The notes beneath the pieces are model-generated. The model searched no databases. It saw only the letters and a list, made by a program, of their open reading frames with translations, and had not been told where the DNA came from. The translations under genes and the position numbers were made by a program. A DNA stretch of 64,000 bases from Natronococcus occultus SP4. Its GTDB lineage: Archaea > Halobacteriota > Halobacteria > Halobacteriales > Natrialbaceae. The stretch is from NCBI RefSeq assembly GCF_000328685.1, contig NC_019974.1, positions 1,789,001 through 1,853,000 of the forward strand, written 5' to 3'. Below are positions 1 to 64,000 of the stretch, piece after piece; the stretch's first letter is position 1; each line of letters starts with the position of its first letter.

Positions 1-2
1 GC

Positions 3-383
3 GTTACCGACTCCGAGGGACGGATCGTCCTCGTCCGGAATCGCTGGTCCGACGGCTGGATCGTCCCCGGCGGCGCGGTCGAACCGGACGAAGCGCTCGC
101 CGACGCCGCGCGACGCGAGGTGCGCGAGGAGACGGGACTCGAGGCGACAATCGACGACCCGTTGCTCGTCGTCGAGCAGACGTACGTCTCCAAAGTTGTA
201 TCCGACACGACTGTTCGACTTTCCGCGCAGTTCGTCGTCTTCGACGCCCGAGCAGACGGATCGATCCCCGATACCGAGCAGCTGGGCGCCGAACCCGGCG
301 AGATCGAGGCGGCGCGGTGGTTCGAAACGCTTCCTCCTGAGCTCCACGAGGACGACCTGTTTCGACCGTACCTTCGAGGATAG
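3..383 (+). CDS. Nudix hydrolase, 5' end cut by window edge
   Basis: The reading frame is open from base 3 to the stop at 381-383. A complete Nudix box is visible: GG, five residues, E, seven residues, then REVREETGL. This signature binds Mg2+ in enzymes that cleave nucleoside diphosphates linked to another moiety (family knowledge). Only the first part of the fold is missing, so the gene begins before the window. It converges on the minus-strand aldolase ending at 412. The substrate cannot be told from sequence. Confidence 0.85.
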
Positions 384-411
384 CGACGGGCTGGTGCTGT
401 TCCCCGTGCTC

Positions 412-1044
412 TTACTGGCCGTACGATTCGAACTTCTCGAGGACGGTCTCCAGCTGGTCGTCGGAGAGCCGTCGCGGCTCGAGGCCCGCCGACCGCGTCT
501 CGAGGTACAGGCGAGCGAGGCTCTCGACGTGGTGGGTGTTCTCGAGGGCGGTCTCGAGGTCGGGCGCCGTCACTACGAGCCCGTGGTTCTCGATAAACGA
601 GGCCGTCGAGCCCGCCTCGTCCATCGCCGCGACGATGTTCGCGGCCAGCTGATCGGAGCCGTAAGGGGCGTACTCGGCGACGGGAACCTCCTTGCCGACC
701 GCGACGATCATGTAGTGGATCGGCGGCAGCGGCTGGTGGGCGACTGCAAGCGCCGTCGACCACGGCGAGTGGGTGTGGACGATGGCGCCGACGTCCTCGC
801 GGCGGTAGATCGCGCTGTGCATCGGCACCTCGCTGCTGGGGGCCATCTCGCCCTCGCGCTGCTCGCCGTCGACGCCGACGACGGGCGTCTCGGCGACGTC
901 GAAGCTGTCGTAGGGAACGCCGGTCGGCGTGATGGCGAACGCGTCTCCCTCGCGGACGCTCAGGTTCCCCGTCCGCGCGGGGGTCAGTTCGGCCAGCTCG
1001 GCGGCGTGTGCGACGACCTGTCGGCGCTCGGACTCGAGGATCAC
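412..1044 (-). CDS. Class II aldolase/adducin family protein (fuculose-phosphate aldolase-like)
   Basis: A 210-residue protein whose zinc-binding histidines are visible in HTHSPWST and in the later ENHGLVV motif, as in L-fuculose-1-phosphate aldolase and related class II aldolases. These enzymes split or form sugar phosphates through a zinc enediolate. The GTG start at 1044 overlaps the stop of the upstream HAD gene (GTGA), so the two are translationally coupled. A longer frame upstream runs antiparallel to that HAD gene and is rejected. Substrate is unknown; a dehydratase role (MtnB-like) is also possible. Confidence 0.85.
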
Positions 1045-1742
1045 AGTACCAGCTCCGTTAGCTCCCCGAAGGCATCTATCCTGTGGTCGGGTCGTCGCCG
1101 TCCCTCGAGCGGCTCGTCGGGATCGGCGTTCCAGAGCACCGTCTCGAGCCCCACGGCGTTGGCCCCAACGACGTCGGCGCCGACGTTGTCCCCGACCATC
1201 ACCGCCTCCGAGACGCGCCGATCCAGCCGCGCCAGCGGCAGGGTGAACATGACCGAGCCCGGCTTCTCCCGGCCCGTCTCCTCGGAAGTGACGAGGACGT
1301 CGATGTGGTCTTCGAGCCCGAGTTGCTCGACCTTCGCCAGCTGGATGCGGGTCGTCAGGTTGGTCGTGATCGCGACGGCGACGTCCTCGGCTCGCAGCGT
1401 CTCGAAGGTCTCCTCGACGTCCGGAAAGAGCTCCATCTCCTCGAGGTACCCCTCCCAGAACGCCTCGCCGAGCGCCAGGGCGTCGCCCGCTCTGGGCTCG
1501 CCGGTGTGTTCCTCTACGGCGCGCTTGAAGTAGATGAACCGTTCGTGGGTGGCTGCGGTGCCGGAGAGCTCGCGCTTGACCTCCCGGCGGCCGGTCTGGT
1601 AGAACTCGTCGAACGCGGTCGCGTCGAAGTCGTATCCCAGTTCGCGGGCGGTTTCGCGCGCGGCTTCGAGCGCCGCGTCCCGACACGGCGCGTACGGGTA
1701 GAGTGTGTCGTCCAGATCGAAGAGGACGGCGGTGGCTGCCAT
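1041..1742 (-). CDS. HAD superfamily hydrolase (probable phosphatase)
   Basis: A 233-residue protein with all HAD motifs: I as [11 protein letters not shown] (Asp9 nucleophile, Asp11 acid/base), II as ITTNLT, III Lys in GREKPG, and IV as [10 protein letters not shown]. The second Asp in motif I points to phosphatase chemistry. It sits 58 bp downstream of a Cys-less TenA gene on the same strand and overlaps the following aldolase by GTGA. In plants a Cys-less TenA is fused to a HAD thiamin-monophosphate phosphatase (known), so a thiamin-related substrate is a reasonable guess, not shown here. Confidence 0.85.
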
Positions 1743-1800
1743 ACGCTACCCGTTACGATCGACCGGGAAACGAGTACCGATCCGGACGGTCTCGAGGGGA

Positions 1801-2556
1801 CTACCCCCGATCCTCGTCCGGAGCCGATTCGTAACACTCCTCGAAGAAGGCGACCTCGAGGTCGACGGTCCGGCGGAACAGCTCCTCGACTCGCCGCTGG
1901 CGTCGCGGCGAACAGTCGGCGCCGACCGCGTCCAGCTGGCCGCGGAGCTCGTCGACGAACGCGACGAACGACGGCACCGCATGGAGGTCGATCCACTCGG
2001 CGTAGTAGAAGGGAAGGTCGGCTCCGTCGCTCGGCGGCTCGGTATCCGGATTGCCGTACTCCGTCGCGACCGCGGTGGCCCACTCCCGGTAGATCCACTC
2101 CGCGGGAACGAGGACGGCCAGCGTCTCGGCGTACCCGCCCTCCCGAGCCGCGCGCCCCAGTAGGTCGACCAGCGCGGCCGCGGTCGGCGACCGGTCGGGG
2201 TCGTCCCGTCGCGATTCGGGGACGTCCAGCGCGTCGAACGACCGCCGGAAGTAGTCGTTCTCCTCGCCGGTGATCGTCCCGAGGAACTCGATCAGCGGGC
2301 GCTTCGCCTCGATCCCCGGCGCCTGGCCGACCGCGAACCCGAAGGCGCCGACCAGCGCCTCGAGGAAGGCATAATCCTGCACGAGGTAGGTCGCGTAGGC
2401 GTCCTCGTCGAGCGTGCCCGCACCCAGCTCCCGCGTGAAGCGGTGCGTGATCGCGTCGGTCCAGGCGGGCTCCGAGCGCTCGCGGAGCCAGTCGGTGAAG
2501 CGTGGGTCGGCGACGGTCTCCGCGTACTCGTCGTAGCTGGCGGGGACGTCGCTCAC
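1801..2556 (-). CDS. TenA-family protein lacking the catalytic cysteine (TenA_E-like)
   Basis: A 251-residue member of the TenA/thiaminase II fold: WTDAITHRF near the N-terminus, YLVQDYAFLEALV with the conserved Asp, and a C-terminal region rich in Phe/Glu. At the site where TenA has its nucleophile (PC), this protein reads LVPAEWIY, so Cys becomes Ala152 followed by Glu153. Cys-less TenA_E proteins act on formylamino- or amino-HMP in thiamin pyrimidine salvage (known for plants). GTG at 2556 overlaps the stop of the upstream tenA (GTGA). A longer frame reads through tenA and is rejected. Confidence 0.8.
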   Translation of the reverse strand: MSDVPASYDEYAETVADPRFTDWLRERSEPAWTDAITHRFTRELGAGTLDEDAYATYLVQDYAFLEALVGAFGFAVGQAPGIEAKRPLIEFLGTITGEENDYFRRSFDALDVPESRRDDPDRSPTAAALVDLLGRAAREGGYAETLAVLVPAEWIYREWATAVATEYGNPDTEPPSDGADLPFYYAEWIDLHAVPSFVAFVDELRGQLDAVGADCSPRRQRRVEELFRRTVDLEVAFFEECYESAPDEDRG

Positions 2557-3212
2557 AGCTCCCACCCCTCCCGCGTGTAGGCCATCTCCCAGAACCGGTA
2601 CTCGAGTTTGGCGCTCGTCAGGAACGCCTCGCGCATCGCCTCGTGCTCGCCGGGATAGCGTTCCCCGCAGCGGTCGACGAACTCCCGGCACCAGTCGGTC
2701 GCCTCCCGGAACTCGTCGCTCGTGTACATCTCGATGAACGGCGTGTAGCGGTGCTCTTCGGACGCGATTTCGTCCATATGCTCGGCGACGTCGAGGTAGC
2801 CCTGCATGCAGGGGTACAGCGCCCCGGCGATCTCGGCGATCGACCCCTCGTGGGCCGTTCGCACGAGGAAGCTCGTGTACGCGACGCAGGTCGGGGCCTT
2901 CTCGACGCGCTCGAGCTCCTCGACCGAGATCCCGTAGTCGGCGGCGAACTCCCGGTGAAGCTCCATCTCGTGGTCTAGCACCTGGTGGGCGACGCCCAGC
3001 AGGTGGGTCATCGTCGCCTCGTCGCGGGCCTTCCCGCCCGCGATCGAGAACAGCCGCGCGTAGTCCAGCAGGTACCGGTAGTCCTGTTTCACCCAGTGTT
3101 CGAACGCGTCCTCGTCGAGTGTTCCCTCGGCGAGTTCGACCACGAACGGGTGATCGAGCTGTGCCTCCCAGACGTGACTGCCGTGTTCGAGAAGGTCGTC
3201 GCTGAATGCCAT
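2553..3212 (-). CDS. tenA: Thiaminase II / aminopyrimidine aminohydrolase TenA
   Basis: A 219-residue TenA with the catalytic Cys135 in LYPCMQGY, Asp44 in VKQDYRYL and the C-terminal EYRFWEMAY motif; even the numbering matches Bacillus TenA. It hydrolyses 4-amino-5-aminomethyl-2-methylpyrimidine to HMP, salvaging thiamin breakdown products. It is the first gene of a minus-strand set followed directly by a Cys-less paralogue (GTGA overlap), a HAD phosphatase and an aldolase. Its upstream region is shared with the divergent thrS. Confidence 0.92.
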   Translation of the reverse strand: MAFSDDLLEHGSHVWEAQLDHPFVVELAEGTLDEDAFEHWVKQDYRYLLDYARLFSIAGGKARDEATMTHLLGVAHQVLDHEMELHREFAADYGISVEELERVEKAPTCVAYTSFLVRTAHEGSIAEIAGALYPCMQGYLDVAEHMDEIASEEHRYTPFIEMYTSDEFREATDWCREFVDRCGERYPGEHEAMREAFLTSAKLEYRFWEMAYTREGWEL

Positions 3213-3531
3213 CGCCGATACTTCGATCCGAGCGGAGATATAACTAGTGAATACTACCCGATAATACGAAGTGGATCACGCGCCCGAGGACTCCGGAACG
3301 GCATCCACTGCAGTTGCTGGCGCCAGCTGCGGGGGTCCACAGACCATCACAACGCTTTTATCCCGCTCGAGACAACTCGTAGCCACGATGGTAGGTGTCC
3401 GCTTTACAGGGGCTCTCGCCCGCTTCTAACCACCACCTACCGTTCGCTGTGTCGGACGCGATCCGCCAGCGAGCGGCGTGCGCGGACGCCCGTCCGAACT
3501 TCTCACCGAAGTTCCCAAACCGATTACAGCC
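3213..3531 (+). promoter_or_regulatory. tenA/thrS divergent intergenic region with structured thrS leader
   Basis: This 319-bp gap holds promoters for both flanking genes. A TATA-like CTTTTATC at 3354-3361 predicts a thrS start near 3385. The leader then has an 8-bp inverted repeat GGTAGGTG (3390-3397) / CACCTACC (3434-3441), with a small GGGC/GCCC hairpin inside (3410-3421). Just before the start codon is a second hairpin, GAACTTC (3496-3502) / GAAGTTC (3508-3514). A leader of about 145 nt is long for haloarchaea, whose transcripts are often leaderless. Its function is unknown. Confidence 0.55.
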
Positions 3532-5481
3532 ATGTCAGAATCAGATTCACAGGAACGGATAGCGGTCGTACTGCCAGACGGATCGGAGCTCGAGGTCGAG
3601 TCCGACGCGACGGTCGAGGACTGCGCCTACGAGATCGGTCCCGGACTCGGAAGCGACACCGCCGCCGGCAAGCTCGATGGCGAACTCGTCGCCAAGGAAG
3701 CAGCCGTCTACGACGGTGCCGAACTCGAGATCGTCACGGACCAGTCCGAGGAGTACCTGCGCGTGATGCGCCACTCGGCCTCGCACTGTCTCGCTCAGGC
3801 CGTCGAGCGACTGTACGACCCCGAGAAGGTCAAGCTCGCGATCGGCCCGCCGACCGACGAGGGCTTCTATTATGACTTCGATAACCTCGACGTCGACGAG
3901 GACGACCTCGCGGAGCTCGAGCGCGAGATCGAGGAGATCGTCGCCGAAGACTACGAGATCGAGCGCGAGGACGTCTCGATCGAGGAGGCCGAACGGCGCC
4001 TCGAGGACGAGCCCTACAAGCTCGAGCTGCTCGAGGAGTTCGCCGACGAGAACGACCAGGTGTCGTTCTACAGGCAGGGTGAGTGGGAGGACCTCTGTGC
4101 GGGTCCCCACGTCGACTCGACGGGCGAGATCGGCGTCGTCAAGCTCCTCGAGATCGCGGGCGCCTACTGGCGCGGCGACGAGGAGAACCCGATGCAGACC
4201 CGGATCTACGGCACCGCCTTCGAGAGCGAGAGCGACCTCGAGGAGTTCCTCGAGCGCAAGGAGGAAGCCGAGAAACGGGACCACCGCCGGATCGGCTCGG
4301 AGATGAACCTCTTCTCGATCCAGGACGTCACCGGCCCCGGACTGCCGCTGTATCACCCCGCCGGGAAGACGGTTCTGAAGGAACTCGAGGACTTCGTCGA
4401 GCAGCTTAACCGGGACGCGGGCTACGACTACGTCGAGACGCCCCACGTGTTCAAGACGGATCTCTGGCACCGCTCGGGCCACTACGAGAACTACGCCGAC
4501 GACATGTTCATCTTCGACGTCGGCGACGACGAGTTCGGGCTGAAGCCGATGAACTGTCCGGGCCACGCCGCCATCTTCCAGGACCAGTCCTGGTCGTACC
4601 GCGATCTGCCGATCCGCTACGCGGAGAACGGCAAAGTGTACCGCAAAGAACAGCGCGGCGAGCTGTCGGGACTGTCGCGAGTCTGGGCGTTTACGATCGA
4701 CGACGGCCACCTCTTCATCCGCCCCGACCAGATCCGCAGCGAGGTCGAGGAGATCATGGACATGATCACGGAAGTCCTCGAGACGTTCGACCTCGACTAC
4801 GAGATGGCGCTGGCGACGAAACCCGAGAAGTCCGTCGGCAGCGACGAGATCTGGGAGCGCGCCGAGAGCCAGCTCGAGGACGTCCTCGAGGCCCGCGCCC
4901 ACGAGTACGAGATCGAGGAGGGTGACGGCGCCTTCTACGGGCCGAAGATCGACTTCGCGTTCGAGGACGCGATCGGGCGCTCCTGGGACGGCCCGACGGT
5001 CCAGCTCGATTTCAACATGCCCGAGCGGTTCGATCTGGACTACGTCGGCGAGGACAACGAACAGCACCAGCCGGTGATGATCCACCGGGCGCTGTACGGC
5101 AGCTACGAACGGTTCTTCATGATGCTCATCGAGCATTTCGAGGGCCGGTTCCCGCTGTGGCTCGCGCCCGAGCAGGTCCGCGTGCTGCCGATCTCCGACG
5201 ACAACCTGGGGTACGCCCACCGAGTCGCAAACGAGTTCGACGGCTTCCGCGTCGAGGTCGACGACCGCGACTCCACCCTGGAGCGGAAGATCCGCGCGGC
5301 CCACGACGATCGGGTTCCGTACCAGATCATCGTCGGCGACGACGAGGAAGAAAACGAGAACATCTCGGTGCGGGATCGCTTCGAGGACCAGGAGTACGAC
5401 GTCGAGATCGACGCCTTCCGCGACCACCTCGAGGCCGAGCGCGCGGAGAAGCGTTCCGAACCGGACTTCCTGCAGGGCTGA
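3532..5481 (+). CDS. thrS: Threonyl-tRNA synthetase
   Basis: A 649-residue class II synthetase charging tRNA-Thr. Order: N-terminal TGS domain (residues 1-70), N2 editing domain with H81xxxH85 (HSASH) and C189xxxH193 (CAGPH), then the catalytic core. Zinc ligands are Cys342 (MNCPGH), His393 (DDGHLF) and His518 (MIHRALYGS). Motif 2 is [14 protein letters not shown]-terminal anticodon-binding domain follows. The editing domain is of the bacterial type rather than the separate archaeal type. The ATG at 3532 is chosen because an 18-codon upstream extension falls within the leader hairpins. Confidence 0.96.
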
Positions 5482-5489
5482 GCCGAGAG

Positions 5490-5583
5490 CCCGGTCAGTT
5501 CGACGCGAACGCTCGTACGGCTTCTACGCCGACGAACCCGGTCAGTTCGACGCGAACGCTCGTACGGCTTCTACGCCGACGAA
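5490..5583 (+). repeat. Perfect 47-bp tandem duplication downstream of thrS
   Basis: Two identical 47-bp units lie end to end (5490-5536 and 5537-5583), beginning CCCGGTCAGTTCGACGCG. The second is followed only by CC before the match stops. The pair lies just after the thrS stop in a 324-bp gap with no convincing gene. A 73-residue minus-strand frame covers part of it but has no family resemblance. The rest of the gap holds the gfcR promoter. Confidence 0.9.
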
Positions 5584-5805
5584 CCGGGGTACTCGCTCGG
5601 CGTCGCGGTCGTACTCCTCGAGTACGGCGTCGCGGCTACTGCAGAAGGCCCAGGCTCGAGTGATGCAGCAGCTGGGACAGTGATACGGCCGACTCGCGGC
5701 GCAGCTGGTGAACGATCATCTCCGTTCTCGAAACCCATGTTCGTGATGGACACACACGGCCGGAGAGATCGAAATACCCATACTTGCAGCATCGTGCATA
5801 TCTGT

Positions 5806-6516
5806 ATGAACCGCGCCGAGAAGGCCGCCCTGCAGCTCCGGGCGGTCGACGTTCTGCGGATGTTGAAGGAGACGCGAACCTACGACGAACTCGCCGCCGA
5901 GACGGGGCTTCCAGCCGGCGACCTCAATCGGTACGTCAACGGCCACGTCCTGCCCGGTACCGAACGCGCCCGCGAGGTCGTCGACGAACTCGGTCGCGAG
6001 GCGCTGGCCGACGAGCTCGACGCCCGAATCAGCGTCGACGACGAGGGGTACGTCGATAACACGGCGACGGTGTTCGACCAGCCGTTTCTCGATCTCGCCG
6101 CGCCCGTCGTTGCCAACGCCTTCGAGTTCGACCGTCCCGACGTCGTCCTGACCGCCGCGACCGACGGGATCACGCTCGCCAGCGCGCTGGCGAGCTACTA
6201 CGGCACCCGCTGTGCCTACGCGAAAAAGACCAAAGAAACCGCCGTCGAGGAGTTCATCGAGGCCCGCGAGCGGCTCCAGTCGGGGATCGAGCTCACCTAC
6301 TATCTGCCGGCCGCGGCGATCGACGAGGGCGAGTCGGTGCTGGTCGTCGACGACCTCATCCGGTCGGGCGAGACCCAGGAGCTGCTGCTCGATATCGTTG
6401 AAACCGCCGACGCCGACGTCGCCGGCGTCTTCGCGCTCATCGCGGCCGGCGACGACGGGATCGAGCGCGCCCGCGATCGGACCGATGCGCCGATCGGCTC
6501 GCTGGTTTCCGTCTAA
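5806..6516 (+). CDS. gfcR: GfcR-type phosphoribosyltransferase-like transcriptional regulator
   Basis: A 236-residue protein with an N-terminal helix-turn-helix region (TYDELAAETGLPAGDLNRYV) and a C-terminal type I phosphoribosyltransferase fold carrying the PRPP loop VLVVDDLIRSGETQ. This architecture matches GfcR, the haloarchaeal activator of semiphosphorylative Entner-Doudoroff sugar catabolism (known from Haloferax). The ATG at 5806 fits a leaderless transcript, with TATA-like AAATACCC at 5772-5779. Its stop overlaps that of the convergent phosphatase gene. A DgoD-type dehydratase 3 kb away is a plausible target. Confidence 0.82.
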   Translation: MNRAEKAALQLRAVDVLRMLKETRTYDELAAETGLPAGDLNRYVNGHVLPGTERAREVVDELGREALADELDARISVDDEGYVDNTATVFDQPFLDLAAPVVANAFEFDRPDVVLTAATDGITLASALASYYGTRCAYAKKTKETAVEEFIEARERLQSGIELTYYLPAAAIDEGESVLVVDDLIRSGETQELLLDIVETADADVAGVFALIAAGDDGIERARDRTDAPIGSLVSV

Positions 6517-6944
6517 TACTCGTTTCGCTCGGCCTCCAACTCGTCGAACAGTGCCTCGACGCGTTCCCGGACGTTCTCGCGGATCTTGCGGACCCGCTCG
6601 AGCTCCTGCCCGTGTGGATCCTCGAGATTCCAGTCGCGAACGTCCGTGTCGGCGTCGAGTTCGAGGGTCGAACACCCCATCGTTGCGACGTAGTCACTGC
6701 CCTCGAGCTCCGAGTCGGAGATCGCTCTGGGCGTCCGGTCCGAGAGGTCGACCCCCTTCTCGGCCATTGCCTCCACGACGACGTTGTGAACCGAGGACGC
6801 GGGATGGGTCCCACCCGAGACGATCTCGACGGCGTCCTCGAGCTCGCGGGCCTCGCGTTCGCGCTCGGCGAAGGCCGTCGCCATCTGGCTCCGGCCGGCG
6901 TTTTGGACACAGACCATCGCGATGCGGGTCGGGTCGCGTTCCAT
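6513..6944 (-). CDS. Low-molecular-weight phosphatase / arsenate reductase family protein
   Basis: A 143-residue protein with the LMW phosphatase P-loop CVQNAGRSQ (Cys-x5-Arg) near the N-terminus and a C-terminal DPHG segment containing the general-acid Asp. The family includes protein-tyrosine phosphatases and thioredoxin-linked arsenate reductases (ArsC). The NAGRSQM variant is typical of the ArsC side. It converges on gfcR with stop codons overlapping at 6513-6516. The ATG at 6944 is preferred over one eight codons earlier because the motif then lies close to the N-terminus. No arsenic genes adjoin it. Confidence 0.82.
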   Translation of the reverse strand: MERDPTRIAMVCVQNAGRSQMATAFAEREREARELEDAVEIVSGGTHPASSVHNVVVEAMAEKGVDLSDRTPRAISDSELEGSDYVATMGCSTLELDADTDVRDWNLEDPHGQELERVRKIRENVRERVEALFDELEAERNEY

Positions 6945-7046
6945 ACCTACGACCGGCGGTCGCGGCACCTAACGGTTCGTCCGTCGGCTCGTGTGAGAAC
7001 TGTAGCCGTACGGCGTCGTGGTGGCTGGTCCCGAACACCGCGTGTC

Positions 7047-7481
7047 TCAGCGGACGATCGTCACCGGAACCGGGGAGCGTCTGGCGATGGTCTCGGCGAC
7101 GCTGCCCAGAAGAATGCGACTGGCACCGGTCCGCCCGTGGCTTCCGACGACGATCTGGTCGAAGTCGTTGTCCTCGGCGTAGTCGACGATCGATCGGGAG
7201 ATCCCGCCGACGATCTTGTCGGTTTCGATGGTGGCGCCGAGCTGGCTCGCGTGTTCGGCCGCGTCCTCGAGGATGTTCTCGGCTCGGGTCTCGTGGTGGT
7301 CCTGAATCTCGTCGTAGTTGGCCATCGCCCCGCCCTCGATCCCTGTCGCCGCGTAGAAGTCGCCCGGATCGAGGACGTGGAGTGCCGTCACCGACGCTTC
7401 GGGATGTTCCTCGAGTGCGAACTCGAGTGCCTGCGTCGAGCGGTCCGAGTCGTCGATCGGGACGAGAATTCGCTTCGCCAT
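7047..7481 (-). CDS. Universal stress protein (UspA family)
   Basis: A 144-residue single UspA domain beginning MAKRILVPIDDSDRS and ending with the ATP-binding signature GSHGRTGASRILLGSVAE followed by SPVPVTIVR. ATP-binding Usp proteins dimerise and assist stress survival. It stands alone, about 100 bp from the phosphatase gene. No partner protein is suggested by the neighbourhood. Confidence 0.92.
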   Translation of the reverse strand: MAKRILVPIDDSDRSTQALEFALEEHPEASVTALHVLDPGDFYAATGIEGGAMANYDEIQDHHETRAENILEDAAEHASQLGATIETDKIVGGISRSIVDYAEDNDFDQIVVGSHGRTGASRILLGSVAETIARRSPVPVTIVR

Positions 7482-7632
7482 GCACCGGGATACGGTATCA
7501 TCCCAGTTAAGTACACCCCACGAACGATCACGCCGGAGAGCGGTTTCGACCTCGAGCAGTCGGGCGATCTCGTCGCCCCCGGAGCTGCAGCTATCGGAGT
7601 TGCGAATCGAAGAAATCGGGATCGTGACGTCG

Positions 7633-8223
7633 TTACTTCGCGCGGCCCCGGCCGCCCGTGTTGGACGGTCGGACCTTCTCGGCGCCCTTGCCGCGGTTGT
7701 TCAGCCCGCGGTTGTCCTTGCCGGCGTTCGTGAGACCACGGAACGCACGGTTCGTGTGGGCGTCGTCACAGATCCAGTTGAGATCGTCGTCGTTCTCGAT
7801 CGCGGGGTGGTTCGGATCCACGAGGATCACTTCGAACCACTTCTGGGAGCCGTCCTCGCCGACCCAGTAGCTGTTGAGCACCCGCAGGTTGGGGTACTTT
7901 CGGGAGACGCGCTCCTCGCCGATGCGCTGGATGTTTTTCCGCCGGCCGATCCGGTTGACACCCTGGCGCTTGGTACGGCGGCCAGCCTTGTGTCGCTGTT
8001 TTCGGGCCGTCCCCTTACGAACGGAGACGCGAGTAACGACAATGCCCTGCTTGGCCTTGTAACCGAGCTCTCGGGCCTTGTCGAGGCGGGTGGGGCGCTC
8101 GATCCGCTCGATCGCGCCCTGGTTGCGCCACTCCTGTTTGCGCTGCCACTGCAGTTCACCGAGCTTGCCGTCGTCGGGGTCTTTCCACGCGTCCTTGATG
8201 TGCGAGTAGAAACTCTTTGCCAT
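7633..8223 (-). CDS. rpl15e: 50S ribosomal protein L15e
   Basis: A 196-residue basic protein starting MAKSFYSHIKDAWKDPD, with the conserved RLDKARELGYKAKQGIVVTRV core and a Gly/Asn/Arg-rich C-terminus ending NTGGRGRAK. It is the archaeal/eukaryotic L15e of the large subunit and is absent from bacteria. Unlike most neighbours it is strongly basic, as expected for an rRNA-binding protein. The ATG at 8223 gives the usual length; a ten-residue upstream extension is rejected. Confidence 0.96.
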   Translation of the reverse strand: MAKSFYSHIKDAWKDPDDGKLGELQWQRKQEWRNQGAIERIERPTRLDKARELGYKAKQGIVVTRVSVRKGTARKQRHKAGRRTKRQGVNRIGRRKNIQRIGEERVSRKYPNLRVLNSYWVGEDGSQKWFEVILVDPNHPAIENDDDLNWICDDAHTNRAFRGLTNAGKDNRGLNNRGKGAEKVRPSNTGGRGRAK

Positions 8224-8466
8224 CGTGATCACTGCGGGCGTTTCCTGGTTCAACCCAGCGGGTCGGTCCCGCGGATCACATCCCGACCTGTGGGCGTCGA
8301 TGCCGTACAGGTGCCCGCCGGCGCCCGCGACCCAGCGAGTCGTCCCTATCTACCCAGCTACCGAGTATAAACGCTTCGAACCGCGACGACGCTGACGCTC
8401 GAGCGGTCGCTCTCGGTACCGCGGCGGCTCCGCGTGTGATCGTCGGCTCCCCGCGGTCTCGGGCCG

Positions 8467-8661
8467 TCAGGCCGGCTCGAGCAGCTCGTACTCCTGTGAG
8501 AGGTCGTCCCAGAGCCGATCGACCGACTGCATCGATTCGAGCGACTCGACCCGATTCCGCAGCTGCTCGGCCTCGTCCTCCGACGTCATCCCCTCGCTGA
8601 CCGCCTCGTCGACGACGGTCTCGAGTACGTCCCGTTGATACTCGAGTGGTGTCTCGCTCAT
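8467..8661 (-). CDS. Small acidic protein of unknown function
   Basis: A 64-residue acidic, apparently helical protein starting MSETPLEYQRDVLETVVDEA and ending QEYELLEPA. Charge pattern and codon usage look typical of a real haloarchaeal gene. A longer frame reaches upstream but its extension lacks that character. No domain is recognised. Confidence 0.6.
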   Translation of the reverse strand: MSETPLEYQRDVLETVVDEAVSEGMTSEDEAEQLRNRVESLESMQSVDRLWDDLSQEYELLEPA

Positions 8662-9088
8662 GCCAACTGGACACATACCTTCGATCCAGTTAGTTATGAG
8701 ACCCACTATCACTGTTTCACTGTGGCAATGGTTGTCTATCGCGACGTTCGGTCGAAAGGGACTGCGCTTCCGGAGCACCGTGGACCGTTCGCCTCGGGTA
8801 TCGCGTTCGTCCGGAGCGATCCGCAGATCGACGACCGGCGGCTGGTTTTTGTTGTGCAACGTTCCCTCTGGGCCGCGGCCCCGCTGTTCAGGCGTTGTCA
8901 GGAGGGGAGCCGGATCCCGGACAAACTGGACGGCCGTTCGGAAAAATAAACAGCTAGTAACTGATGAAAGGTTTCTACCGCGGAACGACCGCCCGAAGTG
9001 AATCGGGTGCTCGCCGCCGAAACGACGGGAACTCGACCAGCCCTGAGAAGGCGAAACGCGTCTCGGCCGCGGACCCGTCGAACGACGC
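8662..9088. other. 427-bp gap without a supported gene
   Basis: Several frames are open on both strands, but none has the acidic composition or a recognisable motif. The part next to 8661 probably carries the promoter of the small minus-strand gene. The part next to 9089 is downstream of the isomerase gene. Confidence 0.5.
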
Positions 9089-9826
9089 CTACAGCTCCGC
9101 GAGGACGGCGGCTCCGCGTTCGAGCGAGGCGGCGGGATCGCTCGGATCGTCGTGTTCGTAGACGAGCCATTCCGTGCCGGCGTCCGCGGCGGCCTCGGCG
9201 CAGGCCCGCACGTCGACGTCGCCCTCGCCGATTTCGGCGAACTCGGGCTCGCCGTCGACGCGCATCCCCTTCAGGTGGACCGTCCGGATCCGCCCCTCGA
9301 GCCCGCGCAGGCGTTCGGCGGGATCGTCGCCGGCCGCGAGCACCCAGCCGACGTCGAGCTCGATCCCGACGTCGCTCTCCGCGAGGAGGCGCTCGAACGC
9401 CGTCTCCTCGCCGAGATCGGCGTACTCGTGGTCGTGGTTGTGGTAGTACAGCTCCCAGTCGTCCTCGGCGAGGACGTCGGCCAGCTCGTCGAGCCGCGCC
9501 GCGGTCTCGGCGACGGCCGTCGCGGATTCGAACTGGTCGGGATCGAGCCAGGGGACGACGACGCCGTCGATTCCGAGCGGCGCGTAGGCCTCGCGGACGG
9601 CGTCGCGGTCGCCCTCGAGACGTTCGATCCCGACGTGGGGCGGTGCGACCTCGAGACCGCGTCGCTCGAGGGTCTCGGCGATTGCGTCGGGGTCGTCGGA
9701 CAGCGGTGAGTAGCCGCCGGCGAACTGGACGCCGTCGTAGCCGGCGTCGGCGACCCGATCGAGGACCTCCGTCGTCGAGTCCTCGAGGTCGCGAACGCTG
9801 TAGAGGTTGATCGCGGTCTTTGGCAT
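9089..9826 (-). CDS. Sugar phosphate isomerase/epimerase family protein (xylose isomerase-like TIM barrel)
   Basis: A 245-residue TIM-barrel protein of the AP-endonuclease-2 fold. Start MPKTAINLYSVRDL and motifs GYDGVQFAGGY, YYHNHDHEYA, GIELDVGWV and TVHLKGM carry the His/Asp/Glu metal ligands of sugar isomerases and epimerases. It is encoded 61 bp downstream of a DgoD-type dehydratase on the same strand, so a role in sugar-acid catabolism is likely. The exact substrate is not predictable. Confidence 0.85.
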   Translation of the reverse strand: MPKTAINLYSVRDLEDSTTEVLDRVADAGYDGVQFAGGYSPLSDDPDAIAETLERRGLEVAPPHVGIERLEGDRDAVREAYAPLGIDGVVVPWLDPDQFESATAVAETAARLDELADVLAEDDWELYYHNHDHEYADLGEETAFERLLAESDVGIELDVGWVLAAGDDPAERLRGLEGRIRTVHLKGMRVDGEPEFAEIGEGDVDVRACAEAAADAGTEWLVYEHDDPSDPAASLERGAAVLAEL

Positions 9827-9887
9827 GGGTTATCTCACTTGCTACCGAAATAATGAACTGTCGGTCCGGAACGAATTCGGCGCCGGG

Positions 9888-11036
9888 CTACCACTCGGCG
9901 ACGCTGCCGTCGTCGTGGCGCCAGACCGGGTTGTGCCAGTCGACGTCGCCGGCCCGCTCGCGGACGACGTCCTTGTCGATCTCGATCCCCAGGCCCGGGC
10001 CGTCGGGGAGCTCGACGTAGCCGTCGCGGTACTCGAAAACCGATGGATCGGCCAGATAGTCCAGCACGTCTGCGGTCTCGTTGTAGTGGATGTCGAGGCT
10101 CTGTTCCTGGATCAGGGCGTTCGGCGAGCAGGCGTCGATCTGGAGACACGAGGCCAGCGCGATCGGTCCCAGCGGACAGTGCGGGGCCAGCGAGACGTCG
10201 TACGCTTCGGCCATCGACGCGATCTTGTTCACCTCGGTGATCCCGCCCGCATGGGAGAGGTCGGGCTGGATCACGTCGACCGCGTTCGACTCGAAGACCT
10301 CCTTGAAGTCCCACCGGGAGTACAGCCGCTCGCCCGTCGCGATCGGCGTCGTCGTCGCGGCGCGGATGTCCGGCAGTGCGTCGTTGTGTTCGGGCAACAC
10401 GGGCTCCTCGATGAACATCGGATCGTACGGCTCCAGCGCCTTCGCGAGCCGACGGGCCATCGGCTTCGAGACCCGGCCGTGGAAGTCGACACCGATGTCG
10501 ACCTCGCTGCCGACGGCCTCCCGGACCGCGGCGATCCGATCGACCGCGTCCTCGACGGCCCGCGGGTTGTCGACCGAGCGGAACTCGGCGGTGGCGTTCA
10601 TCTTGAGCGCGGTGAACCCCGCCTCGGCCTTCTCGCGGGCCGCGTCGCCGACGTCCCGCGGGCGGTCGCCGCCGATCCACTGGTAGACCCGCACACGATC
10701 GCGAGCCTTCCCGCCGAGCAGTTCGTACACCGGAGCGTCGAACCGTTTGCCCTTGATGTCCCACAGCGCCTGGTCGACGCCCGCGATAGCCGACATGAGC
10801 ACCGGCCCGCCCCGGTAGAACCCCCCGCGGTACATCGCCTGCCAGTGGTCCTCGATCGCGCTCGGGTCCTCGCCGAGCAGGTAGTTTTCGAGCAGTTCCT
10901 CGACCGCTGTTCGAACCGTCTTCGCGCGACCTTCGACGACCGGTTCCCCCCAGCCGACGGTGCCGTCGCTCGTCGTGAGCTTGAGAAAGAGCCACCGCGG
11001 CGGGACGTCGAACAGTTCGTAGTCGGTGATTCGCAC
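9888..11036 (-). CDS. dgoD: D-galactonate/gluconate dehydratase (enolase superfamily)
   Basis: A 382-residue enolase-superfamily enzyme that resembles Escherichia coli DgoD along its length. Shared blocks include PPRWLFLK, GGPVLMSAIAG, GVDFHGRVS (metal Asp and catalytic His), MFIEEPV and ATGERLYS (metal Glu residues), LAPHCPLGPIALASC (catalytic His) and the C-terminal NPVWRHDDGSVAEW. It dehydrates an aldonate to the 2-keto-3-deoxy sugar acid, the entry step of the haloarchaeal semiphosphorylative pathway. A TIM-barrel isomerase follows. GfcR-type regulation is plausible given gfcR nearby. Confidence 0.88.
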   Translation of the reverse strand: MRITDYELFDVPPRWLFLKLTTSDGTVGWGEPVVEGRAKTVRTAVEELLENYLLGEDPSAIEDHWQAMYRGGFYRGGPVLMSAIAGVDQALWDIKGKRFDAPVYELLGGKARDRVRVYQWIGGDRPRDVGDAAREKAEAGFTALKMNATAEFRSVDNPRAVEDAVDRIAAVREAVGSEVDIGVDFHGRVSKPMARRLAKALEPYDPMFIEEPVLPEHNDALPDIRAATTTPIATGERLYSRWDFKEVFESNAVDVIQPDLSHAGGITEVNKIASMAEAYDVSLAPHCPLGPIALASCLQIDACSPNALIQEQSLDIHYNETADVLDYLADPSVFEYRDGYVELPDGPGLGIEIDKDVVRERAGDVDWHNPVWRHDDGSVAEW

Positions 11037-11173
11037 GGTTGACTGACCGTTCCGGCTACAGTCACGTCAGTTTTCGTTCCGACGCGGGACGGACGGCGCG
11101 GCCGTCACCGCGCGGCCGATCGGATGCCGCGGTTCGACGATCAGACACCGTCGGTACGAGGGAGTCGGACGGG

Positions 11174-11710
11174 CTATCGGTCGGAGATTGGAACCCGCCC
11201 GCGGATCACGTCGGGGGCGATACCGTTGATCGTCGCGAAGACCGCCCCGAGGACGAGCCCGTAGACGAGGTGGCCGATCGCGAACAGTAACGCCGCGAAC
11301 AGCTCCGCCGCCATCCCCGGCATCGGCAGAAACGGCAGGGGAAACGCGCCGATTCCGGCTCGCGTCATCGCGATCGGGAAGATGAGCCCGCCCGCGACGA
11401 TTCCGAGCACCGTTCCGAAGACGATCCCCGCGATGAGGTACTCCCGGAACGTCTCGACGACGTCCTGGATCCGCGGCCTCGAAATAACCGCGGCGAAAGT
11501 CAGCCCGAACAGGACGCTGAGCAGCAGGTGCATCGTCCAGCCGGCACCGACGTCCGCGGCCGGAAGGGGTGCGAGTCCGCCGAGCAGTTCGATCTGGTTT
11601 CCGCCGAGGTGAAGCACCAGCCCCATCGCGATGCCGCCGGCCAGGCCGCCGGTGAACCCGCCACCCCAGCGGCCGACGCCGTCGATTATTTGTTTGTCAT
11701 TCTCTCCCAT
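11174..11710 (-). CDS. Membrane protein of unknown function
   Basis: A 178-residue Gly/Ala-rich protein with about four hydrophobic segments: GGLAGGIAMGLVLHLGG, the LLLSVLFGLTFAAV region, a Gly-rich IVFGTVLGIVAGGLIF stretch and a final LVYGLVLGAVFATI stretch. Alternating Gly spacing suggests tight helix packing. No family is recognised. It lies alone between the dehydratase and the RIO kinase. Confidence 0.7.
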   Translation of the reverse strand: MGENDKQIIDGVGRWGGGFTGGLAGGIAMGLVLHLGGNQIELLGGLAPLPAADVGAGWTMHLLLSVLFGLTFAAVISRPRIQDVVETFREYLIAGIVFGTVLGIVAGGLIFPIAMTRAGIGAFPLPFLPMPGMAAELFAALLFAIGHLVYGLVLGAVFATINGIAPDVIRGRVPISDR

Positions 11711-11907
11711 GACAGTATACCACTACGCGCCTCCGACAAAATAAGGCTGTGATCGTGTCGCTCGCGTGAATTTCTGCAGCAACGCCAGGCGTCGGCTCCG
11801 GTCCGAAGGACGCTCGACCGAATCAGTATATCGAGATATGCTTTACGAGGGGGAGGGACACGTCTCCAGGTCGCTGTCGCTACTTCCCCGTAGGCGAGAA
11901 CCGTTGC

Positions 11908-12810
11908 CTACGCGCGAATCGAATCGAAGGAGCCGTCGGCGATCGATTCGGCTAGCTCGTTGCTCGCAAGCTCGTCGGGGACCTGCTGGGGGTACTTGCG
12001 CCGGAAGTAGCCGATCAGGTTCTTGAGGTCACGCTCCAGGAACTCCTCGGCGTTCGCGTGGTCGGTCGGGACCGCCTGGGGCCAGTCGAAGATTTTCACG
12101 CCGTCCTCGTTGACGAAGACGTTGTACTCGCTCATGTCCGCGTGAACGTACCCCGCCTCGTAGGCGCCGGCGACCTCACCGACCAGCAGATCGAGGACGC
12201 CCACCACCTGTCCGGGCTCGAGTTTCGTCTGGGAGAGCTCGACACCGTCCATCTTCTCCATCACGATCGCGTGCCGGTTCTGATCGATCGGACGGGGGAC
12301 GGCGACGTCCGGGTAGAGCTCCTCGAGGATCCCGTGTTCGCGCTCGGCGGCCTTTCGAGCGGTGTACATCCAGGAGACGTGGTCCTTGTCGGCGGTGTAG
12401 TCCCGTTCTTTGTGGACCGCTCGGAAGTTCGTGTACCCCTCGCGGTGGTACTTCAGCGCCAGGGGTTTGTAGGAGCGAACCTCGTAGACGTCGCTTTCCT
12501 TGCCGACTCCCAGCGGCGAGCCGAACTCGCTGATCGTCTCCCGCTCGACGAGCGCCCGCAACGCGAGCGCGTCGTACCCCTCGAACTGGAGGGTGTACCC
12601 CTCGTACTGGATCGTCTTCTTCTCGACGAGCCCGCGCTTGAGACAGCGCTCGAGGCGGTAGTCGACCTCCTCCTCGGTCAGATTGGCGAACTTCGGGAGC
12701 TTCTCGCGTTGAACCCACTCCGAGAAGCGCATTCCCTGCTCCACGCCCGAGAGGAGATAGAAGTCCTCTTCCTCGAGCTCCGGCAGTAACTCGGCGACGT
12801 TCCGCACCAT
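11908..12810 (-). CDS. rio2: RIO2-type serine protein kinase
   Basis: A 300-residue archaeal Rio2: N-terminal winged helix (roughly residues 1-85), then the kinase with nucleotide loop GVGKESDVYEV, ATP Lys in PLALKYHREG, catalytic YVHADMSEYN and metal site KIFDWPQAV. Rio2 takes part in late small-ribosomal-subunit maturation. The ATG at 12810 gives MVRNVAELLPELEEED, the usual start. The frame stays open far upstream, but that part runs antiparallel to the lipoate ligase and protease genes. Confidence 0.93.
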   Translation of the reverse strand: MVRNVAELLPELEEEDFYLLSGVEQGMRFSEWVQREKLPKFANLTEEEVDYRLERCLKRGLVEKKTIQYEGYTLQFEGYDALALRALVERETISEFGSPLGVGKESDVYEVRSYKPLALKYHREGYTNFRAVHKERDYTADKDHVSWMYTARKAAEREHGILEELYPDVAVPRPIDQNRHAIVMEKMDGVELSQTKLEPGQVVGVLDLLVGEVAGAYEAGYVHADMSEYNVFVNEDGVKIFDWPQAVPTDHANAEEFLERDLKNLIGYFRRKYPQQVPDELASNELAESIADGSFDSIRA

Positions 12811-12984
12811 GGCCCGGACTACCCGTTCGGCACGTAAAAACGTCGTGACAGCGGTTACGAGGGCCGATCCGGACACTATCCGTGCCGACAGGACGTTATC
12901 GTCGTTTCCAGTAAACCGCTGTGGACGATACGAAACCGCTGCTCCGTCGGAATCGCTTTCCGGCTTGCCGTCCTGCGTTCGTGC

Positions 12985-13821
12985 ATGACTGCGCTTGCCG
13001 ACCACGACTGGCGGCTGATCGACGACGAACCCCGCGCCGGGGCGACACAGATGGCTCTCGAGGAGATCGCCGGACGAACGGCGATCGAGGACGACCTCCG
13101 GACCGTTCGGGTCTACTCCTGGGAGCCGGGCACGCTCTCGCTGGGCTACCGGCAGGACGCCGATTCGGTAAACTGGGAGTACTGCGAACGCGCGGGGATC
13201 GACGTCACCCGCCGACAGACCGGCGGCGGCGGGATCTACCACGATCGCTATGCCGACATCTCTTATACGATCGTCGCGCCCGCCGAGGAGGTACCCGGGG
13301 ATCTGATGGACTGTTACGCGCTGTTTTGCGAGCCGATCCTCGAGGCGTTCGACCGTATGGGGATCGACGCCGACTTCGCGGGCGCCGAACAGGCGTCGAT
13401 CTACTACCCCTCCTGTTACCTGCGCGATATCAACCCGGCCCACGACGTGGTCGCGCCGGCCAGCGCGGGCGCGGACGCGAAAAAACTCAGCGGTAACGCC
13501 CAGTACCGCCAGCGCGACGTCGTGATCCAGCACGGGTCGCTGTCGTACGACCTCGAGCCCAACCACCACGTCGACGTCTTCGACAGCGACGTCACCGCCG
13601 ATACGTTCGTCGATCGTGTGACCAGTATCCGCGAGCAGACGAGCCTCGACCGCGAGACCGCCGTCGAGACCGTCGCCGACTCGCTGCGGGAGTGGTGTGG
13701 AGCGACCGACGGCGAGTGGCGCGACGCGGAACTCGAGGCCGCCCGCGATCTCGCCGATCGGAAGTACGGCGCGGACGCCTGGGTTCGCGATCGGGACGTC
13801 CTCGAGGCCGACGGGCAGTAG
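12985..13821 (+). CDS. Lipoate-protein ligase A family protein
   Basis: A 278-residue biotin/lipoate A/B ligase-fold protein. It has the family loop TRRQTGGGGIYH and the catalytic Lys region KKLSGNAQYRQ. These enzymes attach lipoate or octanoate to dehydrogenase or GcvH domains, or transfer acyl chains. No lipoylated-enzyme genes adjoin it. The ligase C-terminal accessory domain is short, so a transferase role is possible. Confidence 0.85.
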   Translation: MTALADHDWRLIDDEPRAGATQMALEEIAGRTAIEDDLRTVRVYSWEPGTLSLGYRQDADSVNWEYCERAGIDVTRRQTGGGGIYHDRYADISYTIVAPAEEVPGDLMDCYALFCEPILEAFDRMGIDADFAGAEQASIYYPSCYLRDINPAHDVVAPASAGADAKKLSGNAQYRQRDVVIQHGSLSYDLEPNHHVDVFDSDVTADTFVDRVTSIREQTSLDRETAVETVADSLREWCGATDGEWRDAELEAARDLADRKYGADAWVRDRDVLEADGQ

Positions 13822-13885
13822 GACGGTTCCATTCACAAACCGAAAGACCGGAATCTCCATTATTCTCTCTATCTGACTCTTCAGT

Positions 13886-14842
13886 ATGCGTCTGACGTCG
13901 CCGGTCGGACTCGGGATACGGGCGCTTCTCAGCGCCGGCGTAACCGGTGCCGTGCTGGTGGCGAGCGCGGTCGTCGTAGCGGTCTCCGGGGCAGCGCCGT
14001 TGCTCGCCGTTCCGGTACTCGTCGCGCCGGACGGCTGGCTCGAGGGGCGGCTCCTGTGGGGTGTCGCCGTCAGCGCGGTTCTCGCGTTCCCAGCGTTCGC
14101 GATCGTCGTCGGGTACCTCGTTCGATACGAGCGGCGACTGTTACTCGAGGGGACGGCTCCCGTGACGGCGATCGACGCCGAAGAGACGCGGGCCCTGGAT
14201 GGCGACGCCACGCGGCTCGCGCCCCAGTTCGGCGTTCCGAAACCCCAGGTCAGAGTACACCCGGCGTCGGCGCCGTTCGCGTACACGACCTCTCGACCGA
14301 GCGATCCGCTCGTCGGCGTTCGACGGACGGAATCTCCCGTCATCGTCGTCTCGAAGGGACTCGTCCGGACGCTGCCGCGAGACGAGGTCGTGGCCGTCCT
14401 GGCCCACGAGTTCGCCCACCTCGCCAACGACGATCTGCGACTGACCTCCTGGCTGCTCGTTCCGCTGGTCGCCGCCGAGTTCCTCCACGACGGCGGCGAA
14501 GCGCCGACGGACGGACGGGAGCCCCTCGAGTGGCTGCTCGCGACCGTCGCGCTGATCGGCGTCGGCGTCTTCTCGCGGGGTCGCGAGATCGCCGCCGACC
14601 GCGCGGCCGTCGCGGCGACCGGCGATCCGGGCTCGCTCGCGAGTGCACTCGAACGGCTGGGCGACCGCCGCAGTTCCCGACCGACGACCGACCTGCGCGC
14701 ACACGCTCGATCGACGAACGCGATCAGCGTCCTCCCGACGTTCGGCGACGAGGACGTCGGCGGGCTCCGAGCGACGCATCCATCCCTCGAAACCCGACTC
14801 GAGGCGCTTCGCTCGCTGAGTCGCGAGCGCCGAACCCCGTAG
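13886..14842 (+). CDS. M48-family (HtpX-like) membrane metalloprotease
   Basis: A 318-residue protein with two N-terminal hydrophobic segments (about residues 8-65), then the zinc motif H174-E175-FA-H178 in LAHEFAHLAND. The third ligand probably lies in the REIAADRAAV segment. HtpX-type proteases remove misfolded membrane proteins. A further hydrophobic stretch (LLATVALIGVGVFS) follows the motif. It lies 45 bp before the endonuclease IV gene on the same strand. Confidence 0.88.
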   Translation: MRLTSPVGLGIRALLSAGVTGAVLVASAVVVAVSGAAPLLAVPVLVAPDGWLEGRLLWGVAVSAVLAFPAFAIVVGYLVRYERRLLLEGTAPVTAIDAEETRALDGDATRLAPQFGVPKPQVRVHPASAPFAYTTSRPSDPLVGVRRTESPVIVVSKGLVRTLPRDEVVAVLAHEFAHLANDDLRLTSWLLVPLVAAEFLHDGGEAPTDGREPLEWLLATVALIGVGVFSRGREIAADRAAVAATGDPGSLASALERLGDRRSSRPTTDLRAHARSTNAISVLPTFGDEDVGGLRATHPSLETRLEALRSLSRERRTP

Positions 14843-14887
14843 CGTCGGTCCGTTACCCCTATCACGAACCGGGACCGACTGCCGAGC

Positions 14888-15760
14888 ATGAAAGTCGGCG
14901 CACACGTCTCGATCTCCGGCTCGCGCGTCTCCTCCGACGACGAAACGCCCCCCTACGACGACGTCCGCAACGCGGTCCACCGCCAGCGCGCCTTCGGCGG
15001 CAACTGCGGGCAGATCTTCACGACCTCGCCGCAGGTCTGGGCCCAGCCCGAGATCAGCGACGAGGCCGCCACGGGCTTTCGCGAGGAGAGCGACGAACTG
15101 CTCGAGGGGCCGTGGGTGATCCACTCCTCGTACCTGGTCAACCTCTGTACGCCCAAGGAGGACCTGCGCCGGAAGTCCAAAGAGAGCATGCAGGCCGAAC
15201 TCGACGCGGCAGAGAAGCTGGGTGTTCCGTACGTAAACGTCCATCTGGGCGCGCATACGGGAGCGGGCGTCGAGGGCGGGCTCGACAACGCCGCGGGCGT
15301 CATCGACGACCTCGACGTCCCCGAGGACGTCCAGATCCTCATCGAGTCCGACGCGGGTAGCGGGACGAAACTGGGCGGCGAGTTCGAACATCTCGCGGGG
15401 ATCATCGATCGCACCGAGGCCGAGATCGGGATCTGTATCGACACCGCCCACACGCTGGTCGCGGGCAACGACCTCACCACCCCCGAGGCCGTCGACGAGA
15501 CCGTCTCCCGGTTCGACGACGAGGTCGGCCTCGAACACCTCGAGTACATCCACCTCAACGACTCGAAACACGACGTCGGCACCCACAAGGACGAACACGC
15601 CCTCATCGGCGAGGGGTACATCGGCGAGGACGGCATCCGCGCAATCGTCAACCACCCCGACCTGCGGGAGCTCCCCTTCGCCCTCGAGACGCCCACCGAG
15701 GACGGGAAGGGGTTCGCCTGGAACATCGAGAAGACGAAGGAACTGCGCGACGAGGCGTAA
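14888..15760 (+). CDS. nfo: Deoxyribonuclease IV (endonuclease IV)
   Basis: A 290-residue AP endonuclease starting [11 protein letters not shown]. The three-zinc ligands of the family are visible in [36 protein letters not shown] and [11 protein letters not shown]. It cuts DNA 5' to abasic sites in base excision repair. It may share a transcript with the preceding HtpX-like gene and the following methyltransferase. Confidence 0.95.
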
Positions 15761-15823
15761 ACGCTCGACTCGACGCCGCTCGGAACCGACCTGCTTTTCC
15801 TTTCGCTGGCACTACGAGAGACC

Positions 15824-16630
15824 GTGCGCGAGTTCTCCGAAGCCTACCTCGAGCGGACCCGCGAGGGGATGTGGGACGACTCTCGGCAGGCGTTGGCCCC
15901 TCTCGCCCTCGACTCCCGCGAGCGCGTCCTCGACGTCGGCTGTGGCACCGGCGAGCTGAGCCGCGTCCTCGTGGCGGAGTCAGCCGGCGAGGTCGTCGGC
16001 TGTGACGCCGACCGCGAACTCCTCGAGTTCGCCGGCGAGCACGTTCCGGTCATCGCTGGCGACGCCCTCCGGCTTCCCTTCCCCGACGACAGCTTCGATC
16101 TCGTCGTCTGCCAGGCGCTGCTGATCAACCTCCCCGACCCCGCGGCCGCGCTCGCGGAGTTCGCCCGCGTCTCAACCGACCTCGTCGCCGCCGTCGAACC
16201 CGACAACGGTGCCGTCGAGGTCGACTCGAGCGTTCCGACGGAGGAGCGCCTCGAATCCCGGGCGCGGCGGGCCTACCTGGAGGGGATCGGAACGGACGTC
16301 ACGCTCGGGGCCGACGCCCGCGAGGCGTTTTCCGAGGCGGGGCTTGACGTCCTCGAGACGCGCCGGTACGACCACGAGCGGACGATCGAGCCGCCCTACG
16401 GCGAGGCGGCGCTGACGATCGCCCAGCGGAAGGCGACGGGTGCGGGGCTGGCCGACGACCGGGAGACGATGCTCGAGGGCGCGATGGACGACGAGGAGTA
16501 CGACGCCCTCCGCAGCGAGTGGCGAGCGATGGGCCGGGACGTGATCGAACAGATGGAGGACCGGCGCTACCGTCGGAGCGAGGAGATCCCGTTTTTCGTG
16601 ACGGTCGGCCGGGTGAACGGACCGCAGTAG
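15824..16630 (+). CDS. Class I SAM-dependent methyltransferase
   Basis: A 268-residue protein with the SAM-binding motif I VLDVGCGTGELSRV, an acidic post-I residue in GEVVGCDAD, and motif IV FDLVVCQALL. The substrate is unknown. It starts with GTG at 15824, 63 bp after endonuclease IV. The C-terminal third has no recognised domain. Confidence 0.88.
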   Translation: MREFSEAYLERTREGMWDDSRQALAPLALDSRERVLDVGCGTGELSRVLVAESAGEVVGCDADRELLEFAGEHVPVIAGDALRLPFPDDSFDLVVCQALLINLPDPAAALAEFARVSTDLVAAVEPDNGAVEVDSSVPTEERLESRARRAYLEGIGTDVTLGADAREAFSEAGLDVLETRRYDHERTIEPPYGEAALTIAQRKATGAGLADDRETMLEGAMDDEEYDALRSEWRAMGRDVIEQMEDRRYRRSEEIPFFVTVGRVNGPQ

Positions 16631-16754
16631 TCGACGGTGGAGAGGGAGCGTGTACACCGAGGACGAGGGAGTAACTGACTGTTGCGCCGAAATAGACATT
16701 TGCCGTGAAATTCAATTCGAAGAATTTAACCAAAATGGTTGGCTGTCATACAGT

Positions 16755-16940
16755 ATGATCCCTCCAGGAACAGACACACATCCGTACGAACTACTCGTAC
16801 TCGCACTTTCCACTGGAGGTGCCTTGTTCATGCTCGGATTTGAACTCGGTGTCGTATTCGCGCTGCTCGTCGTTCTATTCGTTTTGGCCCTACTGTACCG
16901 ACTGGTCGTAGCCGTCGAACGAATCGCCGAGCGAGTCTGA
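16755..16940 (+). CDS. Small membrane protein
   Basis: A 61-residue protein starting MIPPGTDTHPYELLV with a long hydrophobic region that can form two helices, ending in RLVVAVERIAERV. The ATG at 16755 is chosen because upstream codons lie in an AT-rich promoter-like stretch. Function unknown. Confidence 0.55.
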   Translation: MIPPGTDTHPYELLVLALSTGGALFMLGFELGVVFALLVVLFVLALLYRLVVAVERIAERV

Positions 16941-17060
16941 TCGGAGAGAGTAGCGCCGCTGCGAGAACGACGGGCTTCTGCCGTCTACTCCAATCAGATA
17001 GTCGCGCCTGTCGAACGGTTCACAGCGCCAGTTTCGACTCCGTTGGTTCGCGGCCCCTCG

Positions 17061-17249
17061 TCAGTCCGACTCCTCACCCCGGCCGAGCAGCGAGACGTAG
17101 ATCCCGATCAGTCCGACACAGACCACGACGATCCCGGTCCAGAGGTCGAGAACGTTCACCAGTGCCAGCACCGATCCCGTAAGCACGAGCGCGACGTTCG
17201 CGAACACCGCGAGACGGGCGGTGTCGAGGCCGAAGGACGACGCGTTCAT
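17061..17249 (-). CDS. Small two-helix membrane protein
   Basis: A 62-residue protein starting MNASSFGLDTARLAVFANV with two hydrophobic segments (LVLTGSVLALVNV and a Val/Ile-rich second helix) and an acidic tail. Upstream extension of the frame is Arg-rich and not credible. Function unknown. Confidence 0.6.
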   Translation of the reverse strand: MNASSFGLDTARLAVFANVALVLTGSVLALVNVLDLWTGIVVVCVGLIGIYVSLLGRGEESD

Positions 17250-17296
17250 ACCGAATCCCTCCGATGGAGGCGGCAAAAGCGTTTGTATGACGGCGT

Positions 17297-17947
17297 TCAG
17301 ACGACGTCGCCCCGCACCGTCACGCCCTCCTGTTGCTCGCGCCAGGCGTGAACCTCCCGGGCGGCCTCGCTGGCCTCCGTTTCTTCCATTCCGAGCATCT
17401 CGAGAGCGGCCGACAGCGTCGGCAGGGCGAGGTCGCTCTCCCGGAGCTTGCGAAACGCCTCCTCGCTTTTCGTGCCGTCGACCCAGAGACACACTCCGCG
17501 GGGATCCAGCAGCTGGGTGTAGTCCTCCCGGAGTTTCGCGCCGCGGAGCCGCTGGGTGACGTTGTCCTCGAAGCCGGCGTTACAGACCTCGAGGTGGATC
17601 GGTTCGTCCTCGCCCAGCAGCTGGGCGGCCAGACACTTCTCGGGGGCGGCGTGGCCGTTCGCGTTTGCGCGCAGATACTCGGGATACTCGGCGGCCCAGT
17701 CGGCCCGGACCGACTGGCCGACCCCGTCGATCCCGTACTCCTCGTCGACGTCCGTCGACTGACTGTCGTCGCGCATCAACACGTCTTTCGTCAGGTAGAC
17801 GTCGAGCCGTTCGACGGGATCGAGCCCGAGCGCGATGTCGCCGAACGCCCAGATCTCCCGGACCGGGACGGGCGTGCGCTCGCGCTCGACGGTCTCGACC
17901 AGCGTCTCCAGCCGGTCGACCGCGTCCTCGCGGGAAAACTCGCTCAT
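17297..17947 (-). CDS. Conserved haloarchaeal protein of unknown function
   Basis: A 216-residue soluble acidic protein starting MSEFSREDAVDRLETLVETV. The region EIWAFGDIALGLDPVERLDV followed by YLTKDVL looks like the strand-turn of a nucleotidyltransferase-like fold (GD...LDVYL), but the catalytic acid pair is not clear. No confident family call. The ATG at 17947 is preferred over one nine codons upstream. Confidence 0.7.
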   Translation of the reverse strand: MSEFSREDAVDRLETLVETVERERTPVPVREIWAFGDIALGLDPVERLDVYLTKDVLMRDDSQSTDVDEEYGIDGVGQSVRADWAAEYPEYLRANANGHAAPEKCLAAQLLGEDEPIHLEVCNAGFEDNVTQRLRGAKLREDYTQLLDPRGVCLWVDGTKSEEAFRKLRESDLALPTLSAALEMLGMEETEASEAAREVHAWREQQEGVTVRGDVV

Positions 17948-18024
17948 AGCTCGCAGTGGGTTCTCGAGTCGCAAAACGGTTTCTCAGTTCGGGGCCGAAG
18001 CGGTCCCGGCTCCGATTCGGCGTC

Positions 18025-18498
18025 TCAGGCCGCCTTCGCCTCGTCGGTCGTCACGTACACCGTATTCCGAACCGTCGCGTGAACGATCCCCTCGCTGTCG
18101 ACGAGGTCGACGGTGTAGTGGCGGTCGACCGACTTCGTCCCCTCGGTCGCCAGCTCGGCCTCGATCGCCGCGATCTCCTCGTCGGTGATCGCACACCGCG
18201 CGTACAGCGTCTCCCGTCCGGGTTTCTTGAACCGAATCTCGGCCTCCTTGTCCCAGACGACGTACTCGTCGCCGAGGTTTTTCAGCAGCATCATCATGTA
18301 GAACGGATCAACCGCGGCGTACATGCTACCGCCGAAGGTCGTCCCGACGTAGTTCCTCGTGCGCCAGGAAAGCGGCAGTTTCACGCGCACCTCCTGCCAG
18401 TCGGGGGCGATGTACGTGACTCGACCACCCGTCCGACGGTAGGCCGGAAAGAGGTTGAATCCGAGTCGGTAGAGTCGCGAGCGAAGCGCGTCGAGCAT
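18025..18498 (-). CDS. DUF4442-type hotdog-fold protein (thioesterase-like)
   Basis: A 157-residue protein with the features of the DUF4442 hotdog group: start MLDALRSRLYRLGFN, central NYVGTTFGGSMYAAVDPFYM and C-terminal HATVRNTVYVTT. The group is related to acyl-CoA thioesterases. The N-terminal amphipathic helix suggests membrane contact. Substrate unknown. Confidence 0.8.
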   Translation of the reverse strand: MLDALRSRLYRLGFNLFPAYRRTGGRVTYIAPDWQEVRVKLPLSWRTRNYVGTTFGGSMYAAVDPFYMMMLLKNLGDEYVVWDKEAEIRFKKPGRETLYARCAITDEEIAAIEAELATEGTKSVDRHYTVDLVDSEGIVHATVRNTVYVTTDEAKAA

Positions 18499-18660
18499 AC
18501 CACCGCTTCGAGGACGCCGGGTGAAAACCGCTAGCAAACGCGCGTCCCGTGTTCGGTCGTTGTCGCCGCCACGCAACTGGTCGACCGGCGCTCGCGCTGG
18601 TCGAGGCCGGGGTCGTGTCAAGAGCGCAGATTTTTGTCGGTGTCCGACGAACGGATCCGT

Positions 18661-19380
18661 ATGCGACACCGCGTCTTCAACGAGGACGGCGACGAGGAGC
18701 TCGTCTTCGTCATGGGCTGGGGCAACCGCTGGACCCACGAGAACGTCAGCTGGCTCATCGGGAAGCTGACCGACGCCGGCTACCGGGTCCACGCCTTCGA
18801 GCTGCCGACGAACATCGACGATTTCAAAGCTGACTGGCTCGAGCCGATCGCGGAGTACGTCCTCGATCTCGAGGAGTACCAGCTGCTCGGTCACAGCGCG
18901 GGCGCACTCATCGGCCAGGCTCTGGACGGCGCGGACAACCACGTCTACCTGAGCCCGTTCTGGGGGTACGGCGAGCGCTCCCCGGAGTCGCTACTGGAGG
19001 TCGCCGCCCAGGTGCCGACGACGTTCCCCTGTCTCCCTGCCGGCGAGTTCAACCGGAACTCCCTCGGCGAGAAGGCGACCGACCACCAGCTCGCGACGAT
19101 CCCGCAGTGGGTCTCGCCCGCGTTCGTCCGCGAGATCCGTCACGCTCAGGACGAGCTGCTGACGATCGATCACGACGCCGTCGTCTTCTGTTCGCTGACC
19201 GACCCCGTCATCAGCCTCCGGCCGATCGGCGAGCGGGTCCCCGCCGAGCACGTCGTGCTGTACAACGGCGGCCACGAGCTGTTCTCCTCGCCGGGCCGCG
19301 AACGCTACGTCGAGCTGTTGCTCGAGGCCCTCGAGGACGGCGCCGCGGCGGTCGAAGCCAGGGAGACGGTCCCGGCCTGA
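18661..19380 (+). CDS. Alpha/beta hydrolase
   Basis: A 239-residue alpha/beta hydrolase with nucleophile motif LLGHSAGALIG, a later Asp in CSLTDPVISL and His in NGGHELFSSP. The region after the nucleophile carries a lid-like insertion. The ATG at 18661 is preferred over a GTG nine codons earlier. It precedes ncsA by 68 bp on the same strand. Substrate unknown. Confidence 0.82.
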   Translation: MRHRVFNEDGDEELVFVMGWGNRWTHENVSWLIGKLTDAGYRVHAFELPTNIDDFKADWLEPIAEYVLDLEEYQLLGHSAGALIGQALDGADNHVYLSPFWGYGERSPESLLEVAAQVPTTFPCLPAGEFNRNSLGEKATDHQLATIPQWVSPAFVREIRHAQDELLTIDHDAVVFCSLTDPVISLRPIGERVPAEHVVLYNGGHELFSSPGRERYVELLLEALEDGAAAVEARETVPA

Positions 19381-19448
19381 CGTGTCTCGGGCGGTGCGGA
19401 CGACGCGGAGGCGAAACCGACATACGCCCGCGTCGGTAACTGCCGCCG

Positions 19449-20414
19449 ATGGATTGTAACCGGTGTGACGAGGAGGCGATCATGCATGCCGCCTACTCGG
19501 GGGCACACCTCTGTCAACACCACTTCCGGGAGTCGGTCGAGAAGCGGGTGCGCCGACGAGTGCGCCGGGACGACCTCGTTCCGCAGGACGCGACGCCCGA
19601 GGACCCGCTGACCTGGGTGATCGGGCTCTCGGGCGGGAAAGACAGCGTCGTCCTCACGCGGATCCTCCACGACACGTTCGCCGAGGACCCTCGTATCGAG
19701 CTCGTCGGGCTGACGATCCACGAGGGGATCGAGGGCTACCGGGACGAGTCGGTTGAGGCCTGCGTCGAACTCGCCGACGAGCTCGGGATCCGCCACGAGC
19801 TGGTCAGCTACGAGGAGGAGTTCGGGATCCGGATGGACGACGTCGTCGAGGACGATCCCGAGAACATGGCCGCCTGTGCCTACTGTGGTGTCTTCCGGCG
19901 CGATCTGCTCTCGACGTACGCCGAGGAGCTCGATGCGGATCTGCTGCTAACGGGCCACAATCTCGACGACGAGGCCCAGACCGCGCTGATGAACTTCCTC
20001 GAGGGTGACGTCGCCCAGATGGCCAAACACTTCGACGCGAGCCTGGGGCCGCTGTCGGAACGGGGCGAGCAGGAGGAGTTCGTCCCGCGGGCGAAACCGC
20101 TGCGGGACGTCCCCGAGAAGGAGGTCGCGCTGTACGCCCACGTCGAGGACTTGCCCGCCCACATCACGGAGTGTCCCCACGCCAGCGAGGCCTACCGCGG
20201 CGAGATCCAGCAGCTGCTGTACGACCTGGAGGAGAACCACCCCGGAACCCGTCACTCGATCCTCTCGGGGTACGAAGAGCTGGCCGGCGTCGTCGCCGAC
20301 GACCGCGAGGACGACGCCGAAGGCGGCCCCGAACTGCGGGAGTGTGCCGAGTGTGGTTCGACCACTACTCGCGAGGTCTGTCGGAAGTGTTCGCTGCTCG
20401 AGTCGCTGGCCTGA
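19449..20414 (+). CDS. ncsA: tRNA 2-thiolation protein NcsA (TIGR00269 family)
   Basis: A 321-residue PP-loop protein with an N-terminal zinc site (CNRCDEEA, then LCQHH), ATP motif SGGKDSVV, a central CAYCGVFRR and a C-terminal zinc ribbon (CAECGS, CRKC). Haloferax NcsA thiolates wobble uridine of tRNA-Lys with sulfur delivered by a ubiquitin-like SAMP protein (known). It converges on ftsZ2; ncsA next to ftsZ2-cdrS-cdrL is a known haloarchaeal arrangement. Confidence 0.92.
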   Translation: MDCNRCDEEAIMHAAYSGAHLCQHHFRESVEKRVRRRVRRDDLVPQDATPEDPLTWVIGLSGGKDSVVLTRILHDTFAEDPRIELVGLTIHEGIEGYRDESVEACVELADELGIRHELVSYEEEFGIRMDDVVEDDPENMAACAYCGVFRRDLLSTYAEELDADLLLTGHNLDDEAQTALMNFLEGDVAQMAKHFDASLGPLSERGEQEEFVPRAKPLRDVPEKEVALYAHVEDLPAHITECPHASEAYRGEIQQLLYDLEENHPGTRHSILSGYEELAGVVADDREDDAEGGPELRECAECGSTTTREVCRKCSLLESLA

Positions 20415-20440
20415 GGAGTCCGGCGGCTGACTCCCGTCCT

Positions 20441-20740
20441 GGGTAAGACGGTCCTCGATCGGGTTCCGAAAACGGACTCACCGCAGTCAGTTACGTCCTC
20501 GAACCGATTCCGTCGGGTCCACGATTGGTGTCGCCACTCGGGTTCTGTACTGTTCGGAAAACCGTACCCGGGACCGGCAGGTGTGGTGTGTCGGGCCGGC
20601 CCTGGGTTCGCGGTCGTGTCAATCGTCGCGGTGGTGTGTCGTCGCGGCCACCGCATCGCGTCGACCGTCCCTGCGACCGCACCGGGGTGTGTCAGACCGA
20701 TGCGATCACGCGTCGCCGCGTCGTCCGGCTGTGGTGTGTC
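20441..20740 (+). repeat. GTAAGAC site and four spaced GGTGTGTC repeats between ncsA and ftsZ2
   Basis: This gap of about 330 bp between convergent genes holds GGTGTGTC at 20585, 20633, 20686 and 20733, spaced 48, 53 and 47 bp. On the ftsZ2 strand they read GACACACC directly after the stop codon. At 20441-20452 is GGGTAAGACGGT, identical to 12 bases in the cdrS promoter (22117-22128). No gene is supported here. Confidence 0.7.
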
Positions 20741-20743
20741 GGA

Positions 20744-21916
20744 CTACCGGATGACGTCGACGCCGTTCTCGCGCTCGAGTTCGTTTCGGCCGCCGTCGCT
20801 TTTCGCGCCGTGTTTGACGTTGTTGCTCGCGTCGAAGTCGCCGTCGCTGGCGCCCTCGATGCTGGCGCGGGAACGATCGGCCTGCTTCTGTGTCGACGGG
20901 CCCAGCACCTGAGCGCTCTGAACTCCGGTCATGATCGCCATGACTCGGACCTTCCCCTTGTAGTTCTCCTGGATCCGGGCGCCCCAGATGACGTTCGCCG
21001 AGGCCTCGAGGCGCTCGGTGATGTTGTCGGCGATCCCCTCGGCCTCCTTCAGCGTGAGGTCGGGGCCGCCGGTGATGTGGACCAGCCCGCCGGAGGCGCC
21101 GCGGTAGTCGACGTCCAGCAGCGGGTGGTTCATCGCGTCCTTGACGACCTCGTCGGTCTTGTTCTTGTCCTGGGTCTCCCCGACGAGCATCACCGCGACG
21201 CCGCCCTGGTTCATGATCGTGGACATGTCCGCGTAGTCCAGATTGATCAGCGACGGCTGGGTGATTGTCTCCGAGATCCCTTTGACGGTTTCGGCGATGA
21301 TCTGGTCCATTACCGAGAACGCCTTGCCGATCGGGAGGTTCGGGACGTAGTCGAGCAGGCGGTTGTTGTCCAGCACGATGATCGAGTCGGCCTCGTTGCG
21401 AAGCTTCTCGAGGCCCTCCTCGGCTTTCACCGTGCGGGCGCGCTCGACGTTAAACGGCGTCGAGACCATGCCGACGACGATCGCGCCCTGCTCTTTGGCG
21501 ATCTTCGAGACGACGGGTGCGGCACCGGTCCCGGTCCCGCCGCCCATGCCGGCGGTCACGAACACGAGGTCCGCGTCGCCGAGCACTTCCTTGATCGTGC
21601 CCTGGGCCATCTCGGTCGCGCGTTCGCCCATCGACGGATCGCCACCGGCACCAAGCCCGTTGGTAAGCGACTTGCCTACCAGGATCTTGGTGTCAGCCTC
21701 GATCATCTTCAGGTGCTGTTTGTCCGTGTTGATCGCGACGGTCTCGGCGCCATCGACGCCGATGTTGTAGAGCCGGTTGATGGTGTTGTTACCGGCACCG
21801 CCACAGCCGACGATGACGATTCGGGGCTCCCCGAACTCGTCGCCGTCCATGTCGGCTTCCATCTCGCGGGCCTCCTCTTCGGCGTTGTCGAGGGCGTCCT
21901 GAACGATATCCTGCAT
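20744..21916 (-). CDS. ftsZ2: Cell division protein FtsZ2 (tubulin homologue)
   Basis: A 390-residue FtsZ with the GTP signature [11 protein letters not shown]-terminal [14 protein letters not shown] and synergy loop INLDYADMS. The N-terminal extension [19 protein letters not shown] and the linkage to ncsA and two ribbon-helix-helix genes identify the haloarchaeal FtsZ2 paralogue, needed for constriction. Only 2 bp separate it from cdrS, so the two form an operon known to be controlled by CdrS and CdrL. Confidence 0.95.
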
Positions 21917-21918
21917 CG

Positions 21919-22098
21919 TTACACCTTGGCCCAGTTGCGTTTGCTGTTCTGTTCGGTCCGGCCGTCGGACTGTTCGTTGACCATCTCACGGACGGCCGAC
22001 CGAATCGCCTCGCTTCGGTTCGGGAACTCGCCCGAGTCGACCAGTCGTTCGACCTCCTCGATCTGCTGTTTCGGAATTCGCAGTGTCACACGCTCCAT
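21919..22098 (-). CDS. cdrS: Ribbon-helix-helix regulator CdrS
   Basis: A 59-residue ribbon-helix-helix protein, [20 protein letters not shown], with the second helix [14 protein letters not shown]. Size and position directly before ftsZ2 match CdrS, the short cell-division regulator described in Halobacterium and Haloferax. The ATG at 22098 places the N-terminal DNA-binding strand correctly. The frame continues upstream but through the operator region. Confidence 0.9.
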
Positions 22099-22116
22099 TG
22101 TTGTATTCCCCGTTGG

Positions 22117-22224
22117 GGGTAAGACGGTGTGCGCCCCTGTCAGACGCACGATGTCTTACACCAGAGCCGCCCGACATCGGGCGATTTCCGGCGTTCGCCG
22201 GCCGGTGTAAGACAACCGTCTTAC
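22117..22224 (-). promoter_or_regulatory. cdrS-ftsZ2 promoter with two GTAAGAC inverted repeats
   Basis: A perfect 18-bp palindrome GTAAGAC-AACC-GTCTTAC lies at 22207-22224. A second, wider pair has GTAAGAC at 22119-22125 and GTCTTAC at 22153-22159; inside it is a smaller GTGCG/CGCAC inverted repeat. Both sit upstream of cdrS (start 22098) and are natural candidates for CdrL or CdrS operators, since ribbon-helix-helix dimers bind short inverted repeats. Binding is inferred. Confidence 0.6.
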
Positions 22225-22297
22225 GCGACTAATAGCGAGACTGTCGAACATATTAAAACTTTCGTCCGACACGAGCGTCTGTGTATTACACAAATCC

Positions 22298-22816
22298 TTA
22301 TGACGATTCGAGGACGTCGGCCGCTGGCGTCCGACGGCCACAGCTCGGACAGAACGACCAGTCCGAGCGGAGTTCGTCCCCGCAGTCACAGAACAGCCGT
22401 CGAGCGGTCTTCTCGCCGCAGTTCGGGCAGTAGACGTGATCGGGATCGACGTCCTCGCCACACTGGGCACAGCTGTGATCGGACCCACGTTCCGCGGTCG
22501 GCTCGTTGTCGGACACCGGCGGTGTGTGCGTGTCGGTACCGCGCGGGGCGTCCTCGAGCGAGATCGTCACGTTGAGATCCTGCCCGCGCTCCGCGGGCGT
22601 CCGACGCTCGGCGAGCCGTTCCGTGAGGAGGTCGTCGACGCGCTCGCGAACGAGGTCGTCGATCGCCGTCTCGCCGGTCCGTTCCGGCGCGTTGGGACGA
22701 GCCTCGTCCTTGAGGTACGCCCGCAGGGCCTCGCGCATGACCTCGCTCTTCGAGGCCTCGAGCTCCTCGAGTCGGGCGACGAGGTCGTCGTCCGCACGGA
22801 ACGTGATCTTGCTCAT
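22298..22816 (-). CDS. cdrL: Ribbon-helix-helix / double zinc-ribbon regulator CdrL
   Basis: A 172-residue protein: N-terminal ribbon-helix-helix (MSKITFRADDDLVARLEELE, then SKSEVMREALRAYL), an acidic linker, then two zinc ribbons (CAQCGED with YCPNCGEKT, and CDCGDEL with FCPSCGRRT). This matches CdrL, the longer regulator that binds upstream of cdrS-ftsZ2. It lies just upstream of that operon on the same strand. Confidence 0.88.
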   Translation of the reverse strand: MSKITFRADDDLVARLEELEASKSEVMREALRAYLKDEARPNAPERTGETAIDDLVRERVDDLLTERLAERRTPAERGQDLNVTISLEDAPRGTDTHTPPVSDNEPTAERGSDHSCAQCGEDVDPDHVYCPNCGEKTARRLFCDCGDELRSDWSFCPSCGRRTPAADVLESS

Positions 22817-22941
22817 CCTCTCGGGTACTCCGTTGTTATCCCACCTATATCAATTATCTGGTGGAGGAACCGCCAACCGGCACCCCGATCGCTTCGAATG
22901 ATAACCCTTATGTTGTCCTCGGGAACTACGTTGAGGTACGC

Positions 22942-23015
22942 CCGCCCTTAGCTCAGACTGGTAGAGCAGTCGACTGTAGATCGACTTGCCCCCCGTTCAA
23001 ATCGGGGAGGGCGGA
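22942..23015 (+). tRNA. tRNA-Tyr (GUA)
   Basis: A 74-nt cloverleaf. Acceptor CCGCCCT pairs with AGGGCGG, the D-arm is GCTC/GAGC, the anticodon arm is GTCGA/TCGAC with loop CTGTAGA (anticodon GTA at 22976-22978), and the T-arm CCCCG/CGGGG encloses TTCAAAT. No intron and no encoded CCA. A TATA-like stretch lies about 30-40 bp upstream. It is divergent from cdrL. Confidence 0.96.
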
Positions 23016-23189
23016 TTTGTTTTACAAATCCGATCGACACGATTTGAGCTTGTGAGTCGCGCACAGCGCAGCGAGCACGTCTCACAGCGTTCAAATCGGG
23101 GAGGGCGGACTTTTACTGCGAACAACGTAAGCAGGCAAACGTTCAATCGAGCCGATTCGTAGTCGGCTGTAGAGCGACTTGTCCCCCGT
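23016..23189 (+). other. Decayed tRNA-Tyr fragments: candidate att scar
   Basis: The last 21 nt of tRNA-Tyr (22995-23015) recur exactly at 23089-23109. About 54 bp later, 23163-23189 is a degenerate copy of its anticodon arm and variable region (23 or more of 27 bases match around CTGTAGA). Many haloarchaeal integrases use tRNA 3' ends as att sites, leaving such duplications. No integrase gene remains. The rest of the gap to 23582 shows no supported gene. Confidence 0.75.
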
Positions 23190-23582
23190 CCTCGTCAGCG
23201 AAGCAGATCTGGACTCGAACGTCGGGACCGAAACGGTTCGTCCTCGCATGCGGGTGATCCGCTTCGCCGTTCGTCGCTGCTGGCGTTCGTCGTACTCGCT
23301 CGGCTGGCTAACTTCTCGGAGCAGTGATTGATAGACAGACTGATGGGTCGACGCCGAAGCGAGCGGGCAGCCGACCGACTGCAGGAGGCGACGGTGGGAT
23401 TCCTGGAGCCGAACTGTTTATGTGGATCGCTTATCTGTCGAGCCGTCGGACTATCGTCGGGGTAGGTGGTGGTCACGGTCTCGCGACCGGAACGCCGATC
23501 TCGAACGGGGGTGGTGTCCACCCGTTCCGGACCCGCCCTCGCCGGCCGACCGCTTTTGGTCGGCCTCGTTCTACGGACGGCT

Positions 23583-23969
23583 ATGAGCGAGGACGGACCG
23601 AGTCGCGACCGCGCACAGGACCGAGCTGAGCAACGAAAGTCCGAGCGGGCCGACGGCCCCGAGGCGATCCTCGAGGAGGTCGAGCGGGATCTGGGCTCGC
23701 TCGAGTACCCCGTTTCGAGCGAGGATCTGGCGACCGAGTACGCCACCGAGCCGATCGACATGCCGAACGAAACCGAATCGCTCGGGAGCGTCTTCGATCG
23801 GCTGGCCGGCGAGGAGTACGACTCGCCCGAAGAGGTCCGAGAGGCCGTCTACGGCGAAGTGACGGGCGAGGCCGGCGGTGTCGAGGAGGCAAATCCCGAG
23901 CGCGATCTGGAGGGGCTCGACGAGCAGGGTCAAGGGTCGGTCAGCGAAAGCGGCGGCGACGCGCTCTGA
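23583..23969 (+). CDS. Conserved acidic haloarchaeal protein (DUF5789-like)
   Basis: A 128-residue, very acidic, probably soluble protein. A conserved-looking core reads LGSLEYPVSSEDLATEY and later FDRLAGEEYDSPEEV, resembling the DUF5789/DUF2795 group of haloarchaea. Both termini appear disordered. The ATG at 23583 follows a short promoter-like region. It precedes the aIF2-beta gene. Confidence 0.65.
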   Translation: MSEDGPSRDRAQDRAEQRKSERADGPEAILEEVERDLGSLEYPVSSEDLATEYATEPIDMPNETESLGSVFDRLAGEEYDSPEEVREAVYGEVTGEAGGVEEANPERDLEGLDEQGQGSVSESGGDAL

Positions 23970-24036
23970 GGACGGCGTTTCTCGGCGCGCCCCCGAGAGC
24001 AGAACCGATTTACGTCAGCGTCGTCTGGACTCGAGT

Positions 24037-24648
24037 ATGGATTACGAGTCGAGTCTCGACCGAGCGATGGACGAGGTCCCGGATATCGGCGGCGACGAGA
24101 GCCGTCTCGAGATCCCGGACCCGAACGCCCAGAAGGACGGCGCGTTTACGCGGTTTACGAACCTCGGCGATATCGCCGACGTCCTCTCGCGCGAGGACGA
24201 ACACCTCCACCGATTCATCCAGCGCGAGCTGGGGACAAGCGGCAAGTTCGAGAGCGGCCGCGCCCGGTACAACGGGACCTTCTCCACGCAGGACTTCAGC
24301 GCGGCCGTCGACGCCTACGTCGACGAGTACGTGCTGTGTTCGGAGTGTGGCCTGCCCGACACCCGCCTGGTCCGGGAGAACCGCACCCCGATGTTGCGCT
24401 GTGACGCCTGCGGTGCGTTCCGTCCCGTGACCAAGCGCTCGGCCAGCAGCCAGCAACAACAGCAACAAGACGCCGTCGAGGAGGGCCAGACCTACACCGT
24501 CGAGATCACCGGAACGGGCCGGAAAGGCGACGGCGTCGCGGAGCGAGGCAACTACACGATCTTCGTCCCCGGGGCCGAGGAGGGCGACGTCGTCGACATC
24601 TACATCAAGAACATCTCCGGCAACCTGGCGTTCGCTCGACTCGACTGA
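24037..24648 (+). CDS. eif2b: Translation initiation factor aIF2 subunit beta with TRAM domain
   Basis: A 203-residue protein: N-terminal segment, the aIF2-beta core (FTNLGDIADVLSRED, GTSGKFESGRARYNG), a C4 zinc ribbon (CSECG ... CDACGAF), then a polar linker with a run of six Gln and a C-terminal TRAM domain (YTVEITGTGRKGDG ... GNLAFARLD). It helps deliver initiator tRNA to the small subunit. The TRAM fusion is typical of haloarchaea. Confidence 0.93.
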   Translation: MDYESSLDRAMDEVPDIGGDESRLEIPDPNAQKDGAFTRFTNLGDIADVLSREDEHLHRFIQRELGTSGKFESGRARYNGTFSTQDFSAAVDAYVDEYVLCSECGLPDTRLVRENRTPMLRCDACGAFRPVTKRSASSQQQQQQDAVEEGQTYTVEITGTGRKGDGVAERGNYTIFVPGAEEGDVVDIYIKNISGNLAFARLD

Positions 24649-24761
24649 GGCGGGCTGTCGTCCCCGATCCCGGTCACCCGTCCGGGACCGGGCCGACGTC
24701 TGGCAGTCGTCCGATACGTTTTGCCTGAACGTTTTTGTCGTCGCTCCCGCCTTGGTGTAGT

Positions 24762-25961
24762 ATGCACGTTCCTCCCGAGGAGTTCGAGCGACGGCTGGCC
24801 GAGATCCGCACCCGGCTGTCGGAGACCGACGCCGACGCGGGCCTCTGGTTCGGCGCGACGAGTATCGAGTACCTGACCGGGTTCGACCACATCCAGACCG
24901 AACGCCCGGTCGCGCTCGCGGTGACCGACGAGCGGATCGCGATCACCGTCCCGCGACTCGAGGTCGAGCGCGTCGAGGAGAACCCGCGGATCGATCGGAT
25001 CGCTCACTATCGGGACTACCCCGGCGGCCGCCCGATCAAGACCGTCGTTGAAACGCTCGAGGAGCTGGGGGTCGACCGGGTCGCGGCCGACGCCGACGGC
25101 GCGCCGGGGACGATGGGGTACCAGGGTCCCGCCTTGAGCGAGTTCTTCGAGGTCGACAGCCAGCACTGGGTGTCACGGCTACGCTGGGAGAAATCCGACG
25201 CGGAGATCGAGCTGATCCGGGAGTCCGCGCGGTGGGCGAACCTCGGCCATCGCTACCTCGCGGACTACACCGAGCCCGGCGCCCATCCCGCGACCGTGAG
25301 CCAGCGAGCAACGACAGACGCCTCACGGGCGATGCTCGATACGCTCGGTGACCGGTACGTCCCCCGAACCCGCGGCTCCGGCCCCGTTACGGCGGGCTAC
25401 ATCACCGGCGAGCAGAGCCGACTTCCACACGGCCACACGGCGAACCGACGGCTGGAGGACGGTGACGTCCTCGTGACGGGTGCGACGGCGAACGTCGACG
25501 GCTACCACGCCGAACTCGAGCGGACGATGTTCGTCGGCGAGCCAGGCGACGAACAGGTCCACTACTTCGAGCTCATGAAAGAGGCCCAGGAGATCGCAAT
25601 CGACGCGCTCGGTCCCAGGGTTCCGATCGCCGACGTCGACCGCGCCGTCGAGGAGTACTTCCGGGAACAGGGAGTCGCCGACCTCGCACAGCACCACGTC
25701 GGCCACAACATCGGCCTCGCGGGCCACGAACCGCCCTACATCGACGAGGGGTGGGACGACCACTGCGAAAGCGAGCACACGAGCTACGACGACGAGGACG
25801 CGGTGATGCGACCGGGCCACGTCTGGACGATCGAGCCCGGGCTCTACACCGACACGTACGGCTACCGCCACTCGGACACGATCGCCGTCACTGACGAGGG
25901 AATCGAGTGGCTCACCTACTATCCGCGGGACCTCGAGTCGAACATCGTCGGACTCGAGTAG
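24762..25961 (+). CDS. M24-fold (Xaa-Pro peptidase/creatinase-like) protein with altered metal site
   Basis: A 399-residue protein with an N-terminal creatinase domain (residues 1-150, including EYLTGFDHIQTERPVAL) and a pita-bread domain. The conserved His is present (HHVGHNIGLAGHEPPY), as is one Glu (TIEPGLY). However, the two Asp ligands seen in metallo-members are Gly and Glu (VTGATANVDGYHAELERT), and the last Glu is Ser (RHSDT). Metal-dependent peptidase activity is therefore doubtful; metal-free creatinase is a precedent. Substrate unknown. Confidence 0.8.
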   Translation: MHVPPEEFERRLAEIRTRLSETDADAGLWFGATSIEYLTGFDHIQTERPVALAVTDERIAITVPRLEVERVEENPRIDRIAHYRDYPGGRPIKTVVETLEELGVDRVAADADGAPGTMGYQGPALSEFFEVDSQHWVSRLRWEKSDAEIELIRESARWANLGHRYLADYTEPGAHPATVSQRATTDASRAMLDTLGDRYVPRTRGSGPVTAGYITGEQSRLPHGHTANRRLEDGDVLVTGATANVDGYHAELERTMFVGEPGDEQVHYFELMKEAQEIAIDALGPRVPIADVDRAVEEYFREQGVADLAQHHVGHNIGLAGHEPPYIDEGWDDHCESEHTSYDDEDAVMRPGHVWTIEPGLYTDTYGYRHSDTIAVTDEGIEWLTYYPRDLESNIVGLE

Positions 25962-26010
25962 CCGTCCGCCGACCGCGAGAGTAAAGTCAGCTTGTGCTAG
26001 TTACGCGAAC

Positions 26011-26649
26011 GTGGCAGTCTCGTTCGACCTCTTCGGCACGCTCGTCGACGTCGATCAGCCCGCGACGCCAGCGGAGGCCGTCGCCGACGAACTCGAGTCC
26101 CGCGGCGTCGACGTCCCCGCCGACTGGGCCGACGCCTACGCGAGCCCGCACGTCGATCCCCCCGAGCACGCGGAGGTACCGCTTCCGGCCCACGTCAGCC
26201 GCGCGCTCGCGAGCCGCGGCGTCGAGTTCGAGAACAACGTCGTCAGACGCGCGGTCGTCGCGGCGTTCGACCCCGCGGTCCAGACCCGCGAGGGAGCGCG
26301 CGAGGCCGTCGCGGCCGCACGCAACCGCGGTCCCGTGGCGATCTGCTCGAACTGTAGCGTGCCCGAGCTCGTCGCCCGGACGCTCATCCGGGCCGACCTC
26401 GACCGGGACGGGTTCGACGCGACTGTGACCAGTGTCGCCTGCGGCTGGCGCAAGCCCGCACCGGAGATCTTCGAACTAACGGCCGACGAGCTCGGGGTCT
26501 CGCCGACGGAGCTGGTCCACGTCGGCGACGACCCCCAAACCGACGGCGGGATCGAGGACGTCGGCGGCACCGCGATCCTGCTCGAGGACGTCGCCCTCCC
26601 CGATGTCCCCGAAAAGCTGGCGACCCTCGAGGGAGGTGCGGAGCCGTGA
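26011..26649 (+). CDS. HAD hydrolase at head of cobinamide-salvage operon
   Basis: A 212-residue HAD protein: motif I FDLFGTLVDVD, II CSNCS, III Lys in WRKPAPEIF, IV HVGDDPQTDGG. Motif I has Phe where phosphatases usually have the second Asp, as in haloacid dehalogenases, so activity is uncertain. It starts with GTG at 26011 and lies 49 bp before cbiB. The operon lacks a recognisable phosphatase for adenosylcobalamin-5'-phosphate, which this protein could supply (inference). Confidence 0.8.
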   Translation: MAVSFDLFGTLVDVDQPATPAEAVADELESRGVDVPADWADAYASPHVDPPEHAEVPLPAHVSRALASRGVEFENNVVRRAVVAAFDPAVQTREGAREAVAAARNRGPVAICSNCSVPELVARTLIRADLDRDGFDATVTSVACGWRKPAPEIFELTADELGVSPTELVHVGDDPQTDGGIEDVGGTAILLEDVALPDVPEKLATLEGGAEP

Positions 26650-26698
26650 CCGCGAACACGAACGTGAACGACAACGACGCACGAACGCCCCCGCCCGT

Positions 26699-27649
26699 AT
26701 GACGCTGACGACGGCCGCGCTGGTCGGGCTCGCCCTCGGACTGGACCGCGTAGTCGGGGAGCCGCCGAACGCGGCCCACCCGGTCGCCTGGCTCGGTCGG
26801 CTCGTCGGCGCGCTCGATCGTCCCTGGAGCGACGACGACCGCGTCCAGCGGCTGCTGGGCGTCCCGATCGCGCTCGTCGTCCCGCTGGTTCCCGCCGTCG
26901 CCGCGGGCGGGGCCGTCCTCGCCGCGGCGGCCGTCCACCCCCTCGCGGGCGCGGGCGTCGCCGGACTCGTCCTCTACCTTTCGACCAGCCTGCGGATGCT
27001 GCTCGCGCTCACGAGCGAGGTCGTCGCGGCGACCGCGGACGACCCCGAGACGGCCCGCGACCGCATTCGGGGACTCGTCGGCCGCGACACCGAGCCCCTC
27101 TCGCCCGCCGAACTCCGCAGCGCGGCCGTCGAGAGCGCGGCCGAGAACCTCGCGGACGGGCTGGTGGCGGCCCTGCTGCCCTTCGTCGTCCTCGCCCCGT
27201 TCTCGCTGCCCGCCGCGGCAGCCGTGGCGGCCTGGATCAAAGGCGTCAACACGCTAGACTCGATGCTCGGCTACCCCTCGAAACCCCTCGGAACGGCGAG
27301 CGCGCGCCTCGACGATCTCGTGATGTGGCTCCCTGCTAGGCTGAGCGCCGTCGCGATCGCCGTCGCCGCGGCCGACCCCGGGGCGCTCGTCCGAGCCCGG
27401 GAGTGGGCCCGGACGCCCCCGTCGCCGAACTCGGGGTGGCCGATGGCGACACTCGCCTGCGCGCTCTCGGTTCGGCTCCACAAGCCGGACGGCTACGACC
27501 TGAACCCCGACGCCGCGCTCCCGACGCTCGCGGACGGCGAGCGGGCGGTCGCGCTCGTCTTTCGCGCGGCGCTGGTCGCGGCCGTCCTTGCGGTCGCGCT
27601 TGGCGCCGCGCTCGAGGCGCTCCTGTCGACCGCGGGGGTGGTCGCGTGA
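26699..27649 (+). CDS. cbiB: Adenosylcobinamide-phosphate synthase CbiB
   Basis: A 316-residue polytopic membrane protein with the CbiB hallmarks GEPPNAAHPVAWLG near the N-terminus, ENLADGLVAALLPF, and KGVNTLDSMLGYPS. It joins aminopropanol phosphate to adenosylcobyric acid. Its stop overlaps the cobS start (GTGA at 27646-27649). Confidence 0.93.
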   Translation: MTLTTAALVGLALGLDRVVGEPPNAAHPVAWLGRLVGALDRPWSDDDRVQRLLGVPIALVVPLVPAVAAGGAVLAAAAVHPLAGAGVAGLVLYLSTSLRMLLALTSEVVAATADDPETARDRIRGLVGRDTEPLSPAELRSAAVESAAENLADGLVAALLPFVVLAPFSLPAAAAVAAWIKGVNTLDSMLGYPSKPLGTASARLDDLVMWLPARLSAVAIAVAAADPGALVRAREWARTPPSPNSGWPMATLACALSVRLHKPDGYDLNPDAALPTLADGERAVALVFRAALVAAVLAVALGAALEALLSTAGVVA

Positions 27650-28401
27650 GGACGTGGCTCGGCGCCTGTCGGGGCGCGCTCGCGTTCCTCACCCGGCTCC
27701 CCGTCGGCCACCGCGAGGACGACTGGGACGCGTTCCGCTCGCGGCCGGCGACGCTCCCGTTCGTCGGGCTCGTCGCCGGCTCGCTGGCCGCGATCCCGCT
27801 GTTGGCTGCCGACGTCCTCGGGGCGCCGACGGTCGCGCTGGGGTACCTGCTCGCCGTCTACGCCGTCGTGGGGATCCACAACCTCGACGGCGTCGCGGAC
27901 CTGGGCGACGCGCTGGTCGTCCACGGCGACCGCGATCGCCGACAGGAGGTGCTGAAGGACACGACCACCGGAGTGGGCGCGCTCCTGGCCGTTTCGCTGA
28001 CCGTTGCGGGGCTCGCGCTCGGCGCCCTCGGCGTCGCCGAGCTCCCGCCAGCGACGGCCGTCGTCGTCGCGATCGCCGCGGAGGTCGGCGCCAGGCTCGG
28101 GCTGGCCGCGATGGCCTGCTTCGGGACCGCGAGCCACGAGGGGATGGGGAGCCAGCTGACCGAGGCGACGGCCCCGGGTCAATTCCTCGCGCCCGCAGGC
28201 GTCGTCCTCGGAGCCGCAGTCCTCCTCTGGCCCCACCCCGCAGCGGTCGCCGTCCCGGGAACCCTCGTCGGGGTCGCGCTCCCCTGGCACTGGGCACGGC
28301 GAAACCTCGGTGGGGTCAGTGGCGACGTCTTCGGCGCGGCAACCGAGATCGGTCGCGTCCTCGGACTACATGCGGGGGTGATCGCGTGGACGCTCTCCTG
28401 A
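27646..28401 (+). CDS. cobS: Adenosylcobinamide-GDP ribazoletransferase CobS
   Basis: A 251-residue membrane protein with the CobS segments FLTRLPVG, HNLDGVADLGDAL and DRRQEVLKDTTTGVGA, which include the Asp-rich metal site. It joins alpha-ribazole (phosphate) to adenosylcobinamide-GDP. GTG at 27646 overlaps the cbiB stop. Its 3' end overlaps cobY by 16 bp. Confidence 0.93.
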   Translation: MRTWLGACRGALAFLTRLPVGHREDDWDAFRSRPATLPFVGLVAGSLAAIPLLAADVLGAPTVALGYLLAVYAVVGIHNLDGVADLGDALVVHGDRDRRQEVLKDTTTGVGALLAVSLTVAGLALGALGVAELPPATAVVVAIAAEVGARLGLAAMACFGTASHEGMGSQLTEATAPGQFLAPAGVVLGAAVLLWPHPAAVAVPGTLVGVALPWHWARRNLGGVSGDVFGAATEIGRVLGLHAGVIAWTLS

Positions 28402-28961
28402 TGTGCGGCGGGAGGGGGACGCGCCTCGAGAGCGCCCGCGAGAAGCCCCTGTATCCGATCGCCGGGACGCCGATGGTCGACCGCGTGCTAGCAGGCCTCG
28501 AGGCGAGCCGGATCGAGACGGTGTTCGCGGTCGTCTCGCCGAACGCCCCCGAGACGGCCGCTCGACTCGAGCGAACCGAGGACGTCCGGACGATCGAAAC
28601 CGAGGGAGAGGGGTACGTGACCGACCTGCTCACGGCCCTCGAGGATCCCGCGGTTGAGCCGCCCGTGCTGTCGGTCGCGGCCGACCTCCCGCTGCTCGAG
28701 GACGCGGCCGTCGATCGCGTTCTCGGGCTCTACGGGGAACGCGAGGCCTCGCGGACCGTCTGTGTCCCCGCAGCGCTGAAGCGCCGTCTGGGGGTCGGCG
28801 TCGACACCAGACTCGAGGACGCCCCCCACCTCGCGCCGACCGGGGTCAACGTCGTCGGCACGACGGAGGAATCCATGACACAGGTGAGCTACGACCCGCG
28901 ACTGGCGGTGAACGTGAACCGACTCGAAGACGCCCGCATCGCGGAGGACCGATGCGAGTAG
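28386..28961 (+). CDS. cobY: GTP:adenosylcobinamide-phosphate guanylyltransferase CobY
   Basis: A 191-residue archaeal-type nucleotidyltransferase with the signature MCGGRGTRLESAREKPLYP and Asp site SVAADLPLL. It replaces bacterial CobU. The GTG start at 28386 is preferred to the ATG at 28401 because it keeps the first beta strand (VDALL) ahead of the nucleotide loop. It overlaps cobS upstream and cobT by 10 bp downstream. Confidence 0.9.
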   Translation: MDALLMCGGRGTRLESAREKPLYPIAGTPMVDRVLAGLEASRIETVFAVVSPNAPETAARLERTEDVRTIETEGEGYVTDLLTALEDPAVEPPVLSVAADLPLLEDAAVDRVLGLYGEREASRTVCVPAALKRRLGVGVDTRLEDAPHLAPTGVNVVGTTEESMTQVSYDPRLAVNVNRLEDARIAEDRCE

Positions 28962-30016
28962 TCCTGGCTGCCGGGACGACCGAGACGGCGCTGATCGACG
29001 GGATCAGCGCTGCGGGCGCCGCGCCGGAGCTGATGGCCCACACCCCCGCGGCCGACGCCGAAATCCTCGCATACGGCGAGCCAACCGAGGCGCCCGTCGT
29101 CCCGGTGAGTCCGACGGGCTGCCCGACACCCGCAGCGGTGACCCGCGCGGTTCGGGAGGCCGTCGGCTTCGAGCTGGCGGTCGTCGACGCAGGCCTCGCC
29201 GAGCCGGCCGCGGTGCGGACGGTCGACCTCGAGGCCGAGCCCGGAGCCGACGTCCGCGAGCCCGTCGCCGTTTCCGGGGCCGAACGGCTCTTCGAACGCG
29301 CGCGGGAGTACGGCCGCGACCTCCCCGACGACGAACTCCTGCTCGGCGAGACGATCCCGGGTGGGACGACGACCGCCCTCGGCGCGCTGACCGCGCTTGG
29401 CGAGCCCGTCGAGGTGTCCTCGTCGCTGCCCGAGAACCCCCTCGAGCGAAAGCGCCGCGTCGTCGAGCACGGCCTCGAGGAGAGCGGGCTCGAACCGGGC
29501 GACTGCGAGGACGCTCCCCTGCAAGCGATCCGGGCCGTCGGCGACCCCGTCCAGGCTGTCGTCGCCGGGATCGCCGCGGGCGCACTCGAGGACGGCACCG
29601 ACGTCGTCCTCGCCGGGGGGACCCAGATGGTCGCGGTCGCGGCCCTCCTCCGGCACGCGGGAGTCGACGAGTCGATCCGGATCGCGACGACCTCATTCGT
29701 CGCGGACGAGCGAGGCGAGACGCTCTCCGAAGCGTGCGCCCGCCTCGACTGTGAGCTGACCGTCACCGACCCCGGCTTCGACGGGCGCGACCACGTCGCG
29801 ATGGCCCGTTACTGTGCGGGTGAGGCCAAGGAGGGCGTCGCGATGGGTGGTGCGCTCTCGCTCGTCCCCGACGACAGGATGGGGGCGGTCAGGGACCGCT
29901 TCGAGGACGTTTGCCAGCGGCTCGGGATCGACGACGAGCGCGACGGATCGACCGACGAGCGCGACGGATCGACCGACGAAGGGGTCGAACGCCCGGAGAG
30001 ACGGCATGGATCCTGA
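28952..30016 (+). CDS. cobT: CobT-like nicotinate-nucleotide phosphoribosyltransferase family protein
   Basis: A 354-residue CobT-family protein with GETIPGGTTTALGAL and VLAGGTQMVAVAALLR. Archaeal members are proposed to make alpha-ribazole phosphate from dimethylbenzimidazole. It overlaps cobY and cobD. Near the C-terminus the 7-residue unit DERDGST is repeated in tandem (21 bp, 29933-29974), within a hydrophilic tail probably outside the fold. Confidence 0.87.
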   Translation: MRVVLAAGTTETALIDGISAAGAAPELMAHTPAADAEILAYGEPTEAPVVPVSPTGCPTPAAVTRAVREAVGFELAVVDAGLAEPAAVRTVDLEAEPGADVREPVAVSGAERLFERAREYGRDLPDDELLLGETIPGGTTTALGALTALGEPVEVSSSLPENPLERKRRVVEHGLEESGLEPGDCEDAPLQAIRAVGDPVQAVVAGIAAGALEDGTDVVLAGGTQMVAVAALLRHAGVDESIRIATTSFVADERGETLSEACARLDCELTVTDPGFDGRDHVAMARYCAGEAKEGVAMGGALSLVPDDRMGAVRDRFEDVCQRLGIDDERDGSTDERDGSTDEGVERPERRHGS

Positions 30017-31034
30017 CGCGATCCGTACCGCCGAGCGGGTGCCCCACGGTGGCGAGCCCGACCGCGAGATCCTGGACTTCTCGGCGAACACGAACCCCGA
30101 GACGCCCGAGGGCGCGGAGGCGGTCTATCGGGACGCCTTCGAGGCGAGTCGCCGCTACCCCGACGACGCCTCCCCCGACTACCGGGCGGCCGCGGCGCGG
30201 TTCGTCGGCTGCGATCCCGAGCGCGTGATCCCGACCCCCGGCGGGCTGGCTGCGATCCGCCTGGCGATGGAGCGGGCGCTGGAACCGGGCGACAGTGCAC
30301 TCGTCTCCTACCCCAGCTTCGGCGAGTACGCCCGCGAGGTTCGGCTGCAGGGCGCGACGCCCGTCTTCGTCCGCGTCGACGACATACTCGACATCGGGAC
30401 CGACGCGCTCGCGGACTGCGCGCTGGCGGTCGTCTGTACGCCGAACAACCCCACGGGAGAGGCGGCCGACCCCGACGCGCTCGCGGCGTTCGCCACCCGT
30501 TGTGGCGAGGCTGGAACGACCCTGCTGGTCGACGAGGCGTTCCTCGGGTTTACCGACGTTCCCTCGGCCGCGGGGCTCGACCGCGAGAACGTCGTCGTCG
30601 CGCGCTCGCTCACGAAACTGTTCGGCCTTCCGGGGCTGCGGGCGGGATTCGCGGTCGCGAGCGGCGACCTGCGGGCGGATCTCGAGACGGCCCGCCGGAC
30701 CTGGTCGCTGGGAACGCCCGCCGCGCGGGTCGGCGCCCACTGTCTGCGCCAGGACGAGTTCGTCCAGGAAACCCGGGCTCGGGTCGCCCGCGAGCGCGAG
30801 CGGATACGGGAGGCGCTTTCGGTCCGCTTCGAGGTCGCCCCCTCGGACGCACCCTACCTCCTGTGTGACGTCGGCGATCGGTGCGTGTCGGACGTCCTCG
30901 AGCGCGCCCGCGACAGCGGGGTCGCGATCCGGGACGCGACGACGTTCCGGGGGCTGGATTCCCACGTTCGGGTGGCGATCAAAGACCGGGCGGCGAACGA
31001 CCGGCTTCTCGAGGCGCTGGGGCGTCCGCCGTGA
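30006..31034 (+). CDS. cobD: Threonine-phosphate decarboxylase CobD
   Basis: A 342-residue class I aminotransferase-fold enzyme. Motifs are FSANTNPE at the N-terminus, VCTPNNPTGE, the Asp in LLVDEAFLGF, and the PLP Lys in ARSLTKLFGLPGLRAGF. It decarboxylates threonine phosphate to aminopropanol phosphate, the substrate of CbiB. It could be confused with histidinol-phosphate aminotransferase, but the operon settles the role. Overlaps cobT by 11 bp. Confidence 0.9.
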   Translation: MDPDAIRTAERVPHGGEPDREILDFSANTNPETPEGAEAVYRDAFEASRRYPDDASPDYRAAAARFVGCDPERVIPTPGGLAAIRLAMERALEPGDSALVSYPSFGEYAREVRLQGATPVFVRVDDILDIGTDALADCALAVVCTPNNPTGEAADPDALAAFATRCGEAGTTLLVDEAFLGFTDVPSAAGLDRENVVVARSLTKLFGLPGLRAGFAVASGDLRADLETARRTWSLGTPAARVGAHCLRQDEFVQETRARVARERERIREALSVRFEVAPSDAPYLLCDVGDRCVSDVLERARDSGVAIRDATTFRGLDSHVRVAIKDRAANDRLLEALGRPP

Positions 31035-31759
31035 GCCCCGAGATCCGCAGACGGGACGGCGTCATACGGCTCGCCCGTCCGGGCACGGAGTGGCTCTCGA
31101 CGGGGTGGAACGGCGGCCGTCGGTCGGCCGACTCCGCGTACAACGTCTCGGTGCCCGAGGGGTGGGCCCGAACCGACCTGGCGGCGTACGCCGACGAGCG
31201 CCTCGAACGGGCCGGCTTCGAGGACGCTGGACCCGTCCTGTTCACCGGCGTCGACGCCGACCACGCCCGCGGCGCCCGCTGTGGCCCGGTGACGGCCTGC
31301 GCGACGGCGGGGATCTCGAACCCCGCGGCGCTGCCGATGTCGCCCGCGGGTGGGACGCTCCCGGAGCCGTCCTCCGTCGAGGACTCGCCCACGGGGACGG
31401 TCAACGTCCTCGTGACCGCGGATCGGCGCCTCGCCGACGGCGCGCTGGCGAACCTCGTCGCGGTCGCCGCCGAGGCGAAGGCGGCGACGCTGCTCGTCGA
31501 GACGGGGTTTCCCGGGACGACGACCGACGCGGTCGTCGTCGGCCACGACCCCGACGGCGAGCCCGCGGCGTTTTCGGGGAGCGCGACGCCCGTCGGCGCG
31601 GCGACCCGAGCCTGCGTCCGCGAGGCCGTACAGGCGTCGCTGCGGGCCCGCTACGAGGATGACACTGATCGTCCGGAGTCTCTCGCGGACGCGACCTACG
31701 GCGTCTCGACCGACGTGCAGGCGCGGGTGTTCGAGCCGAGTGACGGAAACGATCGGTGA
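31031..31759 (+). CDS. cbiZ: Adenosylcobinamide amidohydrolase CbiZ
   Basis: A 242-residue CbiZ. Typical segments are LSTGWNGGRRSADSAYNVSV, TGVDADHARGARCGPVTAC and ETGFPGTTTDAVVVG. It hydrolyses adenosylcobinamide to adenosylcobyric acid so that archaea can rebuild the nucleotide loop from salvaged cobinamide. GTG at 31031 overlaps the cobD stop (GTGA). It is the last gene of the operon. Confidence 0.93.
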   Translation: MSPEIRRRDGVIRLARPGTEWLSTGWNGGRRSADSAYNVSVPEGWARTDLAAYADERLERAGFEDAGPVLFTGVDADHARGARCGPVTACATAGISNPAALPMSPAGGTLPEPSSVEDSPTGTVNVLVTADRRLADGALANLVAVAAEAKAATLLVETGFPGTTTDAVVVGHDPDGEPAAFSGSATPVGAATRACVREAVQASLRARYEDDTDRPESLADATYGVSTDVQARVFEPSDGNDR

Positions 31760-31964
31760 ACGACTGACGGCAACCGTCCGTTTCCCGCCCACCGTCGGCG
31801 TTCACTACTGGATCCAGAGGTTTTCGATCGTCTAATTTATAACCATAACCTGAAAAGCCATCCAAAATATATACGCCTATCTCGTCTTCTGTCCCCTTCA
31901 GATTCAATTATTTTCTTAGTACCAAGATTTTATCCGTGTCTTATTGATCAATGACGCTGTAGCT
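31760..31964 (+). promoter_or_regulatory. AT-rich promoter region of the Tat amidase gene
   Basis: A clearly AT-rich stretch contains several TATA-like runs (AAAATATATA near 31864 and TTTTAT at 31928-31933). The last lies about 35 bp before the ATG at 31965, giving a very short or absent leader and supporting that start over the TTG at 31944. Confidence 0.5.
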
Positions 31965-33758
31965 ATGGATCAGGCAGACGGAAACGTGGGGGACGGGGAG
32001 CACTCTTCCCCTCGTGAATCGAGTCGACGAAACGTGTTACGTGCCGGCGGCGCGGTGCTCGGCGCGTCGATACTCGCGGGGTACGGTGCCGATTCCGTCA
32101 GCGGCGGTGACGAGGACTGCGAGTTCGATCCGATCGAGGCGTCCGCGCGTTCGCTGCGATCGGACTACGAACGCGGCAACATAACGGCCGAGTCGGTCGT
32201 CAAAACGTATCTGGACCGTATCGAGGCGTACGACGACGAGCTCGACTCGATCCTGGCGATCAACCCGAACGTCCTCGAGCGAGCGAAGGAACTCGACAGA
32301 AAAGTGACAGAGACCGGTGAGCTCGCCGGTCCCCTACACGGGATCCCCGTGACGGTGAAAGACAACATCGAAACCGACGACATGGCCACGACCGGGGGCG
32401 CCGTCGTGATGGACGACTACGTTCCGGACGAGGACGCGACGCTCGTCGAGCGAATTCGAGAGGCTGGCGGGATCGTCCTCGCGAAGACGAACCTCGACGA
32501 GTTCGCGTTCGGCTACGACGGGGTGAGTTCGATCGGGGGAGCGACGAAGAACCCGTACGATCGGGAGCGCTTCGCGGGCGGCTCCAGCGGCGGGTCGGGT
32601 GCCGCGACGGCCGCGAACCTGACCATGCTTTCGGTCGGAACGGACACCGGCGGCTCGGTGCGCGTTCCGGCGTCGGCTTGCAGTCTCGTCGGTCTCCGTC
32701 CAACGACCGGCCTCGTCAGCCGGGAGGGGATCATCCCGCTCGCGCTAAACGACGATACCGCAGGGCCGATGACTCGAACGGTCGAGGACGCCGCACTGTT
32801 GTTGGACGCGATGGTCGGCTACGACCCCGCCGACGATCGCACCGTCAAAAGCGACGGCGAGCTCCCGCACGACGGCGGGAAACGATACGTCGACTCCCTC
32901 GACGAAGACGGTTTGCACGGCGCGGGAATCGGCGTCTATCGGGCGTTCGTCGGGCCGGGCCCGCTGGGAGCGGAGGCCGACGAGCCGGACGACAAGGAAC
33001 TCGCCGCGGACATGCAGGAGGTGACCGACCTGTTCGACGCGGCGCTCGAGGAGATGGCGGCGGCAGGCGCGACGGTCGTCGATCCCGTCGACCCGCCGTC
33101 GGCCGATCGTATCGGCGAGGTGAACACCGACACCGAATCGGAGTACAGCCGCGACAAGGGCGACTACCTCGACGGGATCGAAGCGGACGGTGCGCCGTCG
33201 GACATCGAGGAGATACTCGAGTCGGGGGAGTACTCGCCGGGGAACTGTCCGACGCTCGAACGCCGCGCGGAGGTGGACGGAGACGCCACCGACGAGGACC
33301 TCGAGTACCGATACGCGCTCAGCGAGGAACCCGCACTCCGGCGGGAAGTGCTGAAACCGATGGTCGAGAACGATCTCGACGCGCTCGTGTTCCCGACGCT
33401 CATCCAGAGCCCGCCGCGGATCGACGCCGAGGAGGGGTGGGGCGCGAACGCGCAGTTTACGCCACCGCTCGACTTCCCGTCGATGACGGTTCCGATCGGG
33501 TTTACGGACCGTACCGGGATGCCCGCCGGAATCGAAATCGTCGTGCCGCGGTTCGAGGAAGCGCGGCTGTTCGAGCTCGCCTACGCCTACGAGCAGGCGA
33601 CGGAACACCGGTCGCCGCCGTCGGGTTACGGACCCGTCGACGACGCGGACACCGGCTGGTCGAGAGCGGCGATCGAAGCGTGGAACGAGGCCCAACCGGT
33701 CGAGGAAACGGTCGCCGTCTTGGGTTGTGACGCCCCGGCGGACCCGGACGGGCAGTAG
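31965..33758 (+). CDS. Secreted amidase (amidase-signature family) with Tat signal
   Basis: A 597-residue amidase. The N-terminal SSRRNVLRAGGAVLGASILA is a Tat signal, so it is probably exported folded. Catalytic triad elements are visible: Lys in GIPVTVKDNIE, the cis-Ser in GTDTGGSVRVPAS and the nucleophilic Ser in GGSSGGSGAA. An acidic insertion (about residues 300-440) separates the two ends of the fold. The substrate may be an extracellular amide. It is not the GatA of tRNA amidation because of the signal and the insertion. Confidence 0.9.
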   Translation: MDQADGNVGDGEHSSPRESSRRNVLRAGGAVLGASILAGYGADSVSGGDEDCEFDPIEASARSLRSDYERGNITAESVVKTYLDRIEAYDDELDSILAINPNVLERAKELDRKVTETGELAGPLHGIPVTVKDNIETDDMATTGGAVVMDDYVPDEDATLVERIREAGGIVLAKTNLDEFAFGYDGVSSIGGATKNPYDRERFAGGSSGGSGAATAANLTMLSVGTDTGGSVRVPASACSLVGLRPTTGLVSREGIIPLALNDDTAGPMTRTVEDAALLLDAMVGYDPADDRTVKSDGELPHDGGKRYVDSLDEDGLHGAGIGVYRAFVGPGPLGAEADEPDDKELAADMQEVTDLFDAALEEMAAAGATVVDPVDPPSADRIGEVNTDTESEYSRDKGDYLDGIEADGAPSDIEEILESGEYSPGNCPTLERRAEVDGDATDEDLEYRYALSEEPALRREVLKPMVENDLDALVFPTLIQSPPRIDAEEGWGANAQFTPPLDFPSMTVPIGFTDRTGMPAGIEIVVPRFEEARLFELAYAYEQATEHRSPPSGYGPVDDADTGWSRAAIEAWNEAQPVEETVAVLGCDAPADPDGQ

Positions 33759-33858
33759 TCCTGCTCGCGGACGCGAGCGTCGGCGCCTCGGCCGACGCCC
33801 GGGGCGCTGCGTTCCTCCACTGCGGTGGCGGCCAGCGAGACAGGTAGGCGACGATCGC

Positions 33859-35688
33859 TCAGTGCTGGCCCTGCAGCACGGGTCGACTCCGGGCGGGTTG
33901 TCGTGCGGGCGGCTCGATCGGGTCGAGCGCGGCGACGAGGGTCGCCAGCTGGTATCGCTGATGCGGGCGATGCCCGCTTCCGTCCCAGGCGATCCGCTGG
34001 AGCTCCTCCGCCGAGAAGTGGCGACCGAGCCCGTTGGCGTCGGCGATGGCCTCGGCGAGCAGCTGCCGGGAGTGGATTCCGCCCTCGCCGCTCTGTGACC
34101 CAAGCAGGGAGCGGACGCGTTCTTTTAACGCCGGGCGCGCGCCGAGCCAGCCGTAGGCGAACTTCTTGGCCCTGTACTCGACGGAGGTGATCGGGACGCC
34201 GAAGTCGACGTACTCGATTTCGGTGAGCTCCCTCGAGAGCAGGGAGAGAAACTCGCGGTACAGCTCGGTCCCCGCCTTCTGTTCGGGCGGGCAGGCCATC
34301 GCCGCTGCGAACAGGTCCGGCGCGTAGAACGGCGTCGTCGTCCAGAGGTGGTGGCGAGTCCGGTCCTCGCCGTGGTTGAGCATGTTGATGCCTCGTTCGC
34401 GAATCAGGAAGTGAGTGTGGGCGCCCTCGAGCGTCGCCTCGGGATAGGCGTCGATCCGCTCGGCGACGGAGTCGACGAGGCGATCCGCGTCGAGGCCGAT
34501 CAGGTCCTCGATCTCCGCCGGTGTAAACTGCTGGTTCGTTCGGACGAGCGTCTCGACGAGCTCCGTCCTCGAATCGACCGCCGTCGGCGGGGTGAGGTCG
34601 GGGAAGATCTTGTCCCCACCGTCGCCGGTTACCAGGGTCGCCCCCGGGTGGTCGGCAGCGAGCTGCTCGGCGAAATCGAGACCCAGCGACATGCCGACGG
34701 TGTTCATCCCCTGGGTCATCTCCAAGAGGGCCTCCCGGTGGCGCTCGGTCCTGTCGACGAAGTACGACGACCACGGCACGCCGAGCGTGTGGGCGACCTC
34801 GCGGGCGACGTTCGCCTCGTCGGTGTTGGCGCCGTCCTCTCGTACCGACGTCGCGGCGAGCAGCGTCCCCTTGGACGTGTCGCCCAGTACCGCGTCGTAG
34901 CCGGCGATAGCCGCACGCGAGTCGAGCCCGCCGCTCAGCGAGACGATCGAGGTCTCGGTCGTTCCAGCGCGTCGGCGACACGCCTCGACGAAACGGTCCG
35001 TCAGCGCGCGAGCGTTCTCGGTGACGCTCCGATCGTCGTTCTCGTAGCGGTCGAACCGGAACTCGTGGAGCGACGTGACCTCGTTGCGCTCGACCTCGAG
35101 CAGCGAGCCCGGCGGCAGCTGTCGAACGCCGTCGAACGGCGTCCGGGTTCCGAGCGGGTAACCGAACAGCAGCATCTGTCCGAGACCGAGCCGGTCGACG
35201 CCGACGGGTCGTCCCTCGAGGACGGCCGCGAGTCGCCGGGCGACTTTGAGTTCGCGGGTGACGATCGTCGTGTCTCCGACCGTGGCCCGGTAGGTCGGGA
35301 GCCGTCCGAAAACGTCGTTGACGACCCAGGTACTCCCGCTCGTGCGGTCGACGACAGTGATGAGAAAGTCGCCGTCACGCGTCGCCACCCACTCCGCCAG
35401 GCGCTCGGCGTTCCCCCCGTCGATCCATGTCGCCACGTTCCGGAGCGCGGCTTCGGTATCACGGCGATCGTAGATCCGTCCCTCCAGCAGGATCGTCCAC
35501 TCGTCGGTTTCGACGACCTCGGTCGGGTACGAGTCGTACCCGGTGGACGCGACCGTTCCCCCTGCGTTCCGGACCACCGTTTCGCGCTCGTAGGATTCGG
35601 TAAAGCAAACGGAATCGAGGACGCGATCGACTCTCCCCTGATCGTGAACGTTCCCCCCGCAACACCTGACAATAGTCGTTCCAGGCAT
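33859..35688 (-). CDS. Asparagine-synthetase-like ATP pyrophosphatase lacking glutaminase cysteine
   Basis: A 609-residue two-domain protein. The N-terminal half resembles the glutamine amidotransferase domain of AsnB but begins MPGTTIVRCC, so no Cys follows the initiator Met and glutaminase activity is unlikely. The C-terminal half has the PP-loop SLSGGLDSRAAIAG and the later VTGDGGDKIFPD. Such proteins include ammonia-using or amide-forming synthetases such as beta-lactam synthetase and lasso cyclases. The AT-rich upstream region carries its promoter. It is convergent with the Tat amidase. Confidence 0.8.
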   Translation of the reverse strand: MPGTTIVRCCGGNVHDQGRVDRVLDSVCFTESYERETVVRNAGGTVASTGYDSYPTEVVETDEWTILLEGRIYDRRDTEAALRNVATWIDGGNAERLAEWVATRDGDFLITVVDRTSGSTWVVNDVFGRLPTYRATVGDTTIVTRELKVARRLAAVLEGRPVGVDRLGLGQMLLFGYPLGTRTPFDGVRQLPPGSLLEVERNEVTSLHEFRFDRYENDDRSVTENARALTDRFVEACRRRAGTTETSIVSLSGGLDSRAAIAGYDAVLGDTSKGTLLAATSVREDGANTDEANVAREVAHTLGVPWSSYFVDRTERHREALLEMTQGMNTVGMSLGLDFAEQLAADHPGATLVTGDGGDKIFPDLTPPTAVDSRTELVETLVRTNQQFTPAEIEDLIGLDADRLVDSVAERIDAYPEATLEGAHTHFLIRERGINMLNHGEDRTRHHLWTTTPFYAPDLFAAAMACPPEQKAGTELYREFLSLLSRELTEIEYVDFGVPITSVEYRAKKFAYGWLGARPALKERVRSLLGSQSGEGGIHSRQLLAEAIADANGLGRHFSAEELQRIAWDGSGHRPHQRYQLATLVAALDPIEPPARQPARSRPVLQGQH

Positions 35689-35997
35689 CCGTTAGCTATC
35701 TTCGCCACCCCACCATCAATTCAATGGATTGTCAACTAATCCAGGTGATAGATTTTATTTACTATTATCAAATATTCTTATATTATTGACTGATTTTTCA
35801 GCTCCGTGTAACTCGAACGTTGCCGAACGGTCGTGTCACGAGGGGTCTCTACGTTCTCGCCGACTCGATCGGCTCGCGGATCCACGGCCCGCTCGACGGT
35901 ATCCGACATCGACTCCGTCGGTTTCGACTCACCGTCGTACGACCGGGTCACGACGTCGGGGCGGTGCCCCCGCAGCCCTCGACGCCGACCCCCATCA
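35689..35997. other. 309-bp gap upstream of the asparagine-synthetase-like gene
   Basis: The 35689-35815 part is AT-rich with TATA-like runs on the minus strand and probably drives the gene starting at 35688. The remainder is GC-rich. A 43-codon minus frame (35778-35909) is open but unsupported. Confidence 0.4.
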
Positions 35998-36840
35998 CTA
36001 CGTGAGCCGGAGGAACCGACGGTCGTCCTCGCGCTCCTCGGTCGCGGGGTACATGATCACGAAGTTGCCCTCCGTGAGCCGGGAGACGCGCTTGGGAAGC
36101 GTCTGTAGCTCGGGGTGCCAGCCGGGGTCGTTCCGACGGGCACTCACACAGACGACGAGGTCTGGGCCCCGCACCTCGCGCAGCCGCGAGCGAAGCGCCG
36201 TCCAGTCGGCCACCGACTCGATCGTCTCGGGGACGTCCGGCTCGACGGTCGCGAAGGCGTCCTCGAGCCCTTCGGCGTCGCCCTCGACCGCGAGGACGCG
36301 GATCGGTGCACCGGTTCGCTCGGCGACCAGCTTCGCCGTGCGCAGCGCTTCGGGGAAGCCGTCGTTACGATCGATCCCCGGCGGGAGGACCAGGACGATT
36401 CGACGGGTCGTGTTGAGCGGTTCGCGGACGCGCCCGACCAGCGTCAGCTGTGTGGTTCGGCGCAGCACCTGATCGATGGTGTGGCCGAACACCCGTTGCT
36501 CCCGGGAGCGGGCGCCGTCCCAGCCGATGACGAGCGTCGAGATCCGGTTCTCGAGTGCTGAGCGGACGACCCCCGAGGCGACGTTGTGGTCGATCCGCGC
36601 GTGGCCCTCGATCGGTACCTCCGCGCCCGCGGCGTACTCCTCGAGGTCGGCGAGGGCGTCCTCGGCCGCGGCGACCCGGGAGCGGGTTCGTGTGACCGAC
36701 TCCGGAGGGACGACCGAGACCGTATGCACCGGCTCTCCGACGCGCACGTCCCGGATCGCGAAGGCGAGGTCCAGCAGGGACTCGGCGTATCGCGACTCGC
36801 TGGAGACCGGGACGAGGATCCGCTGTGGCGTCTCGTCGGG
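35998..36840 (-). pseudogene. USP-domain half of a frameshifted antiporter-USP gene
   Basis: About 280 codons encoding tandem universal-stress-like domains: [20 protein letters not shown], then [20 protein letters not shown] and [16 protein letters not shown]. In this frame the sequence joins smoothly to the antiporter only if one base is removed from a run of four C (complement of GGGG at 36838-36841), giving [20 protein letters not shown]. Antiporter-USP fusions are common in haloarchaea. The frame's own upstream codons read antiporter DNA out of frame, so no independent start is credible. Mutation, slippage or sequencing error are all possible. Confidence 0.7.
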
Positions 36841-38098
36841 GTCCGTAGGGTCGCTGCTCGCGGTTCCGGGCGAGGACGCCGCCGGAGCGTTCGACGACGG
36901 CGGGGCTGACGATGGCGACGACAAGGATCATCAGTACGACCGCGTTGAGCATCTCGAGTCCGAACCCGGGGACGCCGGCGTCGAAGCCGATCTGGACGAT
37001 CGCGAGTGCGGCCGCGGCCTGGCCGACCGAGAGTCCGAACATGCTCCGGACCTCGTCGCGATCGTAGCCGTAGAGCTTCCCGGTCGCCCACGCCGCGGCG
37101 TACTTCGTCGTGAAGACCATGACGATCAGCGAGCCGGCGATGACCAGCGTGTCGGCGCCCGCCAGAAGGACGCGGACGTCGACGAGCATCCCGACGGACA
37201 GCAGGAAGAAGGGGATAAAGAGGGCGTTGCCGACGAACTCGATGCGGTTCATCAGTGGTCCGGTTTCGGGAATCAGCCGGTTGAGCGCGAGTCCGGCGAG
37301 GAAGGCGCCGATGATATGCTCGACGCCGGCGAGTTCGGCCAGGAACGCACAGAGAAAGAGGACGGCCATGACGAACAGAAACTCGAAGTAGCTCTCCTCG
37401 GCGCGGCCGCGGAAGAACCACCGTCCGAGCCGAGGGACGAGCAGCCAGACACCGACGAAAAAGACGGTCAGCCCGACCCCGAGCTGGAGCCAGAACGCGG
37501 CGTCGAGCGCCCCGTCGATGGAGGCGATCACGACCGCGAGCACGAGCAAGGCGAGAGTGTCGGTCAGGATCGTCCCGCCGATCGTCGCGGTCACCGCCTC
37601 GTTGGTCGCGATTCCCAGACGGTTGACGACGGGATACGCGAGCAGTGTATGTGAGGCGAAGATGGCGGCGAACAGCGACGCGGCCGCAACGGTCAGATCG
37701 AGAACGTAAACGCCAACGACGGTGCCGACCGCCTGCGGGACGAGAAAGGAGAGCAGCCCGAAGACGACGCTGCGATCCCTGTACTCGACGAACTGGCCGA
37801 GGTTGATCTCGAGGCCCGCGACGAACATCAGGTAGACGAGTCCGACCTCACCGAGCAGCTGGATCGTCGCGTCGCGCTCGAGCAGGTGAAGGCCGTTGGG
37901 GCCGATCGCGGCGCCGACGAGGATGATCCCGACGATTCCGGGAAGTCGGTACCGCTCGAGCGCCAGCGGTGCGACCAGAAAGATCACCATCGCGAGCCCG
38001 AAGATCAGGATCGGATCGTCGAACGGAACCGCGAGTGACTCCTCGATAGCACCAGCAGCGGTCGTGGCCGGCACGGTGGTACCCGACTGAGACGGCAT
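36365..38098 (-). CDS. CPA2/KefB-type cation:proton antiporter, C-terminus frameshifted
   Basis: The N-terminal 420 or so residues form a polytopic monovalent cation:proton antiporter domain with about 12-13 hydrophobic segments, including [37 protein letters not shown] and [15 protein letters not shown]. After about residue 420 (near 36840) the frame departs into Arg/Pro-rich sequence, the shadow of the USP region, until a stop at 36365. Cytoplasmic USP domains normally gate or tune such transporters. Whether the truncated product works is unknown. Confidence 0.82.
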
Positions 38099-38221
38099 CG
38101 TCCCGACTGTCGATCTCCTGACCCATCAAGGACTAGCTACTCTATTGCCGGGTCGGGATCGACGGAGCCGACGGCCAGTGCGTCGCCGACGTTAACACGG
38201 AGGCAGCCGTACGACGGCGCG

Positions 38222-38644
38222 ATGACAGCCGATGGGGACCCGTCGTCGATCCGTTCGATCGCCGTCTCCGCGACGGACGTCGTTGACGCCTACGTCTACG
38301 GTCGGGAGAATCCCGGCACCGCCGTTCTTCGAGCGACGCCGCCGTTTCACGGCCGAATGCGGGCCAGAATTCACGTCTACCACGAGGACGACGCTCGCGT
38401 GACCGGTGCAGTTCACGTCTCGCCCGACGCGCTCCTCGAGGACGACGCGGTCGCGAACTACCCCACGCTCGAGGACAAACGCGCGGACGCGTCGGCCGAA
38501 GAGACCGATCGGATCCGGAAACGCCACGCCGAGGCGGTCGACGACTGGCGCGAGCGGGCCCGGGGTGCGATCGTCGACGCGACGACCCTGGAGACCGACG
38601 ACGGACCGCACGCGGTCGACGTCAAGACGCTCGACATCGGATAG
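38222..38644 (+). CDS. Conserved haloarchaeal protein of unknown function
   Basis: A 140-residue protein: a beta-rich N-terminal half (ATDVVDAYVYGRENPGTAVL, RARIHVYHEDDARV) and a charged helical C-terminal half. No family is recognised. It is divergent from the antiporter gene, sharing a 123-bp promoter region. Confidence 0.65.
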   Translation: MTADGDPSSIRSIAVSATDVVDAYVYGRENPGTAVLRATPPFHGRMRARIHVYHEDDARVTGAVHVSPDALLEDDAVANYPTLEDKRADASAEETDRIRKRHAEAVDDWRERARGAIVDATTLETDDGPHAVDVKTLDIG

Positions 38645-38727
38645 GCTCGGTGTCGCCGTTGTAGCCTGCACTTTCACTTTCACCCCGGACGGATCGGATT
38701 CACGGTCCGTCCGGTCGATTTCGAACT

Positions 38728-38937
38728 ATGTCCCAGACCGTGGTGCGGATCGACGCCCGGAGCCAGCGAACCGAACTCGCCGACGCCGTCGCGGCGCGTC
38801 GACCGCCGCGGCGGCGGGTCGACGTCTCCTCGCTGCACCTCGAGGAGATCGAGACCTACGTCGAGGTGAACCTCGAGACAGACCGCGTCTCCCTCGAACG
38901 TCGGGGTGCCCGAACCTACCTCGTGGTCGAGCGCTGA
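38728..38937 (+). CDS. Small conserved protein of unknown function
   Basis: A 69-residue mixed-charge protein starting MSQTVVRIDARSQRTELADA and ending RTYLVVER. Beta-hairpin-like repeats (YVEVNLETDRVSLERRG) suggest a compact fold. No homologue is recognised from memory. Confidence 0.5.
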   Translation: MSQTVVRIDARSQRTELADAVAARRPPRRRVDVSSLHLEEIETYVEVNLETDRVSLERRGARTYLVVER

Positions 38938-39035
38938 ACGGAGCCGCGGCTTCGAGACCGCGGCCAGTCTCGGAGAAACGCGGCCGACGGTGAAACGCGA
39001 CGACGCCCCTCGAACCACGCGGGACGTCGAGCGGT

Positions 39036-40199
39036 CTATATCGGAAGCGGCACCCAGCCCGACGTCGGGAAGACGCCGACGAGCGCGAGGACGGCGATGA
39101 CGAACGTCGTCGCGACGATGCTGGTCGCGGGCGGGTCCCAGTGGGTGTCGCCGTGCATGTAGAAGATCCGCTGGGAGAGTTCGCCGAACAGCGCGCCGAG
39201 AACGCCGAAGATCGCCCCGAGGACGATCGCCTCGGCCAGCAGGAGCTCCGCCTGGGCTGCGCTCGGCGTCGCGTCGGCCAGCGTCAACCCGGCGTAAGCC
39301 ATCGGCGCCGTCGCCGCCGGGAGCGTGATGTGGTGTGTGACGGGCACCGGTACCTGAAAGGTGGCGAAGTCGTCGGTAATGCCGAGATTGAGAAAGATCA
39401 GGCTGGCCGCGCTGATCCCGAACGCGAGGTACGGACTGCCGGTCGCCCAGAACGTGAGTCCGCCGAGGACGCCGAACGCGAACCCGATGATGGTGACGCC
39501 GGACCACTGATAGTACCACGGCAGCCAGGGCTCGACGTCGAGTCGAGGATCCGGCTCGCCGGCTTCGCCCGCGGTCGCGTGGTCGTCCTCGCGTTCGAAC
39601 GGCGAGACGTCAAGGAGGCCGTCGGCACGAACGTCGCCGATCGCGCCGTACCCCAGCGCGAGTCGGTGCGCGAGCGCCGAGATCACGACGCCCATCGCGA
39701 TCGGATCCCACGGCAGGCCGAGGCCGTCGGAGACGAAAAACACTAGGAAGCCAAGGACGCCGAACGCACCGCCGACGAGCAACACGTCGTCGTGCTTGCC
39801 GGCGAACGCGATCAGGATGTTCTTCCCGTCGTGATACCCCCAGTTCCCGCCGAACCCGGGCTCCATGTACCCCTGCTTCGCGGCGTACGCGGTCGCGGCG
39901 GCACCCGCCGCGAAGGCGATATGCGGGCCGAAGAAGGCACCGAAGGCGATCTCGGCGGTGACGCCCCCCGCGGGATCTCCGAGCCCGAACCCGTCCTCGA
40001 GGGAGACCATTCCGGCGATTCGAGCCATCTCACCCGCGATCACCATGAACCCGGTAAACACGAACGCGGGAAGCGCCCCGAGCGCCGCGCCGAGGACGCC
40101 GCCGGCGAACGCGGCGACGAGCATCGCGAGCAACAGCTCGATCGGCCAGCCCAGCACCTGGAGAACAACGACGTCCGCCCCCAGCGTCTCAACCGACAC
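39036..40199 (-). CDS. Polytopic membrane protein of unknown function
   Basis: A 387-residue protein with eight or more hydrophobic, Gly/Ala-rich segments and a hydrophilic central loop (about residues 195-230, with FEREDDHATAGEAGEPD). Conserved-looking GNWGYHDGKN and VPVTHHITLP contain His and Asp that may matter. It resembles uncharacterised haloarchaeal membrane proteins rather than a known transporter family. An AT-richer 285-bp region upstream probably holds its promoter. Confidence 0.75.
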   Translation of the reverse strand: MSVETLGADVVVLQVLGWPIELLLAMLVAAFAGGVLGAALGALPAFVFTGFMVIAGEMARIAGMVSLEDGFGLGDPAGGVTAEIAFGAFFGPHIAFAAGAAATAYAAKQGYMEPGFGGNWGYHDGKNILIAFAGKHDDVLLVGGAFGVLGFLVFFVSDGLGLPWDPIAMGVVISALAHRLALGYGAIGDVRADGLLDVSPFEREDDHATAGEAGEPDPRLDVEPWLPWYYQWSGVTIIGFAFGVLGGLTFWATGSPYLAFGISAASLIFLNLGITDDFATFQVPVPVTHHITLPAATAPMAYAGLTLADATPSAAQAELLLAEAIVLGAIFGVLGALFGELSQRIFYMHGDTHWDPPATSIVATTFVIAVLALVGVFPTSGWVPLPI

Positions 40200-40484
40200 G
40201 GGTGGTCACCTCCAGTTTCGACCGACGCTGTCTCGGAGCGGGAGTCCCGTGCTTCGAGCCGGATTGGCGTCCACCGTTCACACGTGCCCGTCTCGGACTG
40301 ACTGCGTCGTGTATTCGTGCTGCGGATCGAGTGGCGGTACTGATCGAAGCATCACCCATCATGGTAACCACTCACCCCGGACGTTGGCCCGAGTTGAGTC
40401 GTGTGATGACATCACAACCAATCAGTAATAGTTTCCTCACGGATCGGGGAACGTTCCGAACGAGTGAATTATTACGGACAAGCG

Positions 40485-41015
40485 TCAGCTCGATCGAATC
40501 CACTCGATCAGGGCCGCCGGAAGCGCGTCGCGGGTCTCCGGTGTCACCGCGAAGATCGCGACGTCCTCGCGAGACCGAACCGACTCGAGAAACGGGTCCG
40601 ACTCGCGGACGGCGATCGACGCGAGGACCGGTGTCCGTGAGTCGAGCACGCGCCGCGTGGCCGTAACGAACTGATCGCTCTCGAGTTGCATCGGCGCGAG
40701 TTCGTCGATAACGACGCAGTCGCAGTCGTCGACGGCCGTCGAAAGCGCCGACCGGGAGAGCCGACCGACCGCGGCGACGTCGACCCCGTACCTGCTAACG
40801 GCGGGACCGTCGACGTCGACGTGTGCCATCACCGCTCGTTCACCGGTCGCCAGATCGACGATCTCGAACCCGACGCGGTCGCCGTCCTCGCGGAGTTCGG
40901 GACAGACGAGCCCGCCCACGGCCTTCCCGTCGTCCCGAAGCACAGCAACGGTTCGCTCGAGTGCGGTCGTCTTCCCGCTTCGCGGCGGACCAGTGACGAG
41001 GGCGTTTCGTGGCAT
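40485..41015 (-). CDS. THEP1-type nucleoside-triphosphatase
   Basis: A 176-residue P-loop NTPase with Walker A TGPPRSGKTT, a Walker B-like CDCVVIDELAPMQL and the C-terminal SIAVRESDPFLESVR. The pattern matches the archaeal/eukaryotic THEP1/NTPCR family, which hydrolyses NTPs and may act in nucleotide housekeeping. The ATG at 41015 starts MPRNALVTGPP, placing the P-loop normally. Confidence 0.85.
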   Translation of the reverse strand: MPRNALVTGPPRSGKTTALERTVAVLRDDGKAVGGLVCPELREDGDRVGFEIVDLATGERAVMAHVDVDGPAVSRYGVDVAAVGRLSRSALSTAVDDCDCVVIDELAPMQLESDQFVTATRRVLDSRTPVLASIAVRESDPFLESVRSREDVAIFAVTPETRDALPAALIEWIRSS

Positions 41016-41130
41016 CGGTCGCGTCGTTCGTCTCGTGGCGGCGTAGCGGTACCGGCTCGAGGCCGACGCTCTCGAAAGAGTCCCCGCCACGACCCCCGAG
41101 CGTTTTCACGCCGCTCGTCGGACGACCCCC

Positions 41131-42153
41131 ATGACGCCTGCTCGAGACGGCGATCGATCGACTTCCGACCGCGGATCCGCGCGGCGTCGCGTCCTCGAAG
41201 GAGCCGCCGGCGTCGTCGCTGCCGGGGCGATCGGAACGACGGGATCGGTCGGCGCAAGGACGAACGACCCGAACGGCGAAACGGACGAGCGAACCGCCGC
41301 TTCGCGGAACACCGACGAGTTACCGCTGTTCGACGGACACGTTCACCTGATTCCCGAGGAGACGCTCGGCAGGGTGCCACTCGGTGCGAATCAGCTGATC
41401 GCGTGGATGGACGAGAACGGGATCGACCGCGCCGTCGTGCTGGCGCTTGACTCCCCGGAGAGCTACCCGGTACCGGCCTCGAGTCCGTGGGTCCTCGATC
41501 AGGTCGACGCCTACCCCGAGCGCCTGCTCCCGTTCTGTACGATCGATCCGCGGACGCTCGTCTACGGCGAGGACGCCGCCGAGAATCTGCTCGAGCGATA
41601 CGTCGAACGGGGCGCCCGCGGGTTCGGCGAGCTGAAGGCCGGCGTACCGATCGACGACCCCCGCGTCGAGCGGCTCTACGAGCTGTGTGCCGAGCACGAG
41701 CTCCCGATCCTCTTTCACACCGACGAGAAGGCGATGACCGACGACGTCGGCCTCCCGGGCCTCGAGGACGTTGTCGCCTCCTTTCCGGAGGTGGACTTCC
41801 TCGCGCACGCCCACGGCTGGTGGGCCCACGTCGCGGCCGACGTCGAGGAAGCCGACCTCGGAGAGTACCCCGACGGCGAGATCGACGAGCCCGGACGCGT
41901 CCCGGAGCTTCTCGGGCGGTACGACAACCTCTACGGCGACCTCTCGGGGATCTCGGGCTGGAACGCGCTCACCCGCGATCCCGCGTTCGGGCAAGCCTTC
42001 CTCGAGACCCACGCCGACCAGCTGGTGTTTGGCACCGACTTTCTCCACCCCGAACAGGCGATCCCGCAGCTCGAGCTGTTCGAGCGGTTCGACCTCGATC
42101 GCTCGGCGCGGGCCGCGATCCGCTACGAGAACCTGGCGTCCGTTCTCGCCTAG
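41131..42153 (+). CDS. Tat-exported amidohydrolase-2 family protein
   Basis: A 340-residue protein. A Tat-like signal, SARRRVLEGAAGVVAAGA, precedes a TIM-barrel amidohydrolase with metal ligands in FDGHVHLIPEE, ILFHTDEK, LAHAHGWW and FGTDFLHPE. Members include decarboxylases and lactonases acting on small aromatics. The start at 41131 keeps the twin arginines. Substrate unknown. Confidence 0.85.
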   Translation: MTPARDGDRSTSDRGSARRRVLEGAAGVVAAGAIGTTGSVGARTNDPNGETDERTAASRNTDELPLFDGHVHLIPEETLGRVPLGANQLIAWMDENGIDRAVVLALDSPESYPVPASSPWVLDQVDAYPERLLPFCTIDPRTLVYGEDAAENLLERYVERGARGFGELKAGVPIDDPRVERLYELCAEHELPILFHTDEKAMTDDVGLPGLEDVVASFPEVDFLAHAHGWWAHVAADVEEADLGEYPDGEIDEPGRVPELLGRYDNLYGDLSGISGWNALTRDPAFGQAFLETHADQLVFGTDFLHPEQAIPQLELFERFDLDRSARAAIRYENLASVLA

Positions 42154-42219
42154 ATCGCCGGCCTCGAGCCTGCCACTTCGCCGCCAACCTATATACGTCA
42201 GCCCGGTGCCAATACGCGT

Positions 42220-42474
42220 ATGGCTGAAACGACGGACCACGAGGAGGACGTCTCGCGCGACGAAGCGGCCGACCTGTTGCAGGACCTCGCCCGGGAGATC
42301 CGCGGCGAAGGTCCGGTCGACGTCCACGTCGGCAACAAGACCCTGGCGCTGACGCCGTCCTCGACGCTCGAGTACGGGATCGAGGTCGAGGAACGATCGC
42401 CGATGCTTGGGGGCGACCGCGAGGAGATCACCGTCACGCTCGAATGGGAGATCGAGGACGAACCGACCGAGTAG
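42220..42474 (+). CDS. Amphi-Trp domain protein
   Basis: An 84-residue protein with the amphi-Trp pattern: alternating strands in VDVHVGNKTLALTPSSTLEY and ITVTLEWEIEDE after a helical LLQDLAREIRGEG. Such proteins are common, uncharacterised haloarchaeal small proteins. Start MAETTDHEEDVSRDE at 42220. Confidence 0.8.
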   Translation: MAETTDHEEDVSRDEAADLLQDLAREIRGEGPVDVHVGNKTLALTPSSTLEYGIEVEERSPMLGGDREEITVTLEWEIEDEPTE

Positions 42475-42658
42475 CCACCGCTCTCCGCACTCGCCGACTC
42501 GCTGAGTCGCAGAAAGCGGTCTCACGGGCGTCCACAGCCCCGCCGTCCGTCAGTCGCAAGTAGCGGTTTCCGAGGACGGCGACGTCCTCGTTCGAATTCG
42601 GGAAAACGTTCTCACGTCGTCGACGCACGCGCTGTTCTTGGTAACAGACACGCAGCAT

Positions 42659-42954
42659 TCAATTCGTATCATATTCGATGAATCGAACGTGAACTGTGAT
42701 ATCAAACTCCGTTTGCTCGTTGATGCGTTCGTTTAACGCTGCCGGCAACTCCGGATTCGAGTCACCAACTGGTTGTTCAACCGTGATAACGACACGTTCG
42801 GGTCGTTCGAGCCCGATCCCGCTTTCGAGCAACACCTCCGTTTCGAGGGGGATACCTTCTTCGAGGAACAGTTCAACGCCGAGTAGATGGACGTCCTCGT
42901 ACTCTGATGACTCGAGGACGGCTTCCGATTCCGTCTCGATGGTGCTTTCGAGAG
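42659..42954 (-). pseudogene. C-terminal fragment of the DUF389 gene, cut off by a MITE
   Basis: Read on the minus strand from the element edge, the frame gives about 95 residues beginning ALESTIETESEAVLE, containing EQPVGDSNPELPAALNERIN, ending FIEYDTN and a stop at 42659-42661. This is the soluble C-terminal domain expected after the membrane part of TIGR00341/DUF389 proteins. Joining it to the upstream part after removing the insertion plus one 10-bp duplication restores 442 codons exactly. It lacks its own start and is unlikely to be made. Confidence 0.85.
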
Positions 42955-43177
42955 CATTCGTCTTTAGCTAAGACTGCTGGTTATACTCCGTGGCGGAATT
43001 ATGCTTAACGGTATTAGTCGAACGAATCTAGCGGCTGAACCGCTGATGCGGCTGAGAGTCAACAGTACAGATAATGCAGAGACTGCTTTTTCGTCCCGCA
43101 GCGGTCGTATGCTGACGAAATCTACCTCCAAAACGGTGTTATTCGGTATTACTCTGAGTATTAGCTAAAGACGGATG
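42955..43177. mobile_element. MITE-like element, 223 bp, with 17-bp TIRs and 10-bp target duplication
   Basis: Left inverted repeat CATTCGTCTTTAGCTAA (42955-42971) and right TTAGCTAAAGACGGATG (43161-43177) match at 16 of 17 positions. Flanking CTTTCGAGAG occurs at 42945-42954 and 43178-43187, a 10-bp target duplication (12 if the adjoining TG is counted). The inside is AT-richer and codes for no transposase, so it must be mobilised in trans. A 10-bp duplication fits IS4/ISH8-group transposases, but that link is inferred. Confidence 0.88.
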
Positions 43178-44217
43178 CTTTCGAGAGTAGTATGTTCGTA
43201 CGATGCCCAGGTGACCCCAATCAAGAACGTCGACAGAACAAGGATCGCAACCGAGAAGACGATGATATGTCGTCGAACTTGCTCCCGTGCGACTCCCGTT
43301 TCTCCCCAGACATGTGGTCGGTAGCCCATAACCCATAGCGTCAGGAGTCCGGTGATATTGATAGCGAGTAGATTGACAAAAACGAGGATGATCGATCCGA
43401 CCGCAGCGTTAGGGGTCCCCCATGCAATCGCGATTCCAGCCGCTGCGGCAGGCGGAATTAACGCTGCAGCGATCATGACACCGACCAGTGCGGCCGAGAT
43501 CCCAGTTGCGAGGCTCAGCACGCCCGCAATTCCTGCTCCGAGCGCAACGAACAGCGAGAGGAGATCCGGAAGGAGTCGTTCACTGACTTCGTCGATCTCG
43601 ACGATATCGATGCCCGGTGGGACGAGAACCATCGATCTCGCGACCCATGCGAACGCCGCGGCACTGACGATTGCGACGATGACACCCAGTGCTTGATACT
43701 TGAGTCCGTTCCAGAAGAGGTCATTTTCGTTGAGAACGGTTCCAACGCTGGCTGCGAGCGCCGGCCCGATCAACGGTGCAATGACCATCGAACCGACCAC
43801 GACAGCGGCCGAATCGAGTAACAGGCCGGCCGTAGCGACGACTGCACTGAGCAGCGTCATCGTCACGTAGATCGGTATCGTCGAAATGAGACTGTTCGAC
43901 TCAACAGATAATTCGTGGCGACCAAGACGCTCATCGCCCAAGATCTCGCTTGCGTATCGCCGCTTGAGTGCACCGAACTGACGCGAGATGATCGTGTCTG
44001 CGGTGACGACGACCGTGTGATCCTCCTCATCAAGCCCTGCGTCCCGCAAGTCATCCAAGACGGTCTCGACTGCATTCGTCGGGAGTGTAAACGAGACGAG
44101 GACGGCGTACTCACCGTCGTCGGTCGGAACGACGGTATAGTCGATAGCTTTCGAGTCGAGTTCCTCCAGAACCGGTTCACGCGTCTGCGCTCGGAGTGAA
44201 ATTTCAATGTGGCGCAT
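43165..44217 (-). pseudogene. DUF389/TIGR00341 membrane protein, truncated by MITE insertion
   Basis: The 350-residue open part has an N-terminal ACT-like domain (MRHIEISLRAQTREPVLEEL) and the DUF389 membrane core, with segments such as VVGSMVIAPLIGPALAASVG and GVMIAAALIPPAAAAGIAIA. The frame runs into the right TIR and stops there (TAG at 43165-43167), replacing the last 90 or so residues with IRL. The lost C-terminal domain survives beyond the element. The membrane part may still be made. Family function is unknown. Confidence 0.88.
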
Positions 44218-44361
44218 AGGGAATCAGTCACCAGAAAACGTCATTAAGCACGGGTAGACATGATCTCTCGCTACAAGTTACGTACAGCTCGCTAAAGGCG
44301 GCGAGCCAAACCGAAACACCCTCCCTGGCCCGAGGACGCGGTCGCTTCGGTCAGCCGTCTT

Positions 44362-44490
44362 CGTCCTCGTCTTTCTCGCGGGTCACGTTCGTTCCCCGCT
44401 CGCTTTTTCGAGGACGCTTCCCTCACTCCGTTCAGTCGCGTCCTCGCCTTTCTCGCGGGTCACGTTCGTTCCCCGCTCGCTTTTTCGAGG
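44362..44490. repeat. 52-bp direct repeat, 77-bp period
   Basis: Two copies of a 52-bp sequence (44362-44413 and 44439-44490) differ at one base and share the core CTTTCTCGCGGGTCACG and CGCTCGCTTTTTCGAGG. The copies lie in the 288-bp gap downstream of the rhodanese gene and upstream of the DUF389 gene. No gene is supported in the gap. Confidence 0.85.
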
Positions 44491-44505
44491 GTTCGTTCGC
44501 TGCAC

Positions 44506-45396
44506 TCACTCACCCTCGCCCTTCTCTATCGGCGCTCGAATCAAATTCCCCCACTCGGTCCAGGAACCGTCGTAGTTGTGGACGTCCTCGTAGTCCAGCA
44601 GCTCGTGGAGCGCGAACCAGGCGATCGCCGAGCGCTCGCCGACCCGGCAGTAGGTGACGACCGTTTCCTCGCCGTCGATCCCCTGGTCGCCGTACAGCTC
44701 CTCGAGTTCGTCGGGCCCCTTGAATCGGCCGTCCTCGCGCAGGTTCGTCTTCACCGGGACGTTCGAGGCACCGGGGATGTGACCGCCCCGCTGGGCGGTT
44801 TCGCGGAGCCCCTCCGGGGCGATGATTTCGCCCGTGAACTCCTCGGGCGAGCGGACGTCGACCATCGGGATGTCCGCCTCGCGGGCCTTGTCGACGTCGT
44901 CCTTGTAGGCACGGATGCTCTCGAAGGGCCCCTTCGCGGTGTACTCGACGGGATCGAACTCCGGCTCCTCGTCGGTCAGCGGGTAGTCCTCGTTAACCCA
45001 GTAGTCCTTCCCGCCATCCAAGACCCGGGCGTCCTCGTGGCCGTAGTATTTGAACTCCCAGTAGGCAAAGAGCGCGAACCAGTTGGGGATCCAGCCGTTC
45101 CCGTAAAAGACGACCGTCGAGTCCTCGCTGATCCCGTGCTCGCCGACGGTCTCCTCGAACTCCGCTTTCTTGAGGATGTCCCGCTGGTCCTGATCGGAGA
45201 GGTCCTCGTCCCACTGCAGTCCGATCGCGCCCGGAACGTGGCCCTCGTCGTACCGGGAGGGGAAGTCGCCCTCCTCGGGCGACTCGGGGCTGTTGACTTC
45301 CACGAGACGGTAGTCGGGCTCGTCCGCCTGGAACTCCTCAAGGTGGTCTTCGACCCAGTCGGCCGAGACCAGCACGTCGGTGTCGTACTCGGTCAT
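44506..45396 (-). CDS. Thiosulfate sulfurtransferase (tandem rhodanese)
   Basis: A 296-residue two-domain rhodanese. The first domain (about 1-140) lacks the active Cys (VVFYGNGWIPNWF); the second carries it in VVTYCRVGERSAIAW, the CRxGxRS loop. It transfers sulfane sulfur from thiosulfate or another donor to a thiol or cyanide. The ATG at 45396 starts MTEYDTDVLVSADWV, typical for the family. A longer frame upstream is rejected. Confidence 0.92.
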   Translation of the reverse strand: MTEYDTDVLVSADWVEDHLEEFQADEPDYRLVEVNSPESPEEGDFPSRYDEGHVPGAIGLQWDEDLSDQDQRDILKKAEFEETVGEHGISEDSTVVFYGNGWIPNWFALFAYWEFKYYGHEDARVLDGGKDYWVNEDYPLTDEEPEFDPVEYTAKGPFESIRAYKDDVDKAREADIPMVDVRSPEEFTGEIIAPEGLRETAQRGGHIPGASNVPVKTNLREDGRFKGPDELEELYGDQGIDGEETVVTYCRVGERSAIAWFALHELLDYEDVHNYDGSWTEWGNLIRAPIEKGEGE

Positions 45397-45502
45397 GCGA
45401 AGCGTGCTCCGACGAGCAGCGGGAAAAGCGTAACACGGGCCGAGCCGACACGTCCGAAATCGGATCGGTACACATACGCCGCTGGACTGACGACCACCGC
45501 TA

Positions 45503-46225
45503 ATGCGACTCGCGAGAATCGAAACGAGCGACGGACCGGTAACCGGACAGTACGAAGACGGCGTCGTCCACACGGACGGCGCCGAGTACGAGGTCGGCGT
45601 CGACGGCGACCTCCTTCCGCCCTGCGAGCCATCCGCGATGTACTGCGTCGGACGCAACTACGCCGAGACGCTCGACCAGATGGAGTACGAGCGCCCCGAG
45701 GAGCCCGATTTCTTCATCAAGCCGCCGGCGTCGCTGTTGGCCCACGAGGAGCCTGTCGAGTACCCCGCGTTCACCGAGGAGCTGACCTACGCCGGCGAGC
45801 TCGCGGCGGTGATCGACGAGCGCTGTCACGACGTTTCCGAGGACGAGGTGCCCGACGTCGTTCGCGGCTACACGATCATGAACGACGTCGACGCGCTCGA
45901 CCAGCAGGGACGCACGGCACGGAAGGCCTTCGACGGCTCCGGCCCGCTCGGACCATGGCTCGAGACCGACCTCGATCCGCGAGGGATCGACATGCACACC
46001 GACATCGGCGACGAGCGCCGCCAGGACGCGAACACGGAGCTCATGCTGTTCGATCCCTACGAGATCGTCTCGTACCTCTCGAAGCGGTTCACGTTCCGTC
46101 CCGGCGACGTCGTCGCGTTCGGCAGCCCCGCGAACCCGGGGTTGGTCGAACCGGGCGACACCGTCGAGATCACCTACGAGGGCGTCGGCACGCTGCGTAA
46201 CGAGATCGTCGAGACGGGCGAGTAG
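45503..46225 (+). CDS. Fumarylacetoacetate hydrolase family protein
   Basis: A 240-residue FAH-fold protein with the family motif YCVGRNYAETLDQM, metal Glu/Asp residues in LTYAGELAAVIDERC and GYTIMNDVDALDQQ, and a C-terminal VAFGSPANPGLVEPGDTVEI. The family includes acylpyruvate hydrolases and oxaloacetate decarboxylases. Substrate unknown. Divergent from the rhodanese gene. Confidence 0.9.
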   Translation: MRLARIETSDGPVTGQYEDGVVHTDGAEYEVGVDGDLLPPCEPSAMYCVGRNYAETLDQMEYERPEEPDFFIKPPASLLAHEEPVEYPAFTEELTYAGELAAVIDERCHDVSEDEVPDVVRGYTIMNDVDALDQQGRTARKAFDGSGPLGPWLETDLDPRGIDMHTDIGDERRQDANTELMLFDPYEIVSYLSKRFTFRPGDVVAFGSPANPGLVEPGDTVEITYEGVGTLRNEIVETGE

Positions 46226-46262
46226 CTGCTCGCAGCTCCGTGGGAACCGCTTCTCGGCGACG

Positions 46263-46922
46263 TTAGTCGATGTCCTCGCCGTCGAGCAGCGCCGCGGAGA
46301 TCAGGTTCCGCATCCCGCGACGGAGCCGACCGCTCATCGCGGTCGAGGAGAGTCCGATCTCGTCGGCGACGTCGCTCAGCGCCATCTCGCGGGGCTCGCT
46401 GAAGTAGCCACACTCGTAGGCGACCGTCAGCGCCTCCACCTGCTGTTCGGTCAGCCCGTAGGCGACGTTCGTCTCGTTTCGCGGGCGGCCGTACACCTCG
46501 ACGATCTCGAAGCTCACGCCGTACTCCTCGGCGTACTCCCAGATCGTCGTCAGCGCCTCCCGGTCCGGAAGCTGGAGCTGCAGGAACCAGCCCCGGCGTT
46601 TCGTCTCGGCCCAGGACATGAACCCGTTTACCTGGGTGACGACCGGGCTCAGGAGCTTCGTCCGCTCGGCGTGCTCGATGTAGTAGATGTGGGTGTCCTC
46701 GCCCTCGTCGACGAGTTCGTAGTCGTCGACGGTCGGATCGTCCTCGAGGAACCGTTCGAGTTTGTCGACGTCCTCGTACTCGAACCAGAACGGAAAGAGG
46801 TGTGATCCGGGGTCGGTGTTGGCCTGCGTGAGAACCGTGATCTGAAGGTCGTCGGCGCGACGCAGCGTCGGAACCAGAGCGAGGCGCTCGTGTTCGGCGT
46901 AGGCTTTGACTGTGATCGCCAT
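46263..46922 (-). CDS. Bacterio-opsin-activator-type HTH regulator
   Basis: A 219-residue protein with a C-terminal HTH-10 domain of the Bat family: LTEQQVEALTVAYECGYFSE followed by MALSDVADEIGLSSTAMSG. The N-terminal 150 residues form a probable sensing domain (LQLPDREALTTIWEYAEEYG). Such proteins are the most common regulators in haloarchaea. Targets are unknown. It converges on the FAH gene. Confidence 0.88.
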   Translation of the reverse strand: MAITVKAYAEHERLALVPTLRRADDLQITVLTQANTDPGSHLFPFWFEYEDVDKLERFLEDDPTVDDYELVDEGEDTHIYYIEHAERTKLLSPVVTQVNGFMSWAETKRRGWFLQLQLPDREALTTIWEYAEEYGVSFEIVEVYGRPRNETNVAYGLTEQQVEALTVAYECGYFSEPREMALSDVADEIGLSSTAMSGRLRRGMRNLISAALLDGEDID

Positions 46923-47088
46923 CTCTTACCGCTCGGCTCGGTCGTGGGGTCCTTGGCGATCAGCGGTCCGTCCGGCCTTCGATCTGCCGGTCTTGTTGGG
47001 TGATGTGGTCATGTATCACACTGGTCAGGGGAGTCCCATAAGCGTACTGTCGAGCGATCGGCCGCGGCGGAGTCCCCGGTCCGGACGG

Positions 47089-49506
47089 TTACCGATCGTT
47101 CGTCGCCCGAACCGTCCGAATCGCGGCGTCGTTCGCGCCGACGTCGTGGACCCGAACGACGTCGGCGCCGCGCGCGGCCGCGAGCGTCGTCACCGCGATC
47201 GTCGGCGGGAGGCGATCGCCGGGCTCGCAGCCGACGCGGTCGAACATCGATTTCCGGGAGTGGCCGACCATGAGCGGACAGCCAAGCGCCCGGAACTCCC
47301 CGAGCCGATCGAGCAGTGCGAAACAGTCCGCGGGTTCCTTGCCGAACCCGAACCCCGGATCGACGACGATCCGATCGCGATCGATCCCGGCGCGCTCGGC
47401 CCGGAGCACCGTCTCTTGGAGATCATAGAGGACGTCCTCGACGACGTCGTCGTAGGCGACGCTGCGGTCGGGGTCGACGGGCGTCTCCAAGCTGTGGGTA
47501 ACCACGAGCGAGGCGTCGTGATCGGCGACGACGAACCGCATCTCGGGGTCCTCGAGCCCGGAGACGTCGTTGACGATGTCGGCGCCCGTCTCGAGGGCCG
47601 CGTCGGCGACCGCGGCCTTCCGGGTGTCGACCGAGATCGGCACCTCGAGATCCTCGAGCTGGCGGAGTACCGGAACGACGCGGTCGATCTCCTCGGCGGC
47701 CGAGACGGGATCGGCGCCGGGCCGCGTCGACTCGCCGCCGACGTCGACGACGTCGGCGCCGGCCTCGACCATCGCCTCCGCGCGGGCGACGGCGTCCTCG
47801 AGGACGTCGTACTCGCCGCCGTCGTGGAAGCTGTCGGGGGTGACGTTCAACACACCCATCACCGCCGTCTCCCGGTCCCAGGGGAGCCGGTCGGCGTCGG
47901 CTCCACCCTCGGCGTTCTCGAGGGCTGCCCGGAGCTGATTCGCGACGTGAGCCAGCCCGAGCTCGTCGGCTGCGAGCTCGTCGATCAGCTCGCGGAACTG
48001 GGCGTCGGTCCCCGAGAGCACCGTCGTCACCCGGCGGGTGGAGGTCTCTGTCCGCGAGAGCGTACAGCTCCCGCCGATCGCCGCGAACGCCGTCCGGATC
48101 CGGTCGGCCTGGGGTCCGCGCAGGTGGGTCTTTACCGTCCGTCCGACGCTTCGCTCGGCGGTCGTTTCGACGGTCGAGGACTCGAGTCCCAGCCCCTCGA
48201 GGACGTCGCGGGCCTCCCGCTCGGTCGCCGTCCGCTTGGGAATCTGGAGCCGCGACCAGCGGTCGCGGGCCTCCGCGACCGCGTACAGCGAGCCGGCGAC
48301 GAGGACGCAGTCGTCCTGGTCGGCCCGCGAGAGGGCGCGTTCGGTCGCCTCGAGGACCGACCCCGAGCGATCGATCCGTCCCGCGCGATCGTCGAAGGCG
48401 TCGGCGAGGACGTCGAGGTCGGCGGCCCGCGGGACGTTCGGCTGACAGAGATACACCGCGTCAGGTGCGGGAAGCGCCGCGGCCATTCCCGCGTGGTCTT
48501 TCTCGGTCATCGCGCCGAAGACGAGGTGGAGCTCGTCGAACGCGTAGCGCTCGAGGAGATTGGCCAGCGTTCCGCAGGCACCTGGGTTGTGCGCGCCGTC
48601 TAACACCGCCAGCGGCGCCGTCGAGACGACCTCGAACCGACCGGGCCAGTGGGCCTTGCGGAGCCCGCGTGCGATCGCGTCGGGATCGACGCTCGCGAGC
48701 TGGTCGGCCAGGGCCGCCGCAACCCCGGCGTTGGTCGCCTGGTGGGGACCTGGGAGGGGGACGTTCGTCTCGATCGACCACTCCGGCGTCGCGATCGAGA
48801 CGGCGCTCTCGATGGGCGACGCCAGTCCGTCCTCGGTCGCGATCACCTCGGCCTCGTCCGGGCCGACCGAGATCACGTCCGTCTCCGTTCGGATCGCCTC
48901 GAGGGCCGCTCCGGAGGCGCCTGTCACCAGCGGCGCGTCGGCGGGAGCGACCTGGGCCTTGTCCCGGGCGATCTCCTCGATCGTCTCGCCGAGCAGCCCC
49001 GTATGCTCCAGGCTGACGCTGGTTACCGCGCTCGCGACCGGATCGACCGCGCTCGTCGCGTCGTAGCGTCCGCCGATCCCGACCTCGAGGACGGCGACGT
49101 CGACCGACTCGGCCGCGAAGTGTGAGAGTGCAAGCGCGGTCAACACCTCGAAGTACGTCGGGGTGTCCCCGTCCTCGCGGAGGCGGTCGACGGCGTCCTC
49201 GAGTTCCGCGACGAGGTCACAGACCCGGGCCTTCGGGATCTTGCGACCGTCGACGCGGATCCGCTCGCGCACGTCGTCGAGGTCCGGCGAGGTGTAGAGG
49301 CCGACGTCGTACCCCGCCTCCCGGAGAACCCGCTCGAGCATCCGCGCCGTGCTCCCCTTTCCGTTCGAGCCCGCGATCTGAACGCAGGCGACGTCCTCGT
49401 GAGGACGGCCGAGCTCCGCGAGTAGCGCCGCGGTCGTCTCAGTCCCGAGTTTCGGTCGTCGGCGTTGTAACGACTCGAGGGAGGCGATCGCATCGTGGTA
49501 TTCCAT
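47089..49506 (-). CDS. folCP: Dihydrofolate synthase / dihydropteroate synthase fusion FolCP
   Basis: An 805-residue bifunctional folate enzyme. The FolC half (residues 1-430) has the P-loop QIAGSNGKGSTARML and LDGAHNPGACG. The FolP half (about 540-805) has VMGVLNVTPDSFHDGG, DVVDVGGESTRPGADP and VVDPGFGFGK. About 100 residues connect them. The same fusion is known in Haloferax. It joins pteridine to p-aminobenzoate and adds glutamate. A TnpB element lies 85 bp upstream. Confidence 0.95.
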   Translation of the reverse strand: MEYHDAIASLESLQRRRPKLGTETTAALLAELGRPHEDVACVQIAGSNGKGSTARMLERVLREAGYDVGLYTSPDLDDVRERIRVDGRKIPKARVCDLVAELEDAVDRLREDGDTPTYFEVLTALALSHFAAESVDVAVLEVGIGGRYDATSAVDPVASAVTSVSLEHTGLLGETIEEIARDKAQVAPADAPLVTGASGAALEAIRTETDVISVGPDEAEVIATEDGLASPIESAVSIATPEWSIETNVPLPGPHQATNAGVAAALADQLASVDPDAIARGLRKAHWPGRFEVVSTAPLAVLDGAHNPGACGTLANLLERYAFDELHLVFGAMTEKDHAGMAAALPAPDAVYLCQPNVPRAADLDVLADAFDDRAGRIDRSGSVLEATERALSRADQDDCVLVAGSLYAVAEARDRWSRLQIPKRTATEREARDVLEGLGLESSTVETTAERSVGRTVKTHLRGPQADRIRTAFAAIGGSCTLSRTETSTRRVTTVLSGTDAQFRELIDELAADELGLAHVANQLRAALENAEGGADADRLPWDRETAVMGVLNVTPDSFHDGGEYDVLEDAVARAEAMVEAGADVVDVGGESTRPGADPVSAAEEIDRVVPVLRQLEDLEVPISVDTRKAAVADAALETGADIVNDVSGLEDPEMRFVVADHDASLVVTHSLETPVDPDRSVAYDDVVEDVLYDLQETVLRAERAGIDRDRIVVDPGFGFGKEPADCFALLDRLGEFRALGCPLMVGHSRKSMFDRVGCEPGDRLPPTIAVTTLAAARGADVVRVHDVGANDAAIRTVRATNDR

Positions 49507-49590
49507 ATCAATCGTGGTCTCGGCCCGAACATGAAAGTATTGACAGTACGTCCTGTCCCGGACGGTTTATATTGGTCACCGAGGCGAATA

Positions 49591-49612
49591 CCCCGACCCA
49601 CCGTGGTCGGGG
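49591..49612 (+). other. Left-end hairpin of the TnpB element
   Basis: CCCCGACC and GGTCGGGG form an 8-bp stem around the 6-nt loop CACCGT. This is the sort of subterminal palindrome that marks IS200/IS605 ends, 63 bp before the tnpB start. The exact left end is not defined. Confidence 0.6.
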
Positions 49613-49674
49613 ATGAAGCCGACAACTCGTGACACAATCCATTAAGTAAACATATCTCTACCCAACAGACAGCG

Positions 49675-50916
49675 ATGGAATACAGTCACCGCTACCGCGC
49701 CTACCCGACACAAGAGGTAGCGGAGCGACTGGAACACCATCTCGACGTTCATCGCCAACTCTACAACCACGTCCGCTGGGACTACCAGAACAGCCCAGAG
49801 GACGACAAACCGAGTGAATACGACCAGAACAACAAGCTTCCCGAGTGGAAGCAAAAGTGGTCACTATTCGGTGAACTACACTCGAAGGCCGCGCAAGCCA
49901 CCGTCGCACGCTTCCACCACAACCTCACCGTCCTCAGCGAACTCAAAGAGAAGGGATACACCGTCAGTCGGCTCAAGCGGCAAGCACCCAGCGAGTACCG
50001 AAGCGTGACGTACAACCAGTCTGGTTTCGACCTCGATGAAAAGAGGGGCCACGACAACTACGCTTACGTCCGCTTCAGCAAAATCGGGTGGGTGAAAATC
50101 CGGTATTCCCGTCCGATTCCCGACCACGCCATCATCAAAGAAGTCTCGTTCAAAAAGGAGACGACCGGTGAGTGGTTCGTCTCGTTCGGGTTGGAAACCG
50201 ACGAAGCTGGCCTACCGGAGAAACCCGACGGTGACTCGCTGGACGCGAGTAACAGCGTGGGCATCGACCTCGGCATCCAGAACTACATCCACACCAGTGA
50301 TGGCAAGACCGTAGATTGGCTCGATCTTGAAGACGACTACGAACGATTGCGCCGCGAACAACGCAAGTTGTCTCGCAAGGAGAGGGGGTCAAACAACTAC
50401 GAGAAGCACCGCCGGGAAGTGGCGAAGATCAAGCGCCACATCAAGCGGAAGGTGCTGGACTACCAGCACAAGAGTACGACGTGGCTCGTCAAAGAGTACG
50501 ATGCCGTGTTCGTGGAAGACCTCAACGTCGCTGGAATGCTTCAAGAGGATGGGAACGCTCGGAACAAGCAGGACGCGGCGTGGCGACAGTTCATTACCCT
50601 CCTTGACTACAAGGCCGACCTGTACGGGACGCACGTCGTAGAGGTCGAAGCACGAGGCACCACCAAAGAATGTGCATCGTGCGGTGTGGAGACAGCGAAG
50701 CCCATCTGGGTACGGGAACACTCCTGTCCGAGTTGTGGATTCGAGACGGACAGGGACGCGAACGCGGCGATGAACGTCCTCAAGCGCGGCTTTGCTGAGT
50801 TAGGGTTGGGATGGCCCGAAGAAACGCCTGTGGAGACTGTGACCGCTACGGACGCCGATGACTTTCGAGAGGTCTCTGCAAGTCACGTCATCGAAACAGG
50901 AAGCCTGCCCTCGTGA
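49675..50916 (+). CDS. tnpB: RNA-guided endonuclease TnpB (solo IS1341-type element)
   Basis: A 413-residue TnpB with all RuvC catalytic residues: Asp198 in GIDLGIQNYI, Glu281 in VFVEDLNV and Asp361 in DRDANAAMN. The zinc finger is intact (CASCGVET ... CPSCGF). It cuts DNA guided by an RNA made from the 3' end of its own gene and the element end, favouring retention of the element. No TnpA is present. It sits between folCP and alaX. The intact catalytic set suggests it is active. Confidence 0.95.
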   Translation: MEYSHRYRAYPTQEVAERLEHHLDVHRQLYNHVRWDYQNSPEDDKPSEYDQNNKLPEWKQKWSLFGELHSKAAQATVARFHHNLTVLSELKEKGYTVSRLKRQAPSEYRSVTYNQSGFDLDEKRGHDNYAYVRFSKIGWVKIRYSRPIPDHAIIKEVSFKKETTGEWFVSFGLETDEAGLPEKPDGDSLDASNSVGIDLGIQNYIHTSDGKTVDWLDLEDDYERLRREQRKLSRKERGSNNYEKHRREVAKIKRHIKRKVLDYQHKSTTWLVKEYDAVFVEDLNVAGMLQEDGNARNKQDAAWRQFITLLDYKADLYGTHVVEVEARGTTKECASCGVETAKPIWVREHSCPSCGFETDRDANAAMNVLKRGFAELGLGWPEETPVETVTATDADDFREVSASHVIETGSLPS

Positions 50917-50960
50917 GAGCAGGATTCCCCGCGCCACCGTGCGCGGAGTAACATTCAAAC
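50790..50960 (+). ncRNA. Candidate guide (omega/sot) RNA at the tnpB 3' end
   Basis: TnpB elements produce a guide RNA overlapping the tnpB 3' end and running out of the element. Here the right-end hairpin CCGCGC-CACCGT-GCGCGG (50929-50946) lies just after the stop, with the same loop as the left end. The guide would then begin near 50947, in the alaX 5' region. Boundaries are approximate; haloarchaeal tnpB 3' sense RNAs (sotRNA) are known. Confidence 0.5.
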
Positions 50961-50984
50961 CGGACTGCCACCATACTGGTGACG

Positions 50985-52193
50985 ATGACACCGGATGCCA
51001 CGGGGAGCCGCGCGGCCGCGGAACCCACCGTGACCGAGTTCGAGACGCGGGTTCGGTCCGTCGACGGTACCGACGTCAGACTCGAGGATACCTACTTCTA
51101 CCCCGAAGGGGGCGGTCAGCCCGCCGATCGGGGAACGATCGACGGGGTCGAGGTCGTCGACGTCCAGACGCGGGAGAGCGGGGTCGTCCACGAGCTAGCG
51201 TCGACCCCCGCGTTCGAGGCGGGCGAGACCGTCGGGGGCTCGATCGACGAGACGTTCCGTACCTACTGTATGCGCGCACACACCGCCAGTCACCTGCTGT
51301 ACGGCGCCGGGAGACGGCTGCTCGAGGACCACGGCTACGGCGGGTTCGACATCGGAACCGAGAAGTGTCGGATCGATTTCGAGACGAGCGATCCCGACGC
51401 GCTCGACATCCTCTCGCTCGAGCGCCTGCTCGCGGAGGCCGTCTGGGACTCCCGGCAGGTCACCTGGCGGGAGATGGACATCGAGCGGGCCAGAGCCGAC
51501 GACGAGATCGTCTTCAACCTCACCGAGGAGGCCCAGCGGGCCGACACCGTCCGAATCGTCGAAATCGACGGCTGGGACATTGCGGCCTGTGGCGGTACTC
51601 ACGTCCGGAACACGATCGAGATCGGCCCGATCGCGGTACTGGATATCTCGAACCCCGGTGCCGACCTCGTCCGCGTCGAGTACGCGGTCGGTCCGACCGC
51701 GATCCGGACCCGAACCGATCGGGCACGGGCGACCAGACGGGCCGCGCGAGCCCTCGAGACTGGGCTCGAGGAGCTGCCCGAGCGGGCGAGCGCCGTCGCC
51801 GAGCGCAACGCCGAACTCGAGGACGAACTCGTCGGGCTCCGGAGCCGACTGCTCGAGAGCCGACTCGAGGCCCTGGACGAGGACGCGACGGAGCGAGACG
51901 GCCAGCGGTGGGTCGTCGGCGAACTCGACGTCGACGGCGTCGGCCCGAACGACGCGGCCGATCGAGCCCGGGAGCGCGCTGGCGAGCTCGGTGACGTCGT
52001 CGTGCTAACCGGCGTCGACGGGAGTGCGTTCGTAGTAGCGGCGACGACGGGTGAGACCGACGCGAGCGGGATCGTCGAGGACGTCACTGCGGAGTTCGGC
52101 GGCGGTGGCGGCGGCGGCGAGACGCTCGCCCAGGGCGGCGGCCTCGACGCCGAGCCCGCCGCGGTTGTCGACTACCTCCGCGGGGAGCAGTAG
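50985..52193 (+). CDS. alaX: Alanyl-tRNA editing protein AlaX (long type)
   Basis: A 402-residue trans-editing factor that removes Ser or Gly from mischarged tRNA-Ala. The N-terminal AlaRS-like region has YFYPEGGGQPADRG; the editing site has the zinc motif AHTASHLLYG and CGGTHVRNT. A coiled-coil (about 255-300) and a DHHA1-type C-terminus with GGGGGGGETLAQGGG follow, marking the long AlaX class. It starts 39 bp after the TnpB right-end hairpin; the ATG at 50985 is preferred over the GTG two codons before. Confidence 0.92.
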   Translation: MTPDATGSRAAAEPTVTEFETRVRSVDGTDVRLEDTYFYPEGGGQPADRGTIDGVEVVDVQTRESGVVHELASTPAFEAGETVGGSIDETFRTYCMRAHTASHLLYGAGRRLLEDHGYGGFDIGTEKCRIDFETSDPDALDILSLERLLAEAVWDSRQVTWREMDIERARADDEIVFNLTEEAQRADTVRIVEIDGWDIAACGGTHVRNTIEIGPIAVLDISNPGADLVRVEYAVGPTAIRTRTDRARATRRAARALETGLEELPERASAVAERNAELEDELVGLRSRLLESRLEALDEDATERDGQRWVVGELDVDGVGPNDAADRARERAGELGDVVVLTGVDGSAFVVAATTGETDASGIVEDVTAEFGGGGGGGETLAQGGGLDAEPAAVVDYLRGEQ

Positions 52194-52374
52194 GGTCCTT
52201 CGCTCGTCGGCGTCCGTCGACTCGGACGTCGAAGGGGAGACGTAGCAACCACGACACGTCACTGAGTTTTTAGGTGTTGTTTCGTCGCCGCGAGCGGGGG
52301 CGCGCTTCGGGTCGTTCGCAGCCGTTGCTCTCGAACTCGTGACGGCATTCGGCGAGAAAAGCTTCGAGTCGTCG

Positions 52375-52755
52375 TTACTCGACCGTCGCGATCGCTTCGA
52401 CCTCGAGGGCCGCACCCTTCGGTACCTCGCCGACTTCGAGGGCGCTCCGGGCCGGGGGCTCCTCGTCGAAGAACTCGCTGTAGGCCTCGTTGAACTCGTC
52501 GAAGTCGTCAATATCGTTCAGGAAGACGGTCATCTTGAGGACGTCCGCCATGGAGGCGTCCTCGGCCTCGAGGATGGCTTCGACGTTCTCGAGACACCGT
52601 CTGGTCTGGTCGGCGACGGACGCGTCGTCGAGCAGCTCTCCGTCGGCGGTCAGCGGGAGCTGTCCCGCCGTAAAGAGGACGTCTCCGTTCGTCGTCGCCT
52701 GGCTGTACGCGCCGACGGCTTCGGGCGCGTCGTCGGTATGGATCGTTCGTTTCAC
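52375..52755 (-). CDS. ridA: RidA family enamine/imine deaminase
   Basis: A 126-residue RidA: AVGAYSQATTNGDVLFTAGQ, VLKMTVFLNDIDDF and the active-site Arg in EPPARSALEVGEVPKGA. It hydrolyses reactive enamines from amino-acid metabolism. The GTG start at 52755 is preceded directly by GGAGGT, a strong ribosome-binding site by haloarchaeal standards. Divergent from the aspartoacylase-like gene. Confidence 0.94.
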   Translation of the reverse strand: MKRTIHTDDAPEAVGAYSQATTNGDVLFTAGQLPLTADGELLDDASVADQTRRCLENVEAILEAEDASMADVLKMTVFLNDIDDFDEFNEAYSEFFDEEPPARSALEVGEVPKGAALEVEAIATVE

Positions 52756-52840
52756 ACCTCCGTATACCGCCGGGGTGGTCTTAAAGTTCGGTTCCGGGCC
52801 GCGACCAAAGCTACAAGCCGCGGGGCTGACTCCATCGGGT

Positions 52841-53797
52841 ATGAAACACGAGCACGTCACCCACACGGTGACGGAGCGAACGCTCGCCCGGCTCCCGTCG
52901 GGGACCGACGTCTCGGTGACCACCCACCGGTACGAGGGCGGGGACGGGCCGACGGCGTACCTCCAGGCTGCACAGCACGGGATCGAGCTGAACGGCACCG
53001 CGGCGCTGCGCCGACTCCACGACTCCCTGCTCGGAGCCGAGCTTGCGGGGACCGTGATCGCCGTCCCGGTAGTCAACAGCCTCGCGTTCGATCACGGCTC
53101 CTACGTGACCCCGCAAGCTGTTGACGCGGTCAACCCGAACTTCAACAGGGTGTGGCCCGGCGACGAGGACGGCACCCTCCAGGAGCGGACGGTCGCGAGC
53201 CTCTGGGAGCTGATCGCGGCCGCCGACGTCGTCGTCGACCTCCACAGCGGCACCGCCGACATGCTCGAGCACGTCCGGTTTCAGGGCGGCGAGCGCGAAT
53301 CGCGCCGACTCGCGTCGGTGTTCGGTGCCGACTACCTCATGACCGACCCCGAACCGGATCGCTCCCTCGAGGAGTACACGGGGACGCTGCGGGGGGCTGC
53401 ACGGCTGGCCGGAACGACGGCGATCGTTCCGGAGCTCTCGAACAGCCGACAGGTCGACCGCGAGGCGGCCCGGCGGGGCGCCGACGGAATCCGGAACGTG
53501 CTCGGCGACCTCGGGATGCTTCGTACGGAGCCGCCCGATCCCCCCTCCCAGACAGTGCTGTACGACGACGGGGGCCGCGTCGGCGCCGACCACTCGGGGC
53601 TGTTCGAACCCGCAGCCGACGTGGCCGTCGGCGACCGCGTCGCCGAGGGCGACGAGCTGGGCACGCTGTACTGTCCCGCCACGTACGAACGTCGCCAGTC
53701 GGTCACCGCGACCACCTCGGGCGTGCTCTACTCGCTGACCCGCGAATCCGCGGTCACCGCCGGCGAGAAACTGGCCGGGATCGCCGCCCTCGAGTGA
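52841..53797 (+). CDS. Succinylglutamate desuccinylase/aspartoacylase family protein
   Basis: A 318-residue zinc carboxypeptidase-fold protein. Ligand motifs are AAQHGIELNG (H and E) and VVDLHSGTADM (H); NPNFNRVWPGD is the family Asn/Arg site. Members deacylate N-acyl amino acids or modify small metabolites. Substrate unknown. It starts at an ATG 85 bp from the RidA start on the opposite strand. Confidence 0.88.
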   Translation: MKHEHVTHTVTERTLARLPSGTDVSVTTHRYEGGDGPTAYLQAAQHGIELNGTAALRRLHDSLLGAELAGTVIAVPVVNSLAFDHGSYVTPQAVDAVNPNFNRVWPGDEDGTLQERTVASLWELIAAADVVVDLHSGTADMLEHVRFQGGERESRRLASVFGADYLMTDPEPDRSLEEYTGTLRGAARLAGTTAIVPELSNSRQVDREAARRGADGIRNVLGDLGMLRTEPPDPPSQTVLYDDGGRVGADHSGLFEPAADVAVGDRVAEGDELGTLYCPATYERRQSVTATTSGVLYSLTRESAVTAGEKLAGIAALE

Positions 53798-54023
53798 GGG
53801 CGACGTCCTCGGGGGAGATCGTTACGTAGGCGAGCGTATTGACCGCTGGGATTCCTAACAGTCAGCGCACCTATTCAAAAAGTCGTGACGTAATACACAG
53901 CGCGAACGTGGCACGAACTGAGTACCGACCTGTGAAGAAGAGTGGTCGGTCAGTACAGGTGGATAATGTAAAATCCGTGTACATCCATTATGGATATTTA
54001 TATTATAATATATTTACCCACTC

Positions 54024-54485
54024 TCAGTAGCCGACATCATCGTCTTCAGCCTCCTCCTCTTCTACGTCTGGGCGTTCAATATCGCAGACAAGAATTGTGC
54101 CGATCATCTCTTCATCTTCGTGTGGTTCGCATACGTATTCGTACCAGCCTTCGATATCGAAGGTATGAGTATGCATGTGTCCAGCGTCTTGCACTTCCTC
54201 TTCGCCGTCCCAGTCTGCGTCGTCGGGCTGATAGGTGACAGCAAGATTATGACCGTCACCCTCCCACTCGAATTCGACTGTTTCCCCCGTCGAAAGGGGG
54301 AGCTGTGCGGGTTCAAACGCCAGTTCGTCGTCAGCACCAACCGCGACCACGACGTCTGGTTCATCCTCTACATCGTTATCTTCAGGATCGGTTTCGTCAG
54401 CACTGGCAACGCCTGCGAACATCCCCACTCCGGCTGCTCCTACGACTTGTAAGAATCGTCGCCGCCCATTGCTGTATGGTACCAT
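54024..54485 (-). CDS. Halocyanin-like single-domain blue copper protein
   Basis: A 153-residue cupredoxin. The Tat signal is GRRRFLQVVGAAGVGMFAG. Type 1 copper ligands are visible: His in GDGHNLAV, then Cys, His and Met in YVCEPHEDEEMIG. An acidic tail follows. It probably carries electrons at the outer membrane face. The gene is noticeably AT-richer than its neighbours. A TATA-like TTATATACC about 25-30 bp upstream implies a leaderless transcript. Confidence 0.9.
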   Translation of the reverse strand: MVPYSNGRRRFLQVVGAAGVGMFAGVASADETDPEDNDVEDEPDVVVAVGADDELAFEPAQLPLSTGETVEFEWEGDGHNLAVTYQPDDADWDGEEEVQDAGHMHTHTFDIEGWYEYVCEPHEDEEMIGTILVCDIERPDVEEEEAEDDDVGY

Positions 54486-54505
54486 ACCTCAACTTTGCGT
54501 CCCGG

Positions 54506-54581
54506 TGGTATATAACTAACAGTTATGTCCTGTTAACGTAAGGATAGTCGTAATATACGTAGCTGTCTAGTTCACAGCTAC
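54506..54581 (-). promoter_or_regulatory. Halocyanin promoter with two inverted repeats
   Basis: The TATA-like sequence (54506-54516) lies upstream of the start at 54485. Just beyond it is TAACAG-n7-CTGTTA (54517-54535), and farther up GTAGCTGT-n7-ACAGCTAC (54559-54581). Both inverted repeats have a 7-nt spacer. They are candidate regulator sites. The rest of the gap to 54737 is AT-rich with no gene. Confidence 0.5.
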
Positions 54582-54737
54582 TCAGTGGTAAGAAGGGGGT
54601 CACACAATATTTGCAGAACTACTGAAGAGCGGCCATCTAGCGGTGAATTGAGACAGATTATGAACGTACAAGAAGCAAGTTCTCTTCCGGGTGGTTCATT
54701 TCCGATAGGACGAAGTAAAGGAGGCCGTTAGCTTCCG

Positions 54738-56117
54738 TCAGTCCTCGTTCGCCTCGGCTTCCCTGCGGGCGCCGAGCTTGGCCTGTTCGCGGGCGCTGGG
54801 GTTGACCGACTCCTTGAACGGCACCTCGGCGACGGTCGCGAACACCGGTTCACCAGCTTCCTCGGCGTACTCGTCGGGCAGGTGCACTCGGAACTCCAGA
54901 TCCAGGTCCTCGTTGTAGATCCGGTCGTCGAGCGGCGTGTCGGTCGCCTCCTGGAGCGTTTCGGCCGGCACGAACCCGAGGCCGATGTTCGTCTCGAGGT
55001 CGGGGTTGTACCACGGCGACGTGAGGTAGCCACAGAGCTCCTCGGTGTCGGGGTCCGAGACGAGCCAGAAGTCCGGCGCGTAATCCCGAACGGGCTCGCC
55101 GGCGAACTTCAGCCCCATCAGCTTGTACGCGAAGGGGTACTCGCCGTTCTCGATCCGCTCCCGCTGGCGCTCGAGTGCCTCCTTCCCGATGTAGTCACCT
55201 TCCTTGTCGTCGGGTACCTGGTAGCCGAGGTTGACCTGGAACGGCGACGTCTCGTGGTCCATGTCTTGCCCCCACGAGAGGATGCCCGCAGCGATCCGTC
55301 GGTGGTGTCCGGGGGCGATCTGGCGACCGCCGTGATCCTTGACCGTCTCGAGGACGGGATCCCAGACGGCCTCGGCGTTCTCGGTCGCGCCCCGGACGTA
55401 GATCTCGAACCCCTTCTCGCCGGAGAACCCCGTCTGGCTCACCAGCACGTTACAGCCGTTGATCTCGGCCTCCATCAGCCCGTAGTAGGGGATGTCACTG
55501 ACCGACTCACCGACGACGTCGATCATCACGTCCTCGGAGCGTGGCCCCTGGATCTGCATCGGCGCGACGTCGATCTCGTCGATTTCGACGTCGAACTCCA
55601 TTCCCACGTTGACCCCCTGGAGCCACTGCATCAGCGTCGAATCGGAGATCGAGAACCAGAACTCGTCCTCGGCGACGCGCAACAGGACGGGATCGTTCAG
55701 GATGCCGCCGTCCTCGTTACAGAGGATGACGTACTTGCCGTGCATCGGCTCGATCCCGGTCGCGTCCCGCGTGATAACGTAATCGGTCAGCGCCTCGGCG
55801 TCGGGCCCCTTCACGCGGATCTGTCGTTCCACCGCGACGTCCCAGAGGGTGACGGCCTCGGTCAGCGCCTCGTACTCGGCCATCGCGCCGCCGTCCTCGG
55901 GTTCGACGAGTCCTCGGGGGTGATAGATCCGATTGTACACCGTCGCGCGCCAGGCGCCCTCTTCGTTGAACGACTTGTGGAAGAACGGCGACTTCCGAAC
56001 GCGCGTCGAGACCAGCATCTCGATACCGGGGTCGCCGGTCTGGCGGAGGTTCCGCGGAACCGTCCGATCGGGCTGATCGAGATCCGGAAATCCAGTTTGG
56101 TCATTGGTACCAGACAT
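54738..56117 (-). CDS. GcvT/DmdA-family aminomethyltransferase-like protein
   Basis: A 459-residue member of the folate-binding GcvT family (glycine-cleavage T protein, DMSP demethylase, aryl demethylases). Motifs: LWDVAVERQIRVKGPDAEAL, GGILNDPVLLRV, the substrate region SQTGFSGEKGFEIYV and a C-terminal barrel (GYLTSPWYNPDLETNIGLGF). No gcvH or gcvP lies beside it, so it is more likely a folate-dependent demethylase of unknown substrate than glycine-cleavage T. Confidence 0.87.
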   Translation of the reverse strand: MSGTNDQTGFPDLDQPDRTVPRNLRQTGDPGIEMLVSTRVRKSPFFHKSFNEEGAWRATVYNRIYHPRGLVEPEDGGAMAEYEALTEAVTLWDVAVERQIRVKGPDAEALTDYVITRDATGIEPMHGKYVILCNEDGGILNDPVLLRVAEDEFWFSISDSTLMQWLQGVNVGMEFDVEIDEIDVAPMQIQGPRSEDVMIDVVGESVSDIPYYGLMEAEINGCNVLVSQTGFSGEKGFEIYVRGATENAEAVWDPVLETVKDHGGRQIAPGHHRRIAAGILSWGQDMDHETSPFQVNLGYQVPDDKEGDYIGKEALERQRERIENGEYPFAYKLMGLKFAGEPVRDYAPDFWLVSDPDTEELCGYLTSPWYNPDLETNIGLGFVPAETLQEATDTPLDDRIYNEDLDLEFRVHLPDEYAEEAGEPVFATVAEVPFKESVNPSAREQAKLGARREAEANED

Positions 56118-56352
56118 ACTCCTAGAGGAGGCGAGATTACATCATAAAAGACGATGTTAATTACTCCCCGGATTTATACTGTGGCGTCTCTCGCTGCTTC
56201 ACGTCCCCGGAAGTATCGACCGGTTCGAGGCCAGGGACGTCCGTCTCGCTCGCCGATCGATCACGGCGTCCTCGTAACAGACTCGTTGGGTGTTCGTCGT
56301 GAGTGCACAACCACCATAGGATCATCGAGAGGTCGGCCGTCACTGTCTACGT

Positions 56353-57453
56353 ATGACGCTCAACCGATCCGAAACGATAGACAGACGGCGCGTGATCCGG
56401 GCGATCGGTGCGGGAGGAGTAGTCGCACTCGCCGGCTGTGCTGGAGACGAGGACGCTGACGACGATAGTGAGGAGATCGACGACGAGATGGACGACGCGG
56501 ACGAGGAGCCAGAAGAAGAGCTCGCGAGTCTCGAGGAGACGCCGACGGGCGAGTCCCTCTCGGATGAGGACATCCAGGCGCTCGTCGACGCCTTCGACGA
56601 CGACCCGATGAACGAGGCCCAACAGGAGGTCGAGGGCGACGAGCGCAGCTACACGCCCCGGCACGTCTGGAAGTGGGTCAGCGACGAGAACCTGATCGGC
56701 CTTCACTTCGACGAGCCGAACCCGGAGGAGGCAACGGAGCTCGACTACATCACGATCGGGCAGAAGGGACTGTTCACCGAGGAGAGCCAGCCCGACGAGG
56801 AGTTCACGCACTTCCATCAGCACACGGCGGACAGCTGGGAGGGCGGCCACGGCGGCGAAACCGGCGACGAGGGCTACTGGCTCACCCACATCGCGGTTCG
56901 GGAGATCGAGTACCCGTTCCACGACGAGCCCATCGAACCACAGGTCGACTACGGGTTCATGCCGACCCCGCCCGAGGAGGGCAGCGAGGGCCACGACGTC
57001 GACTGGGAGGCCCCCGACGGCGGCGAGGGCGACCTCGATGACGAGGATCGCAACGAACTCATCGAGATCTTCGACGACGAGTGGACCAACGAGGACCAGC
57101 AGGAGGCCGACGGTCGGACGCCCAGCCACGTCTGGAAGTGGGTCAGCGAGGATACGGGGCTGTTCCTCCACTGGGACGAGCCGAACGTCGAGGAAGCTGA
57201 GAACCTGATCTACTTCGGGATGGGCGAGCGCGGCCAGTTCACGTCCGACGATATCCCCGCCGGCCAGGCCGAGGACTTCACGCATTTCCACAAACACGAA
57301 GCTGACAGCTGGGAGGCCGGTCACGGCGCCCAGGACCCCGAGCAGTGGGGCTACTGGCTCATCCACCACGCGACCCGCGACCACGAGATGCCCTGGGGCG
57401 ACGTCGAAGTCGGTATCGACCGCGAGTTCATGCCCACGCCCGTCGAGGAGTAG
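56353..57453 (+). CDS. Duplicated His-rich lipoprotein of unknown function
   Basis: A 366-residue protein with a Tat lipoprotein signal (DRRRVIRAIGAGG, lipobox LAGC) and an acidic linker. Two homologous units follow (about 65-215 and 225-366), each with HVWKWVS, DEPN, FTHFH.H..DSWE.GHG, GYWL.H and FMPTP. The repeated His/Trp/Asp set looks like a metal or ligand site. No known family is recognised. It lies 6 bp before a two-domain cupredoxin on the same strand, suggesting a functional pair at the cell surface. Confidence 0.85.
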   Translation: MTLNRSETIDRRRVIRAIGAGGVVALAGCAGDEDADDDSEEIDDEMDDADEEPEEELASLEETPTGESLSDEDIQALVDAFDDDPMNEAQQEVEGDERSYTPRHVWKWVSDENLIGLHFDEPNPEEATELDYITIGQKGLFTEESQPDEEFTHFHQHTADSWEGGHGGETGDEGYWLTHIAVREIEYPFHDEPIEPQVDYGFMPTPPEEGSEGHDVDWEAPDGGEGDLDDEDRNELIEIFDDEWTNEDQQEADGRTPSHVWKWVSEDTGLFLHWDEPNVEEAENLIYFGMGERGQFTSDDIPAGQAEDFTHFHKHEADSWEAGHGAQDPEQWGYWLIHHATRDHEMPWGDVEVGIDREFMPTPVEE

Positions 57454-57459
57454 CGATCG

Positions 57460-58350
57460 ATGGACGACCGAACACCGAGTCGTCGCCGGGTGTTGGTCGG
57501 CGCGGCGAGCGCCGGCACGGTCGGGCTCGCCTCCCTCGCCGGCTGCGTCGGTGACGAAGAGGAAGCCGACGATGTCGACGACGCGGATACCGATGATCCG
57601 GACGCCGATGACGACGAGGACGTCGTCGAGATCGAGACCCGCGAGGGCGAGGATGGCGAGCCCGAGTTCGTCTTCGATCCGGTAATCGCGGACGTCGAGC
57701 CTGGCGATACCGTCCGGTGGGTCAACACCGACGGCGTCTTCCATACGGTCACCGCGACGGACTCCCTCGAGGCCCGAATCGAGAGCGGCGAGTTCAACGG
57801 GGAACTCTCGGCAGAGGGAGACACCGTCGAGTGGACTCCGGAAGAGGAGGGGATCCAGCACTACTACTGCGAACCTCACGTCGGCTTCATGATCGGTACG
57901 CTGGCCGTCGGCGACGTCGACGGCGCGGAGCTCGAGGACGCCGAGGAGATCCACGAAGAGCCGGAAAGTATCGGCGAGGACGCTGACGACGCGGATGCCG
58001 ACGACGAGGACGAAGCCGTCGACGAGGAGTTCGTCGACGTGACCGGCGAGGACGTCGTGACGGTCGAGACCCGTGCGGGCGAGGGCGACGAGCCCGAGTT
58101 CGTCTTCGACCCCGCCTTCGTCACGGTTGACGAGGGGACGACGATCGAGTGGCTCAACACCGACGGCGTCTTCCACACGGTCACGTCGACGAACGACATC
58201 GAGGTCCGAAGCGGCGGCGGCGACGAGTTCGACGCGATCCTCTCGAGCGAGGGGGCGACCGTCGAGTGGGGGGCCAACGCTCCGGGCACGCAGGCGTACT
58301 ACTGCTCGCCCCACGCAGGCTTTATGTACGGCGCGATCGGGATCGAGTGA
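57460..58350 (+). CDS. Two-domain cupredoxin lipoprotein (halocyanin/plastocyanin-like)
   Basis: A 296-residue protein with a Tat lipoprotein signal (SRRRVLVGAASAG, lipobox LAGC), then two cupredoxin domains. Each has a full type 1 copper set: His in GVFHTVTA and Cys-His-Met in YYCEPHVGFMIG; His in GVFHTVTS and Cys-His-Met in YYCSPHAGFMYG. The domains resemble each other, suggesting internal duplication. It follows the duplicated His-rich lipoprotein by 6 bp. Confidence 0.9.
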   Translation: MDDRTPSRRRVLVGAASAGTVGLASLAGCVGDEEEADDVDDADTDDPDADDDEDVVEIETREGEDGEPEFVFDPVIADVEPGDTVRWVNTDGVFHTVTATDSLEARIESGEFNGELSAEGDTVEWTPEEEGIQHYYCEPHVGFMIGTLAVGDVDGAELEDAEEIHEEPESIGEDADDADADDEDEAVDEEFVDVTGEDVVTVETRAGEGDEPEFVFDPAFVTVDEGTTIEWLNTDGVFHTVTSTNDIEVRSGGGDEFDAILSSEGATVEWGANAPGTQAYYCSPHAGFMYGAIGIE

Positions 58351-58391
58351 GGAAGACAACACACTTCCGCGCCCGACTCCTTCCCGCTGAC

Positions 58392-58904
58392 GTGAGCGCC
58401 GACGCTCCCCCCCGCGTCGAGGTCTACCCCGGCCGCGAGGTCGTCGTCGAGTTCGACCCCGAGCTGACCTTCGAGTGCGTCGAGGACTGCACCTGGTGCT
58501 GTCAACACGGCGTCTTGCTGTACGGCGACGACCTCCTCGAGCTCGCCCAGCGAGCGAACCTCGCCGAGACGACCACGGACTTTCGGGGCGAGAAGTTCGT
58601 CACCCGCGAGGAGAAAGACCGCGAGGACCACGTCGCCGACGACGGCTGTGCCTGTGCCTTCCTCCGCGAGGACGGCCTCTGTTCGCTGCACCTCGAGGAG
58701 GACTGGAAGCCGACCCGGTGTTCGGTGTTCCCGCTCGGGGTCTGGCGGGAAAATGGCGACCTCCACGTCGACATCCGCGAGTCGGCCCACGACCACTGCG
58801 AGGGGCTGAACGTCAGCGATCGGGTCGTGATCGACAACCTCGATTCCTTTCTCCCGGAGCTGCTCTGGGAGCTCGAGAACCCCGACTCCGAGCGAGAGCT
58901 GTGA
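58392..58904 (+). CDS. YkgJ-type cysteine cluster protein
   Basis: A 170-residue protein with the Fe/Zn-binding Cys pattern of the YkgJ family: ECVEDCTWCCQHG, GCACAFLRED, CSLHLEEDWKPTRCSVFP and a final HDHCEG. The GTG start at 58392 is taken as the first credible codon. It lies 41 bp after the cupredoxin gene, so it may be in the same operon and could help copper or iron handling (inference). Confidence 0.85.
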   Translation: MSADAPPRVEVYPGREVVVEFDPELTFECVEDCTWCCQHGVLLYGDDLLELAQRANLAETTTDFRGEKFVTREEKDREDHVADDGCACAFLREDGLCSLHLEEDWKPTRCSVFPLGVWRENGDLHVDIRESAHDHCEGLNVSDRVVIDNLDSFLPELLWELENPDSEREL

Positions 58905-58967
58905 GACCGGGTGTCACGATACCACGTCTCTCCAATCATTTAAACGTGTAGACGTCGTAGTCTGACT

Positions 58968-59252
58968 GTGACAGAAAACTCCGGGCGACGGAACCTCCGT
59001 ATGCCCAACAGCGATGAAGTATTCGCCGTCGTAACCGAACACCTCGGGGGCAACCACGTCCAGCTCCAGTGTGCGGACGGCGAGGAACGGCTCGGCCGCA
59101 TTCCGGGACGGATGAAGTACCGGACCTGGATCGAGCAAGACGACGTCGTCGTCGCCGAGCCCTGGGACTGGCAGGACGAGAAGGCCACGATCGAGTGGCG
59201 CTACACCAGCCAGGACGCCGATCAGCTCCGCCGCGAAGGCCACATCGACTGA
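58968..59252 (+). CDS. eif1A: Translation initiation factor aIF1A
   Basis: A 94-residue OB-fold factor with the family core [37 protein letters not shown] and [18 protein letters not shown]. It binds the small ribosomal subunit A site at initiation. It starts with GTG at 58968. Confidence 0.96.
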
Positions 59253-59360
59253 GTTTTACTGCGGGTCTCTCGACGCCGACCGACGAGCGGTTGCCAGTTC
59301 GTTTCCCGACTTGCCTGTGCAGTGAAAACTTTTGGCACGGCCGGCGAGAAACGGGAAGAT

Positions 59361-59654
59361 ATGTACATCAGAGACGGGAGCGCCCGGGCGAAGTTCGACG
59401 AGCACAGCGAGGACGACGTCGAGTACGTCGGCGCGACGAGCGAGGGGACGCCGATGTTTTTCAACACGGCGAGTCGCTCGATCTTCGAGGGCGAGTACGA
59501 CGGCAAGGAGACCGTCGTCGACCGACCGGGAACCGAGCGCGAGCTCGAGGACCGGGCGAGCGTCGGCGAGATGATCGAGAACCTCGGCGACGAACTCGGC
59601 TGGGAGTCGCTGTCCGAGTTCGGGCGCGAGCACGCCGACGACGAGCGAGCGTAG
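59361..59654 (+). CDS. Small acidic protein of unknown function
   Basis: A 97-residue acidic protein starting MYIRDGSARAKFDEHSEDDV, with YVGATSEGTPMFF as a conserved-looking centre. No domain recognised. The ATG at 59361 is preferred over a GTG 13 codons upstream. It converges on the SDR gene with 1 bp between stops. Confidence 0.6.
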   Translation: MYIRDGSARAKFDEHSEDDVEYVGATSEGTPMFFNTASRSIFEGEYDGKETVVDRPGTERELEDRASVGEMIENLGDELGWESLSEFGREHADDERA

Positions 59655-59655
59655 C

Positions 59656-60354
59656 TCACCGCGTCGCCCGCTTCCACTCCCGAAGCCCGAGGACGGCCCC
59701 GTCGACGTCCTCGGCCGGCGCGTCGGTCACGGCCCAGACGAACATCGGTGCGACGTCGTCGGGCTCCCGACCGTCTCCACCCGAGAGCCGGGTCGCGACC
59801 TGGCCCGGGTCGAGACAGCCCACGACGTGCTCCGTATCGGTGGCGAACCCGCGCGCGACGGCCTCCGCGGTCGCCTTCGAGATCGCGTAGGAGCCGTAGC
59901 CGGGTTTCCCGTCCCGCGCGATCGGCCCGGTCGGCACGAGGACGCGGGCCTCCTCGTTTAGGTGCGGCAGCGCCTCCCGGATCGTCGCGAACACGCCCCG
60001 CCCGTTGATCCGCCAGTGGTCGTCGAACGCCGAGTACGACTCCCGGTCGGTCGGCGTCTCGCCGGCCGCGCCGTGGTAGACGCCGGCTGCGGCGACGATC
60101 GCGTCGATCCCGCTCTCCGGCCCCGTCCGGGAGGCCGTCTCGACCAGCCGCTCGACGTCGAACTCGTCGCGGACGTCCGTTCGGACGCCAGCGGCGGTCG
60201 CGCCCGCGTCCTCGAGTTCGTCGACCGTCTCTGCGACCGCGTCGGCGTCCCGAGCGCCGACGACGACGGTCGCTCCCTCCGTTGCGAACGCCCCGGCGAC
60301 GGCGCGGCCGACCCCGCGAGTCCCGCCCGTCACGACGACTGTCAGTTCGTCCAT
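59656..60354 (-). CDS. Short-chain dehydrogenase/reductase
   Basis: A 232-residue SDR with nucleotide motif VVVTGGTRGVGRAVAG (TGxxxGxG) and catalytic YAISK (in GYGSYAISKATAEAV). The Ser of the triad is replaced in the region LVPTGPIARDGKPG. It reduces or oxidises a carbonyl/hydroxyl using NAD(P). Divergent from crtD. Substrate unknown. Confidence 0.88.
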   Translation of the reverse strand: MDELTVVVTGGTRGVGRAVAGAFATEGATVVVGARDADAVAETVDELEDAGATAAGVRTDVRDEFDVERLVETASRTGPESGIDAIVAAAGVYHGAAGETPTDRESYSAFDDHWRINGRGVFATIREALPHLNEEARVLVPTGPIARDGKPGYGSYAISKATAEAVARGFATDTEHVVGCLDPGQVATRLSGGDGREPDDVAPMFVWAVTDAPAEDVDGAVLGLREWKRATR

Positions 60355-60459
60355 AGATGGCGTACGGACCCGGACCACAGGAACCCATCGACGGCAGATG
60401 TCCGGAAATCCACGCGGGGAGAACGTACGTTTATCATCGCGCCGACGTTCAGGGAACGT

Positions 60460-61941
60460 ATGCAATCGCTTGACGGAGAGTCGATCGTCGTGATCGGCGC
60501 CGGAGTCGGCGGGCTCTCGACGGCCTGCTATCTGGCCGACGCGGGCGCCGACGTGCGGGTCATCGAGAAAAACGAGCAGCTCGGTGGCCGCGCGAGCCGG
60601 CTCGAGCGCGACGGGTTCCGGTTCGACATGGGCCCCTCGTGGTACCTGATGCCCGACGTCTTCGAGCGGTTTTTCGACCACTTCGACCGGACGCCGAGCG
60701 ATTACTACGGGCTGACCCATCTCGATCCCCACTACCGAATTTTCTTCAAGGACGGGGACGAGGTCGACGTCACGCCCGACCTCGAGCGCACCAAGCGGGT
60801 CTTCGAGAGCTACGAGGACGGCGCCGGCGAGGCTCTCGAGCGCTACCTCGAGAAGTCACGGGAGAACTACGAGGTCGGGATGGAGCACTTCGTCTACGAG
60901 GACCGCTCGAAGCTCCGGGACTACCTGGATCTCGACGTCGCCAGGCAGGCCCGGGGGCTCTCGCTTCTGGGGTCGATGCAGGGCCACGTCGAGGACTACT
61001 TCGACCACCCCAAGCTGCAACAGATCATGCAGTACACGCTGGTCTTTCTCGGCGGGTCGCCGAAGAACACGCCCGCGCTGTACAACCTGATGAGCCACGT
61101 CGATTTCAACCTCGGCGTCTGGTACCCCGAGGACGGGATCGGCGGCGTCATCGACGGGATCGCCGAGCTGGGCCGGGAGCTCGGCGTCGAGTACGAGACG
61201 AACCGTCCCGCGACCGGAGTCAAGGGCCGGGAGGGGGCGTTCCTCGTCGAGACCCCGGAAGGGCCGCTGCGGCCTGATCTGGTCGTCAGCAACGCCGACT
61301 ACCATCACACCGACCAGGAGCTGCTGCCGGACGAGCGCCAGGGGTACGACGCCGACTACTGGGAGTCGCGCACGTACGCCCCCTCCGCGTTCCTGCTGTA
61401 CCTGGGCGTCGAGGGCGACGTCGACGAGCTGGCCCACCACACCCTCGTCCTTCCGACCGACTGGGAGGAACACTTCGAACAGATCTTTGAGGACCCTGCC
61501 TGGCCCGAGGATCCCGCCTACTACTGTTGTGTCCCCTCCGAGACCGACGACGACGTCGCCCCCGACGGCCACAGCGCCCTGTTCGTGCTCGTTCCGATCG
61601 CGCCCGGACTCGAGGACACCCCCGAACGGCGGGAACAGTACCGCGACCTGGTCCTCGACGACCTCGCCGACCACGCCGACACTGACCTCCGGGACCGGAT
61701 CGTCCTCGAGGAGCGCTTCTGTATCGAGGACTTCGCGGACCGGTACAACAGCTACGAGGGGACGGCCCTGGGGCTGGCCCACACGCTCCGCCAGACCGCC
61801 CTCTTTCGGCCGCCCCACCGCGCCAAGCGGGTCGAGGGACTCTATATGGTGGGCGGGGATACGACCCCGGGGATCGGCGTCCCGATGTGTCTCATCAGCG
61901 GCGAGCTGACCGCCGAGGCGGTACTCGAGGATCACGGGTGA
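60460..61941 (+). CDS. crtD: Carotenoid 3,4-desaturase (CrtD-type phytoene desaturase family)
   Basis: A 493-residue FAD enzyme with the dinucleotide motif VVIGAGVGGLSTACYLADAG and the C-terminal FAD motif MVGGDTTPGIGVPMCLISG. Being first in a crtD-lyeJ-cruF set known from Haloarcula, it is best read as CrtD, which introduces the C-3,4 double bonds in bacterioruberin precursors. Phytoene desaturase CrtI is the main alternative. Confidence 0.87.
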   Translation: MQSLDGESIVVIGAGVGGLSTACYLADAGADVRVIEKNEQLGGRASRLERDGFRFDMGPSWYLMPDVFERFFDHFDRTPSDYYGLTHLDPHYRIFFKDGDEVDVTPDLERTKRVFESYEDGAGEALERYLEKSRENYEVGMEHFVYEDRSKLRDYLDLDVARQARGLSLLGSMQGHVEDYFDHPKLQQIMQYTLVFLGGSPKNTPALYNLMSHVDFNLGVWYPEDGIGGVIDGIAELGRELGVEYETNRPATGVKGREGAFLVETPEGPLRPDLVVSNADYHHTDQELLPDERQGYDADYWESRTYAPSAFLLYLGVEGDVDELAHHTLVLPTDWEEHFEQIFEDPAWPEDPAYYCCVPSETDDDVAPDGHSALFVLVPIAPGLEDTPERREQYRDLVLDDLADHADTDLRDRIVLEERFCIEDFADRYNSYEGTALGLAHTLRQTALFRPPHRAKRVEGLYMVGGDTTPGIGVPMCLISGELTAEAVLEDHG

Positions 61942-61978
61942 GCCGAATGCGAGACGTCGACCGAGGGGCGCTTCAGTG

Positions 61979-62851
61979 ATGACCGACGACTCGAACCCCG
62001 CCAGGAGCGAGCGTGCCGTCGACGAGCTATCGTACCTGCTCGTCCTCTCGCGACCCCGGTTCTGGCTCTACCTTGCCGGCCCCGTGCTGGTCGGGGTCGC
62101 CTACGGCGCGTCGTCGGTCGGGGAGCTGTTCGACCCGGGCGCGGTCGCGCTGTTCGCGTACTTCCTGCTCCCGGCGAACGTCTTCCTCTACGGCGTCAAC
62201 GATATCTTCGACCGCGAGATCGACGCCGCGAACCCCAAGAAGGACGATCGGGAGGCCCGCTACCGGGGCCAGCGGACGGTCCCCCCGGCGGTTGTCGTCA
62301 CTGGCGCCCTCGGGCTCGCGTTGTTCCCGTTCGTGCCGCGGGAAGCCTGGCCCTGGATCGCGGGCTTTCTCGTCCTCGGGGCGGCCTACAGCGCTCCGCC
62401 GCTGCGGTTCAAGACGACGCCGCTGCTAGACTCCGTTTCGAACGGGCTCTACATCATGCCCGGTGCGGCAGCGTACGCCGCCGTCGCCGGGACACAGCCG
62501 CCCGTCCTCGCCGTCGTCGGCGGCTGGCTGTGGGCGATGGGAATGCACACCTTTTCGGCGATCCCCGACATCGAGCCGGACCGGGAGACCGGGATTCGGA
62601 CGACAGCGACGGTCCTCGGCGAGCGCCGTACCTACGCCTACTGCGGCGCGTGCTGGCTCGCGAGCGCGGTCGCCTTCGGCGCGCTCGATCCCCGCCTCGG
62701 CGCGGCGATGGCCGTCTACCCGTTGCTGGCCGTCGCGATCGCGTCCTCGAGCGTGGCCGTCGATCGGGCCTACTGGTGGTTCCCGGCGATCAACACGGTC
62801 GTCGGTGCAGCGCTGACGATGGGCGGACTCTGGGTGATCCTGTATGGATGA
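61979..62851 (+). CDS. lyeJ: Lycopene elongase/1,2-hydratase LyeJ
   Basis: A 290-residue UbiA-type prenyltransferase with two Asp motifs, GVNDIFDREIDAANPKKDD and IPDIEPDRETG, and about eight membrane helices. It adds C5 units to lycopene to start C50 carotenoid synthesis. The ATG at 61979 follows crtD by 37 bp; its stop overlaps cruF by 8 bp, so the three genes are one operon. Confidence 0.92.
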   Translation: MTDDSNPARSERAVDELSYLLVLSRPRFWLYLAGPVLVGVAYGASSVGELFDPGAVALFAYFLLPANVFLYGVNDIFDREIDAANPKKDDREARYRGQRTVPPAVVVTGALGLALFPFVPREAWPWIAGFLVLGAAYSAPPLRFKTTPLLDSVSNGLYIMPGAAAYAAVAGTQPPVLAVVGGWLWAMGMHTFSAIPDIEPDRETGIRTTATVLGERRTYAYCGACWLASAVAFGALDPRLGAAMAVYPLLAVAIASSSVAVDRAYWWFPAINTVVGAALTMGGLWVILYG

Positions 62852-63707
62852 GCTAACGACGGGCCGACCGACCGAGTGGAACCGAGCCACCCTCCAGCAA
62901 CGGCTTGAGGACGTCGTTCGCGAGAACCGGTTTACGATCGCGGTGGTGTTCCCGGCGATCGGCGCACTCACGCTGATCGCCAGTGCCGAGGGGCTGTTGC
63001 CCGAGCCGCTGGCGTACAACCCGCTGTTGATCCTCTTCGGGACGGCAGTGATGCGCTCGCCGCTGCTCGTCGGGCTCCTGCCGCGGATCGGCTGGTGGGC
63101 CGCGGGCTGTCTCGGCGTTCTGACGGCCTACACCTACGCGATCGAGATCGTCGGCGTGCGGACCGACTGGCCCTACGGCGCCTTCGAGTACACGATCCAG
63201 CTGGGGCCGATGCTGCTCGGCGAGGTGCCCCTGGCGCTGCCGCTGTTTTTCATCCCACTGGTGCTCAACGCCTATCTGCTGACGATGCTCGTACTCGGCG
63301 GGCGGGCCGACAGCGCCCTCGTCCGGATTCCCGCGGCAATCGCCGCCGTCGTCGCGATCGACCTCGTGCTCGATCCCGCGGCCGTCGCGATCGGCTTCTG
63401 GGCGTTCGAGTCGGGCGCGTACTACGGCGTCCCCGTCTCGAACTACGTCGGCTGGGTGATTTCGGGCACCGTCGCCGTCGTCCTCGTCGATCTGGCGTTC
63501 GATCGGGCGGCGCTGCTCGAGCGCGTTCGCTCCTGCGTGTTCATCCTCGACGATCTGGTCAGCTTCGTGTTGCTGTGGGGGACGATCAACCTCCTCTACG
63601 GCAACTGGATCGCCGCGGGGGTCGCGGGACTGTTCTGTCTGGGGCTGTTCCGAACCGACCGGTACGACCTCGAGATGGTCAAGACGGCGCTCCCGAGCGG
63701 GAGCTGA
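62844..63707 (+). CDS. cruF: Bisanhydrobacterioruberin hydratase CruF
   Basis: A 287-residue carotenoid membrane protein of the CruF family, with about seven helices. Family segments include GVRTDWPYGAFEYTIQLGPM and FWAFESGAYYGVPVSNYVGW. It hydrates the C50 ends to give bacterioruberin, the red haloarchaeal pigment. The ATG at 62844 overlaps the lyeJ stop. Confidence 0.92.
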   Translation: MDELTTGRPTEWNRATLQQRLEDVVRENRFTIAVVFPAIGALTLIASAEGLLPEPLAYNPLLILFGTAVMRSPLLVGLLPRIGWWAAGCLGVLTAYTYAIEIVGVRTDWPYGAFEYTIQLGPMLLGEVPLALPLFFIPLVLNAYLLTMLVLGGRADSALVRIPAAIAAVVAIDLVLDPAAVAIGFWAFESGAYYGVPVSNYVGWVISGTVAVVLVDLAFDRAALLERVRSCVFILDDLVSFVLLWGTINLLYGNWIAAGVAGLFCLGLFRTDRYDLEMVKTALPSGS

Positions 63708-63746
63708 ACGGATCGGCGCGAGAACGGCGTTCGGTTTCGGACCGGC

Positions 63747-63893
63747 TCAGACGAAGATGGCGCTGATCGCCGGTCCGAACAGGAGCAGTACGACGATCGC
63801 GAGGACCGTCAGGGCGAGCCAGACGGCCAGTCCGGTCGCGGCGAAGCGGGCGTTCTCCTGGTCGAACTCGAGTGGGTCGTGTTGCGTGCTCAT
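63747..63893 (-). CDS. Very small membrane protein, 48 residues
   Basis: Minus-strand frame from ATG at 63893: MSTQHDPLEFDQENARFAAT, one hydrophobic helix (LAVWLALTVLAIVVLLLFG) and the end AISAIFV, stop at 63747. An N-terminal polar head followed by a single helix is typical of small haloarchaeal membrane proteins. Function unknown. It lies downstream of and convergent with cruF. Confidence 0.6.
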   Translation of the reverse strand: MSTQHDPLEFDQENARFAATGLAVWLALTVLAIVVLLLFGPAISAIFV

Positions 63894-64000
63894 GGCTTAT
63901 CATTTGAGGTTGTGGACAACGAAATCGTAGCCCCGATATCGGGGGCGTTTAACTCTTCCAGGCTAAGTCCCCGTCCTCACGGAGCAACGCAGACCGAATG
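63894..64000. other. Window end, upstream of the small membrane protein
   Basis: No gene seen. It probably holds the promoter of the small minus-strand gene and the start of a neighbouring gene beyond the window. Confidence 0.3.

Follow-up and report, generated by a model that had tools for sequence, protein, structure and literature searches.

Within the IS4 family, insertion sequences (ISs) of the ISH8 subgroup have CAT ends and 10-bp repeats (PMC2266710). ISH2, a transposase-free MITE with ISH8-related ends, is mobilised in trans by ISH8 (PMC10264941), and the interiors of the Haloquadratum MITEs are unrelated to their helper transposon (PMC3119063). The window analyzed here, a 64,000-nucleotide stretch of the Natronococcus occultus SP4 genome, holds an insertion that can be read in the same terms: we are highly confident that an ISH8-type MITE, presumably inserted by an ISH8-subgroup transposase acting in trans, truncates a DUF389 gene. 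The features concerned are as follows, in window coordinates except for the last.

42659..44217, minus strand: DUF389 / TIGR00341 gene including the insertion (from junction sequence and orthologue alignments)
43165..44217, minus strand: present reading frame of 350 aa, with IRL following native residues 1-347 (from PF04087 and TIGR00341 matches)
42659..42954, minus strand: 3' gene remnant, the C-terminal part including one duplication copy, still open (from orthologue comparison)
42955..43177, plus strand: MITE, 223 bp, ISH8-type ends, no protein-coding gene
42955..42971, plus strand: left terminal inverted repeat, CATTCGTCTTTAGCTAA
43161..43177, minus strand: right terminal inverted repeat, minus-strand reading CATCCGTCTTTAGCTAA
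42945..42954, unstranded: target site duplication CTTTCGAGAG, left copy
43178..43187, unstranded: target site duplication CTTTCGAGAG, right copy
G000:C1:2550249-2551550: intact ISH8-type transposase gene on the same chromosome, candidate helper

On the minus strand, the gene, which codes for a membrane protein, starts at 44217 and meets, in order, CTTTCGAGAG from 43187, the element (43177-42955), CTTTCGAGAG again (42954-42945), and its original stop at 42659. Removal of the element and one duplication copy (1559 - 233 = 1326 bp) leaves 441 aa plus TGA with zero internal stops in the rejoined frame, and the first-pass annotation was thus correct in proposing an interrupted gene whose frame is exactly restored by excision. 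Judging from the uninterrupted relatives described below, such a loss would recreate the ancestral DUF389 gene. The ORF in its present form ends at a TAG supplied by the element's terminal repeat, three codons inside the element, and its product lacks 94 C-terminal residues, the last fifth of the protein. Repeated GC-rich stretches (cgcgggtcacgttcgttccccgctcgctttttcgag) were observed upstream of the gene at window positions 44350-44500.

The dimensions first reported for the element (223 bp, 17-bp inverted repeats with one mismatch, and a 10-bp duplication) agreed with ours in both coordinates and sequence. The 17-bp repeat lies within a looser repeat of ~33 bp and, with the duplications counted in, the inverted repeat extends to 42 nt at 79% complementarity; the two copies of the 10-bp duplication are identical. 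With zero mismatches allowed, the terminal 18-mer occurs in the 4.31-Mb genome of this organism only at the element's two ends, and the insertion in the DUF389 gene is the one copy of the element in that genome, which makes a repeat misassembly unlikely. Near-identity of the repeats had been taken as a sign of a recent event, yet the copy in Natronobeatus shares the same mismatch, and repeat similarity is therefore no guide to the age of the insertion. Its youth is better indicated by the perfect duplication and by the 97-codon downstream remnant, which has acquired no stop or frameshift.

Uninterrupted relatives of the rejoined protein were identified by tblastn in 14 genomes of the family at 68-74% identity, with full-length coverage in 13 (the remaining one begins at residue 41-42), and their alignments continued beyond the insertion point as far as residue ~440, with at most 2 gap positions per ~440 columns. 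The sequence across the junction is ASYEHTTLES/TIETESEAVL in the window and ASYERATLESEIEAETESVL in the closest relative. The first-pass annotation had itself raised the prospects that close homologues end near 43165 and that the 223-bp segment is common to all relatives; all 14 read through the junction, and none has the element at the insertion point. It follows that the gene was split in the present lineage. A gene that ends naturally near 43165, with the downstream frame a coincidence, would account for the unbroken 350-aa ORF there but is already refuted, both by the nearly gapless passage of the 14 orthologues across the junction and by the 3' remnant, which is 52-61% identical to orthologue C-termini. 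Within the genus, the other eight genomes encode only DUF389 paralogues (at most 55% identity), and the nearest empty sites are for that reason in other genera. Synteny adds no evidence, since none of the six window neighbor proteins searched for within 1.5 kb of the orthologues was matched. Elsewhere in this genome, another DUF389-like sequence (G000:C3:100813-101642) also appears broken, with residues 1-90 and 96-277 matching as separate pieces ~15 bp apart. The insertion in the window is well documented, and its ancestral state is unambiguous.

In profile searches, PF04087 (DUF389) matched residues 144-288 (126.5 bits versus a curated cut-off of 23.9) and TIGR00341 residues 50-329 (146.7 bits versus 94.75); the 350-residue product retains the whole DUF389 domain and the TIGR00341 match. 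The result is a clean C-terminal truncation of the DUF389 protein, and recognizing the 350-aa reading frame as such removes a false gene boundary. The earlier wording that the element "splits" the gene holds for the interruption but overstates the damage, given a product with the entire DUF389 domain. Because residues 1-347 are retained with both matches, the truncated product may still work; the 14 relatives conserve the 94 lost residues at 52-61%, and it is therefore as plausible that the product functions in part or in an altered way as that it has no function. It is possible, if rather doubtful, that the truncation is adaptive or tolerated, such that the element would modify rather than knock out the gene and leave a functional 350-residue protein with an altered or unregulated C-terminus: the intact domain and TIGR00341 match, the early stop within the element, and the weaker conservation of the C-terminal part (52-61% identity to the orthologues versus 71-78% for the remainder) fit such an outcome, but the C-terminal segment is present in all orthologues and in paralogues too. 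That possibility concerns the consequence only and is compatible with an inserted ISH8-type MITE as the best explanation of the element. The label "transporter" given initially should be dropped, as neither PF04087 nor TIGR00341 is a family of known function and none is established for DUF389; no match to the DUF389 protein was found by sequence among solved structures.

The element recurs elsewhere. End-to-end copies were found on a plasmid of Natronobeatus ordinarius (97.3% identity) and on two Haloarcula plasmids (68% identity), flanked by the duplications CATCAAAACC, TATCCATCCC, and GAGCAACCGTTC (the last of 12 bp) at unrelated sites; the nearest copies, at 97.3%, are those of Natronobeatus and Natronolimnohabitans. 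Matches to the element were present in 40 of 392 sampled genomes of the order, many of them to the ends only. The right-end pattern alone, in a scan of named genomes, extended to Halorientalis, Natrinema, Haloarcula, Halorhabdus, Halarchaeum, Halorubrum, Halosimplex, Natronolimnohabitans, Halogranum, and others. Counting copies 170-240 bp long, we recovered 39 distinct complete copies, 24 of 223 bp and 9 of 224 bp; an exact 10-bp duplication flanked 22 of the 39, the DUF389 insertion included. The further copies that the first-pass annotation had suggested looking for thus exist, at 223-224 bp, in many haloarchaeal genera, and because the unit recurs end to end with its own (mostly 10-bp) duplications, the element is far beyond chance. 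The designation MITE likewise stands, given ISH8-type ends, the lack of a transposase gene, and the same unit at unrelated sites. As for viral carriage, phage records gave no match and the right-end pattern was absent from viral contigs.

Several of these copies have features of their own. In the Natronobeatus ordinarius plasmid (L028:569-1513), the annotated end of a helix-hairpin-helix gene lies 13 bp inside the 97.3% copy, and its stop is the TAG of the MITE terminal repeat, as in the DUF389 gene. A 495-bp composite (L058:5806-6300, L068:1501-1995) joins 208 bp of the 223-bp MITE to an unrelated stretch that has GTGCACCAGGTGCAC, an ISH2-like motif, and one 10-bp duplication flanks the whole. 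MITE ends occur twice at L046:500-899, nested or in tandem (224 bp within 400 bp), and a single 10-bp duplication bounds the two sets, which suggests one element inserted into or beside another.

The sole mildly unusual feature of the element is its strictly held length across very diverged copies: 33 of the 39 measure 223-224 bp despite up to ~45% divergence. At 30-40% divergence, interior indels numbered 2.6 per pair versus 7-11 in a control of gene-upstream DNA, a small and rough control; since shared ancestry makes copy pairs nonindependent, this deficit is a lead only. Constant length and scarce indels might be expected if the 223-bp unit were more than a MITE, namely a conserved regulatory cassette or noncoding RNA, but we consider this quite improbable: folding energy was no better than that of shuffles on either strand (z-scores of 0.02 and -0.82), a consensus structure of 35 sequences contained terminal-repeat pairs only, with no internal pairs, and there was no codon periodicity. 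Internal RNA structure was rejected on the folding and consensus results. Hidden coding was rejected as well, as substitutions were spread evenly over the three phases and open frames were not conserved. Within the MITE explanation, there is a modest chance that this is an old haloarchaeal lineage whose interior is selected for exact length rather than being neutral filler between transposase sites; if true, exact length could keep the spacing of protein-binding sites for pairing the two ends.

The parent IS that was to be sought can be named by type: the element ends, CATnCGTCTTTAGCTAA, match those of ISH8-type ISs, and copies of ISH8B, ISH8C, and ISHti13 have the same or nearly the same ends. 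The genome of N. occultus itself encodes one intact ISH8-type transposase gene and one fragment. The intact 434-aa ORF matched PF01609 (9.7e-24) and NF033592 (IS4 family; 1.1e-81) and has YRCRWEVELLFRELK, a match to Y-(2)-R-(3)-E-(6)-K; IS relatives annotated as ISH8B/ISH8C have ~77% DNA identity to this IS. This gene is likely the helper today. Its IS (L035:1641-3036, equivalent to G000:C1:2550240-2551635), the sole intact one of ISH8 type in the genome, has a left end that reads GAGCACTTTAG versus CATnnGTCTTTAG, with the outermost bases lost, and the IS may for this reason mobilise the MITE while being immobile itself. Directly beside it is a 274-aa transposase-like ORF that looks unrelated. 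By its ends and by analogy to ISH2 in the literature, we infer that the 223-bp element was moved in trans by an ISH8 transposase. An ISH8-subgroup (IS4-family) DDE transposase would recognize the MITE through its CATnCGTCTTTAGCTAA ends and, supplied in trans as modeled on ISH8 and ISH2, would insert it into the minus-strand DUF389 gene, duplicating 10 bp of target; the DUF389 product now ends at the TAG in the inverted repeat, without its conserved C-terminal 94 residues.

Insertions of this kind are well known, and this ordinary case should cause specialists little surprise; what is gained is a 223-bp ISH8-type MITE family shown to be spread over many haloarchaeal genera. A description of this family was not found in the literature searched, and ISfinder may already have a name for it. 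The likeness to ISH2 of Halobacterium salinarum (PMC10264941) lies in a nearly identical terminal repeat (CATTCGTCTTTAGTTAAG), the 10-bp duplication, and the lack of a transposase; however, ISH2 is ~520 bp long with a small ORF, whereas the 223-bp element has no protein-coding gene, and there is no interior homology, as BLAST matched only the terminal 18-23 bp. ISH8B, ISH8C, and ISHti13 (ISH8 subgroup, IS4 family) share the outer 17-21 bp and the 10-bp duplications but are ~1.4-kb ISs that encode a DDE transposase, and the MITE interior is not derived from them (~25 bp match at the end). By description, the HqIRS MITEs of Haloquadratum walsbyi (PMC3119063) are similar in being short and transposase-free with a target duplication, and in sharing ends with a transposon while having an interior unrelated to that of the helper. 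Judged on the sequence comparisons, the 223-bp element is a new or unnamed ISH8-type haloarchaeal MITE, set apart from ISH2 by its interior.
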